The notes beneath the pieces were generated by a model. The model saw only the letters and a program-made list of their open reading frames with translations. It had not been told where the DNA came from and searched no databases. Both the position numbers and the translations under genes were made by a program. From Flavobacteriaceae bacterium GSB9 (GTDB taxonomy: Bacteria > Bacteroidota > Bacteroidia > Flavobacteriales > Flavobacteriaceae), in the NCBI GenBank assembly GCA_022749295.1, contig CP062007.1:1488001-1552000 (forward strand): a DNA stretch of 64,000 nucleotides. Reading direction: 5' to 3'. How positions within the stretch are numbered: position 1 is the stretch's first letter; the number at the start of each line of letters is the position of its first letter. Of this stretch, positions 1 through 64,000 are shown piece by piece.

Positions 1-374
1 CGCAGAGTATTGGCATACAAAAATGTATTGTGCTTTTTTATTTCATCTTGCGAAACACCATACTTTTTTGAAAGGCTGTACATGGTTTCCTTGCGTCTGG
101 TTTTATGTTCTTTAAAACCTTGAAGCTCTTTAACAATGGTAGTTTTAGGCTTTTGTGCCTTAGACAAAGGAATGATAAGAATCGTATTGGGCTTTAAACC
201 TTTTTTGGCATCTGGGTTAAGTTTATAAATATCAAAAGGTGTAACGTAATATTTTTTTGATATTTCTTCTATCGTTTCTCCTGCTTTTACTTTATGGGTA
301 CTAAAATTTTGTGCACTTAAGGGTGAAAAACCAAATACTAAAACTAGAACTAAAACTAAGAAGAATCTACTCAT
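1..374 (-). CDS. LysM-domain exported protein (C-terminus outside window)
   Basis: The reading frame opens with ATG at 374 and runs off the left edge, so only about 124 N-terminal residues are visible. A hydrophobic signal peptide ending near LSAQ covers residues 1-22. It is followed by a LysM domain at about 26-70 (HKVKAGETIEEISKKYYV, later KPNTILIIP) and the beginning of a second LysM at about 88-124 (RRKETMYSLSKKYGVS). LysM domains bind peptidoglycan, so the protein should act in the periplasm or envelope. In flavobacteria, LysM proteins next to guaA are often long and carry a periplasmic-binding-like C-terminal domain, but that part is not visible here. It lies about 150 bases downstream of guaA on the same strand and could be co-transcribed with it. 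Confidence 0.85.
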   Translation of the reverse strand, partial: MSRFFLVLVLVLVFGFSPLSAQNFSTHKVKAGETIEEISKKYYVTPFDIYKLNPDAKKGLKPNTILIIPLSKAQKPKTTIVKELQGFKEHKTRRKETMYSLSKKYGVSQDEIKKHNTFLYANTL

Positions 375-523
375 ACCGTGAATGTGATAACTTTAAATAT
401 AATAAAATTGCAACTGTATAAACTATATACGTTATGTGCTTTTATAAAGATGTTAAAAATACTTTTTTTTAATATTATCACACAACGTGCCAAACAGCTT
501 ACAAACCAAAAATCAATTAGCCA

Positions 524-2059
524 TTATTCCCACTCAATAGTTGCCGGTGGTTTTGAACTAATATCGTAAACTACCCTATTAACGCCTTTTACCCTGTTTA
601 TTATATCGTTAGATGTTTTTTGAAGAAATTCGTAAGGTAAATTCACCCAATCCGCCGTCATTCCATCAGTACTTTCAACAGCTCTGAGTGCCACACATTT
701 TTCATAGGTACGTTCATCTCCCATTACACCAACGCTATTTACAGGTAGCAGCATGGCGCCGGCTTGCCATACCTTATCGTAGAGCCCCCACTCCTTCAAA
801 CCGTTAATAAAAATAGCATCTACTTCTTGCAGGATTCTAACTTTTTCGGCTGTGATGTCGCCCAAAATACGAATACCTAAACCAGGGCCAGGAAACGGAT
901 GACGCCCTAGCAATTCGGGGTCTATACCCAAAGTGGCTCCCACACGTCTTACTTCATCCTTAAATATAGCACGAAGTGGCTCCACTATTTTTAATTTCAT
1001 AAAATCTGGCAAACCACCAACATTATGATGACTTTTAATAGTTGCTGAAGGCCCACCTGTAGCAGAAACACTTTCAATCACATCGGGGTAAATGGTTCCT
1101 TGTGCTAACCATTCAACGTCTTTTAATTTGTGAGCCTCATCATCAAATACTTCTATAAAGGCATTACCAATAGCTTTTCGTTTTAGTTCAGGGTCTTCAA
1201 TGCCTTTTAAAGCGTCAAGGAATCTACTGGAAGCATCAACGCCTTTAACGTTAAGTCCCATACCTTTATATTGGTTCAGTACGCTTTCAAATTCATTTTT
1301 ACGAAGCAAACCATTATTAACAAAAATACAGTACAGGTTTTTACCTATAGCTTTATTTAAAAGCACGGCTGCAACAGTTGAATCTACTCCACCGGAAAGC
1401 CCTAAAACTACCTTCCCGTCTCCTACTTTTTCTTGAATGGCCTCAACGGTTTCTTCAACAAAAGATTGGGGTGTCCAGTCTTGGTGAACCCCTGCAATAT
1501 TTACTAGGAAGTTTTCCAATAATTGCTTTCCGTCAGTAGAATGGTAAACCTCAGGATGAAATTGAATAGCATATGTTTCTTCGCCATCAATTCTATATGC
1601 TGCATTTTCTACATCGTGTGTGCTAGCAATTAAAACGCCCTTGGTTGGCAATTGTTTAATAGTATCACTATGGCTCATCCAAACTTGACTTCCCGTGTGG
1701 ATATGAGCAAAAAATGGCTCATTGCTTTTTATAAATGATAAATTTGCACGTCCATACTCTCGTGTATTCGAGGGCGCTACTTCACCACCTGAAAAATGGG
1801 CCAAATATTGCGCTCCGTAACAAACGGCCAATATTGGTTTTTCACCTCTTATTCCACTTAAATCGGGATGTAAAGCGGCTTCACCTCGAACTGAGGTTGG
1901 GCTACCTGATAAAATTACGGCCTTGTAATCTTTTATATTTTCTGGAATCTTGTTGAACGGGTGTATTTCGGAATAAATATTGAGTTCTCTAACTCTACGG
2001 GCAATAAGCTGTGTGTATTGCGATCCGAAGTCTAAAATTAGTACTTTATCGTGTTGCAT
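524..2059 (-). CDS. guaA: GMP synthase (glutamine-hydrolysing)
   Basis: Converts XMP to GMP with ATP and glutamine, the last step of guanine nucleotide synthesis in the cytoplasm. The 511 residues match the usual family length. An N-terminal class I glutamine amidotransferase domain has its nucleophile at Cys80 (AVCYGAQ) and the His-Glu pair in FHPEVYHS near residue 170. The ATP-pyrophosphatase PP-loop SGGVDST lies near residue 225, and the C-terminal dimerisation domain ends in the characteristic IEWE. I chose the ATG at 2059 because it gives the expected [14 protein letters not shown] start; a TTG two codons upstream is also in frame. A TATTTTTG element at 2063-2070 lies only a few bases upstream, so the transcript may have little or no leader. 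guaB, the preceding pathway step, is elsewhere in the window at 27017-28489. Confidence 0.98.
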
Positions 2060-2154
2060 GCGCAAAAATAGTAATAGATTTTTTATTGGCGAATTACCAC
2101 TTGTAATTTTTTGCTTAAATTTTCAACAGACTGTAAACTTTGACGAGTCAATTT

Positions 2155-3525
2155 TTACGCCATAGAATCTAAAATCATTTGAATATCGTTTTCTGTAGTA
2201 TCTGGATTTATAAAGCAAAAACGGGAAACGGTTTCGAAAGCATCCCCATTTTTCCATTTTGTAGGCGTTACCAAAGCAAAACCCGACTTGTGATTTTTAT
2301 ATGTCCAATGCGTATAATCTTCAGGTTTCCACCCAATTCTTCTAAACAGAACACAAGATAAACTAGGAACCCTAACCAATTCTACATTCGGAGTTTTTTC
2401 AATTAATTGTCCTGCAATCTGCGCCAACTCTAAGCCCCGTTCTACAGCTTCTTTATACTTATCGGTTCCGTGCGTTGCTAAAGAAAACCACAATGGCAAC
2501 CCGCGTACCCTTCGGGTTAACTGTATTTGATAATCGGTTGGGTTAAAACCGTGCGCCCCTTCATCCTTAAAAATATCTAAATAAGACCCTTCCTGTGCAT
2601 GGGCAGCTTTAGCCAATTCTGGCTTTTTATAAATTACGGCACCGCAATCGTAAGGTGAAAACATCCACTTATGCGGGTCTATGGTTATACTATCTGCTTT
2701 TTCAATACCATTAAATAAGTGCCTTACAGAATCAGCAACCAAAGCACCCCCACCATATGCTGCATCAACATGAAACCAAAGTTTTTCGGTTTCACAAATC
2801 GCTGCTATACCTTCTAGGTCGTCAATTATGCCCGCATTGGTTGTTCCGCCGGTAGCCACAACTGCAAATAAGCGCTTTCGCTGGTGGAAACTTAAACCGT
2901 TTATGGTTTTTCTTAAATCGTCTCCGGTTAATTTTTCTTCTGAATCGACCAATAAGATATCAACATCGGCCACCTTGGCCATGGCCTTGACAGACGAATG
3001 CGCCCCAACAGAGGTAATAATCAAGCCTTTTTCTCTTTTAAAAGTATCATCTCTACGCCAATACTCACGTGCCGTAACAATCGCTGATAGGTTAGCTGCA
3101 GTGCCCCCGCTAGTAAATACACCAAAAGCACCTTCTGGCAAACCGGTAAGCGACACCATCCAGCGCATCGCTTCATTTTCACAAAAAATACCACCAGCAC
3201 CTTCCATCCAATATGCGCCATGGATGCTGGAAACCGAGGTCACCAAATCGAACATTACAGCTGCCCTAGTTGGTGAAGCCGGCACAAATGCCAAGTGCCT
3301 TGGATGGTCTATTGGCACATTGGCTTTCGATAAATATTTTTTCCATAGGTTGAATGCAAATTCGCCACCAACGCCTTTTGCCGTTACGGTGTCGCCCACC
3401 ATAGCTTTCAGCTCTTCTTCCTTTTTGGGTTGTCCTATGGGGTGTTCGGTTGCAGAAATTCGGTTGATGGCATATTTCATCACATCGAGCGTCATTTCTA
3501 CTAAATCAATATCTATTTGGTGCAT
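2155..3525 (-). CDS. Pyridoxal-phosphate-dependent group II decarboxylase
   Basis: A 456-residue fold-type I PLP enzyme of the aromatic-L-amino-acid / glutamate decarboxylase superfamily. The PLP lysine is Lys286 in the DPHKW motif. The aspartate that contacts the pyridine nitrogen is Asp254 in HVDAAYGGG, and the ring-stacking histidine is His176 in GAHSS. The length and the whole set of motifs suggest an active enzyme. The substrate cannot be read from the sequence; aromatic amino acids, aspartate or diaminobutyrate are all possible within the family. It begins only 3 bases after the stop of bshC and is almost certainly co-transcribed with it, but no shared pathway is evident. Confidence 0.9.
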   Translation of the reverse strand: MHQIDIDLVEMTLDVMKYAINRISATEHPIGQPKKEEELKAMVGDTVTAKGVGGEFAFNLWKKYLSKANVPIDHPRHLAFVPASPTRAAVMFDLVTSVSSIHGAYWMEGAGGIFCENEAMRWMVSLTGLPEGAFGVFTSGGTAANLSAIVTAREYWRRDDTFKREKGLIITSVGAHSSVKAMAKVADVDILLVDSEEKLTGDDLRKTINGLSFHQRKRLFAVVATGGTTNAGIIDDLEGIAAICETEKLWFHVDAAYGGGALVADSVRHLFNGIEKADSITIDPHKWMFSPYDCGAVIYKKPELAKAAHAQEGSYLDIFKDEGAHGFNPTDYQIQLTRRVRGLPLWFSLATHGTDKYKEAVERGLELAQIAGQLIEKTPNVELVRVPSLSCVLFRRIGWKPEDYTHWTYKNHKSGFALVTPTKWKNGDAFETVSRFCFINPDTTENDIQMILDSMA

Positions 3526-3528
3526 AAT

Positions 3529-5130
3529 TTATAACGTCAAAATTGAAAATTCTCCTTTAAATGGCTCCAGGTTTTCTACCAGTGATGCCATTAGGCCATC
3601 TCCATGTTCCAAATAAAATTCTGAAAAATTGGCACTTCGCTCTTGGAGACTGTAATTTGGGAACAATTCGTTTTGCAAGTCGGTCATTCTCGAAACTTCA
3701 TCCGAGAGCTTCTTTTTCTGGGCTTTAAGCAAACGTTTCTCCAAATTATCCAATCCCTTTAATTGCTTAACCTCCTGTGCCTTTACAGCTCCTAAAAAGG
3801 ATTTATCGGTTTGTTTAGCCAACTTGTACAAATCTTCAAATTGTTGTTTTAAATGCGCTTTTTGAGATGAAAAATCGATATCGATATTCGAAATTTCCCT
3901 AACTTTTTTATTAATGAAAGCATTGCGCTTTAAGAAAACGTCTTCGGTAGAAATATTAAGCTTGTTAAGTTTTTTTGATTGACTTTCAGACTGTAACAAC
4001 ACCGAATTTCTCAACAAAAGTATTGGAAACGGCACCTTTACCGCATTAAAAAATTGCTTTAACTGAAACCAATAAGCCAACTCGCCACCGCCGCCAATAT
4101 AGCACAAGTTGGGTAAAATCACTTCTTGGTACAGCGGACGCATAATGACATTTGGCGAAAAACGATCGGGATGCTGCTCCAATTCATTTAAAATACCTTT
4201 TTTATCCCATGAAACATCTGTATTTAACACTTTATATAGACCATCGTTATAAACAATGCGCTCACGAAGGTTTTCATTTAAAAAAAACAGATTTATTTCT
4301 CTTGGATTTACCTGTATTTTATAATTTTCGGGCAATTTATTTATTTGCTCGCTGGTTTCAGAAACTAACTTAAACGCTGTTTGTTTCGTCAATTCTTCTT
4401 CCATGAATGGGGCGAACTGCTTTTTTAATTCTGCGTTATTTGCATCAATAATTACGAGTCCGAATGCCTTAAAAAGTTCATTGGCCAAATACTGCGTGGC
4501 TTCGGCTAAATTATTGTGTTTTAAATAGGCGTTTTTAAACAGTTCTTTTAAATATTCTGCGTTATTACTATGCCCTAAATCTTGGGCAAACAAATTAAAA
4601 ACGGCCTCTAAACCATCCGTTGAAAGTTCGCCAACCGCCCCATTTGCGGCTTTATTCCAGTGTATTTTTTTACCTTTAAAGTTGAAATAATTGATTTCCG
4701 CAAAATCATGGTCTTCAGTAGCCATCCAATACACCGGCACAAAATTAAAATTAGGGTAAGCAGTTTTCAATTCATTTGAAAGGTTGATTGCCGAAACAAT
4801 TTTATAGATAAAGTACAGCGGACCAGTAAACAAGTTCAACTGATGCCCCGTGGTGATAGTAAAGGTATTTTCTAATTTTAAAAGTTCTATATTTTGAAGT
4901 GTACTTTCGGAAGCAGCAACATTTTTATATTGCTTCTGTAAAACTGAAACCAGGTTTGTTCTTGACACTGAAGCAAACGACTGCTTCTTTTCTTCTATTT
5001 GGCTTTTAAAATTTTCAAGATTCGGAAAACGATTATAAAACGGTTTTAAGTGTGTTCTTTCATCCAAATAATCACATATTAAGGATGAAAAATAGCCTGT
5101 TTTATAAAAAGGTAAATTTTGTTTTTGCAT
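3529..5130 (-). CDS. bshC: Putative cysteine ligase BshC (bacillithiol synthesis)
   Basis: A 533-residue protein matching the BshC family, the last enzyme of bacillithiol synthesis, which is thought to add cysteine to glucosaminyl-malate. Recognisable features are the N-terminal PFYKTGYFSSL segment, TITTGHQLNLFTGPLYFIYK near residue 95, PVYWMATEDHDFAEI near residue 136, and a coiled-coil-like region (about residues 385-490) followed by the closing LEHGDGLMASLVENLEPF. Bacillithiol is the low-molecular-weight thiol of many Bacteroidota. bshA and bshB are not in the window. It is the first gene of a two-gene unit with the downstream decarboxylase. Confidence 0.93.
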   Translation of the reverse strand: MQKQNLPFYKTGYFSSLICDYLDERTHLKPFYNRFPNLENFKSQIEEKKQSFASVSRTNLVSVLQKQYKNVAASESTLQNIELLKLENTFTITTGHQLNLFTGPLYFIYKIVSAINLSNELKTAYPNFNFVPVYWMATEDHDFAEINYFNFKGKKIHWNKAANGAVGELSTDGLEAVFNLFAQDLGHSNNAEYLKELFKNAYLKHNNLAEATQYLANELFKAFGLVIIDANNAELKKQFAPFMEEELTKQTAFKLVSETSEQINKLPENYKIQVNPREINLFFLNENLRERIVYNDGLYKVLNTDVSWDKKGILNELEQHPDRFSPNVIMRPLYQEVILPNLCYIGGGGELAYWFQLKQFFNAVKVPFPILLLRNSVLLQSESQSKKLNKLNISTEDVFLKRNAFINKKVREISNIDIDFSSQKAHLKQQFEDLYKLAKQTDKSFLGAVKAQEVKQLKGLDNLEKRLLKAQKKKLSDEVSRMTDLQNELFPNYSLQERSANFSEFYLEHGDGLMASLVENLEPFKGEFSILTL

Positions 5131-5506
5131 ATCCTATTTTGAACCCGTAAATATACAGTTATTCCATTTTTAACATTCTAAAAAATAAGTTAATAATATA
5201 ATGGCTTAAATTAATGATTCTTTCAAAACCAAATAAATAACACTAATTCAACATTTTACACTTTAACATTATCCCTTTTTTATCAATACAAAAGAATGCA
5301 TATGGAAATAGAATCGAATAAACCTCTACAATTGATACCAATCCTCTTTTGCTGTTGCGCCCAATCTCACTCATTTTCAACTTTGACCAAGGTTGACAAC
5401 ACAACAATGAAGTCTTACAATCAATTTAGCCACAAACACACTGGACATTAGCTTGTTACAAATATTTTTCGTAACTTATAATGTTATTCCCAATACTCCC
5501 TTTGTT
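5131..5506. other. Intergenic region, no convincing gene
   Basis: This 376-base gap separates bshC (leftward) from the CarboxypepD-like gene (rightward), so it should hold two divergent promoters. I see no clear TAnnTTTG element. A frame from ATG 5302 to TAG 5451 would encode 49 residues containing a CCC cluster, but it has no family resemblance and I do not call it a gene. An imperfect hairpin (TCAACTTTG at 5377-5385 against CAAGGTTGA at 5388-5396) is too tightly looped to be persuasive. Confidence 0.5.
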
Positions 5507-6769
5507 ATGAAAACAGTACCTAAACACCGTTTTATTTATTTGCTCTTAATTATTTTTATGCACTGCTCTACCGTAGGCGCACAAACTAAAGATAGTTTTA
5601 TTGAACTAGAAGGACGCATCATAGATGAAGAAACCAACAAACCTCTAGTTTTTGTCGATGTAGTTTTAAACAATTCTAACATAAGTACTATTACAAACAG
5701 CGACGGAGAATTTTTATTAAAAGTGCCAAAACCTTTTATAAACGAAAATATAACCATTACACATTTGGGTTATAAAGCGAAAGAAATTAAGATTTCTTCA
5801 ATTGCCAATGACCAAAGAATAGCGTTAACCCCAGCACCAACAACATTAAACGAGATTAATATTATTGCTTCGTCGAAAAATGCACGCGAACTGGTTGAAG
5901 AGACCTTAAGAAAGAAAAGCACAATTTATAACAATAATAACACACTTATGACGGCATTTTACAGGGAGACCATAAAAAAACGCAGACGTAATGCTTCACT
6001 TTCAGAAGCTGTTATAAAAATCCATAAACAGCCTTACAACAACTACCGGAACGACCACATTGAACTGGTTAAAGCAAGAAAAAACACCGATTACAGTAGA
6101 CTGGACACCTTAGCCTTAAAACTTCAAGGCGGACCGTTCAGTAATCTTTACACAGATATTATTAAATATCCTGAATTCATTTTTACAGAAGAAAACATGC
6201 CGCTTTATGAATTTAGCTACGGAAATTCTACCACAATAAACAACAAGCTTATTTTCGTTGTTAATTTTAAACAGAAGAAGCAGATTAAACAACCGCTTTA
6301 CTATGGTCAACTCTTTATCGACGCCAACACCTTAGCCCTAACCAGCGCTGTTTACAGCCTAAATGTTTCAAATAAAGAACTCTCCAGTAGAATGTTTGTT
6401 CGCAAAAAACCCAGAAAGGTTCAGGTACATCCCAAAGAGGCCAACTATAGGGTAAATTACCGAATAAAAGATGGTAAATGGTACTATGCCTACAGCAATA
6501 TATCATTAACATTTAAAGTTAATTGGAAAGGCAAGTTGTTCAATAATGTATATTCCTTAAACAGTGAAATGGCCATAACAGACTGGGAAATTAAAGACAC
6601 CAAATTGGCCAAAGTGCGCCATCAATTAATACGGCCAACTACCATTTTAACCGAAAAAGCCTCGGGTTTTTCAGACCCAAGGTTTTGGGGCGCCTATAAT
6701 ATTATTGAACCCGAAAAATCCATAGAATCGGCTATCAAAAAGATTCAAAGACAACTTAAAAAAACGTAA
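5507..6769 (+). CDS. Exported protein with carboxypeptidase-like regulatory domain
   Basis: Encodes 420 residues from the ATG at 5507. This start is preferred over the upstream TTG at 5453 because it places a clean signal peptide (MKTVPKHRF, hydrophobic core, cleavage near VGAQ) at the N-terminus. Residues about 29-110 form a CarboxypepD_reg-like beta-sandwich (LEGRIIDEETNKPLVFVDVV, then NSDGEFLLKVP and ITHLGYKAKEI). This module is common at the N-terminus of Bacteroidota surface proteins. The remaining roughly 300 residues are rich in beta-strand and basic residues and resemble uncharacterised envelope proteins of the phylum. No plug or full barrel is evident. The function is unknown; an envelope or outer-membrane role is inferred. 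Confidence 0.85.
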   Translation: MKTVPKHRFIYLLLIIFMHCSTVGAQTKDSFIELEGRIIDEETNKPLVFVDVVLNNSNISTITNSDGEFLLKVPKPFINENITITHLGYKAKEIKISSIANDQRIALTPAPTTLNEINIIASSKNARELVEETLRKKSTIYNNNNTLMTAFYRETIKKRRRNASLSEAVIKIHKQPYNNYRNDHIELVKARKNTDYSRLDTLALKLQGGPFSNLYTDIIKYPEFIFTEENMPLYEFSYGNSTTINNKLIFVVNFKQKKQIKQPLYYGQLFIDANTLALTSAVYSLNVSNKELSSRMFVRKKPRKVQVHPKEANYRVNYRIKDGKWYYAYSNISLTFKVNWKGKLFNNVYSLNSEMAITDWEIKDTKLAKVRHQLIRPTTILTEKASGFSDPRFWGAYNIIEPEKSIESAIKKIQRQLKKT

Positions 6770-6836
6770 AACAAAGTCATTTTTTTTAAATTATTTACCC
6801 GATTTTCATTAAATTTAAACTTAAATTTTTTGAAAA

Positions 6837-7643
6837 TTGGTTGATTTTCTTTTAACTAGCGATGCCATTATGGCCTTGCTAACACTTACTTTTTTAGAGA
6901 TTATTTTGGGTATAGACAATATTGTTTTTATATCTATTGCAGCCAATAAACTTCCCGAAAAGCAACAATCTAAAGCTACTAAAATAGGTTTGGTACTAGC
7001 TATGGTACAACGCATTATTTTATTGTTTTTTGTTAGCTTTTTAGTTGGGCTTAAAGCCCCCTTTTACACCCTTGACCTCTCATGGTTACATATCGCCATT
7101 AGCTGGCAAGCCATTATACTTTTTTCGGGAGGACTTTTTTTAATTTATAAAAGCACCTCTGAGATACATGAAAAAGTAGAAATGCCCAATCATGATGAGA
7201 AAAGTATAAAACAAAAAAAACTGAACACCTTATCTCAAGCTCTCGTTCAAATACTTATTATCGACTTTATTTTTTCCATAGATTCTATACTAACCGCTGT
7301 AGGTATGACCAACGGACTACACCCAAATCACAATTACACGCTGGTTTTAATGATTATTGCGGTAGTAATCTCAATTATAATAATGATTGGTTTTGCCAAC
7401 CCGATTCGAGAATTTATTAAGAATCACCCAAGTATGCAGATTTTGGGCCTAGCTTTTTTAATCTTAATTGGTTTTATGCTCATTACCGAGGCCGCTCACC
7501 TATCGCACACCAAATTATTTGGAAACGAAGTTGGCGCCATACCAAAAGGCTATCTGTACTTTGCTATTGCCTTTTCGTTATTTGTTGAATTTTTAAACTT
7601 CAGAATTAACAAAAAGTCTGGTACATCAAAAGAATCAAAATAA
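6837..7643 (+). CDS. TerC family integral membrane protein
   Basis: A 268-residue polytopic membrane protein of the TerC family, associated with metal ion (for example manganese) export and tellurite resistance. Two homologous acidic membrane motifs are visible: LTFLEIILGIDNIVFISI near residues 16-33 and IIDFIFSIDSILTAVGM near residues 140-156. About seven to eight hydrophobic helices can be seen. The frame is closed by a TGA at 6831-6833. The start is therefore either TTG 6837, which keeps the family-like N-terminal helix, or ATG 6870, which truncates it; I chose the TTG. The last 9 bases overlap the 3' end of the convergent parC. Confidence 0.92.
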   Translation: MVDFLLTSDAIMALLTLTFLEIILGIDNIVFISIAANKLPEKQQSKATKIGLVLAMVQRIILLFFVSFLVGLKAPFYTLDLSWLHIAISWQAIILFSGGLFLIYKSTSEIHEKVEMPNHDEKSIKQKKLNTLSQALVQILIIDFIFSIDSILTAVGMTNGLHPNHNYTLVLMIIAVVISIIIMIGFANPIREFIKNHPSMQILGLAFLILIGFMLITEAAHLSHTKLFGNEVGAIPKGYLYFAIAFSLFVEFLNFRINKKSGTSKESK

Positions 7644-10298
7644 AGTGGTTTGACCTTCACCATCGTCTTTTGACGAACCTTTATCTTTATCATCAGAAGT
7701 TTTTTCTTGCTTCGGACCATTAGAAACATTTGACGACACATCGGTTTCATCAACAACCTCCAAATCGTCGGCATGCACTTCCTCTGGAGCTTCATAAGGC
7801 AACGGATCCAATAAGTTTATTTGGTTGACCTTATCTTTAGTAAGCTGGTTTCCTTGAGCAGATATCCCTTTAATATCAATAAACTCTTCTAAATTAACTT
7901 CTAAATTATCTTTTCGGTCTTTACCACGTTCTTTTGCGAAAATAACTTCTGCCATAGGTTTCCAATCTGTTGAAACAATTTCCAACTGGGAATTGGGATG
8001 CTCTGAAATAAAAGACTCTTCTTTGCCCTCCTGCTCAATTAAAAAACGCTTAACATAGTACAACTCTTTTTCTCCGTTGTAGTAAATCGCTGAAATTGGC
8101 TTTTTAGGTACCCACTTCTCCAAGACAATCATATCATCATCAAAATGCATGGTAACCTCTGGCGTAACCGTTTTTACAATTCCAGACTGACTTATAATCA
8201 ACAACTTGTCTTCGCCTCTAAATTCTCCTATGAGCTCTCCTCTGCCATCAAGATTTAAACGTTGTACGGTATCATCAAACCAAATTTTACGTGGTTTTAA
8301 GGTTGAAATACCCTTCTCTTTGAGCTCTACGCGTTTAACTGAGTATTTGGTAACCAAATTTCCTTTTGATGCACGGCCTTTAATTAATATATCGGCAAAG
8401 TCCATATCCCATTTCAGTTTTTTGATACTACCTGCCTGACGCAACAAAATGGTTACTACCTCAGCCTCCCCATTGGGGTTAGCAGAAAAATACAACACTA
8501 TAGAGCCTTTGTTGCCATTAGTTAAATCGTATTCCCTGTCTCGAGTCATACTGGTTACCGCAAAACGCTTTATGTAGGAAGGCCCTTTTTTGCCATCGCG
8601 GTAAATCATGTTGTAAATGGTGCGCTTATCTTTCTTTTTAAACACCGCGACATGAATGATGTCTTTACCTATAAAAGTTTTAGAATCGACCTTGGTCACC
8701 ATCATTTTACCTTCTCTGGTAAAAACAATTATATCGTCAATATCGCTACAATCGCAAACATACTCATCTCGACGCAATGAAGTACCTATAAAACCTTCAG
8801 CTCGGTTTACATAAAGCTTGGTATTTCTAATCACCACTTTTGTGGCATCAACGTCATCGAAAATGCGAATTTCAGTTTTTCGTTCGCGCCCTTTACCGTA
8901 CTCTTTTTTCAACCTTTCGAAATAAGAAATAGCATAGTCTATAAGATGAGCCAAGTGATGCTTTATTTCGGCTATTTGAGCTTCTAAAGCTTCGATTTTT
9001 TGTTGCGCCTTGTCAATGTCGAATTTAGAGATTCGTTTAATTCTTATTTCAGTTAAGCGTACAATATCTTCCTCTGTAACCGGACGTTTCAAATGTTTTG
9101 TGTGCGGCTTGAGCCCTTTATCAATGGCACTTATAACACCTTCCCATGTTTCTTCCTCTTCAATATCACGATAAATCCGGTTTTCAATAAAAATACGCTC
9201 TAAAGAAGCAAAATGCCATTGCTCTTCAAATTCGCCCAGCTTGATTTCGAGTTCTTGTTTTAATAATTGAACCGTATTATCGGTGCTGCGACGAAGCATT
9301 TCAGAAACCCCAATAAAAAGCGGTTTGTTATCTTCAATCACGCAACCCAAAGGCGAAATGGAGCTCTCGCAACTGGTAAAGGCATAAAGGGCATCAATCG
9401 TTTTATCGGGCGACAACCCTGAAGGCAGGTGCACCAATATTTCAACCTCGGCAGCCGTGTTGTCTTCAATTTTTTTGACCTTTATCTTTCCTTTATCGTT
9501 GGCCTTTAAAATAGAATCTATTAACGACGATGTGGTCGTACCATAAGGCAACTCTGTAATTACCAAAGTATTTTTATCGAGCTGTGAAATTTTGGCACGG
9601 ACACGCACTTTACCTCCACGCTCACCGTCATTGTAGTTTGAAAAATCGGCGATACCTGCCGTTGGAAAATCGGGTAATAGTTTAAAGCGTTTTCCTTGTA
9701 AATGTTTGATAGAAGCCTCTATGAGTTCTATAAAATTGTGCGGCAATATTTTAGTTGAAAGCCCTACTGCAATACCCTCTCCGCCTTGCGCCAATAATAA
9801 CGGAAACATAACCGGTAAATTTACCGGCTCTTTACGTCTACCATCATAACTGGCCTGCCACTCGGTTATTTTAGGATTATAAACAACATCCAACGCGAAT
9901 TTAGAAAGTCGTGCTTCAATATAACGAGAGGCCGCCGCACTATCTCCGGTAAGAATGTTACCCCAGTTACCTTGCGTATCAATAAGTAAGTCTTTCTGCC
10001 CTATTTGCACCATGGCATCTGCAATACTGGCATCGCCATGTGGATGGTACTGCATGGTGTGCCCCACAATGTTAGCTACTTTGTTGTAACGCCCATCGTC
10101 GAGGTCTTTCATAGAATGCATAATACGACGCTGAACGGGTTTAAAACCGTCCTCGATGGCTGGCACAGCACGTTCTAAAATAACGTATGAGGCATAATCC
10201 AAAAACCAATCTTTGTACATGCCCGTAACTCGGGTTATGGTTTCTTGGGGCTCACCTTCATTTTTAATTAAATCGTCGTCGTTTTCTTCTTCTATCAT
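7635..10298 (-). CDS. parC: DNA topoisomerase IV subunit A
   Basis: The 887-residue breakage-reunion subunit of a type IIA topoisomerase, which decatenates daughter chromosomes together with ParE. The catalytic tyrosine is Tyr126 in AAASRYIEARLSK. Upstream lie the conserved GFKPVQRRI and YHPHGDASIADAM segments. The central coiled coil (about residues 440-480) is followed by a beta-propeller-like C-terminal region and a long acidic, Ser/Lys-rich tail (roughly the last 60 residues), typical of Bacteroidota ParC. Adjacency to parE favours topoisomerase IV over gyrase. It follows a 43-residue ORF by 6 bases in what looks like a parE-sORF-parC operon. Confidence 0.93.
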   Translation of the reverse strand: MIEEENDDDLIKNEGEPQETITRVTGMYKDWFLDYASYVILERAVPAIEDGFKPVQRRIMHSMKDLDDGRYNKVANIVGHTMQYHPHGDASIADAMVQIGQKDLLIDTQGNWGNILTGDSAAASRYIEARLSKFALDVVYNPKITEWQASYDGRRKEPVNLPVMFPLLLAQGGEGIAVGLSTKILPHNFIELIEASIKHLQGKRFKLLPDFPTAGIADFSNYNDGERGGKVRVRAKISQLDKNTLVITELPYGTTTSSLIDSILKANDKGKIKVKKIEDNTAAEVEILVHLPSGLSPDKTIDALYAFTSCESSISPLGCVIEDNKPLFIGVSEMLRRSTDNTVQLLKQELEIKLGEFEEQWHFASLERIFIENRIYRDIEEEETWEGVISAIDKGLKPHTKHLKRPVTEEDIVRLTEIRIKRISKFDIDKAQQKIEALEAQIAEIKHHLAHLIDYAISYFERLKKEYGKGRERKTEIRIFDDVDATKVVIRNTKLYVNRAEGFIGTSLRRDEYVCDCSDIDDIIVFTREGKMMVTKVDSKTFIGKDIIHVAVFKKKDKRTIYNMIYRDGKKGPSYIKRFAVTSMTRDREYDLTNGNKGSIVLYFSANPNGEAEVVTILLRQAGSIKKLKWDMDFADILIKGRASKGNLVTKYSVKRVELKEKGISTLKPRKIWFDDTVQRLNLDGRGELIGEFRGEDKLLIISQSGIVKTVTPEVTMHFDDDMIVLEKWVPKKPISAIYYNGEKELYYVKRFLIEQEGKEESFISEHPNSQLEIVSTDWKPMAEVIFAKERGKDRKDNLEVNLEEFIDIKGISAQGNQLTKDKVNQINLLDPLPYEAPEEVHADDLEVVDETDVSSNVSNGPKQEKTSDDKDKGSSKDDGEGQTTLF

Positions 10299-10304
10299 TA
10301 AAAA

Positions 10305-10436
10305 CTATTGTCTTTGTTTGGGCGAACCGCTTAGTGTTACTTTACCTTTTTTTTGCAATCTGTGTACTTGTTCACTACTCGTTCGATTACGTAAATAGTC
10401 GTAAGAGCGTTTTTTTCGGTTTTTATTGTATAACAT
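10305..10436 (-). CDS. Small basic ORF between parE and parC (43 residues)
   Basis: An ATG at 10434-10436 opens a 43-codon frame ending in TAG at 10305-10307. The protein starts MLYNKNRKKRSYDYLRNR and ends KGKVTLSGSPKQRQ. It is strongly basic (about 14 Lys/Arg) with no membrane segment or cysteines. It lies 24 bases after the parE stop and 6 bases before the parC start, all on one strand, so it should be translated from the same message if it is real. The composition suggests nucleic acid binding or contact with a polyanion; this is inference only. It could also be a chance frame in the parE-parC spacer, though the tight fit to both neighbours argues against that. I do not recognise a family. 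Confidence 0.5.
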   Translation of the reverse strand: MLYNKNRKKRSYDYLRNRTSSEQVHRLQKKGKVTLSGSPKQRQ

Positions 10437-10460
10437 GATTATCTTATTTTTAAATCTAGT

Positions 10461-12314
10461 CTATTCCTCTATTAAATCGAGTTCAACTTTAAGATTGTCT
10501 ATTATAAATTCCTGTCTTGATGGTGTATTTTTACCCATGTAAAACGACAACAATTCGTCTATTGACATCCCGTCATCTAACATTACAGGGTCTAAGCGGA
10601 TATCATCACCTATAAAATGTTTGAACTCATCGGGTGAAATCTCACCAAGCCCTTTAAATCGTGTTATTTCTGGCTTAGGTTTTAGTTTTTCTATGGCTGC
10701 AATACGCTCATCTTCGGTGTAGCAATAAATGGTTTCCTTTTTATTTCTTACCCGGAAGAGCGGCGTTTGCAAAATATACAAGTGCCCTTCTTTTATAACT
10801 TCTGGAAAAAACTGCAAAAAGAACGTAATTAGCAATAAACGTATGTGCATACCATCAACATCGGCATCGGTAGCAATTACCACGTTATTATAGCGCAAAT
10901 CCTCCAAAGATTCTTCGATGTTTAAAGCCGCTTGGAGCAGGTTGAACTCTTCGTTTTCGTAAACGATTTTTTTACTCAATCCGTAACAGTTAAGTGGTTT
11001 GCCCTTTAAACTGAACACCGCCTGAGTGTTTACATCCCGCGATTTTGTAATACTTCCTGAAGCCGAATCACCCTCTGTTATAAACAACGTTGTTTCAAGG
11101 TTTCTGTCGTTTTTGGTATCACCAAAATGCACCCGACAATCGCGCAATTTTTTATTGTGAAGGCTAGCCTTTTTTGCCCTATCTCTAGCTAATTTTCGAA
11201 TACCCGAAAGCTCTTTACGCTCCCGCTCAGCCTGTAAAATTTTACGCTGAATTTTTTCGGCCGTATCTGGGTTTTTATGTAAATAATTATCGAGATTGGT
11301 TTTTACAAAATCGTTAATGTAAGTTCGAACCGTTGGATAATCGCCCCCCATATCGGTCGAGCCTAATTTGGTTTTAGTCTGGCTTTCAAAAACAGGCTCC
11401 ATTACCTTTAAGGCAATTGCACTTACCACCGATTTACGAACGTCGGAAGCATCATAATTCTTACCATAAAATTCACGAACGGTTTTAACCAAAGCCTCCC
11501 TGAACGCATTTAAGTGGGTACCACCCTGTGTTGTATTCTGTCCATTCACAAAAGAATGATACTCTTCGCTATATTGCGTTTTACTATGGGTTATAGCAAC
11601 TTCAATGTCATCTCCTCTTAGATGGATGATGGGATACAATAAATCTGACTCATTAATGTTTTCATTCAACAAATCTTTTAAACCGTTTTCACTGAAATAT
11701 TTTTCGCCATTAAAAACGATAGTTAAACCTGGATTAAGATACACGTAATTTTTGAGCATCTTAACCACATACTCACTTCTGTATTTATAATTTTTGAAGA
11801 TGGTGTCGTCGGGAACAAAAGACACTTTAGTACCTTTTCTGCGCGTGGTATCTTCTAAATTTTCCTGGTCGGTCAATTCGCCCAGTGCAAACTCAGCCGA
11901 AGCCGATTTCCCATCACGATTAGACTCTACCCTAAAATAAGTTGAAAGCGCATTAACAGCCTTAGTACCCACACCATTCAATCCTACCGACTTTTTAAAG
12001 GCTTTGGAGTCGTACTTTCCGCCAGTATTCATTTTTGAAACCACATCAACCACCTTTCCTAAAGGAATACCACGACCGTAATCACGAACAATTACTTTAT
12101 TGCCTTGAATAGAAATTTCAATAGTCTTTCCGGCCCCCATCACAAACTCGTCGATAGAGTTGTCTAAAACCTCTTTTAATAGGATGTAAATACCATCGTC
12201 TGGCGAGCTACCATCACCCAATTTACCAATATACATTCCTGGACGCATACGGATGTGCTCTTTCCAGTCTAACGAGCGTATATTATCTTCGGTATATTTG
12301 GTTTGTTCTGCCAT
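10461..12314 (-). CDS. parE: DNA topoisomerase IV subunit B
   Basis: The 617-residue ATPase subunit of a type IIA topoisomerase. The GHKL ATP site shows [18 protein letters not shown] and [14 protein letters not shown] in the first 140 residues. The TOPRIM domain shows [11 protein letters not shown] near residue 425 and [14 protein letters not shown] near residue 495. The short length, without the inserts found in many gyrase B proteins, and the operon with parC support ParE rather than GyrB. The ATG at 12314 gives the usual start leading into [21 protein letters not shown]. It is the first gene of the parE-sORF-parC unit. Confidence 0.95.
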
Positions 12315-12442
12315 TTATCTATAAAAGTGAAAATTGGTGAGGGGTTGCTAATATAATATAACCATTTAAAAAAAGAAAAAGGCGCAATACAAAATAATTA
12401 ACAATATACCCCGATTATGTTGAGAACCTCAACTTATGCCAC

Positions 12443-13336
12443 CTATTTCTTTTTAACAGACACCAAAAGTATACCAATAATAACCACTAAAGCACCAAAC
12501 CACTGTATAACCGTAAAGCGTTCGTCAAGAAAAATAGCGGCCAATATTATAGTTGAAATAGGGCCAAAACCAGCAATTACAGCAAAATTTGATGAATTGA
12601 TTCGGTTAATGGCTTCAGATACCAAATATGACGGAATAACCGTTGCAAAAATGGCGATTAAAAACCCTAATACATAAACCTCAAAAGGATAATTTAAAAT
12701 ATTAATTTTTGAGACCAATCCGTAATGCACAAACACGCACACACAAGACACCAACATGGCATAGGTTGTAAACTTAACCACTCCAAGTTTTGGAATTAAC
12801 CAACCGCTGCCCACCAAATAGGAAGCATAGGTTACTGCACAGAGTAAAATTAAAAACCCACCAATAAAGGCATCGCTTCCTGTGGCGACGGCCTCGCCCC
12901 AAAACGTTATAACAATTCCTAAATAACTCAACCCTATAGCAATAATTTGAATTTTGGTTATCGGCTTCTTTAAAAAAAGCTTGTTAAAAATCAAGACCAT
13001 TGTGGGATACAAAAACAAAATAATACGTTCTAAACTGGCTTTTATGTATTCCAAGCCCACAAAGTCGAAGTAACTGGATAAATAGTAACCTAAAAAACCA
13101 AAAAAGAACACCCAAGCATAATCTCTTGAAGTGTTTTGACCAACATTCTTTTTCCTAATATTAATGGCCACTACTAAATAAAAAGGAAACGAAAACAACA
13201 TACGAAGCAGTAAAACACTAAGCGCATCAACGTTATATTGATAGGCCAATTTTACCATTACTGCTTTTGAAGAAAATAGCACGATGCCCAAAATACCGAG
13301 CAATATGCCGTAAATGAATGATTTTGTTGATTTCAT
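12443..13336 (-). CDS. EamA/DMT-family permease
   Basis: Encodes 297 residues from the ATG at 13336, with ten hydrophobic helices arranged as two EamA repeats (about residues 8-140 and 150-290), the hallmark of the drug/metabolite transporter superfamily. The preferred start gives MKSTKSFIYG followed directly by the first helix. An ATG at 13393 would add 19 charged residues of no family resemblance. Members export amino acids, nucleosides or other small metabolites; the substrate here cannot be inferred. It is preceded by parE's upstream region on the same strand but separated by 128 bases, so it is probably an independent unit. Confidence 0.85.
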   Translation of the reverse strand: MKSTKSFIYGILLGILGIVLFSSKAVMVKLAYQYNVDALSVLLLRMLFSFPFYLVVAINIRKKNVGQNTSRDYAWVFFFGFLGYYLSSYFDFVGLEYIKASLERIILFLYPTMVLIFNKLFLKKPITKIQIIAIGLSYLGIVITFWGEAVATGSDAFIGGFLILLCAVTYASYLVGSGWLIPKLGVVKFTTYAMLVSCVCVFVHYGLVSKINILNYPFEVYVLGFLIAIFATVIPSYLVSEAINRINSSNFAVIAGFGPISTIILAAIFLDERFTVIQWFGALVVIIGILLVSVKKK

Positions 13337-13453
13337 TCTACTAAAATACCCAACGTCTTTTGTTATTTTTTCAGAAACAGCTTTTAAATACAATGTTCAA
13401 AAACTTGTTAAAGTATTTATTTTATTGCATTAAGCTGAAGCACATACCGTAAC

Positions 13454-13493
13454 AAAAAAAAAGACCTGTCAGGTTATTAAAACCCAACAGGCC
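13454..13493 (-). terminator. Intrinsic terminator of ychF
   Basis: Read on the minus strand, CCTGT at 13487-13491 pairs with ACAGG at 13465-13469, extended past a small internal loop by GGTT/AACC. It is followed by a run of nine T (the A run at 13454-13462). It lies about 23 bases beyond the ychF stop. Confidence 0.8.
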
Positions 13494-13515
13494 TAATTAT
13501 ATTTAACTGTTTTAT

Positions 13516-14610
13516 TTAAACGTTGAAAAGGAAGTGCATAACATCGCCATCCTTTACTATATAGTTTTTGCCCTCAACACGCATTTTCCCTGCTTCTTTC
13601 ACTTTGGCTTCACTACCGTAATTTACATAATCGTCGTAACCAATAACTTCGGCTCTAATGAACCCTTTTTCAAAATCGGTATGAATTACACCGGCAGCTT
13701 GAGGAGCGGTGGCGCCTACATCTACGGTCCAAGCACGAACTTCTTTCACACCAGCGGTAAAATAGGTTTGCTGATTCAACAATTTATAAGCCCCCCTAAT
13801 TAATTTAGCCGATCCCGGTTCTTCCAGTCCAATATCCTGAAGAAACATTTGACGCTCTTCGTAATCATCCAATTCATTAATGTCAGCCTCAGTACCTACA
13901 GCCAAAACCAAAACTTCTGCATTTTCATCCTTAACAGCTTCTTTAACTTTTTCAACATAGGCATTCCCAGAAACGGCACTGCCTTCATCTACATTACAAA
14001 CGTACATAACCGGTTTATCCGTAATAAATTGGTTTGGTTTAACAAAATCGGCATAATCGTCATCAGAAAACTCTAATGCCCTTACCGATGTTCCGGCTTC
14101 CAAGCCCGCTTTTATTTTTAAAAGCACAGCTTCTTCTTTTTGAGCCTCTTTATTTCCTGTTTTCGCAGCACGTTTAACTTTATCTAGCTTCTTCTCGGCA
14201 GTTTCCAAGTCTTTTAACTGCAATTCCATGTCAATAGTTTCTTTATCGCGAATGGGATTTACATTCCCATCAACATGCACCACATTATCGTTGTCGAAAC
14301 AACGGAGCACATGTAAAATAGCATCGGTTTCGCGAATATTAGCCAAAAACTGGTTGCCCAACCCTTCACCTTTACTGGCACCTTTTACCAAACCGGCAAT
14401 ATCAACAATCTCTACAGTAGCCGGCAAAACACGCTCTGGCTTAACCAAGGCTTCTAATTTCTCTAAACGTGGATCTGGCACATTTACAACACCTATATTA
14501 GGCTCTATAGTACAGAACGGAAAATTGGCACTTTGCGCCTTGGCGTTCGATAAACAGTTGAACAACGTTGACTTCCCTACGTTTGGCAATCCTACAATAC
14601 CTGCTTTCAT
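13516..14610 (-). CDS. ychF: Redox-regulated ATPase YchF (Obg family)
   Basis: A 364-residue universally conserved P-loop ATPase of the OBG family that binds ribosomes and is linked to oxidative stress responses. The Walker A loop is GLPNVGKST at residues 7-15, the switch II motif is [20 protein letters not shown] near residue 70, and a coiled-coil (A-domain) region rich in Lys/Glu follows. The usual GTPase NKxD motif is replaced by NVDE near residue 205, which fits the ATP specificity of YchF. The C-terminal TGS-like domain ends with [11 protein letters not shown] -7 element lies at 14664-14671 and a strong terminator follows, so it appears monocistronic. Confidence 0.97.
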
Positions 14611-14663
14611 TTTTTGGATAAATTGATTTTGTTAAAAGAATCGTCTTTTGGTTTTTGCGAGTG

Positions 14664-14671
14664 CAAATGTA
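14664..14671 (-). promoter_or_regulatory. -7 element of ychF promoter
   Basis: TACATTTG on the minus strand matches the Bacteroidota -7 consensus TAnnTTTG. It is followed by about 54 bases to the ychF ATG. No TTG at the expected -33 position was found, so this rests on the -7 match alone. Confidence 0.45.
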
Positions 14672-15048
14672 GTTAATTCTGTGGTTATTTTTCTAAACAT
14701 TATTAAGCTTTAATCGTTTGATAGATATAGCCCTATTTTAAAGTCTAGCATTTTTTTAAACAAATGTGAAGCGCAATAGTATCAACAGCCATAATTTTAA
14801 TCCACACCATAAGTTACACGCAAAATATTAACGTTAGGTTAATTTCAAATTAAACCCTTTTCTAGAAATAGTAACATTGTAAAGCCTTAGGAAGAAATGA
14901 AAGCGTTTGAGGGGGGAAAGTGATTTTGGAGTTGCGCTTATCTTTTAGGATATGCGTTGTTTTTAATGACTCATATCAGTCGATGAGAATAGTTAGATTT
15001 TTCTTACTAGAAAATCAATACATATTAACTTAATTTATGCACTATATA

Positions 15049-15073
15049 AGACTTCTACTGCGCTCAGTCTGAC
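15049..15073. repeat. REP-like palindrome (degenerate)
   Basis: The stem arms AGACT (15049-15053) and AGTCT (15066-15070) enclose CTACTGCGCTC, followed by GAC. From memory, this resembles the widespread flavobacterial intergenic palindrome with a CTGCGCTC core, but it has mismatches. Copies elsewhere in the genome cannot be tested here. Confidence 0.45.
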
Positions 15074-15090
15074 AAAAGCCCAGTTATAAA

Positions 15091-16083
15091 TTAAAACTGC
15101 CCATTATAAATTTCCAAAATCATTTCGGTGGCAGTTCTGGCAGATTCGCCCGTAACCAGACAATCTTCTCCTGTTTTAATGGCGTTTACAAAATCGTTTA
15201 ATATGGTTTCGTGATTGGCAGTATCGGCAACAGCCGCGGTAGCTGCGCCCGTATGTGTATTTTCATTTTCGGTTTGGGCTGTAGGGTTTTCAACACCTTC
15301 AATATCCCAATGGGTAATCACATCATTTTCTAGAATAAGATAGCCCTTACTGGTATAAATCTCCATTTTAGCCGGAAAGCCAGGCTTTGTGGCCGTCGAT
15401 GCTGTTATAGTTGCAATCATCCCCAAATCGTGAACACAAATAGCCGCACCATGGTCTTCAACTTCAATATCGTGCACAAAAGTCCCTAACTGACTTACCA
15501 ATTTTTGTGGTTTTCCAAAAAACCAACAATAGAGGTCTATATAATGTGATGCTTGCTGAATAAACGGACCACCACCATCAATACCGAAAGTTCCTCTATA
15601 GGGTGAGGAATTATAATAAGCATCATCACGGTAATTTTTAACCGATAAATCGACTGAAAAAATACGTCCTAACTCCCCTGAATCAATTAACTTTTTTACC
15701 GCAGGGTTATCCGAACTGTAACGCCGTTGATAGGCTACCCCTAACCTAACGTTGTTTTCGCGGCAAGCTGCAATCATTTTATCTATAGATTCTAAAGTAA
15801 TATCTATTGGCTTTTCACACAAAACATGCTTACCTAAATTAGCTGCTTCGATAGCACTAAAGTGGTGCAATCCATTGGGTGTGCAAATGATTACGGCATC
15901 GAAATCAATATTAATTTCAGAAATCGATTTAAAAAAAGGAAGGTCTGCTAATGCCTCTGGTTTTTTATCCTTTCTGGAAACAACACCACCCACTTCGGCA
16001 CCAACAATTTTATTCACCGCTGCCATATAAGTGCTTGCAATATTGCCACCACCTACAATAACGAACTTTATGTTTTTTTTCAT
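15091..16083 (-). CDS. Gfo/Idh/MocA family oxidoreductase
   Basis: Encodes 330 residues from the ATG at 16083, which starts MKKNIKFVIVGGGNIAST and so puts the Rossmann glycine motif (GGGNIAS) immediately after the first strand. An upstream ATG at 16122 would add 13 residues. The NAD(P)-binding half carries the family motif CEKPI near residue 100. The C-terminal half (about 125-330) is the alpha/beta substrate domain, with GIDGGGPFIQQASHYIDLYCW near residue 185. Close members oxidise UDP-N-acetylaminosugar uronic acids (WlbA/WbpB type) or inositols. The HYIDL segment fits the sugar-nucleotide group, but no surface polysaccharide genes are adjacent, so the substrate is open. Confidence 0.85.
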   Translation of the reverse strand: MKKNIKFVIVGGGNIASTYMAAVNKIVGAEVGGVVSRKDKKPEALADLPFFKSISEINIDFDAVIICTPNGLHHFSAIEAANLGKHVLCEKPIDITLESIDKMIAACRENNVRLGVAYQRRYSSDNPAVKKLIDSGELGRIFSVDLSVKNYRDDAYYNSSPYRGTFGIDGGGPFIQQASHYIDLYCWFFGKPQKLVSQLGTFVHDIEVEDHGAAICVHDLGMIATITASTATKPGFPAKMEIYTSKGYLILENDVITHWDIEGVENPTAQTENENTHTGAATAAVADTANHETILNDFVNAIKTGEDCLVTGESARTATEMILEIYNGQF

Positions 16084-16157
16084 TGGTTTAGCTTTAAAAT
16101 TTAATGGCGTTAAAACTGCCATCTTGCCTCTAAAATAAAAGAATTTCTTGAAATGAA

Positions 16158-16310
16158 CTACCCCCTAAGCAAAGCCATAGGGGTATTTCGCTCGTTTCAT
16201 TTTGACCATTTAGGTCAAAAACCGAAATTCTGTTATTTAGATTCCCGATTTCTCGGGAATGACAATTTCAAAGGAAACCCCGACGCAGAGGGTCGAGGAA
16301 TTCTTTTCGA
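16158..16310. repeat. Cluster of hairpin-forming intergenic repeats
   Basis: Between the Gfo/Idh/MocA and thiamine pyrophosphokinase genes, four palindromic segments follow one another. These are a TACCCC/GGGGTA hairpin near 16160-16186, a perfect 7-bp stem TTTGACC/GGTCAAA at 16201-16219, the REP unit at 16241-16260, and a CGAC/GTCG stem around 16277-16298. The density of stems without coding sequence suggests a composite interspersed repeat element rather than a regulatory site of one gene. Confidence 0.5.
16240..16263. repeat. REP-like unit, GATTCC...GGAATGAC type
   Basis: A perfect 8-bp stem, ATTCCCGA (16241-16248) with TCGGGAAT (16253-16260), has a TTTC loop and is flanked by G on the left and GAC on the right. 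It has the same architecture as the two arms at 47108-47131 and 47161-47184, differing mainly by compensating changes in the stem (CCGA/TCGG in place of CTGC/GCAG). The two loci are therefore members of one repeat family. Confidence 0.65.
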
Positions 16311-16319
16311 TTAAAATTT

Positions 16320-16940
16320 TTATTGGAGTTTTGCTCGACTATTGACAAACACAAACAAATGCCCACTTTCAAAATTAATGGTTACTTCTTCAGCAATGCC
16401 TTCATTCCTTGTTCCAATCCGTTTTCCAAAGGTTAATTGTTCATTATTAAGCACATATTTTAAGCCCTTGGTTATTATGCCCTCTACTTTTGGAAAAGGC
16501 ACTAAAGACACGATTTTTCCATTACAGTTTTTAATTTTAGTAGTGTTATTGGCTAAAAAATAATAGCCATAATTATCGAAAAACATCAAGTTCAAGTTGG
16601 CTTTCCATTTAATAGCCGTACTTAAATTTCCCAAAAAATGATCCTGTTCATTACCACTAGCACCATACACATCAATGTTTACAAAACCTTTATCGAATAA
16701 AATCCTTAACATCTTCTCAAAATCGGTGTAATCTTGGTCGGGCGTCGTAATGGTTTCAATATTAGAAGGGAGCGTTTCCAAAGCATCGAAATCACCACTT
16801 ATAAAATCGGGAACCACCTTGTTTTCTGCTAAAAACCGATAAGCTCCATCTGTAGCACAAACCAAATCGTAACCCGATAAATCTGGAAGTTGATTTGGGC
16901 GCTCGCCATCGATTAAAAGAAATACTTTTTTTGAGTTCAT
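16320..16940 (-). CDS. thiN: Thiamine diphosphokinase
   Basis: A 206-residue thiamine pyrophosphokinase, transferring pyrophosphate from ATP to thiamine to make the cofactor thiamine diphosphate. Recognisable motifs are the N-terminal CATDGAYRFL, ISGDFDAL near residue 47 and DYTDFEKML near residue 70 (metal and ATP site), DHFLGNLSTA near residue 104, and a beta-sandwich C-terminal half with SLVPFP and GLKYVLNN. The length is typical. The left neighbour is a repeat-rich gap. The right neighbour, ferredoxin, is on the same strand but separated by an intrinsic terminator, so thiN should have its own promoter in the short space at 16941-16963. Confidence 0.9.
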   Translation of the reverse strand: MNSKKVFLLIDGERPNQLPDLSGYDLVCATDGAYRFLAENKVVPDFISGDFDALETLPSNIETITTPDQDYTDFEKMLRILFDKGFVNIDVYGASGNEQDHFLGNLSTAIKWKANLNLMFFDNYGYYFLANNTTKIKNCNGKIVSLVPFPKVEGIITKGLKYVLNNEQLTFGKRIGTRNEGIAEEVTINFESGHLFVFVNSRAKLQ

Positions 16941-16963
16941 TTAAGGAATAATTGTTACTAAAA

Positions 16964-16997
16964 TAAAAATCCCAAGCCAAAAAGCTCAGGATTTTAT
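16964..16997 (-). terminator. Intrinsic terminator of the ferredoxin gene
   Basis: On the minus strand, AATCCTGAGC (16984-16993) pairs with GCTTGGGATT (16968-16977) over 10 positions with two G-U pairs and a six-base loop. A T-rich tail follows. It lies about 30 bases past the ferredoxin stop and separates that gene from thiN. Confidence 0.8.
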
Positions 16998-17022
16998 TTA
17001 TAATTAGTTATTGTTTATCAAT

Positions 17023-17376
17023 TTACCCATCTGGATGCATAAATTTTTGCTTAGCCAAAAGCTCTTCTTCGGTTTCTTCGTGGTCTTCATCAGGCACACA
17101 ACAATCAACTGGGCAAACTGCCGCACATTGCGGTTCGTCGTGGAACCCTTTACATTCTGTACACTTATCTGGAACGATATAGTAAATCTCGTCGCTTACT
17201 GGTTCTTGCGCCTCATCGGCGTCAACCTCTGTTCCGTTAGTAAGTACAACCTTGCCTTCTAAACTGGTTCCGTCCTTATAGCGCCAATCGTCTGCGCCTT
17301 CATATATTGCAGTGTTTGGGCACTCTGGTTCGCAAGCACCACAATTTATACATTCGTCTGTTATTATAATTGCCAT
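17023..17376 (-). CDS. 4Fe-4S dicluster ferredoxin
   Basis: A 117-residue cytoplasmic electron carrier. The first cluster motif is [12 protein letters not shown] (residues 9-20). The second is [13 protein letters not shown] followed by AAVCP near residues 72-89, so each 4Fe-4S cluster is fully liganded in the crossed pattern of dicluster ferredoxins. A roughly 50-residue acidic insert ([13 protein letters not shown]) separates the two motifs, and the C-terminus is an acidic helix ([11 protein letters not shown]). It is transcribed divergently from the acyl-CoA reductase gene, with only 69 bases between the start codons and overlapping promoters. The sequence does not show which reductase it serves. 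Confidence 0.95.
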
Positions 17377-17400
17377 AGCGTTTTTTTCTTTCTAACTTTG
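17370..17400 (+). promoter_or_regulatory. Promoter of acyl-CoA reductase gene (-33/-7)
   Basis: TTG at 17370-17372 and TAACTTTG at 17393-17400 are exactly 20 bases apart, matching the Bacteroidota arrangement TTG-N20-TAnnTTTG. The -33 TTG lies inside codons 2-3 of the divergent ferredoxin gene. Transcription should start about 7 bases beyond 17400, giving a leader of about 40 bases. Confidence 0.65.
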
Positions 17401-17406
17401 CAATCG

Positions 17407-17437
17407 CAAAAATAAAGCCAAAACCATTCATAACCAA
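17407..17437 (-). promoter_or_regulatory. Promoter of ferredoxin gene (-33/-7)
   Basis: On the minus strand, TTG (17435-17437) and TATTTTTG (17407-17414) are separated by exactly 20 bases. This -7 element sits only 6 bases from the -7 element of the opposite promoter, so the two predicted start sites overlap and polymerase bound to one should exclude the other. Confidence 0.65.
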
Positions 17438-17445
17438 ATTTAAGG

Positions 17446-18507
17446 ATGCAATTACAGAAAAGAATTACCGCATTTGTAAAATTAGGAGATTTTTTAAGGC
17501 AATTTTCTAAAAGTGACATTCAAAAAGCGGATAATATTGAACATAATGATATTTTCTTTGATGGCTTTAAACATCAATTGAAATTAGCCGAGGAACACAA
17601 TGGCTGGTTTACGCCAGAGAATGTGCATTTTGCTATTAAGGGCTGGGCAGAATCGTTGACCAAAGACAACTTAAAAAAATGGTTGAAGCCTTACAATTTT
17701 GAAAGTATTTCGCCTAAACAAGTTGCCATAATTATGGCCGGAAATATTCCTTTGGTTGGGTTTCACGACTTTTTATCGGTTTTGATTAGCGGACATGATG
17801 TATTGGTAAAACAGTCTTCCAACGACAAACATTTACTGCCTTATTTAGCAAAATATTTAGAACTTGTGGAGCCACTTTTTAAAGGAAAAATACGCTTTAC
17901 GGACAAAAAAGTGGAAGGTTTTGATGCTGTAATCGCTACGGGAAGCAATAATACTGCCCGATATTTTGAATATTATTTTAAGGGCAAACCTTCAATTATA
18001 AGAAACAACCGAAATTCGGTAGCTGTTTTAACAGGAAATGAAACCGAAGACGACTTAAAAAACCTTTCGGAAGATATTTTTAGGTACTACGGTCTGGGCT
18101 GCCGGAACGTTTCAAAACTCTTTGTTCCAAAAAACTACCAATTCACCAATTTTTTTGAGGCCATTTACCACTGGCACCCCATAATTGAAAAAGCTAAATA
18201 TGCCAATAACTACGATTACAATAAGGCGGTATATTTAATGAGCGAATTTGATATGCTGGAAAACGGTTTCTTTATGATAAAGGAAGATAAAAGCTATGCC
18301 TCACCAATCGCTACCTTATTCTACGAGCATTATGATAGCACAGACAATTTAAAAGAAAAACTTACTGCTGAAAAAGAGCAAATTCAGTGTATTGTTTCCA
18401 AAGGATTTATTGAAAATGAAATCCCTTTTGGACACACCCAAAAACCACAACTTTGGGATTATGCGGATGATGTAGATTCCATTGAATTTTTGTTAGCAAT
18501 TTCTTGA
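17446..18507 (+). CDS. Acyl-CoA reductase (LuxC-like)
   Basis: A 353-residue protein of the LuxC / acyl-CoA reductase group in the aldehyde dehydrogenase superfamily. It carries the nucleotide-binding segment VAIIMAGNIPLVGFHD near residue 90, VIATGSNNTAR near residue 165, and the likely catalytic cysteine in YYGLGCRNVSKLF near residue 223. No luciferase genes are present. In Bacteroidota, free-standing members are common and their product, a fatty aldehyde or other reduced acyl group, is not established. It is divergent from ferredoxin and lies upstream of serC in the same direction with a 73-base gap. Confidence 0.85.
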   Translation: MQLQKRITAFVKLGDFLRQFSKSDIQKADNIEHNDIFFDGFKHQLKLAEEHNGWFTPENVHFAIKGWAESLTKDNLKKWLKPYNFESISPKQVAIIMAGNIPLVGFHDFLSVLISGHDVLVKQSSNDKHLLPYLAKYLELVEPLFKGKIRFTDKKVEGFDAVIATGSNNTARYFEYYFKGKPSIIRNNRNSVAVLTGNETEDDLKNLSEDIFRYYGLGCRNVSKLFVPKNYQFTNFFEAIYHWHPIIEKAKYANNYDYNKAVYLMSEFDMLENGFFMIKEDKSYASPIATLFYEHYDSTDNLKEKLTAEKEQIQCIVSKGFIENEIPFGHTQKPQLWDYADDVDSIEFLLAIS

Positions 18508-18580
18508 AAAAAATATGGAATTTATACTATATAATCCCTAATTAATTAGCAACTTTGCATCTTAATTTTTACTACACATA

Positions 18581-19645
18581 ATGAAAAAACATAACTTTAG
18601 CGCAGGACCAAGTATTTTACCACAAGAAGTATTGTTAAAGGCTTCTCAAGCTGTAATGGATTATAACAATTCTGGTTTGTCATTAATCGAAATATCACAC
18701 AGAAGTAAAGATTTTGTTGATATTATGGAAAATGCACGAGCTTTAGTTTTAGAATTGCTAGGCTTAGAAGGCAAAGGCTACAAAGCTTTATTTTTACAGG
18801 GTGGTGCCAGCACACAATTTTTAATGGTGGCCTTAAACTTATTAGAAAAAAGAGCAGGCTATTTAAATTCTGGTTCTTGGGCAGCAAAAGCGATAAAAGA
18901 AGCTAAAATATACGACGATATTTACGAAGTAGGCTCTTCAAAAGATGCCAATTATAACTACATTCCTAAAGGTTATGAAATTCCTGAGGATTACGATTAT
19001 TTCCATTGCACCTCAAACAACACCATTTTTGGTACGCAAATGAAAAGTTTTCCACAAACCAATATCCCGATGGTTTGTGATATGAGTAGCGATATTTTTT
19101 CTCGCTCTTTAGATTTTTCACAATTCGGATTAATCTACGCAGGAGCACAAAAAAACATGGGCCCAGCTGGGACAACCTTAGTAGTAGTCAAAGAAGATAT
19201 TTTAGGTAAAGTATCTCGTAAAATCCCTTCAATGATGGATTACAAAGTTCACATTGACAAAGGCAGTATGTTTAATACGCCTCCTGTATTCCCAATATAC
19301 ACCTCTATGTTAACTCTAGAGTGGTTAAAAGCCCTAGGAGGCATAGAAGCTATTGAAAAAGAAAACGAAAAGAAAGCACGTTTAATGTATTCTGAAATAG
19401 ACTTAAACCCTTTATTCAAGGGATTTGCTGTTAAAGAAGACCGCTCAAACATGAACGCCACTTTCAACCTTACAAACGACAACTTAAAAGACACCTTTGA
19501 AACCATGCTAAAAGAAGCTGGAATTAGTGGTGTAAACGGTCACCGAAGTGTTGGAGGGTACAGAGCGTCCATGTACAACGCCATGTCTATCGACAGCGTA
19601 AAAGTGTTGGTAGAAGTTATGAGCGAATTAGAAAGTAAAGCATAA
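18581..19645 (+). CDS. serC: 3-Phosphoserine/phosphohydroxythreonine transaminase
   Basis: A 354-residue class V PLP aminotransferase that converts 3-phosphohydroxypyruvate to phosphoserine in the serine pathway. The N-terminal KKHNFSAGPSILPQEVL is the family signature. The PLP lysine lies in IYAGAQKNMGPAG near residue 193, and the C-terminal GVNGHRSVGGYRASMYNA binds the phosphate of the substrate. A CAACTTTG sequence at 18550-18557 may be a degenerate -7 element. It is followed by serA 70 bases downstream on the same strand. serB is not in the window. Confidence 0.97.
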   Translation: MKKHNFSAGPSILPQEVLLKASQAVMDYNNSGLSLIEISHRSKDFVDIMENARALVLELLGLEGKGYKALFLQGGASTQFLMVALNLLEKRAGYLNSGSWAAKAIKEAKIYDDIYEVGSSKDANYNYIPKGYEIPEDYDYFHCTSNNTIFGTQMKSFPQTNIPMVCDMSSDIFSRSLDFSQFGLIYAGAQKNMGPAGTTLVVVKEDILGKVSRKIPSMMDYKVHIDKGSMFNTPPVFPIYTSMLTLEWLKALGGIEAIEKENEKKARLMYSEIDLNPLFKGFAVKEDRSNMNATFNLTNDNLKDTFETMLKEAGISGVNGHRSVGGYRASMYNAMSIDSVKVLVEVMSELESKA

Positions 19646-19715
19646 ACCAATCAGCTTTTTTATTTCCATAATATTGGAAATCCAATTAAAGCCAACTATA
19701 AATTATAAAATTTCA

Positions 19716-20666
19716 ATGAAAGTATTAGCAAACGACGGTATTTCTCAAAGCGGAATTGAAGCTTTAGAAAAAGGCGGTTATGAGGTTATCACCACAACCG
19801 TAGCCCAAGAACAATTAATAAACTACATTAACGAAAACGACATTGCCGTTTTATTGGTACGTAGTGCAACCACCGTACGTAAAGACTTAATTGACGCTTG
19901 TCCAGGATTAAAAATTATTGGTCGTGGCGGTGTTGGAATGGATAATATTGATGTTGAATATGCCCGCGAGAAAGGCTTACACGTAATTAATACACCTGCG
20001 GCATCTTCGCACTCTGTAGCCGAATTGGTATTTGGTCATTTTTATGGCTTGGCGCGTTTTTTACACAACGCCAACCGAGAAATGCCACTTGAGGGCGACA
20101 GCAACTTTAAAGGCCTAAAAAAGGCGTACGCTAAAGGAACTGAATTAAAAGGAAAAACTTTAGGTGTTCTTGGTTTTGGCCGAATTGGTCAAGCTACTGC
20201 TAAAGTAGCATTAGGTGCTGGAATGAAAGTTGTAGCCTTTGATCCTTTTTTAGAAAAAGCTAATTTAGAATTAGAGTTCTTTGACGGGCAAAAAGTAAAC
20301 TTCAACATCGAAACCATCTCTAAAGAAGAGGTTTTAAAACAATCAGATTTCATTACATTACACGTACCTGCTCAAAAAGATTATGTGATTGACGAAGCTG
20401 AATTCAATATGATGAAAGACGGCGTTATTTTGGCAAATGCAGCACGTGGCGGCGTAATCAACGAAGTTGCTTTAGTAAAAGCTATTGAAAGCGGAAAAGT
20501 AGCTAGAGCAGCATTAGATGTTTTTGAAAAAGAACCAAAACCAGAAATGCAATTGTTAATGAACCCAGCTTTATCTCTTACACCGCACACTGGAGCGGCA
20601 ACCAATGAAGCACAAGATAGAATTGGAGTAGAATTAGCGTCTCAAATTATTGATATCCTTGGGTAA
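19716..20666 (+). CDS. serA: D-3-phosphoglycerate dehydrogenase
   Basis: Encodes 316 residues from the ATG at 19716 (MKVLANDGISQSG); a TTG 14 codons upstream gives an unlikely extension. It catalyses the first step of serine synthesis, oxidation of 3-phosphoglycerate. The NAD-binding loop is GVLGFGRIGQAT near residue 153. The catalytic Arg, Glu and His lie in ANAARGGVINE, DVFEKEPKP and LTPHTGAATNEAQ. This is the short form of the enzyme, without the C-terminal ACT or ASB regulatory domains, so allosteric inhibition by serine through an ACT domain is not expected. It forms a two-gene serine unit with serC, closed by a strong terminator at 20725-20754. Confidence 0.92.
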   Translation: MKVLANDGISQSGIEALEKGGYEVITTTVAQEQLINYINENDIAVLLVRSATTVRKDLIDACPGLKIIGRGGVGMDNIDVEYAREKGLHVINTPAASSHSVAELVFGHFYGLARFLHNANREMPLEGDSNFKGLKKAYAKGTELKGKTLGVLGFGRIGQATAKVALGAGMKVVAFDPFLEKANLELEFFDGQKVNFNIETISKEEVLKQSDFITLHVPAQKDYVIDEAEFNMMKDGVILANAARGGVINEVALVKAIESGKVARAALDVFEKEPKPEMQLLMNPALSLTPHTGAATNEAQDRIGVELASQIIDILG

Positions 20667-20724
20667 AACCACATAGCCTTTCAACGGTTTTTTATCATAA
20701 ATGTGACGAAAATGTTATAAATGA

Positions 20725-20754
20725 GTCCTAACTTTAGATGTTAGGACTTTTTTT
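20725..20754 (+). terminator. Intrinsic terminator of serC-serA
   Basis: A perfect 8-bp stem, GTCCTAAC (20725-20732) with GTTAGGAC (20740-20747), has a 7-base loop and is followed by seven T. It lies 60 bases after the serA stop. Confidence 0.9.
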
Positions 20755-20798
20755 GTACATTAAACATCCTATATTTTAACATAATAAAAACACATAAC

Positions 20799-21440
20799 AT
20801 GTCTGGAATTTTAGATTTATTAAACAGCGACCTAGGAAAAACCATCGTTAACGGTGTGGCAGGACAAACCAATCAGCCTCAAAATAAAACACAAGATGTA
20901 TTGACGATGGCCTTGCCTGTTTTAATGCAGGCCATGAAACGTAATGCTTCTACGCCTCAAGGAGCCGAAGGCCTAATGAGTGCCTTAAACAGCAAGCATG
21001 ACGGTAGTATTTTAGATAACTTAGGCGGATTATTTAGTGGTGGCGTTGACGATAATGTAATGAACGATGGAAGCAAAATTCTTGGACACGTTTTAGGAAA
21101 CAAACAACCCAGAGTAGAGCAAGCTTTAGGTGCTAAAGCCGGTATGGATTCTGGGTCTGTAGCACAAATACTAAAAGTAGCCGCACCTATTTTAATGGGA
21201 GTTTTGGGTAAGGAAACCAGGCAAAACAACGTGAGCAGTCAAAGTGGCATTGAAGGTTTCCTCGGTGGATTAATACAAGGAAACTCCCCAAAACAAGAGC
21301 AAAGTTTCTTAGAATCTATTCTTGATGCCGACGGCGATGGCAGCGTAGTTGATGATGTAGCCGGTATGGTTTTGGGCGGTAACAAAAAGAAAGGTGGCCT
21401 TGGCGGCCTGTTAGGCGGGCTTTTTGGAGGAAATAAATAA
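20799..21440 (+). CDS. DUF937 domain protein
   Basis: A 213-residue cytoplasmic protein without signal peptide. Residues about 1-145 match the DUF937 family: MSGILDLLNSDLGKTIV, then two similar helical blocks with LTMALPVLMQAMKRN and LKVAAPILMGVLGK. This alternating helical repeat resembles YidB-type proteins of unknown function. Between the blocks is a Gly-rich segment, and the C-terminus is extremely Gly/Lys rich (KKGGLGGLLGGLFGGNK). A DADGDGSVVDDVAG motif near residue 177 resembles an EF-hand-like or dockerin-like calcium loop; this is only a suggestion. It stands alone between two terminators. Confidence 0.85.
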   Translation: MSGILDLLNSDLGKTIVNGVAGQTNQPQNKTQDVLTMALPVLMQAMKRNASTPQGAEGLMSALNSKHDGSILDNLGGLFSGGVDDNVMNDGSKILGHVLGNKQPRVEQALGAKAGMDSGSVAQILKVAAPILMGVLGKETRQNNVSSQSGIEGFLGGLIQGNSPKQEQSFLESILDADGDGSVVDDVAGMVLGGNKKKGGLGGLLGGLFGGNK

Positions 21441-21465
21441 GTTGTTTTAAATTTTATAAACAAAA

Positions 21466-21494
21466 GGCGTTAAGTAATCACTTAGCGCTTTTTT
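21466..21494 (+). terminator. Intrinsic terminator of the DUF937 gene
   Basis: GCGTTAAGT (21467-21475) pairs with ACTTAGCGC (21480-21488) with one G-U pair and a four-base loop, followed by six T. It lies 26 bases after the stop codon. Confidence 0.85.
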
Positions 21495-21619
21495 GTTAAA
21501 AACCCTTAAAACCAACACCTTAAAGTATAGTTTTCGTAAATTTATTTGGTGTACTAAATATTCACTAAACGAAAACAGTAGTTCACTCATTTTAGCTATA
21601 AAAGCAAATTTATCCGCTT

Positions 21620-21627
21620 TACTTTTG
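21620..21627 (+). promoter_or_regulatory. -7 element upstream of DUF6146 gene
   Basis: TACTTTTG matches TAnnTTTG and lies 27 bases before the ATG at 21655. No TTG is found at the -33 position. Confidence 0.4.
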
Positions 21628-21654
21628 AAGAAATCACTATAACTAAAAAAACTT

Positions 21655-22095
21655 ATGAAAAAGCTAATTTACATATTATTCCTTTCGGTAATTGTATTGA
21701 ATTGCAATACCTCAAAGCAAACTACCCAAGCCAACAAAGATGAACGTTTAGAGAGCTTAAAAAAGAACGACACCGTTGTAATTTCAAGTGACGAAACGGA
21801 ATATGAAATTATCATCATCGAACCCGGATTTAATTTTTGGTTAGCTAGCCAAGCACGGCCAGAAGGCTTTTATACACAAACTTTTTTAGAAAACCGCAAC
21901 TATCAATATGTGCTTGAGTGGAACAACCGGGTGCTTCAACCACAACGTTACAATCCTAATTTATATGAAATGCAAATTGATTACCAACAGGGCATCGACT
22001 ACGGCTACGAGGTTAACTACAAGCTATACAATTACTTCATTTATTTCCAGTTAACCTATAAACAAAGATTAGGCCCTTGGGTTCCCCGTATTTAA
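21655..22095 (+). CDS. DUF6146 family lipoprotein
   Basis: A 146-residue protein with a lipoprotein signal: MKKLIYILFLSVIVLNC, with the lipobox cysteine at residue 17. The mature part has the block that I recognise as DUF6146: EYEIIIIEPGFNFWLASQARPEG near residue 50, then FLENRNYQYVLEWNNRV and QPQRYNPNLYEMQIDY, ending KQRLGPWVPRI. The function is unknown. A periplasmic or outer-membrane location is inferred from the signal. It is followed 37 bases later by the DUF6787 gene on the same strand. Confidence 0.85.
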   Translation: MKKLIYILFLSVIVLNCNTSKQTTQANKDERLESLKKNDTVVISSDETEYEIIIIEPGFNFWLASQARPEGFYTQTFLENRNYQYVLEWNNRVLQPQRYNPNLYEMQIDYQQGIDYGYEVNYKLYNYFIYFQLTYKQRLGPWVPRI

Positions 22096-22132
22096 AATCC
22101 TTTTCATTATTTTTGTATTCAAACTGCATATT

Positions 22133-22435
22133 TTGGAAAAATTAAAAGCACGTTGGAACATAGAACATAATTGGCAAATCGCTGTTATTTTACTTGTATT
22201 TGCCATAACAGGTTCTACGGCTTCCTTTATTGGCAAACCTATTTTAAGTTTTTTGAATATCTCAACCGAGAGTTTAGGTGTTTTTGGCTATTGGGCTATT
22301 CGAATAGTTTTATTATTCATCATGTACCAATTTTTATTGGTGTGCTTTGGTTGGCTTTTTGGACAACATAAATTCTTTTGGAATTTCGAAAAAAAGATGC
22401 TTTGCAGAATTGGCTTAAAACGTTTTGTCGATTAA
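22133..22435 (+). CDS. DUF6787 family membrane protein
   Basis: A 100-residue membrane protein with three hydrophobic segments (about 14-32, 46-65 and 66-80). It starts LKARWNIEHNWQIAVILLVFAITGSTA and ends FFWNFEKKMLCRIGL, a pattern I associate with DUF6787 in Flavobacteriaceae. No ATG precedes the conserved N-terminus, so translation must begin at TTG 22133. Its stop codon (22433-22435) directly abuts the TTG start of the next gene, which implies translational coupling. The function is unknown. Confidence 0.75.
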   Translation: MEKLKARWNIEHNWQIAVILLVFAITGSTASFIGKPILSFLNISTESLGVFGYWAIRIVLLFIMYQFLLVCFGWLFGQHKFFWNFEKKMLCRIGLKRFVD

Positions 22436-22768
22436 TTGAGTGAACTAAAAAAGCATATCATTTTTAGAGTATTTGCGCTTTTACTCGTAACCATTTTAAT
22501 GTTACCGGCTGCGATTAAAGCCGTGCATATATTCGAACACCACAATCATAAAGTTTGTCTTGGCGATACATCTACGCATATTCACCAAGTGGATTTAGAT
22601 TGTGAATTCCAGAAATTTCAATTGAACCAAAACTTTACAATATTTCAAGAACATATTGACATTTACTCACCACAAGAAACACCTTTAAAAACTGTTTCTC
22701 AATATTTCTTTATAAGCGAATATCAGCGCTTACCCTTTTCTCTTAGAGGCCCTCCTGCCTTAATTTAA
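22436..22768 (+). CDS. Small His-rich exported protein upstream of metal receptor
   Basis: 110 residues, starting at TTG 22436 immediately after the preceding stop. The N-terminus is a signal peptide or membrane anchor (FRVFALLLVTILMLPAAIKAV). The mature part begins with FEHHNHKVC, then HIHQVDLDCEFQKF, giving seven histidines and two cysteines in about 35 residues, which is suitable for transition-metal binding. It ends in SLRGPPALI; as I recall, similar endings occur in small proteins encoded next to metal-related TonB receptors in flavobacteria. It lies 134 bases before a TonB-dependent receptor with its own His-rich loop, so a role in zinc or copper handling is inferred. It could be a periplasmic metal chaperone or sensor. 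Confidence 0.65.
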   Translation: MSELKKHIIFRVFALLLVTILMLPAAIKAVHIFEHHNHKVCLGDTSTHIHQVDLDCEFQKFQLNQNFTIFQEHIDIYSPQETPLKTVSQYFFISEYQRLPFSLRGPPALI

Positions 22769-22902
22769 TAGTAATGAAGCCGAAGTAAACTTCGACAAAA
22801 ACACATGATCTCTAATAACAATTATGCTTATTGAGTCCTTTAAACTATTGAAACCTCTTTTCTATAGAGGATTCATCACTATTATTAAATTTAAATACCT
22901 AT

Positions 22903-25155
22903 ATGAAATTAATCATAAAGGCATTGCTGTTTTTAGCAATCGCCAATCTATACGGCCAAAACACAATACAAGGCACTATAAAAGATACCGAAAACAATAA
23001 TCCTTTGGTCTTTGTAAACGTTTATATTTCGGATCTTGAAAAGGGAACCACCACCAACGACGATGGTTTTTTTACAATAGATAACCTACCGTCTGGCAAC
23101 CATAATTTGGTCGTTTCAATTATGGGATATGAAACAAAATCCCTTAAAATAAGCCTACCACTAACACACGAGCTAAACATTGACTTAACACCGTCTGCGA
23201 TTGAAATGGAAAGTGTTATCATATCTACCCCGTTCCATAAACTACAGAGCGAAAACGTTATGAAAGTAGAACAAAAATCGGTTGAAGATTTACAGGCTAG
23301 CGGCGCTACCACTTTAGCCGAAGGCATCACCAATATTGCAGGTGTTGAAAGTGTTACTACGGGTTTAGGTATTGGTAAACCAGTTATTCGCGGGTTGAGT
23401 TCTAACCGAGTTTTGGTCTATACCCAAGGCGTTCGATTAGAAAACCAACAATACGGCGATGAGCACGGATTGGGCGTGAGCGCGTCGGGTATTGAAAGTG
23501 TTGAGGTCATCAAAGGACCGGCATCACTGCTTTATGGTAGCGATGCTCTGGGCGGTGTTTTGTATTTAAACCCAGAGCGTTTTGCCAGTAACAATTCTAC
23601 TGCTGCAGATATGAGCACCAACTATTTTAGCAATACGGAGGGCCTTAGTACGAATGCTGGCTATAAAGCTTCTGAGGGCACATTTAAATTCTTATTTAGA
23701 GGAAGCTTTACGGAACATGCCGATTATAATACAAAAGACTACAGAGTAACAAATACCCGCTTTAAGGAACAAGATTTTAAGGCTGGTATGGGTTACCAGA
23801 TTAGCAGTTTTAAAACCGAATTGCGCTATAACCTCAACCACTCAAAATTAGGAATACCCGAAGAGACTGGCGAGCAGTCCTTACTTAAAAGTCCGCTTCT
23901 GCCCTATCAAGATATCAACAACCACGTATTCAGTTCAAAATCCACCTTCTTTTTTAACAATTCAAAATTAGATGTTAATCTAGGTTATATTTATAACGAT
24001 AGAAAAGAGTTTGAAGACCATCACCATCATGAAGAAGAACATGACGAAGCTGAGCATGAGGAAGAAAATCACAACCTTGAAGAGGATGAAGGACATGAAG
24101 AAGAATTGGAAGCCGCACTGCACATGAAGCTAGCAACAGCCAACTACGATGTTAGATACCATTTACCGGAGTTGGGCAAGTTTGAAACTATTGTTGGTGT
24201 TCAGGGTATGCACCAAACCAATTCGAACTACGGTGAAGAGCAATTAATTCCGGATGCCACGACTAATGATTTTGGAGTATTAGCTACCTCGCACATCCAT
24301 TTTAAAAAAGCCGATGTGCAAATGGGAGCACGGTTTGACAACCGCAGGATAGATGTAGTTAACGGGATCAACAAAAACTTCAACAGCTTCAATGGTGCTT
24401 TAGGACTTAAAACCAATATTTTCAACAACATCACGGCACGAATTAATTTAGCCACTGGTTTTAGAGCGCCTAATTTATCGGAATTGACTTCTGATGGTTC
24501 GCACGAAGGCACAAACCGATACGAAATTGGAAATTCAGACTTAAAAAGCGAACAAAACTTTCAAACCGATGTGGCCTTAGAATACAAAAATGAGCACATC
24601 GAAATTTTTGCCAACGTGTTTTACAACGTGATTAGCAACTACATCTTTTTGTCGCCCAACGGAGCATTTATAGATGAAGACCCTGTATTTTTATATCTGC
24701 AGGATAATGCCAAATTGTACGGTGGGGAATTCGGATTCCACCTACACCCGCACCCATTAGATTGGCTACATTTTGAAAGTAGTTTTGAAACTGTAACCGG
24801 AAAACAAGATACGGGCAACACGTACTTACCCCTAATCCCAGCCAACCAATTGAGCAATGTTGTTCGGGTTGAATTCAACAACGATTGGTTTAAAAAAGGC
24901 TATGCCTTTGTGAAATTAAAAACAGCCTTCGAACAAAATAACATTAGTGCTTTTGAAACACCTACAGACGGTTACAGCCTGTTGAGTGCTGGAATTGGAG
25001 GAAGCGCCATGCTATTTAAAAACGAACTCAATATCAAACTTTCGGGTAACAACCTTACCAACAAAACCTATATTAATCACCTATCGCGATTAAAACCCGA
25101 TAGCATTTTTAACATGGGCAGAAACTTAACTATTGGTGTTACCTATCACTTATAA
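22903..25155 (+). CDS. TonB-dependent receptor with His-rich loop (ZnuD-like)
   Basis: A 750-residue outer-membrane receptor. The signal peptide ends near LYGQ (residue 19). A CarboxypepD_reg-like domain covers about 22-105, followed by a plug domain at about 115-225 (TLAEGITNIAGVESV, IRGLSSNRVLVYTQGVRLENQQYGDEHG in two blocks, GPASLLYGSDALGGVL) and a 22-strand-type barrel. The last residues, TIGVTYHL, fit a barrel end. At residues about 372-408 an extracellular loop is packed with His, Glu and Asp (HHHHEEEHDEAEHEEENH). This arrangement is characteristic of ZnuD-type zinc receptors, which use such a loop to capture Zn(II). Zinc uptake is therefore likely, though nickel or copper cannot be excluded. 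The His-rich exported protein upstream supports a metal role. Confidence 0.88.
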   Translation: MKLIIKALLFLAIANLYGQNTIQGTIKDTENNNPLVFVNVYISDLEKGTTTNDDGFFTIDNLPSGNHNLVVSIMGYETKSLKISLPLTHELNIDLTPSAIEMESVIISTPFHKLQSENVMKVEQKSVEDLQASGATTLAEGITNIAGVESVTTGLGIGKPVIRGLSSNRVLVYTQGVRLENQQYGDEHGLGVSASGIESVEVIKGPASLLYGSDALGGVLYLNPERFASNNSTAADMSTNYFSNTEGLSTNAGYKASEGTFKFLFRGSFTEHADYNTKDYRVTNTRFKEQDFKAGMGYQISSFKTELRYNLNHSKLGIPEETGEQSLLKSPLLPYQDINNHVFSSKSTFFFNNSKLDVNLGYIYNDRKEFEDHHHHEEEHDEAEHEEENHNLEEDEGHEEELEAALHMKLATANYDVRYHLPELGKFETIVGVQGMHQTNSNYGEEQLIPDATTNDFGVLATSHIHFKKADVQMGARFDNRRIDVVNGINKNFNSFNGALGLKTNIFNNITARINLATGFRAPNLSELTSDGSHEGTNRYEIGNSDLKSEQNFQTDVALEYKNEHIEIFANVFYNVISNYIFLSPNGAFIDEDPVFLYLQDNAKLYGGEFGFHLHPHPLDWLHFESSFETVTGKQDTGNTYLPLIPANQLSNVVRVEFNNDWFKKGYAFVKLKTAFEQNNISAFETPTDGYSLLSAGIGGSAMLFKNELNIKLSGNNLTNKTYINHLSRLKPDSIFNMGRNLTIGVTYHL

Positions 25156-25160
25156 TATTT

Positions 25161-25318
25161 AAAAGTGGCTGTTTAAAATCAAAAGGCTATCACGAGAAAT
25201 TTATATCTTAAGGTCTCACAACAACCTATAGCATGGGTTTTTAAAGATTAATTCAACTTACCTCTCTTATGCAACAATCAATTAACTGAGGATGACCATT
25301 TTTTAAACAGTCCCTTTT
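25161..25318. repeat. MITE-like inverted repeat pair
   Basis: An 18-base arm at 25161-25178 (AAAAGTGGCTGTTTAAAA) and its inverted copy at 25301-25318 match at 16 of 18 positions. They enclose about 120 AT-rich bases with no ORF. The size and terminal repeats resemble a short non-autonomous transposable element or an IS remnant. No clear target-site duplication is visible. It starts only a few bases past the receptor stop, so it might also act as a long-range transcript-end structure. Confidence 0.4.
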
Positions 25319-25395
25319 TACATTTGTTTAACATTCAAAACGCTCACATAAAAAGACTTGCTTTAACTGCGATACATTTTTGTTTAATTTTTTAT

Positions 25396-25403
25396 TATAT
25401 TTG
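25396..25403 (+). promoter_or_regulatory. -7 element upstream of CrtW-like gene
   Basis: TATATTTG matches TAnnTTTG and lies 20 bases before the ATG at 25424. No well-placed TTG is seen. Confidence 0.4.
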
Positions 25404-25423
25404 TTAAACAACCAAGTAAAGCT

Positions 25424-26122
25424 ATGCAGCTAAAAAATTTACAAAATATACCTGTTGACCCATTTGGAGCAATCATTGGTTCGCTTCTTATAATATTTTG
25501 GTTTACCAGTCTTTACGTTTTGTTGAAATGGCCTGTAAACTATTCCAATCCCGTTTTATATTTAGCGGTATTTTTTCAAACGCATTTGTACACCGGTTTA
25601 TTTATAACGGCTCATGATGCCATGCATGGTTCGATTTCAAAAAACCGAACGGTTAATAATCTATTAGGCTGGGTAACTTCACTTTTGTTTGCATTCAATT
25701 TTTACGATCGGTTATTGGTTAAGCACCACGAGCACCATAAGTTTGTTGCCACAGATAAAGACCCCGATTATCACGAATCCGGTAAATTTTGGTTGTGGTA
25801 TTGGAGCTTTATTAAACGTTATATAACTTTCAAACAACTCCTTCTTATTACCATTACTTTGCAGTTGTTAAGATTGGCTTTCCCTCTTGAAAATTTAATT
25901 CTCTTTTGGGTGGTGCCTAGTATTTTATCTACGTTTCAATTGTTTTATTTTGGCACATATATTCCGCATAAAGATGGGCACAAACACAACAACAAGCACA
26001 AATCAACAACCCAGAAAAAAAACCATCTCTGGGCTTTTGTGAGCTGCTATTTTTTTGGCTATCACTACGAGCACCACGATGCGCCAGGTGTTCCTTGGTG
26101 GCGTTTATGGCAAATGAAATAG
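25424..26122 (+). CDS. CrtW-like beta-carotene ketolase / fatty acid desaturase family
   Basis: A 232-residue integral membrane di-iron enzyme. Histidine clusters are present in the expected order: ITAHDAMHG near residue 64, VKHHEHHKF near residue 103, YIPHKDGHKH near residue 183, and GYHYEHHDAPGVPWWRLW at the C-terminus. This last motif, together with the short length, points to the CrtW ketolases, which add 4-keto groups to beta-ionone rings of carotenoids (echinenone, canthaxanthin, astaxanthin), rather than to acyl-lipid desaturases, which are longer. No crtB, crtI, crtY or crtZ is adjacent, so the gene is isolated from any carotenoid cluster. Four to five hydrophobic segments are visible. 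Confidence 0.68.
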   Translation: MQLKNLQNIPVDPFGAIIGSLLIIFWFTSLYVLLKWPVNYSNPVLYLAVFFQTHLYTGLFITAHDAMHGSISKNRTVNNLLGWVTSLLFAFNFYDRLLVKHHEHHKFVATDKDPDYHESGKFWLWYWSFIKRYITFKQLLLITITLQLLRLAFPLENLILFWVVPSILSTFQLFYFGTYIPHKDGHKHNNKHKSTTQKKNHLWAFVSCYFFGYHYEHHDAPGVPWWRLWQMK

Positions 26123-26179
26123 TAGAATTTTTAAGTGTTTATCAATATGTATTTGTTACACAACCCAAGTTACTTCAGT

Positions 26180-26210
26180 TTGACTTTGTAAAAAATTTCG
26201 ACTATATTCG
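26180..26210 (+). promoter_or_regulatory. Promoter of module A (shared with 57243-57273)
   Basis: TTG (26180-26182) and TATATTCG (26203-26210) are separated by exactly 20 bases, a good match to the Bacteroidota promoter with TTCG in place of TTTG. The 20-base stretch at 26180-26199 is identical to 57243-57262. Similarity continues past the start site to a CTTAAAGTT motif in both leaders. Confidence 0.6.
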
Positions 26211-26275
26211 TTTAACAGTCGATATAGACCATTATAAAAGTCCATCTCTTAAAGTTGGCTGTAATTTAACAAAAT

Positions 26276-26776
26276 ATGAAAATTCTTATTTTACTATTAA
26301 TTTTTAGCATTTCAATTACTTATTCCCAAACAGCGGAATATGGAAAATTGACTCATAAATCCGAATATGAAATTTATCTAACAAAAACTGGAGATACATT
26401 AAAAGTTGGAGATACTTTGACTATTGGTATTCCTTTATCCGATTTAGGATTCACATACATTTCTCAAGGTGGACAAAGAGTTTCAAATACATTATCGGAC
26501 AAAAAAGTTGTTGTTGACAAGCTGAAAACATACGGAACCAAAAAAAGTGGATATAAAATTTATGCACAATTTAAAGGTTATGGATTACTTCCTGTGTTAA
26601 TTGATTATGACACAGCTCTAGAACTCGGCGAAATCAAAAATCCGAAAATAAAACTAACTAAAGAACAAGCGATTGCTAAATTAAAAGAAGCGAAAGAATT
26701 ATTAGATTTAGGAGTTATACCGCAAGCAGAATATGACAAATTAAAATCTGAATTAACACCGTTAATCCTGAATTAA
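26276..26776 (+). CDS. Exported hypothetical protein with SHOCT-like C-terminus
   Basis: 166 residues. The signal peptide (MKILILLLIFSISITYSQ) is cleaved near residue 18. The middle (about 25-120) is beta-rich with LTKTGDTLKVGDTLTIGIPLS and no family that I recognise. The last 35 residues (KEQAIAKLKEAKELLDLGVI followed by PQAEYDKLKSEL) match the SHOCT short helical domain, usually found at protein ends and thought to mediate oligomerisation. It stands alone between the CrtW-like gene and the guaB terminator, inside the cassette-like module A. Its periplasmic or surface function is unknown. Confidence 0.75.
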   Translation: MKILILLLIFSISITYSQTAEYGKLTHKSEYEIYLTKTGDTLKVGDTLTIGIPLSDLGFTYISQGGQRVSNTLSDKKVVVDKLKTYGTKKSGYKIYAQFKGYGLLPVLIDYDTALELGEIKNPKIKLTKEQAIAKLKEAKELLDLGVIPQAEYDKLKSELTPLILN

Positions 26777-26795
26777 AAAAACTATGCACAACACA

Positions 26796-26905
26796 GTATA
26801 TAAAAAATTGCTGGTTTCAGCTAAACTAAAGTTAGTTGCTCGTTTGCTAGCTTCTGATTTTCCTTCGGAAAATCCTCGCACACAAACACGCAACTTTTCA
26901 TATAC
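26796..26905. repeat. Long imperfect palindrome (attC-like)
   Basis: The outer arms GTATATAAAAAATTGC (26796-26811) and GCAACTTTTCATATAC (26890-26905) pair over 16 positions with two G-U-type exchanges. Inside lie the perfect hairpin GATTTTCC/GGAAAATC (26856-26863 with 26867-26874, loop TTC) and the palindrome AACTAA/TTAGTT (26824-26829 with 26832-26837). The nested, imperfect symmetry and the position just after a stop codon are what attC recombination sites look like, but such a fold could also serve as a transcript end. Confidence 0.6.
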
Positions 26906-26960
26906 AAACCATTAAACGAACAAAATTTTCAAAATATCCAATAAATAAAATACAAATAAC

Positions 26961-26995
26961 AAAAAAGCCTTTCAAACTTCAATGAAAGGCTTTTT
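26961..26995 (-). terminator. Intrinsic terminator of guaB (bidirectional)
   Basis: A perfect 8-bp stem, GCCTTTCA (26967-26974) with TGAAAGGC (26983-26990), has an 8-base loop. It has an A run on its left and a T run on its right, so it can end transcription in both directions. It lies about 26 bases past the guaB stop. Confidence 0.9.
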
Positions 26996-27016
26996 AATCT
27001 CTTTAGAATGTATCGA

Positions 27017-28489
27017 CTATCTGGAATAATTAGGCGATTCGTTGGTAATCGCCACGTCGTGTGGATGACTTTCATGAATACCACTTGAAGTAATTTTAAC
27101 GAACTGTCCAGACTCCTTAAGTGTTTCAATGTCTTTGGCGCCACAGTATCCCATTCCTGCCCGTAAGCCACCTATGAACTGATGGATACTTTCAAATAAC
27201 TCGCCTTTGTAAGGTACACGGCCCACAATGCCTTCCGGTACCAATTTTTTTATGTCGTCTTCAACATCTTGGAAATAACGGTCTTTACTGCCTTCTTTCA
27301 TTGCTTCAACCGATCCCATGCCACGGTAAGACTTGAATTTTCGTCCTTCGTAAATAATGGTTTCCCCCGGCGATTCTTTTGTACCAGCCAATAACGATCC
27401 TAACATTACGGTATCGGCTCCTGCTGCAATAGCTTTTGGAATATCGCCCGTATAACGGATACCACCATCTGCAATTACCGGAACACCCGAACCTTTGATG
27501 GCTGCCGACACTTCCAATACGGCAGAAAACTGAGGAAACCCAACTCCGGCCACCACACGTGTAGTACAAATAGATCCCGGACCAATTCCTACTTTTACGG
27601 CATCGGCACCCGCTTCAACCAAATATTTGGCTGCAGCGGCTGTAGCTATATTTCCAACAATAACTTCTAATTCTGGGAACTTAGCTTTCACTTCTTTTAG
27701 CACACTTACCACGCCTTTGGTGTGTCCGTGTGCCGTATCGATAACCACAGCATCAACACCCGCATTTACCAAGGCTTCTGCACGTTCAACGGCATCGGCA
27801 GTAACACCAAGTGCCGCTGCAACACGTAAACGCCCATATTCATCTTTATTGGCATTTGGCTTTTGACTGACTTTAGTGATGTCCCTAAAGGTAATTAAAC
27901 CTGAAAGCTTATAGTTGTCGTCTACAATAAGTAGCTTTTCAATTTTATGCTCCTGAAGTATAATCTCTGCATCTCTCAACGAGGTTCCTATTGGTGCTGT
28001 AACCAAATTTTCACTGGTCATAACCTCTGCAATAGGTTTTTTGTTTTTGTGTTCAAAACGCAAATCACGATTGGTTACGATACCTTTTAGCATACCTTTT
28101 TCATCAACAATAGGAATACCACCAATACTGTGTTCTGCCATAGAGGCTTTAGCATCGCGTACCGTAGCGGTTAAAGGCAAGGTAACTGGGTCGATAATCA
28201 TACCACTTTCGGCACGTTTAACACGTCTAACCTTAAGGGCTTGTTGCTCGATAGTCATGTTTTTATGCAAAACACCAATGCCACCCTCCTGAGCCATAGC
28301 AATAGCCATTTTACTCTCGGTAACCGTATCCATTGCCGCCGAAATAATTGGCACATTAATGGTAATGTTGCGTGTAAATTTTGATTGGATATTAACTTCT
28401 CTCGGAAGTACTTCAGAGAATGCTGGAACTAAAAGAACGTCGTCGTAAGTTAGCCCCTCTCCTAGTATTTTGTTTTGATGTGCAGTCAT
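27017..28489 (-). CDS. guaB: IMP dehydrogenase
   Basis: A 490-residue enzyme oxidising IMP to XMP with NAD+, the rate-limiting step to guanine nucleotides. The TIM barrel is interrupted by two CBS domains (about residues 95-215), seen as [19 protein letters not shown] and [16 protein letters not shown]. The catalytic loop is [18 protein letters not shown], with the active cysteine near residue 305. It is followed by the [12 protein letters not shown] phosphate site and the GMGSVEAMK flap region. Length and domain order are standard. It is monocistronic, with its own -7 element at 28516-28523 and a strong terminator. Its product is the substrate of GuaA at 524-2059. Confidence 0.98.
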
Positions 28490-28515
28490 GATGCAATTAC
28501 GATTATAATTGCGTG

Positions 28516-28523
28516 CAAATATA
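28516..28523 (-). promoter_or_regulatory. -7 element of guaB promoter
   Basis: TATATTTG on the minus strand matches TAnnTTTG and lies 26 bases upstream of the guaB ATG. No TTG at -33 is visible. Confidence 0.5.
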
Positions 28524-28574
28524 CAATATAAAAATGATTAATTATGTTAATTTAATATTCATATATTTACGGTT

Positions 28575-31331
28575 TTATCTTGAACCACCACGTCCTCTTC
28601 TTCTATAGTTTCCGCGTCTATTATTCACGTTTTGACCTGCAAATTTTCCGAATTTATAAACAAATGTCAGCATAAAATATTGCTCTAGTATTTGATTTTC
28701 CACATCACGAATAGACGTTTCGGTAACCGAGCGGCTAAAGCCATTGTTCATACCCAACATATCGTAGCCCACTAAGGTCAATGTTCCTTTTTGTTTGAAT
28801 AACTGAACGCCCAGGCCTGCATTCCAAAAAACGGCATCACCATCAAAATCGTCGCCTACCCTACTGTTGTATCGATATGATACTTTATTGTTAAAAAAAG
28901 CATTTTTCAAAAAAAACAACGTTGACTCGAACCTAAGGTTCTGAACAAAATAATCGTTGTTATTAAACGCATTGGTATCGTAACTGGTGTTTGTAGCACT
29001 ATAACTGTATGAGGTATTTATTTCTATTTTCTTATCGTATGAATAGCTCAAAGACACCGATGGTCTAAGCGTATTGGTTTGAGCAGTAAATTCTATTCCG
29101 TTTTGTATGGACCTAATATTATCAAAACTACCAGAAAAGCGCACACCTAAATTATAGTTTGTTTTTTGGTTTAAAAAGGATTTGTTCACTCCTAAATTTC
29201 CGGATAAACGGTAATCCCCATCAATATTTTCATAAGTGGTGTAACGAATTAAATTTTCATCGGTGATGGTAGAATTTATAATTTTATCGTTAACAACAGT
29301 TGCTCTGGCACTTCCGTTTAAACTAAGCTTATTGGCCGCCAAATTGTTTTGATACCTAAAACGGAAATTGTGACTCACCCCAGGCTCTAAATTAGGATTC
29401 CCGGTTATAATGTGCGTAATGTTACTTACGTTGGGCACCGGCTGTAATTGGCTAATGGAAGGCAAATCGACATTTTGCCTGTAATTCAATGAGATATTTT
29501 TGTATCCTTTTTCGTCCCGATAGCGTATTCTTCCAGAATATGTTAAGTACTTGAAGTCATTTTTAAAGTTACGGTCTTCAATAATTTCGTCAACATACTT
29601 TCTAAAGGTATTGGTATAAGCGCTTTCAAATTCAAAACGAATGTCGTTATGTTCGTATCGCAATCGAAGCGACGGGCGCACCGTAGTTGTAATGTATCTG
29701 CTGTCTGTACTTATACTTGTGTTAAAGTTATCGTATGCTTCAGTGTCTTCGTTATAATCGAAAATACTTTTTTCGTTGTTATTGGTATTTACACTGGCAC
29801 TATAGCTAGGCATGACCCTAAAATCTTTAAAAACTTCTTTACTTAATCTTCCGTAGAAATTAATTCTAGACGATTTATTTTTTGTATCCGTAATTTGGTC
29901 TTGTACTACAATATCCCCACTATTTTGAAGTTCGTTTAGTGAATAACTCGAGCTTTCCCCATCTTCTTTTTCAAAAGTGGTTTGAACTCTCATAAAGAAA
30001 TAATCTCTGCGCCCACCAAGACGTTTTGCTACTCCAAACTCGTTTTCAAACTCATAATTTGAATTTGATGAAAAATTTTCTGAAAAATATTGACTTACTA
30101 AATCACCGTTTGGATATTCAGATACGCGATCCACGGTTGAAAACGCATCGTTATGTCTAACATCAAAATCTATTTCACTTGATATGCGCGCTTGATTCTT
30201 TGACTTTTTATTTTTGGGATCGGTAAGGAATTTAAACTCAGCACCCGCATCGTGTCGTTCTGAATTATTATGACTTCGGCTATTAGAGTTTGTGATATAA
30301 TTAGTATCTGGCAGAAATATTTCTGCGTAGCTTTTTTGTCCTCTTTCGGTATCTTGGCTGCTGTATCTATAATCGCCTTCAATGCGGGTTTCGTCCCACT
30401 TGCCTTTGGTAAAATTAGCGCCAACAAAATCAGATTCTCTTAACCCATTACTCGATGTGGCATCGGGCAGCGCATTAAATCCTCGTCCCATGTTGATATT
30501 ATTGCCCCCCATAATCACACCAAGTTGCTTACCTTCTATCAGCTGAAACAAATTGGCATTGGCCTGATACCGTTCATCTGTACCATACCCCACGTTTACA
30601 TCTCCGAAATAGGCTTTATTTTTGCCTTTTTTAATCTTAAGGTTAATTTCTTTGGTTCCAGAATCCGATTCTTCCCCTGTAAATTTTTGGTTTTCGGTTT
30701 TATAATCGGTTACCTGTACTTTGCTAATGGCCTTACTCGGTATATTTTTAAGAGCCACCTCACCCGATTGGTCACCAAAAAATTCCATACCATCAACATT
30801 TATGGCTTCTACCTCAACGCCATTTACCGTTATAGCCCCTTCGGCATCTATTTCTATACCAGGAATTTTCCTTAGTAAATCTTCAACCATATCGTTGGGC
30901 ATGGTTTTAAAACTGCCTGCATTATATTCAACAGTGTCTTTTTTTATAACAACCGGAGGCGCCTTGCCAATCACCGAAACTTCATTTAGTGACTCCATTT
31001 GATCTTCTAGATATATGGTGCCTAGGTTTAATTCTTTTCCGCTGGGAACGTTTATGTCTTTTTTATAGGGTTTATAACCTAAATAGACGATGTTGAAAAC
31101 CCCTTTTTTATCGTCTTTGGCATTTACCTGTAATGAAAACTCACCGTTTTTATTGGTTATACCGTACGCCATGGGCACACTATCTGAAACACTTTGCAAG
31201 TAAACGGTGGCACCTTCTAAAACCAAGGAATCTTGGTCTTTTACTGTGCCTTCCAATGAAAATTTTTGAGCAAATAACGAGGAACTGAAACAAATAAAAA
31301 GAAAAAGCAGTGTTAATTTTAAAGGTCTCAA
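28575..31331 (-). CDS. Outer-membrane beta-barrel protein with CarboxypepD-like domain
   Basis: A 918-residue protein. The signal peptide ends near LFAQ (residue 22). A CarboxypepD_reg-like domain covers about 25-115 (LEGTVKDQDSLVLEGATVYL). A TonB plug-like segment follows (about 125-230: PNDMVEDLLRKIPGIEID, INVDGMEFFGD), and then a long barrel of the OMP_b-brl_3 type. No clear TonB box is seen. After the last strand (FMLTFVYKFGKF) the protein continues with a basic tail, NNRRGNYRRRGRGGSR, unusual for barrels, which normally end in an aromatic residue. Such large receptors-without-partner are common in Flavobacteriaceae and may export or import peptides or metals. The substrate is unknown. 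Confidence 0.85.
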   Translation of the reverse strand: MRPLKLTLLFLFICFSSSLFAQKFSLEGTVKDQDSLVLEGATVYLQSVSDSVPMAYGITNKNGEFSLQVNAKDDKKGVFNIVYLGYKPYKKDINVPSGKELNLGTIYLEDQMESLNEVSVIGKAPPVVIKKDTVEYNAGSFKTMPNDMVEDLLRKIPGIEIDAEGAITVNGVEVEAINVDGMEFFGDQSGEVALKNIPSKAISKVQVTDYKTENQKFTGEESDSGTKEINLKIKKGKNKAYFGDVNVGYGTDERYQANANLFQLIEGKQLGVIMGGNNINMGRGFNALPDATSSNGLRESDFVGANFTKGKWDETRIEGDYRYSSQDTERGQKSYAEIFLPDTNYITNSNSRSHNNSERHDAGAEFKFLTDPKNKKSKNQARISSEIDFDVRHNDAFSTVDRVSEYPNGDLVSQYFSENFSSNSNYEFENEFGVAKRLGGRRDYFFMRVQTTFEKEDGESSSYSLNELQNSGDIVVQDQITDTKNKSSRINFYGRLSKEVFKDFRVMPSYSASVNTNNNEKSIFDYNEDTEAYDNFNTSISTDSRYITTTVRPSLRLRYEHNDIRFEFESAYTNTFRKYVDEIIEDRNFKNDFKYLTYSGRIRYRDEKGYKNISLNYRQNVDLPSISQLQPVPNVSNITHIITGNPNLEPGVSHNFRFRYQNNLAANKLSLNGSARATVVNDKIINSTITDENLIRYTTYENIDGDYRLSGNLGVNKSFLNQKTNYNLGVRFSGSFDNIRSIQNGIEFTAQTNTLRPSVSLSYSYDKKIEINTSYSYSATNTSYDTNAFNNNDYFVQNLRFESTLFFLKNAFFNNKVSYRYNSRVGDDFDGDAVFWNAGLGVQLFKQKGTLTLVGYDMLGMNNGFSRSVTETSIRDVENQILEQYFMLTFVYKFGKFAGQNVNNRRGNYRRRGRGGSR

Positions 31332-31422
31332 AATGCGGTGTTGGTTAAGTTGACAAACATGTTAGCTGCTTTGTTAGACTTAACCAATCTATAAGGGTTT
31401 AACTCTTATTTGTTAATAATAG

Positions 31423-33843
31423 TTAAAATTTAATTTGAAGCGTAGCATACCCGTTTCGAGGAGCCGAAGGAATGATACCTGGCCCGGGATAGCCTGTGGC
31501 TCTTCGGGTAAAATACGCATTATCCAACAGATTGTTGATGCCCGTTTCTAATTTGAAGTTTTTATAGCTATAGGATAGCGACACATCCAAAATGTCGTAT
31601 GCTGGAATTTCGCCAACTACACCACTCAAACTAGCTTGGGTAGAGTTTGTGGCATCAGTAAATTGTTTTCCCAAATAGGTATATTGAATGCTTCCCAATA
31701 GGTTTTTATAGCCTCCTCTAAAACCGGTTTTCAAATTTAAATCGGGCACAAATTCCACCCTATTTCCTGCTATGCCCTCTTTAGAAGCTGTGTACTCGGA
31801 ATTGATGATGGAAGTATTTATAAAATAATTTAACTGAACATGATTATTCAACCGGAATATTTTTTTCAAATTGAAATCAAAGAGCGATTCTACACCATAC
31901 ATAACCGCATCGCCCACATTGCCCCGCTCACTTTTAATGCTATTATCGCTTTGCACTTTCTGTACAAAACCAATGCGTTCGTTATAAAACAGACCGAAAA
32001 CGCCCAAATCATACGACACTAGTTTTTTATAATTACCACGCATGCCTAAATCGGCTGTAAAACCTTTTTCATCTGTAATATTAGGGTTAATCAAAAATGC
32101 CGGATTATTTATGCTGATATCTGAAAAGGTTACCGACCGATAATTTTGTGAAATGTTTCCGTAGAACTCCACATTTGTATTGGGTTTGTAGCTCAGCCCA
32201 ACGCCCAAAAGCACAAAAGCCCTATCGAATTCTCGATTATCTTCAATCGTTTCATTTTTAATAACATTCCCCGCCGCATCGGTATTGATTTCTTTGTAAA
32301 AGCCGTCGCTTTGCGTTTTTATATACTCAAAACGGAAACCAGGCGTTACTGAAAATTTATCGGTGACGTAAAAGATATTTTCACCAAAAACGGCGGTATT
32401 CAAATTGGGCAAATCTGCCTGTGACTGACTGGGGTAATTTGGAAATTCACCGTTATTAAAATTAAAATCTGGCCCATTACCATCACTTCCTGGACCTTGC
32501 TTCTGAAAATTATTGGCCTTATAAAACTTACCTCCAATTAAAAAGGTAGCGTTTTTATTGAAAATATGGTATTTGCTCAACAACCGAGTTTCGAATCCAA
32601 AGTTCTTAAAATCGCCTACTATCAAGTCACGCTCTTCGCCTGGATCGACTTGATTAACTCTGTTGGTTCTAAACCCCAAAGCCTTTCTCGACGCATTCAA
32701 ACCAAAAAAATTGAAAGTAAAATTGGTATTTTCTGAAAACTCGTGCGCAAATTTAAGGTTGTACAGCAACCAATTTACCTTAAACCAATTGCGAGCCCGG
32801 TTACTTTGATACGGGTTGCTATAAAACATATTATCGGTTAAGCCGCCAGCTTGCTGTGCCAAATAATGCAGGTGGGTAAAATTGCCCGTTAAAGATGTTT
32901 TTTCATTAAACTGGTACCCCAAATGTGCAAACACGTTTTTAGATTCAAACTCCGAATTTGGCCGAAAGCCATCACCTTTTTTATAGTTGAAATAACCATA
33001 GTAACTAAACTTATCCTTCGTTCCGCTTAAACTGGTGAAATTGGTATAAAGTCCGTAGCTGCCCAAGGTATTTCTTGTGATAACCTCCAAAGGTTTATTC
33101 GGGTTGGGCTGTTTCATCTTAAAGTTTATCAAACCGCCAAACTGCGTACCGTACTGCAACGACGCCGCACCACGAACCACCTGTATTTCAGATATCCCCT
33201 CAGAAGCTGGTGTGTAATAACTTTCAGGGTAGCCCAATACATCGGCACTTATATCATACCCGTTTTGGCGGGTGTTAAAATTGGCCGTTCGGTTAGGATC
33301 CAAACCACGTCCGCCAATATTGAGCTGTAATCCTGCATCGTCGTTTTGATAAATATTTAGTCCTGCTACTTGGCTATAAATTTGCCGAGCGTTATTGGTT
33401 GCCAAATTGGCCATAGACTCGTCTATCAACACCACTTCGGTTTTTTTACCAGCATAAATGGCCGTTTCTTCAACGTCTTTTAGCCTACGCATTTCAAAGA
33501 CACGACGTTTTCTGGCGGTAATTTCAACTTCAGTCAAGGTGGTTGTTAAATCCTTAAGTGTGATTTTTAAATTTTGAGCTTCGGAAGTATTAATAGCAAC
33601 TTCCTTAACTTCATATTCAAATGAAAAGAATACTAAAACCATTTCCTCTTTTAAAGTTTGAAATTCAAACTCACCCAAACTGTTGGTGGTTGCAACAAGC
33701 CCAGATGCTTTATCGTAAACCTCTACTTCTGCAAGAGGTGAATTGTTCTTTAATAGAGAAACTACACCACTCACAGTATTTTGGCCATATAACGATATGC
33801 CACAGAATAGAACTAAAATTAATTTACAAGCCTTTAATCTCAT
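31423..33843 (-). CDS. TonB-dependent receptor, FecA-like
   Basis: Encodes 806 residues from the ATG at 33843, giving the signal peptide MRLKACKLILVLFCGISLYGQ. The longer frame to 33927 lies inside the upstream gene and lacks a signal. A CarboxypepD_reg-like domain (about 22-105) is followed by a plug (about 120-240), with NARQIYSQVAGLNIYQND, NIGGRGLDPNRTANFNTRQNG and VVRGAASLQYGTQFGG, and a large barrel ending TLQIKF. The plug segment NIGGRGLDPNRT is typical of the Fe(III)-dicitrate (FecA) group. The start overlaps the HTTM gene by 20 bases. Together with the upstream imelysin and DUF4856 lipoproteins it forms a likely iron-acquisition cluster. Confidence 0.88.
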   Translation of the reverse strand: MRLKACKLILVLFCGISLYGQNTVSGVVSLLKNNSPLAEVEVYDKASGLVATTNSLGEFEFQTLKEEMVLVFFSFEYEVKEVAINTSEAQNLKITLKDLTTTLTEVEITARKRRVFEMRRLKDVEETAIYAGKKTEVVLIDESMANLATNNARQIYSQVAGLNIYQNDDAGLQLNIGGRGLDPNRTANFNTRQNGYDISADVLGYPESYYTPASEGISEIQVVRGAASLQYGTQFGGLINFKMKQPNPNKPLEVITRNTLGSYGLYTNFTSLSGTKDKFSYYGYFNYKKGDGFRPNSEFESKNVFAHLGYQFNEKTSLTGNFTHLHYLAQQAGGLTDNMFYSNPYQSNRARNWFKVNWLLYNLKFAHEFSENTNFTFNFFGLNASRKALGFRTNRVNQVDPGEERDLIVGDFKNFGFETRLLSKYHIFNKNATFLIGGKFYKANNFQKQGPGSDGNGPDFNFNNGEFPNYPSQSQADLPNLNTAVFGENIFYVTDKFSVTPGFRFEYIKTQSDGFYKEINTDAAGNVIKNETIEDNREFDRAFVLLGVGLSYKPNTNVEFYGNISQNYRSVTFSDISINNPAFLINPNITDEKGFTADLGMRGNYKKLVSYDLGVFGLFYNERIGFVQKVQSDNSIKSERGNVGDAVMYGVESLFDFNLKKIFRLNNHVQLNYFINTSIINSEYTASKEGIAGNRVEFVPDLNLKTGFRGGYKNLLGSIQYTYLGKQFTDATNSTQASLSGVVGEIPAYDILDVSLSYSYKNFKLETGINNLLDNAYFTRRATGYPGPGIIPSAPRNGYATLQIKF

Positions 33844-35188
33844 CTTTAAAAGGTAATATCCAAGTTTTATGTTTAAACGATTCTTTTTGTACGTACAAAT
33901 CTGTATTTTTATCAATAAAGGGAGCACTTAACCTACCATTCAACGCCACGTAACTATCAACAAAAACCTGTACATTTTCATGACCTTGCGATTTAAAATG
34001 GGCGCCTAAGTAATGAGCATATTCCAATATAAAATCTGGCTGAAAACTCATTTGTTTTTCTTGAAATGGTGTTAAAAAATCTTTATTATCTACATAGAAA
34101 AAATCACCTGTTTCAGCATTGACAATTTTGAAGGTTGCAATGCCCATTTTTTCCATAAGCATCACCCGCCATGAAAAACGATATCCTTCTTCTGTCCAAA
34201 ATAATTCTCCTGGATAAAGCAAATATCTGAAGGGAAACAGCAATTGGGCCGAGAAAAATATAATGAACAAACCTACAATAGGTTTTCGGTTTTTAAATTT
34301 GAAATTTTCTATGTATTTAATTTGGAGACCGGTAGTATTTATGTGAAATAAGCGCTTTATAAATCTAATGATATTTTGGTGAAACCCGGCGTCAAAAAAT
34401 ACCAAAGTTGACACAATCATAATAAACGGAAACATACCGATGGGGAACAACACCCGAGTAAATACATGAAAAAATACTACTAAAATAAAGGCCAATATAC
34501 GTGTGCGCTTGTACAGCAATAAAAAAGGAATGCTTAAATCGTAAAGCATTCCGCTCCAACTCATGGCATAATGAAACCAATTTTGGTGCATAAGCGTATC
34601 TCCGATTAAGGGTAAATCGTATTTTGAAGGCAACCATATTTTTAATGGTTGTGCACGCAGTAACCAATCGCTGTTAATTTTTGCAAGACCAGCATAAAAA
34701 TAAACCACACCTAGAAGTAATTTAATGCTATCAATTGTCCATTTTGGCACCTTTTTATAGCTTCTTTTTCTAATTAAATTATCTACCGAAAAATGGGCGT
34801 TTGCAGGTAGAAAAATCATTAAAAAACTGAGCAAGCTGATGAAATAGTAATGGTTGAGATAGGTAGTTTTGTCCATCAACTCGATGTAAGTAAAACTTAA
34901 AAAAAAGGTGATAATGGCGAAACGGTACTTTAACCCCAAAGCCACCATTAATGCCGAAACTCCACAAATCACAAAAAGCAAATAGGTATAATTTCCCAAA
35001 GGCTTTACCCATTCAAAACCGTAATACGAAAAATGAAATTTTGGTTGAATATACAGTGTTTCAATCCAACCATGATACCAAAACCGAATAATGCTCAAAC
35101 ACATCATAACACCAAAAGCCATACGAAACACAGCCAAAGGAGCTGCACTAGCGTTTTTATTAAGATATGTCTTTAAATTTATTTGCAT
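33824..35188 (-). CDS. HTTM-domain membrane protein (vitamin K carboxylase-like)
   Basis: 454 residues. The N-terminal two thirds (about 15-300) carry the horizontally transferred transmembrane (HTTM) domain related to vitamin K-dependent gamma-glutamyl carboxylase: APLAVFRMAFGVMMCLSIIRFW, then LDKTTYLNHYYFISLLSFLMIFLPAN in two blocks, and KLLLGVVYFYAGLAKINSDWL. The C-terminal region is soluble (WTEEGYRFSWRVMLMEKMG, ending KGL). Bacterial HTTM proteins have no settled substrate. Here the gene sits between an imelysin lipoprotein and a FecA-like receptor with which it overlaps, so it probably belongs to the same iron-uptake unit. A terminator-like hairpin ends only 7 bases before its start codon. 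Confidence 0.87.
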   Translation of the reverse strand: MQINLKTYLNKNASAAPLAVFRMAFGVMMCLSIIRFWYHGWIETLYIQPKFHFSYYGFEWVKPLGNYTYLLFVICGVSALMVALGLKYRFAIITFFLSFTYIELMDKTTYLNHYYFISLLSFLMIFLPANAHFSVDNLIRKRSYKKVPKWTIDSIKLLLGVVYFYAGLAKINSDWLLRAQPLKIWLPSKYDLPLIGDTLMHQNWFHYAMSWSGMLYDLSIPFLLLYKRTRILAFILVVFFHVFTRVLFPIGMFPFIMIVSTLVFFDAGFHQNIIRFIKRLFHINTTGLQIKYIENFKFKNRKPIVGLFIIFFSAQLLFPFRYLLYPGELFWTEEGYRFSWRVMLMEKMGIATFKIVNAETGDFFYVDNKDFLTPFQEKQMSFQPDFILEYAHYLGAHFKSQGHENVQVFVDSYVALNGRLSAPFIDKNTDLYVQKESFKHKTWILPFKDEIKGL

Positions 35189-35194
35189 GGGAAC

Positions 35195-35225
35195 AAAAAA
35201 GGCTGCTCATAAAAGAGCAACCTTT
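35195..35225 (-). terminator. Terminator or attenuator between imelysin and HTTM genes
   Basis: On the minus strand, AAAGGTTGCTC (35215-35225) pairs with GAGCAGCCTTT (35198-35208) over 11 positions with one G-U pair, followed by a T run. It lies 20 bases after the imelysin stop and 7 bases before the HTTM start, so expression of the downstream pair must come from read-through or from an unseen internal promoter. Confidence 0.7.
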
Positions 35226-35245
35226 GAGTTTACATTTTTTCGGCA

Positions 35246-36346
35246 TTAATCACCGTCGGCATCCACATAATCAACACTTATATTAAATGCTTGCATCATA
35301 TCTACCTTTAAGGACACTACTACTAATTGCAGTGCATCATAAGCTTCAGTCATTTTTGTATTATCTGTAGCGACTTGCACAGTAAAATCAGCATTTAATA
35401 CTTGTATTTTTTGCCTAGCATCTTCTATCCTATTATTAATTAAAGCAACTAAATCGTTACGTTCTAAACTAGTCAAATAGGTTTTATAACTTTCTCCAGT
35501 AGAACTATTTAAATAAAACTTTCCGTTAAACACTTCTTGTACTGCCTTTAAAGCTTCCAAAGTTAAATCCTTAGAATACATTTTAGCATAAAAGGCTTCT
35601 ACCTTTTCGGGCAATGGATTTGCAGAAAAAACTCCAGCTGGAATCCCAATTTTATTAGCTCGTAAACCTTTTTCATAATAATAGACAAAATCGTTTGTGA
35701 GTTTGTTTAGTGCACTTGTTGTTGTATTTCCAGTTTCACTAATAAATACATTTCTGTAGCCCGCTGTCCAATCCTTTACAACTACTTCGGTTAAAGATTT
35801 CATTTGGTCAATAACATCCGAAAGGTAATTTTGGTAATTGGCTTCGGCATATTTTGCTAAAATCGCCGTATCGTCTGCGGCTATACCATACAATAAATAA
35901 TCAACTGCCGGAAAACCAACCGCATCGTTATTGTTAGGGTGAGTTAAATCGTAAGTTCCGTTAGAAATATTGGCTTCAACATCGGTAGTTGAAACGGGAT
36001 AAATATTCATTTGAAAGCTGTACAGTATCTCTTCGGCCTTTCCAATATTGAACATTTCTACATACTGCCACACTTTATAGGCCTCTAGCCAAGACGAACG
36101 AAGCGCATCTAAATTAGATTGGTTCGGTTCAGCAACAAAAACATCCTTTTCAGATTTTAATGTTGAAAGTTTTGTGTTTAAATCTTCAAACGCAGGTAAA
36201 ATGATATTATCTGCCAAATTGGTTAAAAGCGCTCCCCTATCAAAATCATCGGGCTTTTGCGCTGACCCATCATCGGATGAAGAACTACAGGCAACAATAA
36301 ACGCTACCACTACAATACCAAAAAAAATCTTTCTTAATGTAAACAT
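35246..36346 (-). CDS. Imelysin family lipoprotein
   Basis: Encodes 366 residues from the ATG at 36346, which gives a lipoprotein signal (MFTLRKIFFGIVVVAFIVAC, lipobox Cys at residue 20) followed by an acidic linker (SSSSDDGS). A start at 36412 would bury the signal. The rest is the all-helical imelysin domain (IrpA / EfeO-like, old name peptidase M75), known from iron-regulated cell-surface proteins. At residues about 142-153 the motif region reads VGFPAVDYLLYG, so the His and Glu of the canonical GxHxxE motif are replaced by Pro and Asp. It is part of the leftward cluster with DUF4856, HTTM and FecA-like genes, but it has its own -7 element at 36370-36377 and a terminator behind it. Confidence 0.88.
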   Translation of the reverse strand: MFTLRKIFFGIVVVAFIVACSSSSDDGSAQKPDDFDRGALLTNLADNIILPAFEDLNTKLSTLKSEKDVFVAEPNQSNLDALRSSWLEAYKVWQYVEMFNIGKAEEILYSFQMNIYPVSTTDVEANISNGTYDLTHPNNNDAVGFPAVDYLLYGIAADDTAILAKYAEANYQNYLSDVIDQMKSLTEVVVKDWTAGYRNVFISETGNTTTSALNKLTNDFVYYYEKGLRANKIGIPAGVFSANPLPEKVEAFYAKMYSKDLTLEALKAVQEVFNGKFYLNSSTGESYKTYLTSLERNDLVALINNRIEDARQKIQVLNADFTVQVATDNTKMTEAYDALQLVVVSLKVDMMQAFNISVDYVDADGD

Positions 36347-36369
36347 ATCTTGTTCATAATAAATATTTG

Positions 36370-36377
36370 CAAAAGTA
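36370..36377 (-). promoter_or_regulatory. -7 element upstream of imelysin gene
   Basis: TACTTTTG on the minus strand matches TAnnTTTG and lies directly after the hairpin that ends the DUF4856 transcript, 23 bases upstream of the chosen imelysin ATG. No -33 TTG is seen. Confidence 0.45.
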
Positions 36378-36379
36378 CT

Positions 36380-36418
36380 AAAAAGTAGCCGTTGTATATG
36401 ACCATACAACAACTACTT
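36380..36418 (-). terminator. Terminator between DUF4856 and imelysin genes
   Basis: On the minus strand, a 15-position stem (36404-36418 against 36383-36397) has two mismatches and a six-base loop, and leads into five T. It lies about 24 bases after the DUF4856 stop. Confidence 0.7.
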
Positions 36419-36442
36419 TAAAGTTCTCATAAAAACTAATAC

Positions 36443-37648
36443 CTAAATGGCCGGTGCAGCTTCAACAGTGGTAAAGCCAAATTTGCTAGCGATGGCATCA
36501 GAAACGCTATCTATAGTATTTTCTGATAAATCCCAAAATCCATTGCCTTCCATAAGCTGACCCAATATCGCATCAACTTCAGTTTTTGTCATATATGGAG
36601 CATCAGAATTTGGCATTCTTGTAAACTGCAAACTGTAAATAAAACCATAGGCTTCAGACAGTGCGTGGAATGCGCTTGCTTTATCGGTTTCCAAATTACC
36701 TTTAGCCGCCTGTAAATAAAACACACCTCTAACTGCTGGCACCAACGATAAATTTTCTTTTATGATTTCGGCTTGTGCATCACGAACAGAATAGTTTTTG
36801 GCTACAATTGCAGCTCTTCCCAATTTAAAGGCGTTGTAGATATTACCTGCTAGCCCTGAAAAATCTTCATCACCATCAACACGTTCCAGGTACTCGCTTA
36901 AAAATTGATCGGCACCCAAAACAGGTTCCGCAGGGTTAACCTCGTTACCATATAAATAGCCATACGCCTCATCCCATTTGTGTTCCATAGTGGTATAATC
37001 TTTACCATCTTCAACAACACCACTATCGTTATTTTCTTTATTAGAACCTGCATCTAAAACTGCTGGGCTTAAATAATTATTAAGTATTTGATCTAACATC
37101 AAAGCACCAATCAACCCTTTCGCAAAAGCTTGGTTGTATTCTAAACCTTTGGCATTAATATAACGAATCGAACCACCTCCTGCTTGTTGCAATTGGCCTG
37201 CATTACCTGCAGTAGCTACATTATCCCAATTAGGAAAAACTTCACTTACTTGAGACGCTATAAAACCATCAAAATCTGCTTTGATAAGGTTTGCTGTTGT
37301 TGTATTTGCTGAAAAATAATCGGTAGAAGCCGCTACTTTACTTCTTATGTTTTTATTGGATTCATTTAACGCTGCATCGCTAAAATCGTCTGTTCCCTCA
37401 ACATGGGCAAACATAGCATCTAATTGGGCCTTGGAGCTTGAATCATCTTTTAATGCCGTAATAAATTCTTCTGCCATTTGTATTCTAGTGGTTTGACCAC
37501 TAAAACTTACCGTTGAATTATCATTTCTGGTAAACTCATAAGTCGCAGGTGTATTAATATTGTTGGGGTTACTTCCACCATCATCATCACTTGAACACGA
37601 TTGAAACAGTGCCGATACCACGAAAAGACTTAATACAATTTTCTTCAT
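36443..37648 (-). CDS. DUF4856 family lipoprotein
   Basis: 401 residues with a lipoprotein signal (MKKIVLSLFVVSALFQSC, Cys18) followed by the Asp/Gly-rich linker SSDDDGGSNPNN common in surface-exposed Bacteroidota lipoproteins. The body, from TYEFTRNDNSTVSFSGQTTR near residue 36 through KWDEAYGYLYG, matches DUF4856. This family has a helical, imelysin-like fold and is typically encoded beside imelysin genes. It is first in the leftward cluster, with a promoter at 37703-37732. Haem or iron handling at the outer membrane is inferred from context only. Confidence 0.87.
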   Translation of the reverse strand: MKKIVLSLFVVSALFQSCSSDDDGGSNPNNINTPATYEFTRNDNSTVSFSGQTTRIQMAEEFITALKDDSSSKAQLDAMFAHVEGTDDFSDAALNESNKNIRSKVAASTDYFSANTTTANLIKADFDGFIASQVSEVFPNWDNVATAGNAGQLQQAGGGSIRYINAKGLEYNQAFAKGLIGALMLDQILNNYLSPAVLDAGSNKENNDSGVVEDGKDYTTMEHKWDEAYGYLYGNEVNPAEPVLGADQFLSEYLERVDGDEDFSGLAGNIYNAFKLGRAAIVAKNYSVRDAQAEIIKENLSLVPAVRGVFYLQAAKGNLETDKASAFHALSEAYGFIYSLQFTRMPNSDAPYMTKTEVDAILGQLMEGNGFWDLSENTIDSVSDAIASKFGFTTVEAAPAI

Positions 37649-37702
37649 TTCTTTACTTTATATTTATTTAGACTTTTTATAAATAAGGTTATTATTTCGG
37701 CA

Positions 37703-37732
37703 CAAAAATAAAATCTATTTGCACTTTTACAA
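37703..37732 (-). promoter_or_regulatory. Promoter of the iron-uptake cluster
   Basis: On the minus strand, TTG (37730-37732) and TATTTTTG (37703-37710) are 19 bases apart, close to the Bacteroidota consensus. It lies 54 bases upstream of the DUF4856 ATG. The surroundings are very AT-rich and could hold a Fur operator, but I cannot point to a convincing one. Confidence 0.55.
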
Positions 37733-37849
37733 AGTTTATTTAGACTTATTTTAAATAAAAATTAAATACAGAAAACAAAGTGCTATTTTACAGATATTTA
37801 CAAAAAACAGCAGAAAAAATTTAACATTCAATTAAAGTGAAGTGATTAA

Positions 37850-38713
37850 TTAATGGTAGTGATTAAAAATTTTAGAAGCCTCATTATGGGCGCTTTCAAA
37901 ACTAAGCGCATTGAGGTTGTTTAAGTTTTTTGAAGTGAAATACGATAACAACTTTTCCGTGGGCATATTACCGGTAAGTTCGTCTTTAGCCATGGGGCAG
38001 CCACCGAACCCTTGAATGGCACCATCAAAACGTGTGCATCCTGCCTTAAAGGCGGCATCAACTTTATCGTACCAAGAACTAGGTGTAGTGTGCAAATGTG
38101 CCCCGAATTCAATTTTTGGATAATGAGGAATTAAATTTGAGAACAGATAATCAATACTTTCTGGGTTTGACGTCCCAACAGTGTCACTTAACGATAAAAT
38201 TTCAACTCCCATTTTGGCCAGTTTTTCGGTCCACTCGCCTACTATGTCCACATTCCACGGGTCACCATAAGGATTTCCAAAGCCCATGGAAACATAAACA
38301 ACAACCTGTTTATTAGATGCATTGGCAATCTCCAAAATTTCAGAGAGCACAACCACAGATTGTGCAATGGTTTTATGCGTATTACGCATTTGAAAATTTT
38401 CTGAAATAGAAAACGGATACCCTAAATAATCGATTTCTGGGTGTTTACATGCATCAATAGCACCTCGCGTATTAGCAATAATGGCCAATAGCTTACTGGT
38501 TGTTTTCGATAAATCTAACTGCGATAACACCTCAGCAGTATCAACCATTTGCGGAATGGCTTTGGGCGACACAAAACTGCCAAAATCTATGGTATCAAAC
38601 CCCACACGCAATAAAGACTGGATGTATTGCACTTTTTTTTCCGTAGGAATAAAAGCCTTTATGCCTTGCATGGCGTCGCGCGGGCATTCTATTATTTTGA
38701 TAGGTTTAGACAT
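37850..38713 (-). CDS. Hydroxymethylglutaryl-CoA lyase
   Basis: A 287-residue TIM-barrel enzyme of the HMG-CoA lyase / isopropylmalate synthase group, splitting HMG-CoA into acetyl-CoA and acetoacetate at the end of leucine breakdown. Visible motifs are the N-terminal IIECPRDAMQGIKAFIPTEKK, the DFGSFVSPKAIPQMVDT loop near residue 43, the metal-binding FGAHLHTTP near residue 205, and the signature GFGGCPMA near residue 237 with its catalytic cysteine. It stands alone between the iron cluster and the divergent spondin-domain gene, with no leucine-degradation partner nearby. Confidence 0.9.
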   Translation of the reverse strand: MSKPIKIIECPRDAMQGIKAFIPTEKKVQYIQSLLRVGFDTIDFGSFVSPKAIPQMVDTAEVLSQLDLSKTTSKLLAIIANTRGAIDACKHPEIDYLGYPFSISENFQMRNTHKTIAQSVVVLSEILEIANASNKQVVVYVSMGFGNPYGDPWNVDIVGEWTEKLAKMGVEILSLSDTVGTSNPESIDYLFSNLIPHYPKIEFGAHLHTTPSSWYDKVDAAFKAGCTRFDGAIQGFGGCPMAKDELTGNMPTEKLLSYFTSKNLNNLNALSFESAHNEASKIFNHYH

Positions 38714-38846
38714 TTAAAATTTATAAATACTGCGATAAAAATACTATTATTTTAACAATGCTTCTTCATAAGAAAAAAACAAGTTTTACATATCCGCTTG
38801 TAAGCCTACAACCAACACATCGACTATATTAGTTAAACTACCACAA

Positions 38847-39794
38847 ATGAAGAAAACTACACTTCTATTCTATCTACTTGTTGTTTTGGCCGTGAATGTT
38901 GTTCAAGGTCAAAGTATGGCTGTTTATGACATTGTTTTTGAGAGCGTTTGGGAGTCGGTTGACAACAATCCTACTGATGGTATCAGTACTATAAGTTTAC
39001 CAAGTAACGCCCATTGGTCGTCTATGGTTTTGGTAACCCATAAAACAGCAAACACCTTTTTAACGGTAGGAGCAAAAGCCTCTTCTGGCATAGAATTGAT
39101 TGCCGAAGAGGGAGACACCTCTACTTTTGAAGACGAAGTTAATGCCAATAATGATGCCAATAAAATAATAGTTGGCAACGGGTTAAGTTCTGCAAAGGGC
39201 ACTATTGCCATTAATAATGTTGTAATTAGCGAAGATTTTGCTTTGATTACTTTAGCGTCTATGATTGCTCCTAGCCCCGATTGGTTTATCGCCGTTAACA
39301 GTGAAAACTTGAGATCTGGCAATCAAAGTATTAACAATGGCTGGAAAAGCACACTTACAATAGATTTATACCCATACGACGCTGGCACAGAAGATGGTAA
39401 CACCTACTCGTTAAACAATCCTGCAACAAACCCGATTGGTAATATTTCTTCATTGTCAAATGTTTTTCCTTTCAACGACAAAAAAATAGGTACGGTAACA
39501 TTTACTTACAACTCGTCAACATTAAGTACAGAAAATGCACTTGCTTTAACAGACTTAAAAATATTTCCCAATCCTGCAAAGGATAATATTACCATTTCAA
39601 ATATTGAAAGCAATAGCATTTCTTCAGTTAAAATCTATACAGTTGTTGGAAAATTAATCAAGCAAATCGAAAATTTAAAACAGGAAGAGAAACAAATAAA
39701 AATTGATTTAACAACCTTAAAACGGGGTGTTTACCTATTAAATGTAAAAGGAACCCTTGGAGAAAACTTTACCCAAAAACTAATAATAAACTAA
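38847..39794 (+). CDS. Spondin-domain protein with T9SS sorting signal
   Basis: 315 residues. The signal peptide ends near VVQGQ (residue 22). Residues about 25-215 match the spondin N domain: MAVYDIVFESVWESVDNNPT, then LPSNAHWSSMVLVTHKT and SPDWFIAVNSENLRSGN. This domain binds divalent cations and lipids in eukaryotic matrix proteins and recurs in secreted bacterial proteins. The final 80 residues form a type A T9SS C-terminal domain (LKIFPNPAKDNITISNI through GVYLLNVKG), so the protein is exported across the outer membrane by the type IX system. It precedes a second T9SS client by 119 bases. Adhesion or cell-surface binding is plausible. Confidence 0.85.
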   Translation: MKKTTLLFYLLVVLAVNVVQGQSMAVYDIVFESVWESVDNNPTDGISTISLPSNAHWSSMVLVTHKTANTFLTVGAKASSGIELIAEEGDTSTFEDEVNANNDANKIIVGNGLSSAKGTIAINNVVISEDFALITLASMIAPSPDWFIAVNSENLRSGNQSINNGWKSTLTIDLYPYDAGTEDGNTYSLNNPATNPIGNISSLSNVFPFNDKKIGTVTFTYNSSTLSTENALALTDLKIFPNPAKDNITISNIESNSISSVKIYTVVGKLIKQIENLKQEEKQIKIDLTTLKRGVYLLNVKGTLGENFTQKLIIN

Positions 39795-39860
39795 ATTGCT
39801 GTGGCCAAAACATTAAGTTTGTGTTAAGTAATCGACGAAATTTACCTTACATCGTTTATA

Positions 39861-39892
39861 TTGTAACTCGCACACATTTAAATATACATTTG
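39861..39892 (+). promoter_or_regulatory. Promoter of metalloprotease gene
   Basis: TTG (39861-39863) and TACATTTG (39885-39892) are separated by 21 bases, one more than the usual 20. It lies 21 bases before the ATG at 39914. Confidence 0.5.
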
Positions 39893-39913
39893 GACTAGAA
39901 ATATTTCCCCCAA

Positions 39914-41821
39914 ATGAATATTTTAACCTACAAAAGACTTCTTTTCCTGATTACGGTATTTATATTGTCAATTCAGTTTATATTCCCACAACAGTCTCAT
40001 ATAGGTTGCGGAAACTCGGTTTCCGAAGAAACCATTTCGTTTTATAACGACATAAAACCACAGCTGCAAAAATTTGAGAACAGTTTTTTAAGCAAAAATT
40101 CTGGTCGTAATACATCTGCTGCACATTCCATTAACTCGATTCCTATTAAAGCCCATGTAATAAGGCACTCTGATGGTTCTGGTGGCATTTCAGAAAACGA
40201 TATTAATACGTCCGTTAATAACCTCAACACTATTTTTAGTGAAGCACATTTGGAATTTTTTATCTGTAATGGCATCAACTATATTAATGACGACGTGCTT
40301 TGCCATTTCAAAAAAGGAGATGAAACTTTATTAACAGAAACCAACTATGTGCCTGATGTAATCAATATTTATTTTACGGATCACATTAAGAATAATTCAG
40401 AAGAAAGTATTTGTGGTTACACCGAAAACACTGGGAAAACCGACATTATTGTAATAAAAAACGATTGTGCCAAAAACACCTCGTCTTTAGCTCATGAAAT
40501 GGGACATTATTTTTCATTGTTTCACACGCAAGGCAATGAAGCCAACGGCACAAAAGAATTGGTTGATGGCAGTAATTGTGATACTGACGGTGATGGTATA
40601 TGCGACACCCCAGCAGATCCCGGTTTGAGTTCCGAAAACATGGATTATGGCTGCAATTACATTGGCACCGCCCAAGATGCGAATGGTGACTTTTACACTC
40701 CCGATACGCAAAACATTATGTCGTACGCCAATAAAATTTGCAGAACCCATTTTTCGCAACAGCAATTGGCACGCATGTATGCTTTTTATATGACGACCAA
40801 AAGCTATTTAGCATGTCCATCGTTTAACGCAAACATTATTACTAGTGAAACTGAAACGTGTAACGAATCGTTAACCGTAAATTTGGAAAGTTCCACTCCC
40901 GAAGCTACAAATTGGCAGTGGGATATGAATAGCGATGGCATTATCGACTATAAGACCAAATCAATATCGCATACGTTTGAAAAAGGCGTTTATGATGTAA
41001 CATTAACGGTTTCCTGCAAATCAAAATCGGTTACCAAAACCTACCACAATCTTATAAAAGTAGGCACACAAACGGACTTTTTAGACGAAGATTTTGAAGG
41101 GTTTACAATGTTGGACAAACACGGTTGGAGCACCAAAGATATTAATGGTAATGGCTATAATTGGTCGACGGCGATTAAAGAAACCCCATCGGATGAAACT
41201 GGGCCAAACATTCTAGATAATACTTTTATTTATACTGAAGCCAGTAACGGTATGCCTGGTGATGTAGCCGAATTTATTTCACCTTGTTTCAATATTAATT
41301 ACGAAAACAGCGGTTTAGAATTTGCTTACCATATGTTCGGAAAAAATATTGGTGAACTGCATATCGATATTAAAACTTCAGACGGTTATATAGACGATGT
41401 AATCCCTCCGCTTGTTGGCAGTCAACAGAACAACCCAAACGACACCTTTAAAACCAAAACCATTGACCTATCTACGTATGCCTACCAAACCATTAAAGTG
41501 CGATTTCGAGCTATTAAAGGTAATGGTTGGGAAGGTGACATCGCTATCGATGATGTGTTTTTCAAAACTATACACACAGCTGTAACTAATGAGATTTATA
41601 AAATTTATCCCAATCCAGTTGCTAATAATCTGTTGTATATTAAAAACGCTATCCCAAGTGAAGCGGCAACATTTAGAATTACTAATCCAATGGGGCAACA
41701 CTTTATATCTGGCGAAATAATAAATGGGCTCCCCATTGATGTGAGCCATTTATCTTCAGGAAATTATTTGCTTTATATCTTTAACGGAAATGGCAGAACT
41801 ATTAAACGGTTTGTTAAATAA
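39914..41821 (+). CDS. Secreted M43-like metalloprotease with PKD and T9SS domains
   Basis: 635 residues. A signal peptide occupies the first 25 residues (TYKRLLFLITVFILSIQFIF). The catalytic domain carries the metzincin zinc site HEMGHYFSLFH near residue 195 (HExxHxxxxxH) and a Met-turn NIMSYAN near residue 272, with several cysteines typical of the pregnancy-associated plasma protease A (M43) family. It is followed by a PKD domain at about 315-375 (WQWDMNSDGIIDYKTKSISH, GVYDVTLTVS), a jelly-roll, MAM-like domain at about 390-550, and a type A T9SS C-terminal domain (KIYPNPVANNLLYI, SSGNYLLYIFNG). It is secreted to the surface or medium by the type IX system and probably degrades protein polymers. 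Confidence 0.9.
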   Translation: MNILTYKRLLFLITVFILSIQFIFPQQSHIGCGNSVSEETISFYNDIKPQLQKFENSFLSKNSGRNTSAAHSINSIPIKAHVIRHSDGSGGISENDINTSVNNLNTIFSEAHLEFFICNGINYINDDVLCHFKKGDETLLTETNYVPDVINIYFTDHIKNNSEESICGYTENTGKTDIIVIKNDCAKNTSSLAHEMGHYFSLFHTQGNEANGTKELVDGSNCDTDGDGICDTPADPGLSSENMDYGCNYIGTAQDANGDFYTPDTQNIMSYANKICRTHFSQQQLARMYAFYMTTKSYLACPSFNANIITSETETCNESLTVNLESSTPEATNWQWDMNSDGIIDYKTKSISHTFEKGVYDVTLTVSCKSKSVTKTYHNLIKVGTQTDFLDEDFEGFTMLDKHGWSTKDINGNGYNWSTAIKETPSDETGPNILDNTFIYTEASNGMPGDVAEFISPCFNINYENSGLEFAYHMFGKNIGELHIDIKTSDGYIDDVIPPLVGSQQNNPNDTFKTKTIDLSTYAYQTIKVRFRAIKGNGWEGDIAIDDVFFKTIHTAVTNEIYKIYPNPVANNLLYIKNAIPSEAATFRITNPMGQHFISGEIINGLPIDVSHLSSGNYLLYIFNGNGRTIKRFVK

Positions 41822-41823
41822 CG

Positions 41824-42855
41824 TTATTTTTTAAGTAAGGCTTTGTTTATTTGTTTCACCAAGCTAGGGCCTTCGTAAATAAAACCAGTATAAATCTGAA
41901 TTAAATCGGCACCAGCTTCAATTTTTTCTAAGGCATCTTCAGCAGAGTGAATACCGCCCACACCAATAATTGGAAACGCTTTGTTACTTTTCCCTGCAAG
42001 ATATTTGATAACACGCGTACTTTTTTCTTTAATGGGCTGTCCACTTAACCCGCCATTACCAATTTCTTCAAGTCGTTCTTTTGGAACTTTTAAACCACTT
42101 CTATCTGTAGATGTATTACTGGCTATTACACCATCCAATTTAGTTGACATCACTAAATCCACAATTTCATCTAGCTGGGTATCGTTTAAATCTGGTGCAA
42201 TTTTTAATAAAATAGGCTTTTGCTTTTCAAACGTTTTATTGGCCTTTTGTGCAGTCACAATCAAATCTTCCAAATAATCTTTATCGTTCAACTTAGCGTG
42301 GCTGCCCACATTTGGACAACTTACATTCAGTACAAAATAATCTACATAGGGGTGCAGTGCATTAAAACACTCCAAATAATCTTTGGTATAATCTTCTGGT
42401 TTAGTTTGGGTATTTTTCCCAATATTACCACCTATTATTAGATTTCCTTTTCGTTTTTTTAACTGAGCAATAGCTGCATCAACACCGGCGTTATTAAACC
42501 CCATTCGGTTGATGATGCCTTGATCGTCCTTTAATCTAAACAGCCTCTTTTTAGGGTTTCCAGGTTGGGCTTTTGGGGTAACAGTCCCTATTTCTATAAA
42601 ACCAAAACCAAAGTTTTCCAACTCGTTGTAAAGCACCGCATTTTTATCGAATCCGGCAGCCAATCCCACGGGGTTTTTAAAATTCAAACCAAAAAGTTTA
42701 CGCTCCAGTTTTTTATCTTCAACTAGATAAAGACTTCTAAAAACACTTTTAAATCCGGGGATTTTAGAGGTGAATTTTATTAATGAAAATGTAAAATGAT
42801 GAATCTTTTCTGGATCGAACGAAAAAAATAGTGGACGAAGAATGCTTTTGTACAT
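41824..42855 (-). CDS. pyrD: Quinone-dependent dihydroorotate dehydrogenase (class 2)
   Basis: Encodes 343 residues from the ATG at 42855. A longer frame to 42900 would begin upstream of the predicted promoter. The N-terminal helical extension ([20 protein letters not shown]) marks the membrane-associated class 2 enzymes that pass electrons from dihydroorotate via FMN to quinone. [12 protein letters not shown] near residue 61, [11 protein letters not shown] near residue 118 and [15 protein letters not shown] near the C-terminus build the FMN site. In the catalytic loop LNVSCPNVG, residue 180 is Cys, where E. coli PyrD has the base Ser175. It converges with the metalloprotease gene with 2 bases between the stops. 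pyrE is at 50352-50996. Confidence 0.95.
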
Positions 42856-42869
42856 CGGTATGATTTGTG

Positions 42870-42900
42870 CAAAAATACGCCTTATTAAAAAATCAGCCAA
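42870..42900 (-). promoter_or_regulatory. Promoter of pyrD (-33/-7)
   Basis: On the minus strand, TTG (42898-42900) and TATTTTTG (42870-42877) are exactly 20 bases apart. The predicted start site is 5-10 bases before the chosen ATG, giving a very short leader and supporting that start. Confidence 0.65.
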
Positions 42901-43000
42901 TTCCGAAGCCGAAAAAATTTATAATCGTATTTTAGAGCCATTAAATGCTATTAATAATTTCAGCGAAACGGTTGCTTTTAAACACTTAAATTCCATTTAA

Positions 43001-44248
43001 ATGATTTCAAAAGAACACATTATAAAACGATTTATTAGTTACGTTACTGTTGACACAGAATCGGACCCCAATTCTGAAACCACTCCAAGCACAGAAAAGC
43101 AGTGGGATTTGGCTATTAAACTCACCGAAGAGCTTAAAGCTATTGGCATGAAAGATGTTTCGATAGACAAAAACGCCTACATTATGGCCACGCTGCCAAG
43201 CAATGTAGACCACGATGTACCCACCATTGGTTTTATATCACATTTTGACACCTCTCCCGATTTTACCGGAGCGAATGTTAAACCAAAAATCATTGAAAAT
43301 TATGACGGTGAAGACATTATTTTAAACCGGGAAGGCAAAATTATATTATCGCCCGATTATTTTGAAGATTTACTACAATACAAAGGCCAGACCCTAATTA
43401 CGACTGATGGCAACACGCTTTTAGGTGCCGACGATAAAGCAGGCATTTGCGAGATTATTTCGGCCATGGAGTATTTAATTAACCATCCTGAAATTAAACA
43501 TGGAAAAATTAGAGTAGGTTTTACTCCCGATGAAGAAATTGGCCGTGGCGCCCATAAATTTGATGTTGAACAATTTGGAGCCGAGTGGGCTTACACTATG
43601 GACGGCAGCCAAATTGGTGAATTGGAATACGAAAATTTTAACGCCGCCAGTGCCGTGGTAAAAATAAAAGGTAAAATTGTACACCCGGGATATGCCAAGG
43701 GTAAAATGGTGAACTCGATGTACATAGCTACCGAATTTATCAATTCGTTACCAAGAATGGAAACACCGGAACATACCGAAGGGTATCAAGGGTTTTTCCA
43801 TTTGCACAATATGGAAGGGCATGTTGAGGAAACGACCTTGCAATATATTATCCGCGACCACGACAAAAAACATTTTGAAGCCAGAAAAGAGGTTATGACA
43901 AAGCTCACCAATGAACTAAACTCCCAATACGGCCGCAAAGTGATCACTACCGAAATCAAGGAGCAATATTTTAACATGCGTGAAAAAATTGAACCTGTGA
44001 TGCATATTGTGGATATCGCCGAAGAAGCCATGAAAGCCGTTGATGTGGAGCCTATTATCAAAGCTATTCGTGGCGGTACCGACGGTTCGCAATTAAGTTA
44101 TATGGGCTTGCCATGTCCCAATATTTTTGCTGGCGGACACAACTTCCATGGGCGTTATGAATATGTTCCCGTTGAAAGCATGATAAAGGCCACAGAGGTA
44201 ATTTGTAAAATTTCGGAGTTGACGGCTATTAAAACGTTTGAAAAATAA
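43001..44248 (+). CDS. pepT: Peptidase T (tripeptidase)
   Basis: A 415-residue M20B zinc aminopeptidase that removes the N-terminal residue of tripeptides in the cytoplasm. Metal ligands are visible in [11 protein letters not shown] (His near residue 77), [10 protein letters not shown] (Asp near 140), [13 protein letters not shown] (catalytic Glu-Glu near 174), [13 protein letters not shown] (Asp near 197) and the C-terminal [12 protein letters not shown] (His near 379). Length and motif order are standard. The upstream space shared with pyrD contains TATTTTAG at 42929-42936, which could be a variant -7 element. It converges with the RluA gene. Confidence 0.96.
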
Positions 44249-44267
44249 CTAACATTAACGCTTACAA

Positions 44268-45311
44268 TCACTCCACACCCTGATGCTTGGCATAATTTCG
44301 CCATTTTTCAATACACTCCTGCATATCATCTGGAATCGGAGTATCAAAACTCATAAACTCGTTGGTCTTAGGGTGCGTAAATCCCAATGTTTTAGCGTGC
44401 AGCGCTTGGCGTGGCAATACTTTAAAACAATTTTCAACAAACTGCTTGTACTTGGTAAAAGTGGTTCCTTTTAATATTTTATCTCCACCGTAGCGTTCAT
44501 CGTTAAAGAGCGTATGGCCTATGTGTTTCATATGCACCCGAATTTGGTGGGTGCGTCCAGTTTCCAATTTACATGACACCAATGTAACATACCCTAAGCG
44601 CTCTAAAACTTTATAGTGCGTGACGGCAGGTTTACCTTTATCAGCTTCATCGCCTAAAAACACGGTGTTTTGTAGTCGGTTTTTAGGGTGACGGCCTATA
44701 TTGCCCTCAACTGTGCCTTCATCTTCCGTAACATTACCCCAAACCAAAGCTACATATTCACGTTCACTAGTTTTTTCAGCAAACTGCAACGATAAATGGT
44801 TCATTGCATGCTCGGTTTTTGCCACAACTAAAAGTCCGCTAGTATCTTTATCTATACGATGCACCAAACCAGGACGTTCACTGAAATTGTTGGGCAGGTT
44901 ATCAAAACGGTAAATTAATGCATTTATCAAAGTACCCGAATAATTACCATGTCCAGGATGAACAACCATGCCAGCAGGTTTATTAACAACCAAAAGCTGG
45001 TCGTCTTCATAAACTACATCAATGTCTATATCTTCTCCAACCAATAAATTTTCGTGAGGCGGATGCGCAAATAGTACTCGTATTTGATCATTTGGCTTTA
45101 CCTTATAATTAGATTTTACGGGCGTACCGTTTACAAAAATACTTCCGTCTTTAGCGGCTTCTTGAATTTTGTTTCGAGTAGCATTTTCAACAAAATTCAT
45201 AAGGTATTTATCAATACGAAGAGGTTTTTGCCCTTTTTCTACGGTAAACGCATAGTGCTCATAAAGGTCATCGTTATCATCGTTGGGCAATTGTGGTGTG
45301 TGATCGTCCAT
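44268..45311 (-). CDS. RluA-family pseudouridine synthase (RluD-like)
   Basis: 347 residues. An N-terminal S4 RNA-binding domain (about 20-85: PLRIDKYLMNFVENATRNKI, VKSNYKVKPNDQIRV) precedes the catalytic domain with the motif GLVHRIDKDTSGLLVVAKT near residue 150, whose Asp is the nucleophile. KLETGRTHQIRVHMKHIGH follows near residue 250. S4-bearing members such as RluD modify helix 69 of 23S rRNA, which is the likely target. It starts at the last base of the PASTA gene stop (1-base overlap at 45311), so the two are translationally coupled. Confidence 0.93.
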   Translation of the reverse strand: MDDHTPQLPNDDNDDLYEHYAFTVEKGQKPLRIDKYLMNFVENATRNKIQEAAKDGSIFVNGTPVKSNYKVKPNDQIRVLFAHPPHENLLVGEDIDIDVVYEDDQLLVVNKPAGMVVHPGHGNYSGTLINALIYRFDNLPNNFSERPGLVHRIDKDTSGLLVVAKTEHAMNHLSLQFAEKTSEREYVALVWGNVTEDEGTVEGNIGRHPKNRLQNTVFLGDEADKGKPAVTHYKVLERLGYVTLVSCKLETGRTHQIRVHMKHIGHTLFNDERYGGDKILKGTTFTKYKQFVENCFKVLPRQALHAKTLGFTHPKTNEFMSFDTPIPDDMQECIEKWRNYAKHQGVE

Positions 45312-45871
45312 TATTGTGGTCTGTTTCCGTTACCTAACACCAAATCAATCACCGAGGTCTTGGGTAGTTTGTCTCCGGTGTTAACCATTGTGCCATCATG
45401 AAACAATTTAAGCACCATATCTTTTGCGATATTATCTTCGTGCGTAATTTTTCCAACCTTAAAACCCAACGCCTCCAAAGTTGGTTTTACTTGCCTAAAA
45501 GTTTTATCTATAAGTCCATCTGGCACTCTAATTTTTCGGTACCCGGATGGGTTCAGGGTAATATATATTTTTCGATTTTCTTTCACCTGAGACCCTGCTT
45601 TTGGATCTTGCTCAATAACGGCAAACCTTGGGTAATCGGGGTTATAATTCGCAGAATCCTGTATTTTCATTACTAAATTATTCTGTTCCAGCTCAATTTC
45701 GGCCACCCCAATAGACTTTCCGGTTAAATCCGGTACGGTTTCAAAAGTACCATGGTTTGTAGTGATATTTAACCATTTCAACATAAAAAAACAGATAACA
45801 GCTATGGCCACTACCGCCAATAAAATTTGTTTCAAAAAGGTTTTACTGGTAAGGAATTTAAGTGCACTCAT
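45311..45871 (-). CDS. PASTA-domain membrane protein
   Basis: 186 residues. A single transmembrane helix near residues 14-33 (ILLAVVAIAVICFFMLKWLN) anchors an extracytoplasmic region with two PASTA domains. The first (about 40-108) is VPDLTGKSIGVAEIELEQNN followed by VIEQDPKAGSQVKENRKIYI. The second (about 115-180) is RVPDGLIDKTFRQVKPTLEA followed by VNTGDKLPKTSVIDLVLG. PASTA domains bind muropeptides or beta-lactams. Here they are not attached to a Ser/Thr kinase or a penicillin-binding protein. The gene lies upstream of and coupled to the RluA gene, and is divergent from ddl, a cell-wall enzyme, which supports a role at peptidoglycan. Confidence 0.92.
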   Translation of the reverse strand: MSALKFLTSKTFLKQILLAVVAIAVICFFMLKWLNITTNHGTFETVPDLTGKSIGVAEIELEQNNLVMKIQDSANYNPDYPRFAVIEQDPKAGSQVKENRKIYITLNPSGYRKIRVPDGLIDKTFRQVKPTLEALGFKVGKITHEDNIAKDMVLKLFHDGTMVNTGDKLPKTSVIDLVLGNGNRPQ

Positions 45872-46050
45872 TTAATGAATTTTCGATTAGGCAAATATAT
45901 AAAAACCGAACTGTTTTTTCTTTTGCAATTTATATGATATTTTAGCTCGACCTATTACTAACTATAAACAAATACGTTTTATTGTTTGTTACGGATTTTT
46001 GAGTTTTAACTATAGGTTTTCGTTTTTGCGAAATTAACAACATACTGAAG

Positions 46051-47031
46051 ATGAAAAACATTGCCATAATTATGGGTGGCTATTCCAGCGAATACCAAAT
46101 ATCGCTTAAAAGTGGAAACGTAGTTTACGACACCCTAGACACTACAAAATACAAGGGTTACCGTATTCATATCTTTAAAGACAAATGGGTTTATGTAGAC
46201 GATGACGACACTGAATACCCTATTGATAAGAATGATTTTTCAATAAATGTAGACAACTATAAAATTAAATTCGACTGCGTATTTAATGCCATACACGGTT
46301 CACCGGGCGAAGATGGTTTTATGCAAGCGTACTTTAAACTTTTAAAACTGCCGCAAACCAGTTGTAGTATGTACCAAGCGGCTTTAACTTTTAACAAACG
46401 TGACCTGCTGAGCACCCTAAAACCTTATGGCATAAAAACGGCACAATCATTTTATTTGAACCTAGGCGACACCGTTGATAAAGGTCAAATTATAGAAAAA
46501 GTTGGCCTGCCTTGCTTTGTAAAGGCCAATAAGGCGGGCAGTAGTTTTGGGGTTAGTAAAGTACACAAAAAGGAAGATTTACTAGATGCTATTAATGTGG
46601 CGTTTAGAGAGGATGATGAAATTATTATAGAATCATTTTTGGAAGGCACCGAAGTTTCGGTAGGTGTTATCACTTATAAAGGAGAAATCAAAGTTTTGCC
46701 CATCACCGAAATTGTTTCTGAAAATGACTTTTTTGATTATGAAGCCAAGTACCAAGGAAAATCACAGGAAATAACACCGGCACGACTACCAAAAGAACAA
46801 GAGGAAAAAGTGACCGCAGAAGCAAAAAAAATATATGAAATATTAAAAATGAAGGGATTTAGCCGAAGTGAATTCATCTTTAAAAACGGCGAACCTCATT
46901 TATTGGAGGTGAATACAGTACCGGGATTAACCAAAGAAAGCATACTGCCCCAACAAGCTGCGGCTGCTGGCATAAGCCTTAGTGATTTGTTTGAAAACGC
47001 CATTGAAGAAGCTTTAAATAGCAACCCTTAA
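46051..47031 (+). CDS. ddl: D-alanine--D-alanine ligase
   Basis: A 326-residue ATP-grasp enzyme making the D-Ala-D-Ala dipeptide for peptidoglycan. Visible are the N-terminal IAIIMGGYSSEYQISLKSG, the substrate-binding AIHGSPGEDGFMQAYF near residue 82, the ATP-binding LPCFVKANKAGSSFGVSKV near residue 150, the grasp segment IIESFLEGTEVSVGV near residue 193, and the C-terminal metal-binding LLEVNTVPGLTKES. The length is normal. The gene faces away from the PASTA-RluA pair. Confidence 0.97.
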   Translation: MKNIAIIMGGYSSEYQISLKSGNVVYDTLDTTKYKGYRIHIFKDKWVYVDDDDTEYPIDKNDFSINVDNYKIKFDCVFNAIHGSPGEDGFMQAYFKLLKLPQTSCSMYQAALTFNKRDLLSTLKPYGIKTAQSFYLNLGDTVDKGQIIEKVGLPCFVKANKAGSSFGVSKVHKKEDLLDAINVAFREDDEIIIESFLEGTEVSVGVITYKGEIKVLPITEIVSENDFFDYEAKYQGKSQEITPARLPKEQEEKVTAEAKKIYEILKMKGFSRSEFIFKNGEPHLLEVNTVPGLTKESILPQQAAAAGISLSDLFENAIEEALNSNP

Positions 47032-47090
47032 CCCCCTCCTAAGAAACTCAAAAAAATATATGTGAAAATATTAATAAACTAATAAAACAG

Positions 47091-47098
47091 TATCTTTG
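47091..47098 (+). promoter_or_regulatory. -7 element upstream of coaD
   Basis: TATCTTTG matches TAnnTTTG. If used, the start site near 47105 puts the whole REP doublet at 47108-47184 into the coaD leader. No -33 TTG is seen. Confidence 0.4.
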
Positions 47099-47107
47099 AG
47101 ATAAGTT

Positions 47108-47184
47108 GTCATTCCTGCGAAGGCAGGAATCCACTTAGAATGAGTTGCTAAATTTTAACAGATTCCTGCCTTCGCAGGAATGAC
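47108..47184. repeat. REP doublet (perfect 24-bp inverted pair)
   Basis: Two 24-base arms at 47108-47131 and 47161-47184 are exact reverse complements, separated by 29 bases. Each arm is itself a hairpin with the 8-bp stem ATTCCTGC/GCAGGAAT and a 4-base loop, so the locus can fold as two small hairpins or one long one. The architecture GATTCC-stem-GGAATGAC is the same as at 16240-16263. It ends 6 bases before the coaD start codon. Paired inverted REP units are typical substrates of REP-associated (TnpA-REP) transposases. Confidence 0.8.
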
Positions 47185-47190
47185 AGAGTC

Positions 47191-47649
47191 ATGAAACGAG
47201 CATTATTTCCGGGATCTTTTGACCCCATTACATTAGGGCACTACGATATTATAAAACGCGGTATTACCGTTTTTGATGAAATTATTGTGGCCATTGGTGT
47301 GAATGCCGAGAAAAAATATATGTTTTCTCTTGAAGAACGCCAAAATTTTATTAAGGAAGCGTTTAAAGACGAGCCTAAGGTTACAGTGGTAACTTATGAA
47401 GGCCTAACGGTGGATTTTTGCAAAAAAATTGGTGTAGACTTTATTTTACGTGGATTGCGAAACCCTGCAGATTTCGAGTTTGAAAAAGCCATTGCCCACA
47501 CCAACAGAAGCCTATCGGAAATTGAAACGGTTTTTCTCTTAACCTCTTCGAAAACCTCGTACATTGCCTCTTCTATTGTGCGCGATGTTATTAGAAATAA
47601 TGGTGATTACACCAAACTGGTACCAGAAAGTGTTCGCGTTAAAAATTAA
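47191..47649 (+). CDS. coaD: Phosphopantetheine adenylyltransferase
   Basis: A 152-residue nucleotidyltransferase for the penultimate step of coenzyme A synthesis. The ATP-binding site is FPGSFDPITLGHYDII (T/HxGH motif at residues 16-19). It is followed by FILRGLRNPADFEFE near residue 88 and the ISSTxxR-like SYIASSIVRDVI near residue 128. Length and composition are normal. The ATG at 47191 follows immediately behind the REP doublet. No terminator is obvious downstream. Confidence 0.97.
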   Translation: MKRALFPGSFDPITLGHYDIIKRGITVFDEIIVAIGVNAEKKYMFSLEERQNFIKEAFKDEPKVTVVTYEGLTVDFCKKIGVDFILRGLRNPADFEFEKAIAHTNRSLSEIETVFLLTSSKTSYIASSIVRDVIRNNGDYTKLVPESVRVKN

Positions 47650-47816
47650 CATCTTTAGGCAAAAAGTGCCCTTCCCAAAAATTTTCATTCTGAAAAAAAG
47701 CGAAGGCATTTTTAGAAATCAAGTTGTTAATTATGAAATCTCTTCAAATATAAACCCTAAAAACCACGTACTCATTTAACAAGTGTCAGACATGTGTAAT
47801 ATGAAACCTGTTGCTT

Positions 47817-49484
47817 TTAAAAGAATTTATATTCAGAAAGCGGTTTTGGGAATTCCTCAGGATTTTCCGCTAAATGGTAACGTGGGTCATCTACATCTTC
47901 AATAATAACTTCTCTAAATTTCGGACTCGCTTTATAGAGCAAAACTTTACAATCTTTACTAAGGTGCTTTAACCTTATTTTTTTGCCTTCCTCTTCATAT
48001 TTGTTTACCAAATTGAAAATTGCCTCCAAAGCAGAATGGTCGCTTATTCGCGACTCCACAAAATCTATCACCACGTTATCGGGGTCGTTTTTCACATCAA
48101 ACTTTTCATTAAACGCTTGTATAGAACCGAAAAACAAGGGGCCCCAAATTTCGTATGTTTTGGTTTTACCATCATCAGAAAAACGTTTTCTAGCTCTAAT
48201 TTTCTTAGCATTTTCCCATGCGAACACTAAAGCAGAAATAATAACACCAACAAAAACGGCAATGGCCAAATCGTAAATTACTGTAACGGCCGATACGATT
48301 ACCAATACCACTGCATCAGCTAGAGGTATCTTTCTTATAATCCTAAAACTAGACCATGCAAAGGTTTCGATAACCATCATAAACATAACCCCAACAAGTG
48401 CCGCAATAGGTACTTGCTCAATATATTTATCGGTAAAAAGAATAAAGGTCAACAAGGTTACCGCCATCATAATTCCAGATAGACGTCCGCGTCCACCAGC
48501 ATTGATGTTAATAACGGTTTGTCCAATCATACCACAACCTCCGGTACCTCCAAAAAGTCCGCTAACCATATTTCCCGCACCTTGCGCAATACATTCGCGG
48601 TTTCCGTTACCTCGGGTTTCGGTGAGTTCGTCAACCAAATTCATGGTCATTAACGATTCAATTAATCCTACCGACGCCGCTAAAAACGCATAAGGCAGAA
48701 TAAACTTAAGGGTATCTAGGTTTATGGGTAAGTTTTGCCACAGTTCTAAATTTGGCGTGGGGAATTCGCCTTTAAGCCCCGTACCACCGCCTTCGACAAT
48801 GTAGGAGCCTACGGTACTAACGTCCAATCCGCCAAACACCACAACGGCAGTAGTAATAAGAATAGCCGTTAAAGCCGCAGGGAGTTTAGTTGTAATTTTT
48901 GGCAACAACCAAATAATGCCCATGGTTAAAAGCACAAGCCCTAACATAACATAAAGTTCTGTGCCTTGCATGGGTATGTTGATATATTCTTTTACGCCTT
49001 CGGCAGTAACATTTAACTCTTTGTGCGAAAACATACGTACTTGGGCCATGAAAATAACTATCGCCAGCCCGTTTACAAAGCCCAGCATTACCGGATGCGG
49101 AATTAACCGTACAAACCGACCGAGCTTAAACACACCAGCAAGAATTTGAAAAATGCCCATTAAAATAACCGCTGCAAGAAGGTAAAAGTAACCCATGTTC
49201 TCAATAGGCTGGTCAAACAACATACCTCTGGTATGACCTTCAGAAATTAAATGCACAAATATAACTGCCACTGCTCCAGCGGCTCCCGATATCAGTCCAG
49301 GACGACCACCAAAAATAGCAGTAATCAAACCGATAATAAAAGCACCTGAGAGCGCTACCAAAGGATCTATTTGAGCTACGAAAGCAAAGGCTACAACTTC
49401 TGGAATCATTGCTAAAGACGTTGTAATGCCTGCTAAAACGTCGTCTTTGGCGTTGGGAGTAATCTTTCTTACAAAATCAGTCAT
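47817..49484 (-). CDS. SulP family anion transporter
   Basis: A 555-residue inner-membrane transporter of the SLC26/SulP family. About 12-14 helices (residues 10-420) include the N-terminal DVLAGITTSLAMIPEVVAFAFVAQIDPLVAL in two blocks and the GLFGGTGGCGMIGQT glycine-rich segment near residue 310. A cytoplasmic STAS domain occupies about 440-530 (VVIDFVESRISDHSALEAI). Family members carry sulfate, bicarbonate or dicarboxylates; the context gives no substrate. It is preceded by a promoter at 49505-49534. Confidence 0.93.
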   Translation of the reverse strand: MTDFVRKITPNAKDDVLAGITTSLAMIPEVVAFAFVAQIDPLVALSGAFIIGLITAIFGGRPGLISGAAGAVAVIFVHLISEGHTRGMLFDQPIENMGYFYLLAAVILMGIFQILAGVFKLGRFVRLIPHPVMLGFVNGLAIVIFMAQVRMFSHKELNVTAEGVKEYINIPMQGTELYVMLGLVLLTMGIIWLLPKITTKLPAALTAILITTAVVVFGGLDVSTVGSYIVEGGGTGLKGEFPTPNLELWQNLPINLDTLKFILPYAFLAASVGLIESLMTMNLVDELTETRGNGNRECIAQGAGNMVSGLFGGTGGCGMIGQTVININAGGRGRLSGIMMAVTLLTFILFTDKYIEQVPIAALVGVMFMMVIETFAWSSFRIIRKIPLADAVVLVIVSAVTVIYDLAIAVFVGVIISALVFAWENAKKIRARKRFSDDGKTKTYEIWGPLFFGSIQAFNEKFDVKNDPDNVVIDFVESRISDHSALEAIFNLVNKYEEEGKKIRLKHLSKDCKVLLYKASPKFREVIIEDVDDPRYHLAENPEEFPKPLSEYKFF

Positions 49485-49504
49485 GGTTCTTTTTTTTGAA
49501 GGTG

Positions 49505-49534
49505 CAAATTTACGTTTAAATTGTACACATACAA
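49505..49534 (-). promoter_or_regulatory. Promoter of SulP gene (-33/-7)
   Basis: On the minus strand, TTG (49532-49534) and TAAATTTG (49505-49512) are 19 bases apart. It lies 20 bases upstream of the SulP ATG. Confidence 0.55.
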
Positions 49535-49633
49535 TGGAAACCCTTTAGATTTAACCTAAAGTTTACTATAACGTTTTAGAAAATATCACAGAACGAGTTA
49601 TAAATTGATTATCAGAGGATTATGAAAAAACAG

Positions 49634-50215
49634 CTAAACCAAGGCCCTTATGTTGGCATAAGAATTTTCAAGAGCCTTTTCTATCTGTGAATTATTGAGC
49701 CATTCCACTTTTGTAATACCTTCGTCTTCTTGACCATTAAGTTTGCCAGCAAACGTGGTTTTCATTTCAAACCAATGGGTTATTTTTATTTTGTAGCGTC
49801 CGTTACGCTTAAAAATATGGTAAGTTGTATCCAAAGGTTTTGTAATTTTCAACCCATTAACCCCTGTCTCCTCGGTAACTTCACGAATGGCGGTTTCTTC
49901 TATCGATTCTTTCTTTTCGGCTTTTCCTTTAGGCAAATCCCATTTATCATTTCTGTAAATAAACAAAACATCACCTTGGTTATTGTAAACCTTACCACCA
50001 CCAGCGACCACATTAGGCAACTTTTTTAAAAACTTCTTTAGTAGTTTATCCCCGTTTTTATGTATGAGCCGAACTTCTTCAAACTGTCCTTTATTCAGTT
50101 TCCTTATAACTTTTTTAAGATTTACCGTTTTAAGTAAATAGTTTTTAAAGTTTGTTTCCTTTTCAACCACAGTTGTTAAAACAATAGGTTTGTCTCCAAC
50201 AAAAACTTTAAGCAT
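49634..50215 (-). CDS. NUDIX hydrolase
   Basis: 193 residues. The Nudix box at about residues 97-119 fits GX5EX7REUXEEXGU in full: GKAEKKE, then SIEETAI, then REVTEETGV. The metal-binding and catalytic glutamates are therefore present. About 60 residues precede the domain (LKKVIRKLNKGQFEEVRLIH), a feature of the flavobacterial homologues. Typical substrates are nucleoside diphosphate derivatives, but none can be assigned. It is divergent from pyrE with a 136-base space. Confidence 0.9.
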   Translation of the reverse strand: MLKVFVGDKPIVLTTVVEKETNFKNYLLKTVNLKKVIRKLNKGQFEEVRLIHKNGDKLLKKFLKKLPNVVAGGGKVYNNQGDVLFIYRNDKWDLPKGKAEKKESIEETAIREVTEETGVNGLKITKPLDTTYHIFKRNGRYKIKITHWFEMKTTFAGKLNGQEDEGITKVEWLNNSQIEKALENSYANIRALV

Positions 50216-50351
50216 AGAGCATGATTGTTATCTAATTCAACATGGTAAAAATATCAATTTTTAAAGGCAATCTTGAAATTGTTGAAAAAAAATATTTTTT
50301 ATTCAACCTTGTCGCTACGGTAAAATTAAATTTATGTTTAATTTTGTTGCT

Positions 50352-50996
50352 ATGATTTTTAACAAAGAAACCGCAAAAAAAACAGCCGAGGTTTTATTGC
50401 AGATTAACGCCATAAAACTCAATCCGAAAACCCCGTTCACTTGGGCATCGGGCTGGAAATCTCCTATTTATTGCGATAACCGGATAGTTTTATCTTTCCC
50501 GCCTATTCGCAATTATATTCGCGAAACCATGGGCAAACACATAGAGCGACAGTACGGTAAGCCTGATGCCATTGCCGGTGTTGCTACAGGCGCTATTGGC
50601 ATAGGCATGTTGGTTGCCGAATATTTAGGTTTACCTTTTATATATGTTCGTCCTGAAGCTAAAGGGCATGGACGTAAAAACCAAATTGAAGGTTTTGCTG
50701 AAAGCGGTCAAAATGTAGTGGTTGTTGAAGACCTTATTAGCACCGGTAAAAGTAGTTTGAATGCAGTGAAAGCGTTAAAGGAAGCAGGTATAAACGTTAA
50801 AGGCATGGTGGCCATTTTTACTTACGGATTTAATGTTGCTGCCGAAAACTTTGAAAAAGAACACGTTTTGTTGCACACTCTAAGCAATTATGAAAATTTA
50901 CTTGAACAGGCTTTAGAAACCAATTACATTTCAGAAAAAGAACTTAAAACTTTATCTGAATGGAATGCCAACCCCAATGAATGGAACGCTAATTGA
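50352..50996 (+). CDS. pyrE: Orotate phosphoribosyltransferase
   Basis: Encodes 214 residues from the ATG at 50352 (MIFNKETAKKTAEVLLQI). An upstream ATG at 50334 would add six residues. It transfers ribose phosphate from PRPP to orotate, the step after PyrD. Visible are FTWASGWKSPIYCDNR near residue 30, the YVRPEAKGHGRKNQIEG loop near residue 100 and the PRPP motif VVVVEDLISTGKSS near residue 122. The C-terminus carries a duplicated NPNEWNAN-type tail (EWNANPNEWNAN), a small tandem repeat. It is followed by the SRPBCC gene 95 bases later. Confidence 0.96.
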   Translation: MIFNKETAKKTAEVLLQINAIKLNPKTPFTWASGWKSPIYCDNRIVLSFPPIRNYIRETMGKHIERQYGKPDAIAGVATGAIGIGMLVAEYLGLPFIYVRPEAKGHGRKNQIEGFAESGQNVVVVEDLISTGKSSLNAVKALKEAGINVKGMVAIFTYGFNVAAENFEKEHVLLHTLSNYENLLEQALETNYISEKELKTLSEWNANPNEWNAN

Positions 50997-51091
50997 TATA
51001 AAACTTAAAGTTATTTGAGTTGTTAACACCTCAACTGGTTAAAGCAACTTTTTTGAACTTAACAGATTTTAAAAAAAACAGAAACAACAAA

Positions 51092-51487
51092 ATGAATTTA
51101 GAATCACCTAAAGTTAGTGTTGGTAAAACCCAAGCAGAAGTATTTAATTTTTTAAGCGATATTAAAAACTTTGAATCTTTAATGCCCGAAAACATCAGCA
51201 AATTTGAAGTGTTAAGTGATGATACTTTTATTTTCGCATTATCTGGCATGCCCGAAATCACGCTGAAAAAGAAAGAGGTTATTGCCCCCAATAAAATTGT
51301 TTTTGGTGCAGCTGGCGGAAAAATAGATTTTTCGCTTATAAGCCATATTACTGAAAAAGAAGAGAATTCCAGTAATGTTCAGTTAGAATTTTCTGGAGAT
51401 TTTAACCCCATGATGGCCATGATGATCAAAAAGCCCATCACAAAATTTATTGAAACTTTGGCTACTGGTATACCAAAAGCAATTTAA
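51092..51487 (+). CDS. SRPBCC-fold lipid-binding-like protein
   Basis: Encodes 131 residues from the ATG at 51092 (MNLESPKVSVGKTQAEVFNF); a TTG start 24 codons upstream gives an unstructured extension. The pattern of an N-terminal strand, the AEVFNFLSDIKNFESLMPENI helix pair, six strands and a long C-terminal helix (MMAMMIKKPITKFIETLA) fits the START/SRPBCC helix-grip fold, which binds hydrophobic ligands. No specific ligand can be assigned. Downstream of pyrE, it ends by overlapping birA tail-to-tail for 4 bases. Confidence 0.82.
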   Translation: MNLESPKVSVGKTQAEVFNFLSDIKNFESLMPENISKFEVLSDDTFIFALSGMPEITLKKKEVIAPNKIVFGAAGGKIDFSLISHITEKEENSSNVQLEFSGDFNPMMAMMIKKPITKFIETLATGIPKAI

Positions 51488-52215
51488 TACATTAATGTAA
51501 TTTCTTTTAAGCTAAATGCCTTAATTACATTATCCTCGAGCAAAACCATAAGGCTTCCATTATCGGCAATGCCTTCTATAAAACCCGAAAACAACGCGCC
51601 TTCAGCATCTTTAAATGTCGAAGGTTTATTTTTTCTAAACAGAAGACTTTCGTATTCTTTTTTAATTAATTCGTATTTACCTTTCTCCAACAGCGAAAAA
51701 TAATGCTGTAATTGTTTCAAAATATACAAGGCTATTTCATCGGTATTATAATGTTGCCCTGAAATACATTTTAATGACGACGCCTGAGGTAAATCTTTAA
51801 ATTCAGTTTGATTTACATTTAGGCCTACACCTAAAATAGAAGCATTTAATTTACTTTGCTTTATGACATTTTCAATTAAAATGCCACATATCTTCTTGCG
51901 TTCTGACAAAATGTCGTTTGGCCATTTAATGCTTAAACGTGGCAGAGAACAATCTTTTAACGCATTTACAACGGCCAAAGCGGCAACCATACTTATAAAA
52001 AAAGGCGATTTTAATTCATTTTTGGAAACGTCCTTAAACACACTAAACGTTAGGTTTTTAGATGCTTGTGATTCCCAAACAGTCCCCATTTGCCCACGGC
52101 CATTGGTTTGGTTTCGTGTAATAACCGTAGTAAAATCCTCCAGTTTTTGGGTACTATACAAATTTCGTAAATAACTGTTTGTGGAATCGGTGGCATTAAG
52201 TTTGATTATACGCAT
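51484..52215 (-). CDS. birA: Biotin--[acetyl-CoA-carboxylase] ligase
   Basis: A 243-residue biotin protein ligase that activates biotin with ATP and attaches it to carboxylase carrier domains. The N-terminal LNATDSTNSYLRNL binds biotin, and RNQTNGRGQMGTVWESQ near residue 34 is the biotinyl-AMP glycine loop. LSIKWPNDILSERKKICGILIE near residue 95 holds the catalytic lysine. A small SH3-like C-terminal domain follows. The protein lacks an N-terminal helix-turn-helix, so it is a monofunctional ligase and not a repressor. It is divergent from rsfS. Confidence 0.95.
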   Translation of the reverse strand: MRIIKLNATDSTNSYLRNLYSTQKLEDFTTVITRNQTNGRGQMGTVWESQASKNLTFSVFKDVSKNELKSPFFISMVAALAVVNALKDCSLPRLSIKWPNDILSERKKICGILIENVIKQSKLNASILGVGLNVNQTEFKDLPQASSLKCISGQHYNTDEIALYILKQLQHYFSLLEKGKYELIKKEYESLLFRKNKPSTFKDAEGALFSGFIEGIADNGSLMVLLEDNVIKAFSLKEITLMY

Positions 52216-52281
52216 TTGCAGGTTATTTGTCAGCTAATAAATCTTATGGTTATTTTAAAGTATAAAGAACCAAAAAAATAA

Positions 52282-52289
52282 TAACTTTG
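52282..52289 (+). promoter_or_regulatory. -7 element of rsfS-ftsH operon
   Basis: TAACTTTG matches TAnnTTTG and lies 19 bases upstream of the rsfS ATG. No TTG is found at -33. Confidence 0.45.
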
Positions 52290-52308
52290 CACAAATTAAT
52301 TAAAATTA

Positions 52309-52680
52309 ATGGCGAAAGAAAAAATAAGCACAGACCAACTCATATCGGTAATAATAAGCGGAATTGAAGACGTTAAAGGAAAAGAAATTAGTATTCTTGA
52401 TTTAAGGGAAATTGAAAACACGGTTTGTGATTACTTTATAATATGCGAAGGCACTTCAAACACCCAGGTAAACGCCATTGTTAACTCCATCCAAAGAAAA
52501 GTTAGTAAAGAATTAAAAGACACCCCTTGGCATACCGAAGGTGCTGATAATGCCGAATGGGTATTAATAGATTATGTAAACGTTGTGGTGCACGTGTTCC
52601 AAAAGCACATAAGAGAATATTACGATATTGAAAGCCTTTGGGGCGACGCAAAAACAACAACTATAGAAACAAGCTACTAA
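52309..52680 (+). CDS. rsfS: Ribosome silencing factor
   Basis: A 123-residue protein of the RsfS/Iojap family, which binds ribosomal protein uL14 and blocks joining of the subunits when nutrients are short. The family core is GKEISILDLREIENTVCDYF near residue 24, ICEGTSNTQVNAI near residue 45, and the C-terminal WVLIDYVNVVVHVFQKHIREYY. It is followed by ftsH after 9 bases in the same direction, the usual order in Bacteroidota. Confidence 0.96.
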   Translation: MAKEKISTDQLISVIISGIEDVKGKEISILDLREIENTVCDYFIICEGTSNTQVNAIVNSIQRKVSKELKDTPWHTEGADNAEWVLIDYVNVVVHVFQKHIREYYDIESLWGDAKTTTIETSY

Positions 52681-52689
52681 AAAATTGCA

Positions 52690-54675
52690 ATGGCAAACGA
52701 TAAAAAAAACACAAACGACAAAAAGCCTAAATTCAGTCCGTACTGGATTTATGGCATCCTTATAGCTATTTTTCTCGGGTTTCAACTATTTAGTGGTAGC
52801 GACTACCAAGATGGTAACTCGACCACCCCTTCTGATTTTTTTAAGTACCTAGAAGCGGGCGATGTTGCTAAAGTTGACATTGTTAAAAACACCCGAGTAG
52901 CCAAGGTTTATTTAACTAAAGAAGCAGAGGCCAAAGAAGAACATAGAGGATCTAAACCACAAACGTTTTTACCGTCTACATCTGAACTACCAAACTATAA
53001 ATTTGAATTTGGTGATCTTCAAAACTTTGAAAACCGCTTAAACGACACTGTAAAAAATCTGGACAGTAAACCTGTTATAAAGTTTGACACAGAAACCAAC
53101 GACTGGGGTAATTTGCTTATGGGCATTTTACCATTCATTTTACTAATAGCCGTTTGGATATTTATTATGCGTCGTATGTCTGGTGCGGCAGGTGGTGGTG
53201 CTGGCGGACAGATTTTCAACATCGGAAAATCTAAGGCGAAACTGTTCGACCAAAACACCGAAGTAAAAACCAGTTTTAAAGATGTTGCTGGACTTGAAGG
53301 TGCCAAAGAAGAAGTACAGGAAATTGTAGATTTTCTTAAATTCCCAGAAAAGTATACCACTTTGGGTGGTAAAATACCGAAAGGCGCACTACTTGTAGGA
53401 CCTCCTGGAACAGGTAAAACTTTATTAGCCAAAGCCGTTGCTGGTGAGGCTAAAGTACCTTTCTTTTCATTATCAGGTTCCGATTTTGTTGAAATGTTTG
53501 TTGGTGTGGGGGCTTCCCGTGTTCGCGATTTGTTCAAACAAGCTAAAGAAAAATCACCATCCATCATCTTTATTGATGAAATTGATGCCATTGGTCGTGC
53601 CAGAGGTAAAAACGCGATGTCCGGTAGTAACGACGAACGTGAAAATACATTAAACCAGTTGTTAACCGAAATGGACGGTTTTGGTACCAACACCAATGTC
53701 ATTGTTTTGGCGGCAACCAACAGGGCTGATATTTTAGATAAAGCACTGATGCGTGCAGGACGTTTCGACCGTCAAATTTTTGTTGATTTACCCGATGTTC
53801 GCGAGCGAAAAGAAATTTTTGAAGTGCATTTAAGACCGCTAAAAAAAGCAAAAGATTTAGATTTAGATTTCCTTTCTAAACAAACCCCAGGTTTTTCCGG
53901 TGCCGATATTGCGAATGTATGTAACGAAGCCGCTTTAATTGCAGCTCGAAATGGAAAAAAACAAGTCGACAAACAAGATTTCCTCGATGCCGTTGATAGA
54001 ATAATTGGCGGATTGGAAAAGAAAAACAAAATTATAACACCAAGTGAGAAAAAAGCGGTAGCATACCATGAAGCTGGTCATGCTACAGTAAGCTGGATGC
54101 TCGAACATGCTGCACCACTAGTAAAAGTAACCATTGTACCGCGTGGTCGTTCGTTAGGAGCTGCTTGGTATTTGCCAGAAGAACGCTTAATTGTTCATCC
54201 AGAACAAATGTTGGATGAAATGTGTGCGGCACTTGGTGGACGTGCCGCTGAAAAAGTGATTTTCAATAAGATTTCTACAGGTGCACTTAGCGACCTAGAA
54301 AAAGTGACCAAACAGGCCAGAGCCATGGTGACCATGTATGGATTAAGCGACAAAATAGGTAACTTAACCTATTATGATTCTTCAGGGCAAAATGAATACG
54401 GTTTTACAAAACCATACAGTGAAGAAACAGCCGAACTCATAGACAAAGAAATCTCTAGGATTATTGAAGAACAATATGACCGTGCTGTTAAATTGCTTGA
54501 AGAAAACAAAGATAAACTAACTGAATTAGCTGAAGTACTGCTTGAAAAAGAGGTTATTTTTAAAGATAATTTAGAGAAAATTTTTGGGAAACGTGCTTTT
54601 GAAAAAGAAGAAACTATAGTAGCCAAAACAGAACGAGAAATTAAAGAAAAAGAAAAAAGCGACGAAGAAGAATAG
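52690..54675 (+). CDS. ftsH: ATP-dependent zinc metalloprotease FtsH
   Basis: A 661-residue inner-membrane AAA+ protease that degrades misfolded membrane proteins and short-lived regulators. Two transmembrane helices lie near residues 17-35 and 140-160, with the periplasmic domain between them. The AAA module carries the Walker A loop GPPGTGKT near residue 237, Walker [13 protein letters not shown] near residue 295 and the SRH region [20 protein letters not shown] near residue 345. The zinc site is HEAGHAT near residue 460. The C-terminus is acidic and lysine-rich ([10 protein letters not shown]). It is second in an operon with rsfS, closed by the terminator at 54804-54844. Confidence 0.98.
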
Positions 54676-54803
54676 GGATTAAAAAACTAAACTTTTTAAG
54701 GTTTTTAACTAGCAAACGCTAGTAGCACCCTTAAATAAAATTTTAAAAAACCCAAATTATTTACAACATTAAAGCCACAGCCAATAAATCTCGATTGTCG
54801 AGT

Positions 54804-54844
54804 AAAAATCTTAAATTAGCCGCATGGTTAGTTTAAGATTTTTT
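54804..54844 (+). terminator. Intrinsic terminator of rsfS-ftsH
   Basis: A perfect 12-bp AT-rich stem, AAAAATCTTAAA (54804-54815) with TTTAAGATTTTT (54832-54843), has a 16-base loop and ends in a T run. It lies about 130 bases after the ftsH stop and immediately before the next promoter element. The space between (54676-54803) shows no gene. Confidence 0.7.
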
Positions 54845-54851
54845 ATATTTG
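54844..54851 (+). promoter_or_regulatory. -7 element of LUD-cdsA-psd operon
   Basis: TATATTTG matches TAnnTTTG, begins where the ftsH terminator ends, and lies 40 bases before the ATG at 54892. No -33 TTG is visible. Confidence 0.45.
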
Positions 54852-54891
54852 ATAAACCTCGTTCTAATCACGATTAATAGCAAATCATTAA

Positions 54892-55500
54892 ATGAGCCTT
54901 TTTAGAAAACTTTTTGGTTCTAAATCAGAGCGGTCTGAGGATGAAATTAAATCTGAAGACAGGGGCAAATACATGCCCGAAGTAAAGCTTCCAATAGACG
55001 AAAGGTTTACCATCAACTTTAAAGCCAATGGTGGTAAATTCCTTTATTGTGAAGACCTAAACGAAGTTTACAGTAATTTAGAAAACATCATTGCAGAAAA
55101 TAATTGGGAGGATAAAAAAGCTTTAGTGGTAGATGAAAATCTAGAAAGCAAGTTTAAAAATACAAGTATAGCTCCAACCAACAAGTTAAGTGAATCTACC
55201 TTCTTTCTTACTACTTGCGAAAATTTAATAGCTAACGATGGTTCGCTTCTAATTTCATCAAAACAGATATTTGAAAAAAAACTCATCGAATTGCCGGCAA
55301 ACTTTGTGGTGTTTGCTACAACTAGTCAAATTGTTGAAAATATAGGAGAAGGGCTTCGTGGCATAAAATCAAAAAACAGGCAAAAGATTCCTACCAACAT
55401 TACCACCATTAAACACTTTAAATCAAATGACGAGAAGGATTTTCTAAGTTATGGCAGTAGCGCCAAAGACCTATACCTACTCCTTTTAGAAGATTTATAG
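54892..55500 (+). CDS. LUD-domain protein
   Basis: 202 residues. The C-terminal half (about 85-202) matches the LUD / LutC family: VDENLESKFKNTSIAPTN, FLTTCENLIANDGSLLISSKQ, then ANFVVFATTSQIVENIGEGL and LYLLLLEDL. Family members take part in lactate oxidation as LutC with LutA and LutB, but those genes are absent and the N-terminus (MSLFRKLFGSKSERSEDEIK) is different. The single-base gap to cdsA and the shared operon suggest a link to phospholipid synthesis or merely co-expression with it. This arrangement, from ftsH to LUD to cdsA, is familiar from Flavobacteriaceae. Confidence 0.82.
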   Translation: MSLFRKLFGSKSERSEDEIKSEDRGKYMPEVKLPIDERFTINFKANGGKFLYCEDLNEVYSNLENIIAENNWEDKKALVVDENLESKFKNTSIAPTNKLSESTFFLTTCENLIANDGSLLISSKQIFEKKLIELPANFVVFATTSQIVENIGEGLRGIKSKNRQKIPTNITTIKHFKSNDEKDFLSYGSSAKDLYLLLLEDL

Positions 55501-55501
55501 T

Positions 55502-56323
55502 ATGAAAGAAATTCTTGTAAGGTCGCTTTCGGGTGTGCTGTATGTTTTACTGCTTTTAATTTGTCTGTTTTTCGAAAACGCCATCATAGCATTATTTTTC
55601 ATCTTCGGGTTAATCTGTTTAAGTGAGTTTAATAAACTTATCCAATTAAAAAGCTATATATCTTACATAATCTTCGTTATACTCTACGGTATCTTTGGTT
55701 ATTGGCAAGCCGTACTGAATTCTGAGGTTGGCTTGACAGAAGCCACCCAAATACTTATGGTGCTTTCAATTTTTGTTAATCTATTTTTAATTAAGGATTT
55801 ATTTTCAGAAAAAACTATTCCGCTTTTCAGTTCCAAACGGTATTTATTAACCACATTTTACCTCTCAAGTGCCTTTGTATTTTTGGTTTTAATAGCCAAT
55901 TTTAATGAAAGTTATAACCCTAATATATTATTGGGGGCATTTATTCTCGTTTGGGTAAATGATTCCTTTGCATTTTTGGTGGGCAAAAACTTCGGCAAGC
56001 AAAAACTTTTTCAAAAAATTTCACCCAAAAAAACAGTTGAAGGCTTTTTAGGGGGCTTATTTTTCTCTTGCGTGGCAAGCTATTTTATTGCTACCTTTAC
56101 AGGCACTTTGGGTTTTACCAGTTGGTTGGCATTAAGCATTACTGTTAGCGTTTTTGGCACTTTAGGCGATTTGATTGAGTCCAAATTTAAACGACAAGCC
56201 AAAGTAAAAGATAGCGGAATTATTATGCCTGGACATGGCGGGCTGCTAGATAGGCTCGATAGCATCATTTTTGCAGCACCTTTTATTTATTTATTTTTAA
56301 AACTATTACATTATGTTTCATAA
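55502..56323 (+). CDS. cdsA: Phosphatidate cytidylyltransferase
   Basis: A 273-residue polytopic membrane enzyme that makes CDP-diacylglycerol from phosphatidate and CTP, the entry to phospholipid synthesis. About eight hydrophobic helices are visible. The family signature near the C-terminus is FGTLGDLIESKFKRQAKVKD followed by SGIIMPGHGGLLDRLDS, and ISPKKTVEGFLGGL lies before it. It starts 1 base after the LUD stop, and its last 11 bases overlap psd. Confidence 0.96.
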   Translation: MKEILVRSLSGVLYVLLLLICLFFENAIIALFFIFGLICLSEFNKLIQLKSYISYIIFVILYGIFGYWQAVLNSEVGLTEATQILMVLSIFVNLFLIKDLFSEKTIPLFSSKRYLLTTFYLSSAFVFLVLIANFNESYNPNILLGAFILVWVNDSFAFLVGKNFGKQKLFQKISPKKTVEGFLGGLFFSCVASYFIATFTGTLGFTSWLALSITVSVFGTLGDLIESKFKRQAKVKDSGIIMPGHGGLLDRLDSIIFAAPFIYLFLKLLHYVS

Positions 56324-56963
56324 AGAAGGCCATAAGATTATATTTATCACTCTTGTTATTGTTGTTGCTGGTGTTCTATTGGCCGACAGTTTTATAAGCA
56401 TAAGTTGGGTGCGCACCGTAGTTATGGTGGCTTTTATTTTACTGTTAATAGCCATTCTTCAATTTTTTAGAAACCCCAAACGTTCTACATTACAAAACCA
56501 CAAGAAAGTCGTATCGGCTGTTGATGGCAAAGTAGTGGTTATTGAAGAAGTTTTTGAAAAAGAATACTTTAAAGAAAAGCGCATACAAGTTAGTGTGTTT
56601 ATGTCACCTATCAACGTTCATGTTACGCGTTACCCTATAAGCGGCAATGTTATTTTCAGCAAATACCACCCCGGAAAATATTTGGTCGCTTGGCACCCTA
56701 AAGCCAGTGAAGAAAACGAACGTACTACCGTAGTGGTTGAAAACGAAACATTTGGAAAAATACTTTACAGGCAAATTGCAGGAGCCATGGCAAAACGCAT
56801 CGTTAATTATGCTAAATTAAACGACAAAGTCGTGCAAGGTAACGATTCTGGATTTATAAAATTTGGCTCTCGCGTAGACGTATTCTTACCACTTGATACC
56901 AACGTAAAAGTAAAACTGAACCAAAAGGTTCGTGGTGGCGAAACCATTATTGCTGAAATGTAA
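56313..56963 (+). CDS. psd: Phosphatidylserine decarboxylase family protein
   Basis: A 216-residue pyruvoyl enzyme of the short (archaeal/Bacteroidota-type) phosphatidylserine decarboxylase class, which makes phosphatidylethanolamine. Two N-terminal hydrophobic segments (about 10-50) anchor it in the membrane. VSVFMSPINVHVTRYPISG near residue 93 and KYHPGKYLVAWHPKASEENE near residue 125 are family blocks. The self-cleavage site is FIKFGSRVDVFLP near residue 188, where the Ser becomes the pyruvoyl group. It overlaps cdsA by 11 bases and the ACBP gene by 1 base, so translation is coupled throughout. Confidence 0.93.
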   Translation: MFHKEGHKIIFITLVIVVAGVLLADSFISISWVRTVVMVAFILLLIAILQFFRNPKRSTLQNHKKVVSAVDGKVVVIEEVFEKEYFKEKRIQVSVFMSPINVHVTRYPISGNVIFSKYHPGKYLVAWHPKASEENERTTVVVENETFGKILYRQIAGAMAKRIVNYAKLNDKVVQGNDSGFIKFGSRVDVFLPLDTNVKVKLNQKVRGGETIIAEM

Positions 56964-57229
56964 TGGTTAAAAAGAAATTAGACATAGAATTTGAAGAAGC
57001 CGTAAATCGGGTAAACGCATACACCGACCCATTTCCTGCTGACACGCTCTTAAAACTCTACGCCTACTATAAAAAAGCAACCAACGATTATGGCAGGCCA
57101 CGGAGTAAAAAGCCAATAATCAACGCATTTAAAACAAACGCCCTCTTCCAAGCCAAAGGCCTTACCGAAAAAGAAGCCAAAAAAAAGTATATTGAATTGG
57201 TGAATAACTACTTTTTATACAGAGAGTAA
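56963..57229 (+). CDS. Acyl-CoA-binding protein
   Basis: An 88-residue ACBP of the four-helix type, which binds long-chain acyl-CoA esters in the cytoplasm. It shows LDIEFEEAVNRVNAYTDPFP, then the conserved LLKLYAYYKKATNDYG segment near residue 30 and GLTEKEAKKKYIELVNNYF at the end. ACBPs are mainly eukaryotic, but scattered bacterial lineages including Flavobacteriaceae carry them. Translation is coupled to psd (TAATG overlap), making it the last gene of the LUD-cdsA-psd unit. A role in delivering acyl-CoA to phospholipid synthesis fits this position. Confidence 0.92.
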   Translation: MVKKKLDIEFEEAVNRVNAYTDPFPADTLLKLYAYYKKATNDYGRPRSKKPIINAFKTNALFQAKGLTEKEAKKKYIELVNNYFLYRE

Positions 57230-57242
57230 GGCTTACTTAAAC

Positions 57243-57273
57243 TTGACTTTGTAAAAAATTTCATCTACCTTCG
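57243..57273 (+). promoter_or_regulatory. Promoter of module B (shared with 26180-26210)
   Basis: TTG (57243-57245) and TACCTTCG (57266-57273) are exactly 20 bases apart. The first 20 bases, from TTG onwards, are identical to those at 26180-26199. The downstream leader also shares TTCGTTTAAC, a partly conserved GTATATAAGTCATTAAAA-like stretch, and CTTAAAGTT. Confidence 0.6.
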
Positions 57274-57333
57274 TTTAACGACGTATATAAGTCATTAAAA
57301 CGACACATATCCTTAAAGTTATCCTCAACAGCT

Positions 57334-58728
57334 ATGAGACTTAAATCTTTATTAATATTTTTTTGGCTAATAATCACCTCTAATCTCGGTGCTCAAAACT
57401 TGATTATTGAAGGTGGTTGGCTTATCCTACCCGATTCTACCCATGCAGTAAAAAATACAGGGCTCCAGATAATAGCAGGTAAGATTCATTCGATAGGCAC
57501 CGCAAGTAATGACAAGACTATCCCTCGAGTTAATTTAGGAGATGACGATTATGTACTCCCTGGCTTATTTGATCTACACGCGCATTTGAAAGTCGTTTAT
57601 GGAGACTTAGCAAAGGAAGATACTACCATTACCCCTTTACTCTATCTCGCAAATGGGATTACGACCATTTATACCTGCGGCGAGGTAGATCCAGATGCGG
57701 TGCTAGCATACAAGCGAAATGTGGCAAGAGGAACTTCGGTTGGGCCAAGAGTACTAAATTCAGGTCCCTATTTTGGTGATCAAGCACCAAATTGGAGAGA
57801 AGATTACACCGAATCAGATATTTATGCTATTGTTGATGAATGGGCTTCGAAGGGAGTCGATGGGTTCAAGGCACGAGACATCAGCGAAATGCATTTAAAA
57901 GCATTAATAGAAAGGGCTCATATGCATGACTTAACAGTCACCGGACATATTAGTCATATAAAATTCCCTGAAGTAAGTTCTGATATTGCGATTCCCATGG
58001 GTATCGATCGTCTTGAGCATTTTATTGGAGGTTCCGCACTGAAAAAAGAAGCAAGTGCCTATAGGGAAGTTGCAGATCTGGTATTATCAGATTCAAAAAT
58101 TGACAAAACAATAGATCTATTTATCGATCACAACATTTATTTCAACTCTACCCTATCAGTTATTGGAGGCTTTACAAAAAGTGAAGACCAATGGTTACAA
58201 TACTGGACAGACGAAAAGAAATACTGGTCACCATATGCTCAATCAATAGTTGAAGGTAATCCCGAGAGGTGGAGTCCAAAGAGACAGCAGTTTTATGATA
58301 AGAGTAAAGTGTTGTTAAAACGCTATTATGACCGTGGAGGTCTCATCTCTATGGGAACCGATGGACCCCTCGGTTTGGATTTCCTCTGGGTATTCAAGAC
58401 GCCTGGTTTTAATACTCATCGTGAAATGGCCATGATGTCAGAAATAGGCATTCCTAATCACGAAGTAGTTAAAATCGCAAGTTTAAATAGCGCAAAAGCT
58501 ATGAGAATAAGTGATAAACAAGGAAGCATAGCGGTGGGTAAATTTGGTGATCTTATGATTATTAAGGGCAATCCCCTAGATGATATTTACAATACACGTA
58601 ATGTCCATACAGTAATAAAACATGGAAAAGTCTACGACACGAAAGAATTATTAAAATCATGTGAAGGAAAATTGGGTCCATTAAGCGAAGAGTCATGGTT
58701 TAAAAACAAAGAGGATAACCAACACTAA
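57334..58728 (+). CDS. Exported amidohydrolase family protein
   Basis: 464 residues. The signal peptide (RLKSLLIFFWLIITSNLGAQ) ends near residue 21. A metal-dependent hydrolase of the amidohydrolase superfamily follows: VLPGLFDLHAHLKV near residue 76 (HxH), Lys in GVDGFKARD near residue 181 as possible bridging carbamate, His in VTGHISHI near residue 205, HFIGGS near 230, and the catalytic Asp in SMGTDGPLG near residue 352. The C-terminal beta-sandwich shows KFGDLMIIKGNPLDDI. Relatives include imidazolonepropionase-like and prolidase-like hydrolases; the substrate is unknown. It is isolated in the opposite direction to valS, with a leader shared with the gene at 26276-26776, suggesting that it arrived by transfer. 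Confidence 0.87.
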   Translation: MRLKSLLIFFWLIITSNLGAQNLIIEGGWLILPDSTHAVKNTGLQIIAGKIHSIGTASNDKTIPRVNLGDDDYVLPGLFDLHAHLKVVYGDLAKEDTTITPLLYLANGITTIYTCGEVDPDAVLAYKRNVARGTSVGPRVLNSGPYFGDQAPNWREDYTESDIYAIVDEWASKGVDGFKARDISEMHLKALIERAHMHDLTVTGHISHIKFPEVSSDIAIPMGIDRLEHFIGGSALKKEASAYREVADLVLSDSKIDKTIDLFIDHNIYFNSTLSVIGGFTKSEDQWLQYWTDEKKYWSPYAQSIVEGNPERWSPKRQQFYDKSKVLLKRYYDRGGLISMGTDGPLGLDFLWVFKTPGFNTHREMAMMSEIGIPNHEVVKIASLNSAKAMRISDKQGSIAVGKFGDLMIIKGNPLDDIYNTRNVHTVIKHGKVYDTKELLKSCEGKLGPLSEESWFKNKEDNQH

Positions 58729-58729
58729 A

Positions 58730-58816
58730 ATGAATATGCGAACAGAGCTATTTGAAAGTGTAATGCAAAAAGAAAACTTCGGTGCATCTAGCAACTGGGA
58801 CGTATACTCATTTTAG
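58730..58816 (+). pseudogene. Possible gene fragment or 28-residue ORF
   Basis: A frame from ATG 58730 to TAG 58814-58816 encodes 28 residues (starting MNMRTELFESVMQKENFGAS) right after the amidohydrolase stop. It has a protein-like composition but no hydrophobic segment and is very short. It may be the head of a gene truncated at the right boundary of module B, or chance. Confidence 0.2.
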
Positions 58817-58843
58817 TTGAGCGTTAAACGAACACTCGCTCAA
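58817..58843. repeat. Hairpin at module B right end
   Basis: TTGAGCG (58817-58823) pairs perfectly with CGCTCAA (58837-58843) around a 13-base loop that contains most of the boundary motif. It lies between the convergent amidohydrolase and valS stops. It lacks a T run, so it is not a standard terminator. Confidence 0.45.
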
Positions 58844-58846
58844 ACA

Positions 58847-61480
58847 TTACCCCAAACTCGCCAAACTCGCCTTTAACGTTTCAATTTTAGCTAAGGCATC
58901 AGCTTCTTTTTTCTTTTCGGCATTTACTACTTGCTCGGGTGCTCCAGCTACAAAACGTTCGTTAGCCAATTTCTTTTGTACTGATTTTAAGAAGCCCTCG
59001 GTGTAGTTCAGCTCGTCTGTTAATTTTTTAATTTCAGCTTCCACATCAATAGCACCAGCCATAGGTATAAAATATTCATTGGATTTTATCCTAAACGTCA
59101 ATGCGCCTTCAATAGCTTCCGTCACATAATCTATAGCTTCTAAATTACCAAGTTTAGCAATAATATCATCAAAAGTAATATTGGTATTTTCATTATTGAT
59201 TACCGAAAACCCTACAGCTTCTTTAAAGGCTATGTTCTTTTGTTTTCTAATGTTTCTAATACCTGAAATCACTTCCGAAGCAAATTCAAACTCAGTAATC
59301 AACGTTTGGTTGATTTCCTTTTTCTCTGGCCATTGCGCAACAATTAAGGCTTCCTCTGGTGTTCTTTCTATAATATATTGCCATATTTCTTCAGTCAAAA
59401 ATGGCATAAACGGATGCAATATTTTCAGGTTGTTTTCAAAAGCATCGATAACCTCCTTATAGGTTTTGGCATCGATAGGCTTTTGGTAGGCTGGTTTGAT
59501 AATTTCCAACAACCATGACGAAAAATCGTCCATGATTAGTTTATAGGTGGCCATCAAGGCATCGCTCAATCGGTATTTGTTAAAGTGGTCTTCAATGTCG
59601 GCCAATGCCTTTTGGAACTTGGCTTGATACCATTCTAGCCCTACTTTTGCCGTTTCGGGTTGCGGAATGGTTTCGTCAATTTCCCAACCTTTTATCAATC
59701 TAAAAGCGTTCCAAATTTTATTAGCAAAACCTTTACCTTGCTGGCAAAGGGCTTCATCGAACAACAAATCGTTACCAGCTGCCGAACTCAACAACAAGCC
59801 CACACGAACGCCATCGGCACCGTATTCTTCAATCAGTTTTAAGGCATCGGGCGAGTTTCCTAAGGATTTACTCATTTTCCGACGTTGTTTATCGCGCACC
59901 AACCCGGTTAAATACACATTTTCAAATGGTTTTTCACCTCTGTATTCGTAGCCGGCAACAATCATACGGGCTACCCAAAAGAATAAAATATCGGGCCCAG
60001 TAACCAAATCGTTAGTTGGGTAATAGTATTTAATATCGTCGTTTTCGGGATGGTTAATACCATCAAAAACGCTCATAGGCCACAACCACGACGAAAACCA
60101 CGTATCGAGCGCATCTCTATCTTGACGCAAATCGCTAGCGGTTAGTTGGTCGTTGTTAGTTTTTTGTTTGGCAAGTTCTAGTGCCTTTTCGGCGGTTTCT
60201 GCCACAACAAAATCTTCTTTTCCATCACCATAATAATATGCTGGGATTTGTTGCCCCCACATCAACTGACGTGAAATATTCCAATCACGAATGTTTTCCA
60301 TCCAGTGTTTATAGGTGCTTTCAAACTTCTTAGGAAACAACTTAATATCGTCGGTTTTTAAAACCGCATCAATTGCGGGCTTTACCAAATCTTCCATTTT
60401 AAGGAACCATTGATCGCTCAATCGTGGTTCGATAACGGCTTTAGTCCTTTCGGAAGTTCCAACTTTGTTAACGTGCGTTTCGGTTTTAACCAATTGTCCG
60501 TTAGCTTCAAGTTCGGCAACAATTTCCTTGCGCACTACAAAACGGTCTTTTCCTTCGTAATGCAGTCCATAGCTGTTTAACGAAGCATCATCGTTAAAAA
60601 TATCAACCACTTCCAAATGGTGTTTATCACCAAGATTTTTGTCATTTTCATCGTGCGCCGGTGTTACCTTTAAACACCCTGTACCAAACTCAACATCTAC
60701 ATATTCGTCTTCAATGATAGGAATTACACGTCCGCAAATCGGCACAATAGCCTTTTTACCCTTTAAATGCGTAAAGCGCTCGTCGTTAGGGTTAATACAA
60801 ATAGCGGTATCACCAAAAATGGTTTCTGGTCTTGTGGTAGCTATAGTTAGCGTGTCGTCACTACCTTCAATTTTATAATTTAGATAATATAAGCTACCCT
60901 GGCGCTCTTCATAAATAACCTCTTCGTCAGACAGGGTTGTTTTGGCCTCTGGATCCCAATTTACCATGCGGTAGCCGCGATAAATTAGACCTTTGTTATA
61001 TAAATCAATGAAAACTTTTATAACCGATTCGCTCATGGCATCATCCATGGTGAACTTTGTACGGTCCCAATCGCAAGAGCAGCCTAATTTTTTAAGTTGT
61101 TCTAGAATAACACCGCCGTATTCGTGTGTCCAATCCCAAGCGTGCTTTAAAAACTCATCACGGGTTAAATCGTTTTTATCGATACCCTGCTCTTTTAATT
61201 TGGCAACCACTTTTGCCTCTGTAGCAATAGAAGCATGATCGGTACCCGGCACCCAACAGGCATTTTTACCCAGTAAACGCGCACGACGCACCAAAACATC
61301 TTGTATAGTATTGTTAAGCATGTGCCCCATATGTAACACTCCCGTTACGTTAGGTGGTGGAATTACTATGGTATAAGGCTCTCTTTCGTCGGGTTCAGAA
61401 TGGAAATAATTATGGGCCATCCAATAGTTATACCACTTGTTTTCTACCTGACTTGCATCATATTTTGATGGGATTTGCAT
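58847..61480 (-). CDS. valS: Valine--tRNA ligase
   Basis: An 877-residue class Ia aminoacyl-tRNA synthetase. The ATP-binding HIGH motif appears as HMGH in [15 protein letters not shown] near residue 50. The editing domain (about 190-340) contains [13 protein letters not shown]. The KMSKS loop is [11 protein letters not shown] near residue 535. The anticodon-binding helical domain follows, and the C-terminal coiled-coil arm starts near residue 810. Length and order are standard for bacterial ValRS. A -7 element lies at 61512-61519. It converges with the amidohydrolase gene. Confidence 0.98.
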
Positions 61481-61511
61481 GCTTTGGAATAGTTTTTGAA
61501 CATTTAGTCTG

Positions 61512-61540
61512 CAAAAGTACTTATATTTCTTTTTTTACAA
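61512..61540 (-). promoter_or_regulatory. Promoter of valS
   Basis: On the minus strand, TACTTTTG (61512-61519) matches the -7 consensus. A TTG at 61538-61540 lies 18 bases upstream, slightly closer than usual. The leader would be about 25 bases. Confidence 0.5.
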
Positions 61541-61648
61541 AAACTATATAAACTTAATAATGTAGCAATTATTAGGCTTTCTAGAGGTGAAAAATGAAAG
61601 CGTAAATAGCTTGAACCTGTTAAATAACATGCATTTTGTCCAATATTT

Positions 61649-61679
61649 TTGCTGATTGTGGAAAAAGTAAGTATGTTTG
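61649..61679 (+). promoter_or_regulatory. Promoter of DUF1573 gene (-33/-7)
   Basis: TTG (61649-61651) and TATGTTTG (61672-61679) are exactly 20 bases apart, a full match to the Bacteroidota promoter. It leaves a leader of about 80 bases to the ATG at 61765. The rest of the 284-base gap (61481-61764) shows no gene. Confidence 0.65.
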
Positions 61680-61764
61680 AATTAGAATCAAGTTGAAAAT
61701 AAAGTGGATTTTAGCACTAAAATAGCGTGCAAAAATCTAAAATTGAACTATAAAAAACGAAACC

Positions 61765-62181
61765 ATGAAACAATTAATTACAATTTTATTTATCGGATTA
61801 ATCAGTTTTGCTGTTAATGCTCAAGCTAAAATTGAATTTAAATCTGAAACCATCGATTACGGTACCATCGAAAAGGGCTCGAATGGTGTAAGAACGTTTG
61901 AATTTACCAATACAGGTGATGAACCGTTAATTATTTCAAAAGTAACTTCAAGTTGTGGATGTACTATTCCTAAAAAACCTAAAGACCCTATTCTACCGGG
62001 CAAAACAGGTGAAATTGAAGTGAAATACGACACCAACAGGGTGAATCCTATTAGAAAAACAATTACTGTAATTTCTAACGCAGAAACTCCTACGGTCGCT
62101 TTAAAAATTAAAGGTGAAGTTATTGACCCCAGTAAAGAAAGCATCTTAGAGAAAAAAGGTAAAAGTGTTGTACAGCAATAA
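61765..62181 (+). CDS. DUF1573 domain exported protein
   Basis: 138 residues. The signal peptide (KQLITILFIGLISFAVNAQA) is cleaved near residue 20. The rest is one DUF1573 immunoglobulin-like domain: IEFKSETIDYGTIEKGSNGV, FEFTNTGDEPLIISKVTSSC, GCTIPKKPKDPILPGKTGEI and VALKIKGEV. The CGC pair (residues near 71-73) is conserved in the family and is followed by the proline-rich strand. The family is related to the MSP/ASH folds and is common in Bacteroidota periplasm, but its function is unknown. It is monocistronic, with its own promoter and terminator. Confidence 0.93.
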   Translation: MKQLITILFIGLISFAVNAQAKIEFKSETIDYGTIEKGSNGVRTFEFTNTGDEPLIISKVTSSCGCTIPKKPKDPILPGKTGEIEVKYDTNRVNPIRKTITVISNAETPTVALKIKGEVIDPSKESILEKKGKSVVQQ

Positions 62182-62204
62182 ACACGAAATAATTATAATT
62201 TCAA

Positions 62205-62239
62205 ATGGGCTTGAGTATAAATTCAAGTCCATTTTTTTT
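62205..62239 (+). terminator. Intrinsic terminator of the DUF1573 gene
   Basis: ATGGGCTTGA (62205-62214) pairs with TCAAGTCCAT (62223-62232) over 10 positions with one G-U pair and an 8-base loop. A run of eight T follows. Confidence 0.88.
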
Positions 62240-62247
62240 ATCGTGAA

Positions 62248-63573
62248 CTAATCGAACAAATCCTTTAAAACAAAAGTAAAATTTAGCGGGTTTCCTTTTC
62301 TTTCCACCCTTAATTTTATTCTTTTTCCGGTATCGTCATGAAACATTTGCATAATTTCCTGCAATGAATATTGAAACGTTTGCTTACCATTAATACTTAT
62401 TATTATATCGCCTATTCGCAAGCCAGCCTGTTCCGCAGGCGAGCCTTTTCTAATCTCTACAATGCCATATGCTGGTTTTAAGGATAATTTATACTGAGTA
62501 TCTAGTATAATTTTTGTTCTGTTTTCCATATTTTCACGTGGCTTGAGCCCCTTGGCCTCTGGCTCTTTTACAAACCTTATCCCATCGTGTGCCAACTCAA
62601 TTCCCGACTTGTTATAAGTAAAACCCTGCCTAAAGAATTTGTTTTTCTTTAACCTCAACATAGCCTTTTGGTAATTAAAAACTACATTGAAGCGTTTTAA
62701 AATATTTCCGGACAAACTACCGTTCCTATTACTTATTTGTTGCGCAAAGATTACCGATGACGAATCTGGGTAAGCTACGTTGGCACGTTTCAATTCAAAG
62801 TTTTTTAAAGATAACTTTTCAACTTTAGAACGCTTGCCATAAACACTACCATTGAGTCCATAACCCAAAAAATCATAGAAATACTTATCACCCGACTCAA
62901 TGCCTAATTTATCATTTTCAAATAGCCAAAGCGCATCACTCCCTCCAGAATCTATCAATAATTTAACCGGAATGTTTTTTCCTTTAATTTGAACTTCGGC
63001 ATTTACATAAGGCTTTCCGTTATAAAACTCCAAATTAAAGGTTTCACATTTTCGACATTTTTTATTCTTATACTTTTTTGGCTCGGTTAACCGAATACGT
63101 TGTGTAGAATAATTAATTTCAACCACTAAGTCGCGAAACAAATCAAAGCCTACTATTCCGTGAATGGGAATGCCCAGCCTAGGCGACAAGTCTAAATCAG
63201 CATTAAAAATGGCATACAAATCCTGGTTTAATTTAATGGCTTCGCCTATCTTAAAAACATTGTTTTTTGATTTTAGTGCTTCAACCATTTTACCTTCGCC
63301 CAACCCTCTTAAAAAAATAGTTTCGGTTTCCTTGATATTTAAAGTATCTGAAACGTTTAAAAAATTAAATATAATGGGTTTACTAACTCCGGTATCCAAC
63401 AAAAACGAAAGTTCGACACCATTAACTTCAACGGGCACTACGACCAAATTGTTAATTAACTTAAACCTAATTTTATCTGCCCCTTTTTTATTCTCTATAA
63501 TAAACTTGCTTTGCGAAAAGCCGAATAGGCCTAAACACAAAAACAAAAGTATACCAGTTAATCGAAAGGTCAT
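62248..63573 (-). CDS. Exported aspartyl protease with PDZ domain
   Basis: Encodes 441 residues from the ATG at 63573; a TTG one codon upstream is less likely. The signal peptide (TFRLTGILLFLCLGLFGFSQ) is followed by two retropepsin-like halves. The first active-site motif is FLLDTGVSKPIIF near residue 59. The second is LLIDSGGSDALWL near residue 210, with Ser in place of Thr, which is still a functional variant. The C-terminal PDZ domain (about 360-435) shows GIVEIRKGSPAEQAGLRIGD followed by IISINGK. Such proteins are widespread in Bacteroidota; substrates are unknown. An intramembrane or periplasmic site fits the signal. It converges on the DUF1573 terminator. Confidence 0.9.
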   Translation of the reverse strand: MTFRLTGILLFLCLGLFGFSQSKFIIENKKGADKIRFKLINNLVVVPVEVNGVELSFLLDTGVSKPIIFNFLNVSDTLNIKETETIFLRGLGEGKMVEALKSKNNVFKIGEAIKLNQDLYAIFNADLDLSPRLGIPIHGIVGFDLFRDLVVEINYSTQRIRLTEPKKYKNKKCRKCETFNLEFYNGKPYVNAEVQIKGKNIPVKLLIDSGGSDALWLFENDKLGIESGDKYFYDFLGYGLNGSVYGKRSKVEKLSLKNFELKRANVAYPDSSSVIFAQQISNRNGSLSGNILKRFNVVFNYQKAMLRLKKNKFFRQGFTYNKSGIELAHDGIRFVKEPEAKGLKPRENMENRTKIILDTQYKLSLKPAYGIVEIRKGSPAEQAGLRIGDIIISINGKQTFQYSLQEIMQMFHDDTGKRIKLRVERKGNPLNFTFVLKDLFD

Positions 63574-63694
63574 CAATACATTATAAAGGTTACTTCAATT
63601 TACAAATCTTTAGTGCAGCTCAACAATTTAGAGCTCATTTTTAAAAAAACTTTAAGATAATTTTCTCAACTTTGCAGCCTAAAAACAGTTTTTA

Positions 63695-64000
63695 ATGCCA
63701 AGTATTTCACAAAAAGGCCATGATATGCCTGCTTCACCAATTCGTAAGCTTGTTCCGTATGCCGAACAAGCCATCGAAAATGGAAAGCACATCTATTACC
63801 TAAACATTGGACAACCCGACATAAAAACTCCCGAAGTAGCCTTAAATGCAGTAAAACAGAACGATATAGAGATTTTATCGTATTCTAGATCAGAAGGCTC
63901 TGATGAATATCGAGAGAAATTGGCAAAATACTTTAAAAGACATCAAATTGAAGTATCTCGCAATGACATTATTGTAACTACCGGGGCCAGTGAAGCCTTG
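63695..64000 (+). CDS. PLP-dependent aminotransferase, class I/II (C-terminus outside window)
   Basis: The frame from ATG 63695 runs off the right edge after 102 codons. It starts MPSISQKGHDMPASPIRKLV, then YYLNIGQPDIKTP near residue 38, LSYSRSEGSDEYREKLAKYF near residue 64, and IIVTTGASEAL at the end. The NIGQPD and TTGASEAL segments are those of class I/II (aspartate or aromatic) aminotransferases. The PLP lysine lies beyond the window, so the substrate cannot be judged. A CAACTTTG sequence at 63667-63674 may be its -7 element, with C in place of the first T. Confidence 0.88.
   Translation, partial: MPSISQKGHDMPASPIRKLVPYAEQAIENGKHIYYLNIGQPDIKTPEVALNAVKQNDIEILSYSRSEGSDEYREKLAKYFKRHQIEVSRNDIIVTTGASEAL

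Follow-up and report, generated by a model that had tools for sequence, protein, structure and literature searches.

Integron-type cassettes in putative promoter-attI docking sites dispersed through a Flavobacteriaceae genome

Two gene modules and the site that frames them

The window analysed here, a 64,000-nucleotide stretch of the Flavobacteriaceae bacterium GSB9 genome (contig CP062007.1, positions 1,488,001 to 1,552,000), contains two single genes that lie between the same leader and the same right-end motif: module A (26180-26920) and module B (57243-58832; Table 1). The amidohydrolase that the original prediction read in module B matches PF01979. The SHOCT label that it gave to the module A protein is unconfirmed: this protein has no Pfam match at E 0.001, and its SHOCT-like C-terminus is discernible only by eye. 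PADLOC returned no match for either window protein.

Table 1. Features of the two modules (positions in the window) and of the duplicated platform segment (positions in its loci)
Feature	Position	Strand	Basis or remark
Predicted promoter of docking unit A, TTG-N20-TATATTCG	26180..26210	+	sequence; conserved positions over 56 copies
Left half of docking site A: outer arm TTCGTTTAAC and attI-like inner hairpin, end ...CTTAAAG|	26207..26254	+	alignment of 24 rejoined sites, pair counts
Inserted cassette A	26255..26911	+	G|TT boundary from empty-site comparison
Cassette gene A: 166-aa exported protein, SHOCT-like C-terminus by eye	26276..26776	+	
attC of cassette A, bottom-strand fold	26784..26911	+	covariance model R1, fold z -3.4
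Right arm of docking site A, TTAAACGAA	26912..26920	+	complementary to 26207-26216
Predicted promoter of docking unit B	57243..57273	+	leader pattern, conserved positions
Left half of docking site B: TTCGTTTAAC arm and GTATAT...ATATCC hairpin, end CCTTAAAG|	57270..57318	+	
Inserted cassette B	57319..58823	+	start pairs with R'' box; swapped at valS locus in relatives
Cassette gene B: exported amidohydrolase (PF01979)	57334..58728	+	
attC-like end of cassette B, CTAAAATGAATATGCG...CGTATACTCATTTTAG stem	58711..58823	+	bottom-strand fold z -3.7
Right arm of docking site B, TTAAACGAA	58824..58832	+	
Shared platform segment	L125:7249-8833; L126 7703-9288		L126 copy on reverse strand; genome 2.19 Mb and 3.11 Mb

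The leaders that begin at 26180 and 57243 have 20 identical bases in common, TTGACTTTGTAAAAAATTTC, and this 20-mer has two matches in the window at ≤3 mismatches, against 0.07 expected from shuffling. Both leaders continue with the TTG-N20-TAnnTTCG spacing, then TTCGTTTAAC and then CTTAAAGTT; TTAAACGAA is found at both right ends. The boundary 10-mer by itself shows just a mild excess in the window (18 matches at ≤1 mismatch, versus a mean of 10.8). A 37-nt composite of the leader pattern occurs in 8-9 copies in the 3.63-Mb genome (one contig), in which a reversed-pattern control had 0 matches; the leader is therefore not restricted to the two places at which it was noticed. The same pattern is present in 15 of 198 relatives (control, 0), at up to 20 copies per genome. 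Thus the sequences themselves, the shuffling and the genome-wide count all bear out the proposal that two segments have a common leader, spacing and motifs.

Four copies of this unit are empty: L014, at 1,567,207 in this genome, and L085, L086 and L089 in the related genome G046. In L014 the leader runs through CCTTGAAG|TTAAACGAAC uninterrupted; in the empty copies the promoter is followed by TTCGTTTAAC and a hairpin, of which GGATATAAGTCATTAAAACGACGCATATCC is one example, and then, after a few nucleotides, directly by GTTAAACGAAC. The 29 other copies are occupied: a segment of ~0.5-3 kb sits exactly before the TTAAACGAA arm, inserted exactly at G|TTAAAC, and the copy closes at (G/A)|TTAAACGAA or a near variant, the closing arm being unrecognisable in several docked inserts. 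Since the halves are joined in the empty copies, we regard the left and right halves as a single site that is split by the insert, and the 'inverted boundary motifs' of the original prediction as the two arms of a recipient-site hairpin that insertion has parted. The idea that the cassettes carry their own promoter has to be revised in the same way: the cassette boundary excludes both promoter and leader, which are kept in empty sites and are common to sites that hold different cassettes.

When 24 docking sites were rejoined in silico, the hairpin was retained, with 94% standard pairs and 20 cells with changes on both sides; its covariation score exceeded all 500 shuffles and all slid registers. 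The outer arms also co-vary in some copies (TTCGCTTAAC with GTTAAGCGAA), though they are 0.7-1 kb apart. Flank conservation outside the unit is absent left of -2 and right of about +20. The docking site is a compact element of ~90 bp that stays in place, with the leader as its left half: a predicted flavobacterial promoter and an attI-like hairpin, bounded by the TTCGTTTAAC/GTTAAACGAA arms. The -33 TTG is presumably a flavobacterial promoter element. In the first 31 bases, the positions conserved over 56 copies match such a promoter (TTG, TAnnTTCG), the flavobacterial -7 consensus being TAnnTTTG (PMC9723704), and the docking-site leader probably works as one.

Two further observations concern the variety of these sites. 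A sequence of 20-22 nt like TGTGCTGAACTTGTTTCAGTA, or a relative of it, lies inside the hairpin loops of L097, L098, L099, L104, L109, L111 and L114, which come from different genomes. In G046 three docking units, two filled and one empty, are arranged in tandem (L089:5898-8640, reverse strand) with a near-identical spacer of ~175 bp, which points to local duplication of the docking site.

Cassettes, arrays and the array-head integrase

TTRN5 opens the docked inserts, and their last ~130 nt are a conserved segment that contains a long stem. For about 23 of the 29 docked cassettes, an N5YAAC (R'') box where this segment starts, mostly 128-133 nt before the insert end, is complementary to the opening eight or nine bases of the same cassette. 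Compensatory changes affect 11 of 17 stem pairs (22 attC), and folding of the bottom strand is much more stable than that of its shuffles (z -3.4 to -4.2; Table 1). The base before the insertion core at right ends is G in 30 of 33 cases and A in the other 3, with TT next in nearly all; this agrees with the suggestion of G|TTRRRY core sites, module A being one of the A|TT cases. The insert ends are therefore attC sites, and docked cassettes overall display the R''/L''/L'/R' hairpin, the G|TTRRRY insertion and the pairing of start and R'' box. The attC ends and the R'' pairing also uphold the view that these single genes, unrelated yet framed alike, belong to integron-type cassettes. No similarity was found among the docked inserts, nor any close homologue of a docked cassette among the arrays read. 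By eye, the docked cassettes of L087, L096, L097 and L098 have a defence flavour: they encode caspase-like, Fic, AAA ATPase with RloB-like, and methylase with endonuclease proteins.

The two window cassettes differ in character. The attC of module A scores 95.5 bits (E 6.8e-21) with covariance model R1, which was built from attC of this and related genomes. Unlike most cassettes, module A has a start, TTGGCTGTA, without complementarity to its R'' box, ATGCACAAC; because of this mismatch, and of its A|TT right core in place of G|TT, module A may be a fused, decayed or locked cassette. The start of module B, TTATCCTC, is complementary to its R'' box, GAGGATAA, at 58711-58718. Model R1 misses the module B end, so we consider it a probable diverged type of attC; an end of this type is also found in the L011 cassette.

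The covariance model finds 127 attC in this genome, mostly in three arrays: the first begins at 3.57 Mb and continues across the contig end as far as 10 kb, the second lies at 3.08-3.11 Mb and the third at 2.19 Mb. The few dispersed attC include those of module A and other docking units. The tyrosine recombinase that one would look for elsewhere in the genome is present: each array is headed by one, of 305 or 375 aa, that is encoded in the same direction as the array. Beside each array-head integrase is a small divergent gene for a zinc-finger-like protein (CLSCSKELVGRTDKKFCDAQCRS...; for example L125:7400-7804 (-) and L127:6962-7336 (+)); the L125 protein has no Pfam or NCBIfam match, and it is possible that these proteins are regulators or accessory factors. 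Two platforms share a 1.59-kb segment at 98.7% identity that includes the zinc-finger-like ORF, the integrase and the array junction (Table 1), and it seems that the platform itself has been duplicated or is mobile. Both of these platforms immediately follow a tRNA gene, Leu-like in one case and Phe-like in the other.

The integrase of the largest array, like many integrases of relatives, is followed by a palindrome of 20-28 bp, then a few bases, then G|TTR: a likely attI. The palindrome with G|TT recurs behind about 18 integrases, and is far weaker behind the two 305-aa integrases here than in relatives. In about 18 of 30 relatives' loci, with short flanks, an attC lies downstream of the integrase and always on its strand; the linkage is seen in Winogradskyella ursingii, Seonamhaeicola aphaedonensis, Aequorivita sinensis and Algibacter onchidii. 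Integrase, likely attI and array, the constituents of an integron platform, are thus found together at the three arrays here and in about 18 of the 30 relatives. Four attC-rich genomes (G061, G073, G056 and G021) have no close integrase match: either their integrases are more distant, or their arrays have lost them. The docking hairpin has the same layout as the platform attI (GGATATAAG...ATATCC / GGATATA...TATCC, 5-6 nt, G|TT), and on that account we interpret it as a candidate promoter-attI site standing alone; the likeness is one of design, short of proof.

The array-head integrases contain PF13495 and PF00589. Their scores against TIGR02249 are 205.8 and 201.8 bits, each in two pieces and below the 265-bit cut-off, because the IntI-specific I2 insert is missing (alignment to 2A3V); that insert has been called essential for integron function (PMC8138268). 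No classical integron integrase, scoring above the TIGR02249 cut-off, was found in this genome or in any of the 198 relatives, a set without a known-positive genome in which sensitivity rests on the family's own cut-off. GLR and HxLRH are spaced 89-90 residues apart throughout the family, as against 131-132 in true IntI and 94-96 in XerC and XerD of this genome. In the phylogenetic tree, which took in only three IntI sequences, the family falls into a clade centred on, and mainly composed of, Bacteroidota (96/93), apart from XerC/XerD; IntI is separate (100/99). The catalytic R, K, H/R, H and Y columns are conserved. A model of a Winogradskyella homologue (mean pLDDT 85.5, pTM 0.61) was compared, over residues 102-375, with known structures: Z was 24.6 for XerA (5hxy) and 22.2 for IntI4 (3.1 Å over 266 residues). 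By its position the enzyme would be an integron integrase, yet I2, TIGR02249 and the tree all place it outside IntI; it would catalyse attC x attI recombination.

The 375-aa integrases have an N-terminal domain of ~75-100 aa (L177:9995-10300 and homologues), modelled as beta-beta-alpha-beta-beta-alpha. It gave sub-threshold matches to the DNA-annealing domain HARP (PF07443) in two relatives only, and the structure search covered this region poorly; the domain might take the place of I2 in recognition of hairpin DNA.

Exchange at fixed sites and competing explanations

Comparison of flanks indicates that docking sites stay in place as their contents change. The valS locus that holds module B has different inserts in G000, G001 and G002 and in another genus, G072: cassettes are exchanged at a fixed site, rather than diverging gradually. 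The L011 locus is common to all three species of the genus, two docking loci are common to G001 and G002, and several are orthologous between G046, G002, G072, G063 and G038, in every case with different inserts; the proteins compared at orthologous sites have no mutual similarity. The L014 locus, empty here, contains ~6 kb with at least 3 attC in G063. The L015 locus adjoins a tRNA gene; it is without a docking site in three other genera, and in G001 its site holds another insert. Module A is without a clean orthologous comparison, since among 16 relatives searched at the guaB locus only G051 has the leader, without hairpin or insert, and G001 and G002 are rearranged there.

Docking sites tend to accompany the integrase, which 12 of 15 docking-positive genomes possess, compared with 35 of the family's other 105 (Fisher p 8e-4, ignoring phylogeny). 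G021 has docking sites and no integrase past E 1e-45. Among 395 genomes drawn across the phylum, docking sites were found in two, both Flavobacteriaceae, and in none outside that family. The suggestion of a Bacteroidota-specific class looks right.

We propose, with a probability of roughly 0.8, that modules A and B are integron-type cassettes in dispersed promoter-attI docking sites, served by an integrase without I2 that probably acts in trans. Cassettes would be kept in the three large arrays of the same genome, and the Xer/IntI-type integrase encoded at each array head would free them via folded attC strands. The integrase, probably in trans, would then recombine the folded bottom-strand attC with a docking site at G|TTAAAC, which would put the captured gene directly downstream of a ready-made promoter, so that it could be expressed without first place in an array. 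The repeated unit in its empty and occupied states, its exact boundary, the attC arrays and the orthologous swaps can be read directly from the genomes; the acting enzyme, the bottom-strand substrate and the use of the promoter are our interpretation of them. We also favour, with less assurance, a broader hypothesis of a distributed integron, in which the I2-less integrase would serve in trans a genome-wide network of docking sites that takes up, expresses and exchanges cassettes. We propose no mechanism for the origin and spread of the docking sites, and their multiplication is unexplained in this model.

Two other explanations each keep a small share of probability. The promoter-hairpin could be an unrelated MITE- or REP-like repeat that integrases hit by chance, as off-target insertion of the attG type with no dedicated function. 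Integrases do insert at non-classical attG sites, by the account of Loot et al. (2024) relayed in PMC12901181, and our units are indeed dispersed repeats whose own spread is unexplained. We judge this idea rather unlikely, given that the majority of copies are filled, and in each case at one and the same base; that the arms are complementary across the insert; that the inner hairpin has the platform attI layout; that conservation of the promoter falls precisely where it should; and that docking sites co-occur with the integrase. Nor do the units have the terminal inverted repeats of a MITE: conservation begins 27-29 bases outside the left arm and ends ~10 outside the right arm.

To much the same small degree, another recombinase, either host XerC/XerD or an unseen enzyme, might move cassettes into the docking sites. 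XerC and XerD are both present in this genome, and some genomes with attC or docking sites have no close integrase match; against this stand the location of the integrase at the array head with attI in many genera, its co-occurrence with docking sites, and a fold close to that of IntI4.

That cassettes carry their own promoter and leader, the whole module from leader to right motif being one mobile unit, would account for the occurrence of leader and right motif as a pair around each gene. We find this very hard to sustain: empty sites retain the promoter and both arms; beyond the leader, at AAAG|TT, lies the cassette start, which is complementary to the attC of the same cassette; at orthologous sites the gene is swapped behind a retained leader; and array cassettes run from attC to start without such a leader. 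Finally, ordinary genes with a common regulatory leader (a regulon or structured 5' UTR) would explain a conserved promoter and leader before unrelated genes, but the conserved right arm, empty sites, precise exchange and attC ends reduce this to a negligible prospect.

Relation to known integrons and recombinases

Integrons are thought to be rare in Bacteroidota. The findings above point to a family of that phylum with cassette stores of superintegron size and an I2-less enzyme, overlooked by the standard family model. The docking sites would represent a different answer to the expression of cassettes that are far from a single array promoter, namely many promoters; if the distributed integron is true, stored genes could be switched on at many chromosomal places simultaneously. 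Since some docked genes (restriction-modification, Fic, caspase-like, RloB-like) probably act in defence, as judged by eye, the system may be an important route of accessory-gene turnover. According to IntegronFinder 2.0 (PMC9024848), a complete integron in Bacteroidetes proper is present only in Salinibacter ruber. We found no report of Flavobacteriaceae superintegrons or dispersed attI sites in the open-access literature; an earlier description may exist.

In several respects the system resembles the sedentary chromosomal integrons of Vibrio: arrays of single-gene cassettes, a bottom-strand attC of ~130 nt, a cut at G|TTR, and an integrase with attI at the head. It differs from them in that the integrase is without I2, mostly has an extra N-terminal domain and is encoded in the same direction as the array, that attI in relatives is a short palindrome, and that many single cassettes reside in scattered, promoter-bearing sites. 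With XerA and XerH the integrase has in common the PF13495 and PF00589 core and the catalytic residue spacing of the XerA group; unlike them, it is tied to attC arrays in many genera, and not to dif. The docking sites lie outside the integron, as do attG sites (Loot et al. 2024, as cited in PMC12901181), which the same source describes as structurally divergent from classical att sites. As far as that account of attG extends, a docking site is unlike it in being one conserved repeat, with its own promoter, an att-like conserved hairpin and complementary arms. Promoters for cassettes away from Pc are also provided by the promoter-containing, gene-less cassettes of Vibrio superintegrons (PMC11014356); there the promoter is an array cassette, whereas here it appears to be part of a fixed recipient site. 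Taken as a whole, the system is best described, on present sequence evidence, as a probable integron variant with dispersed promoter-attI docking sites.
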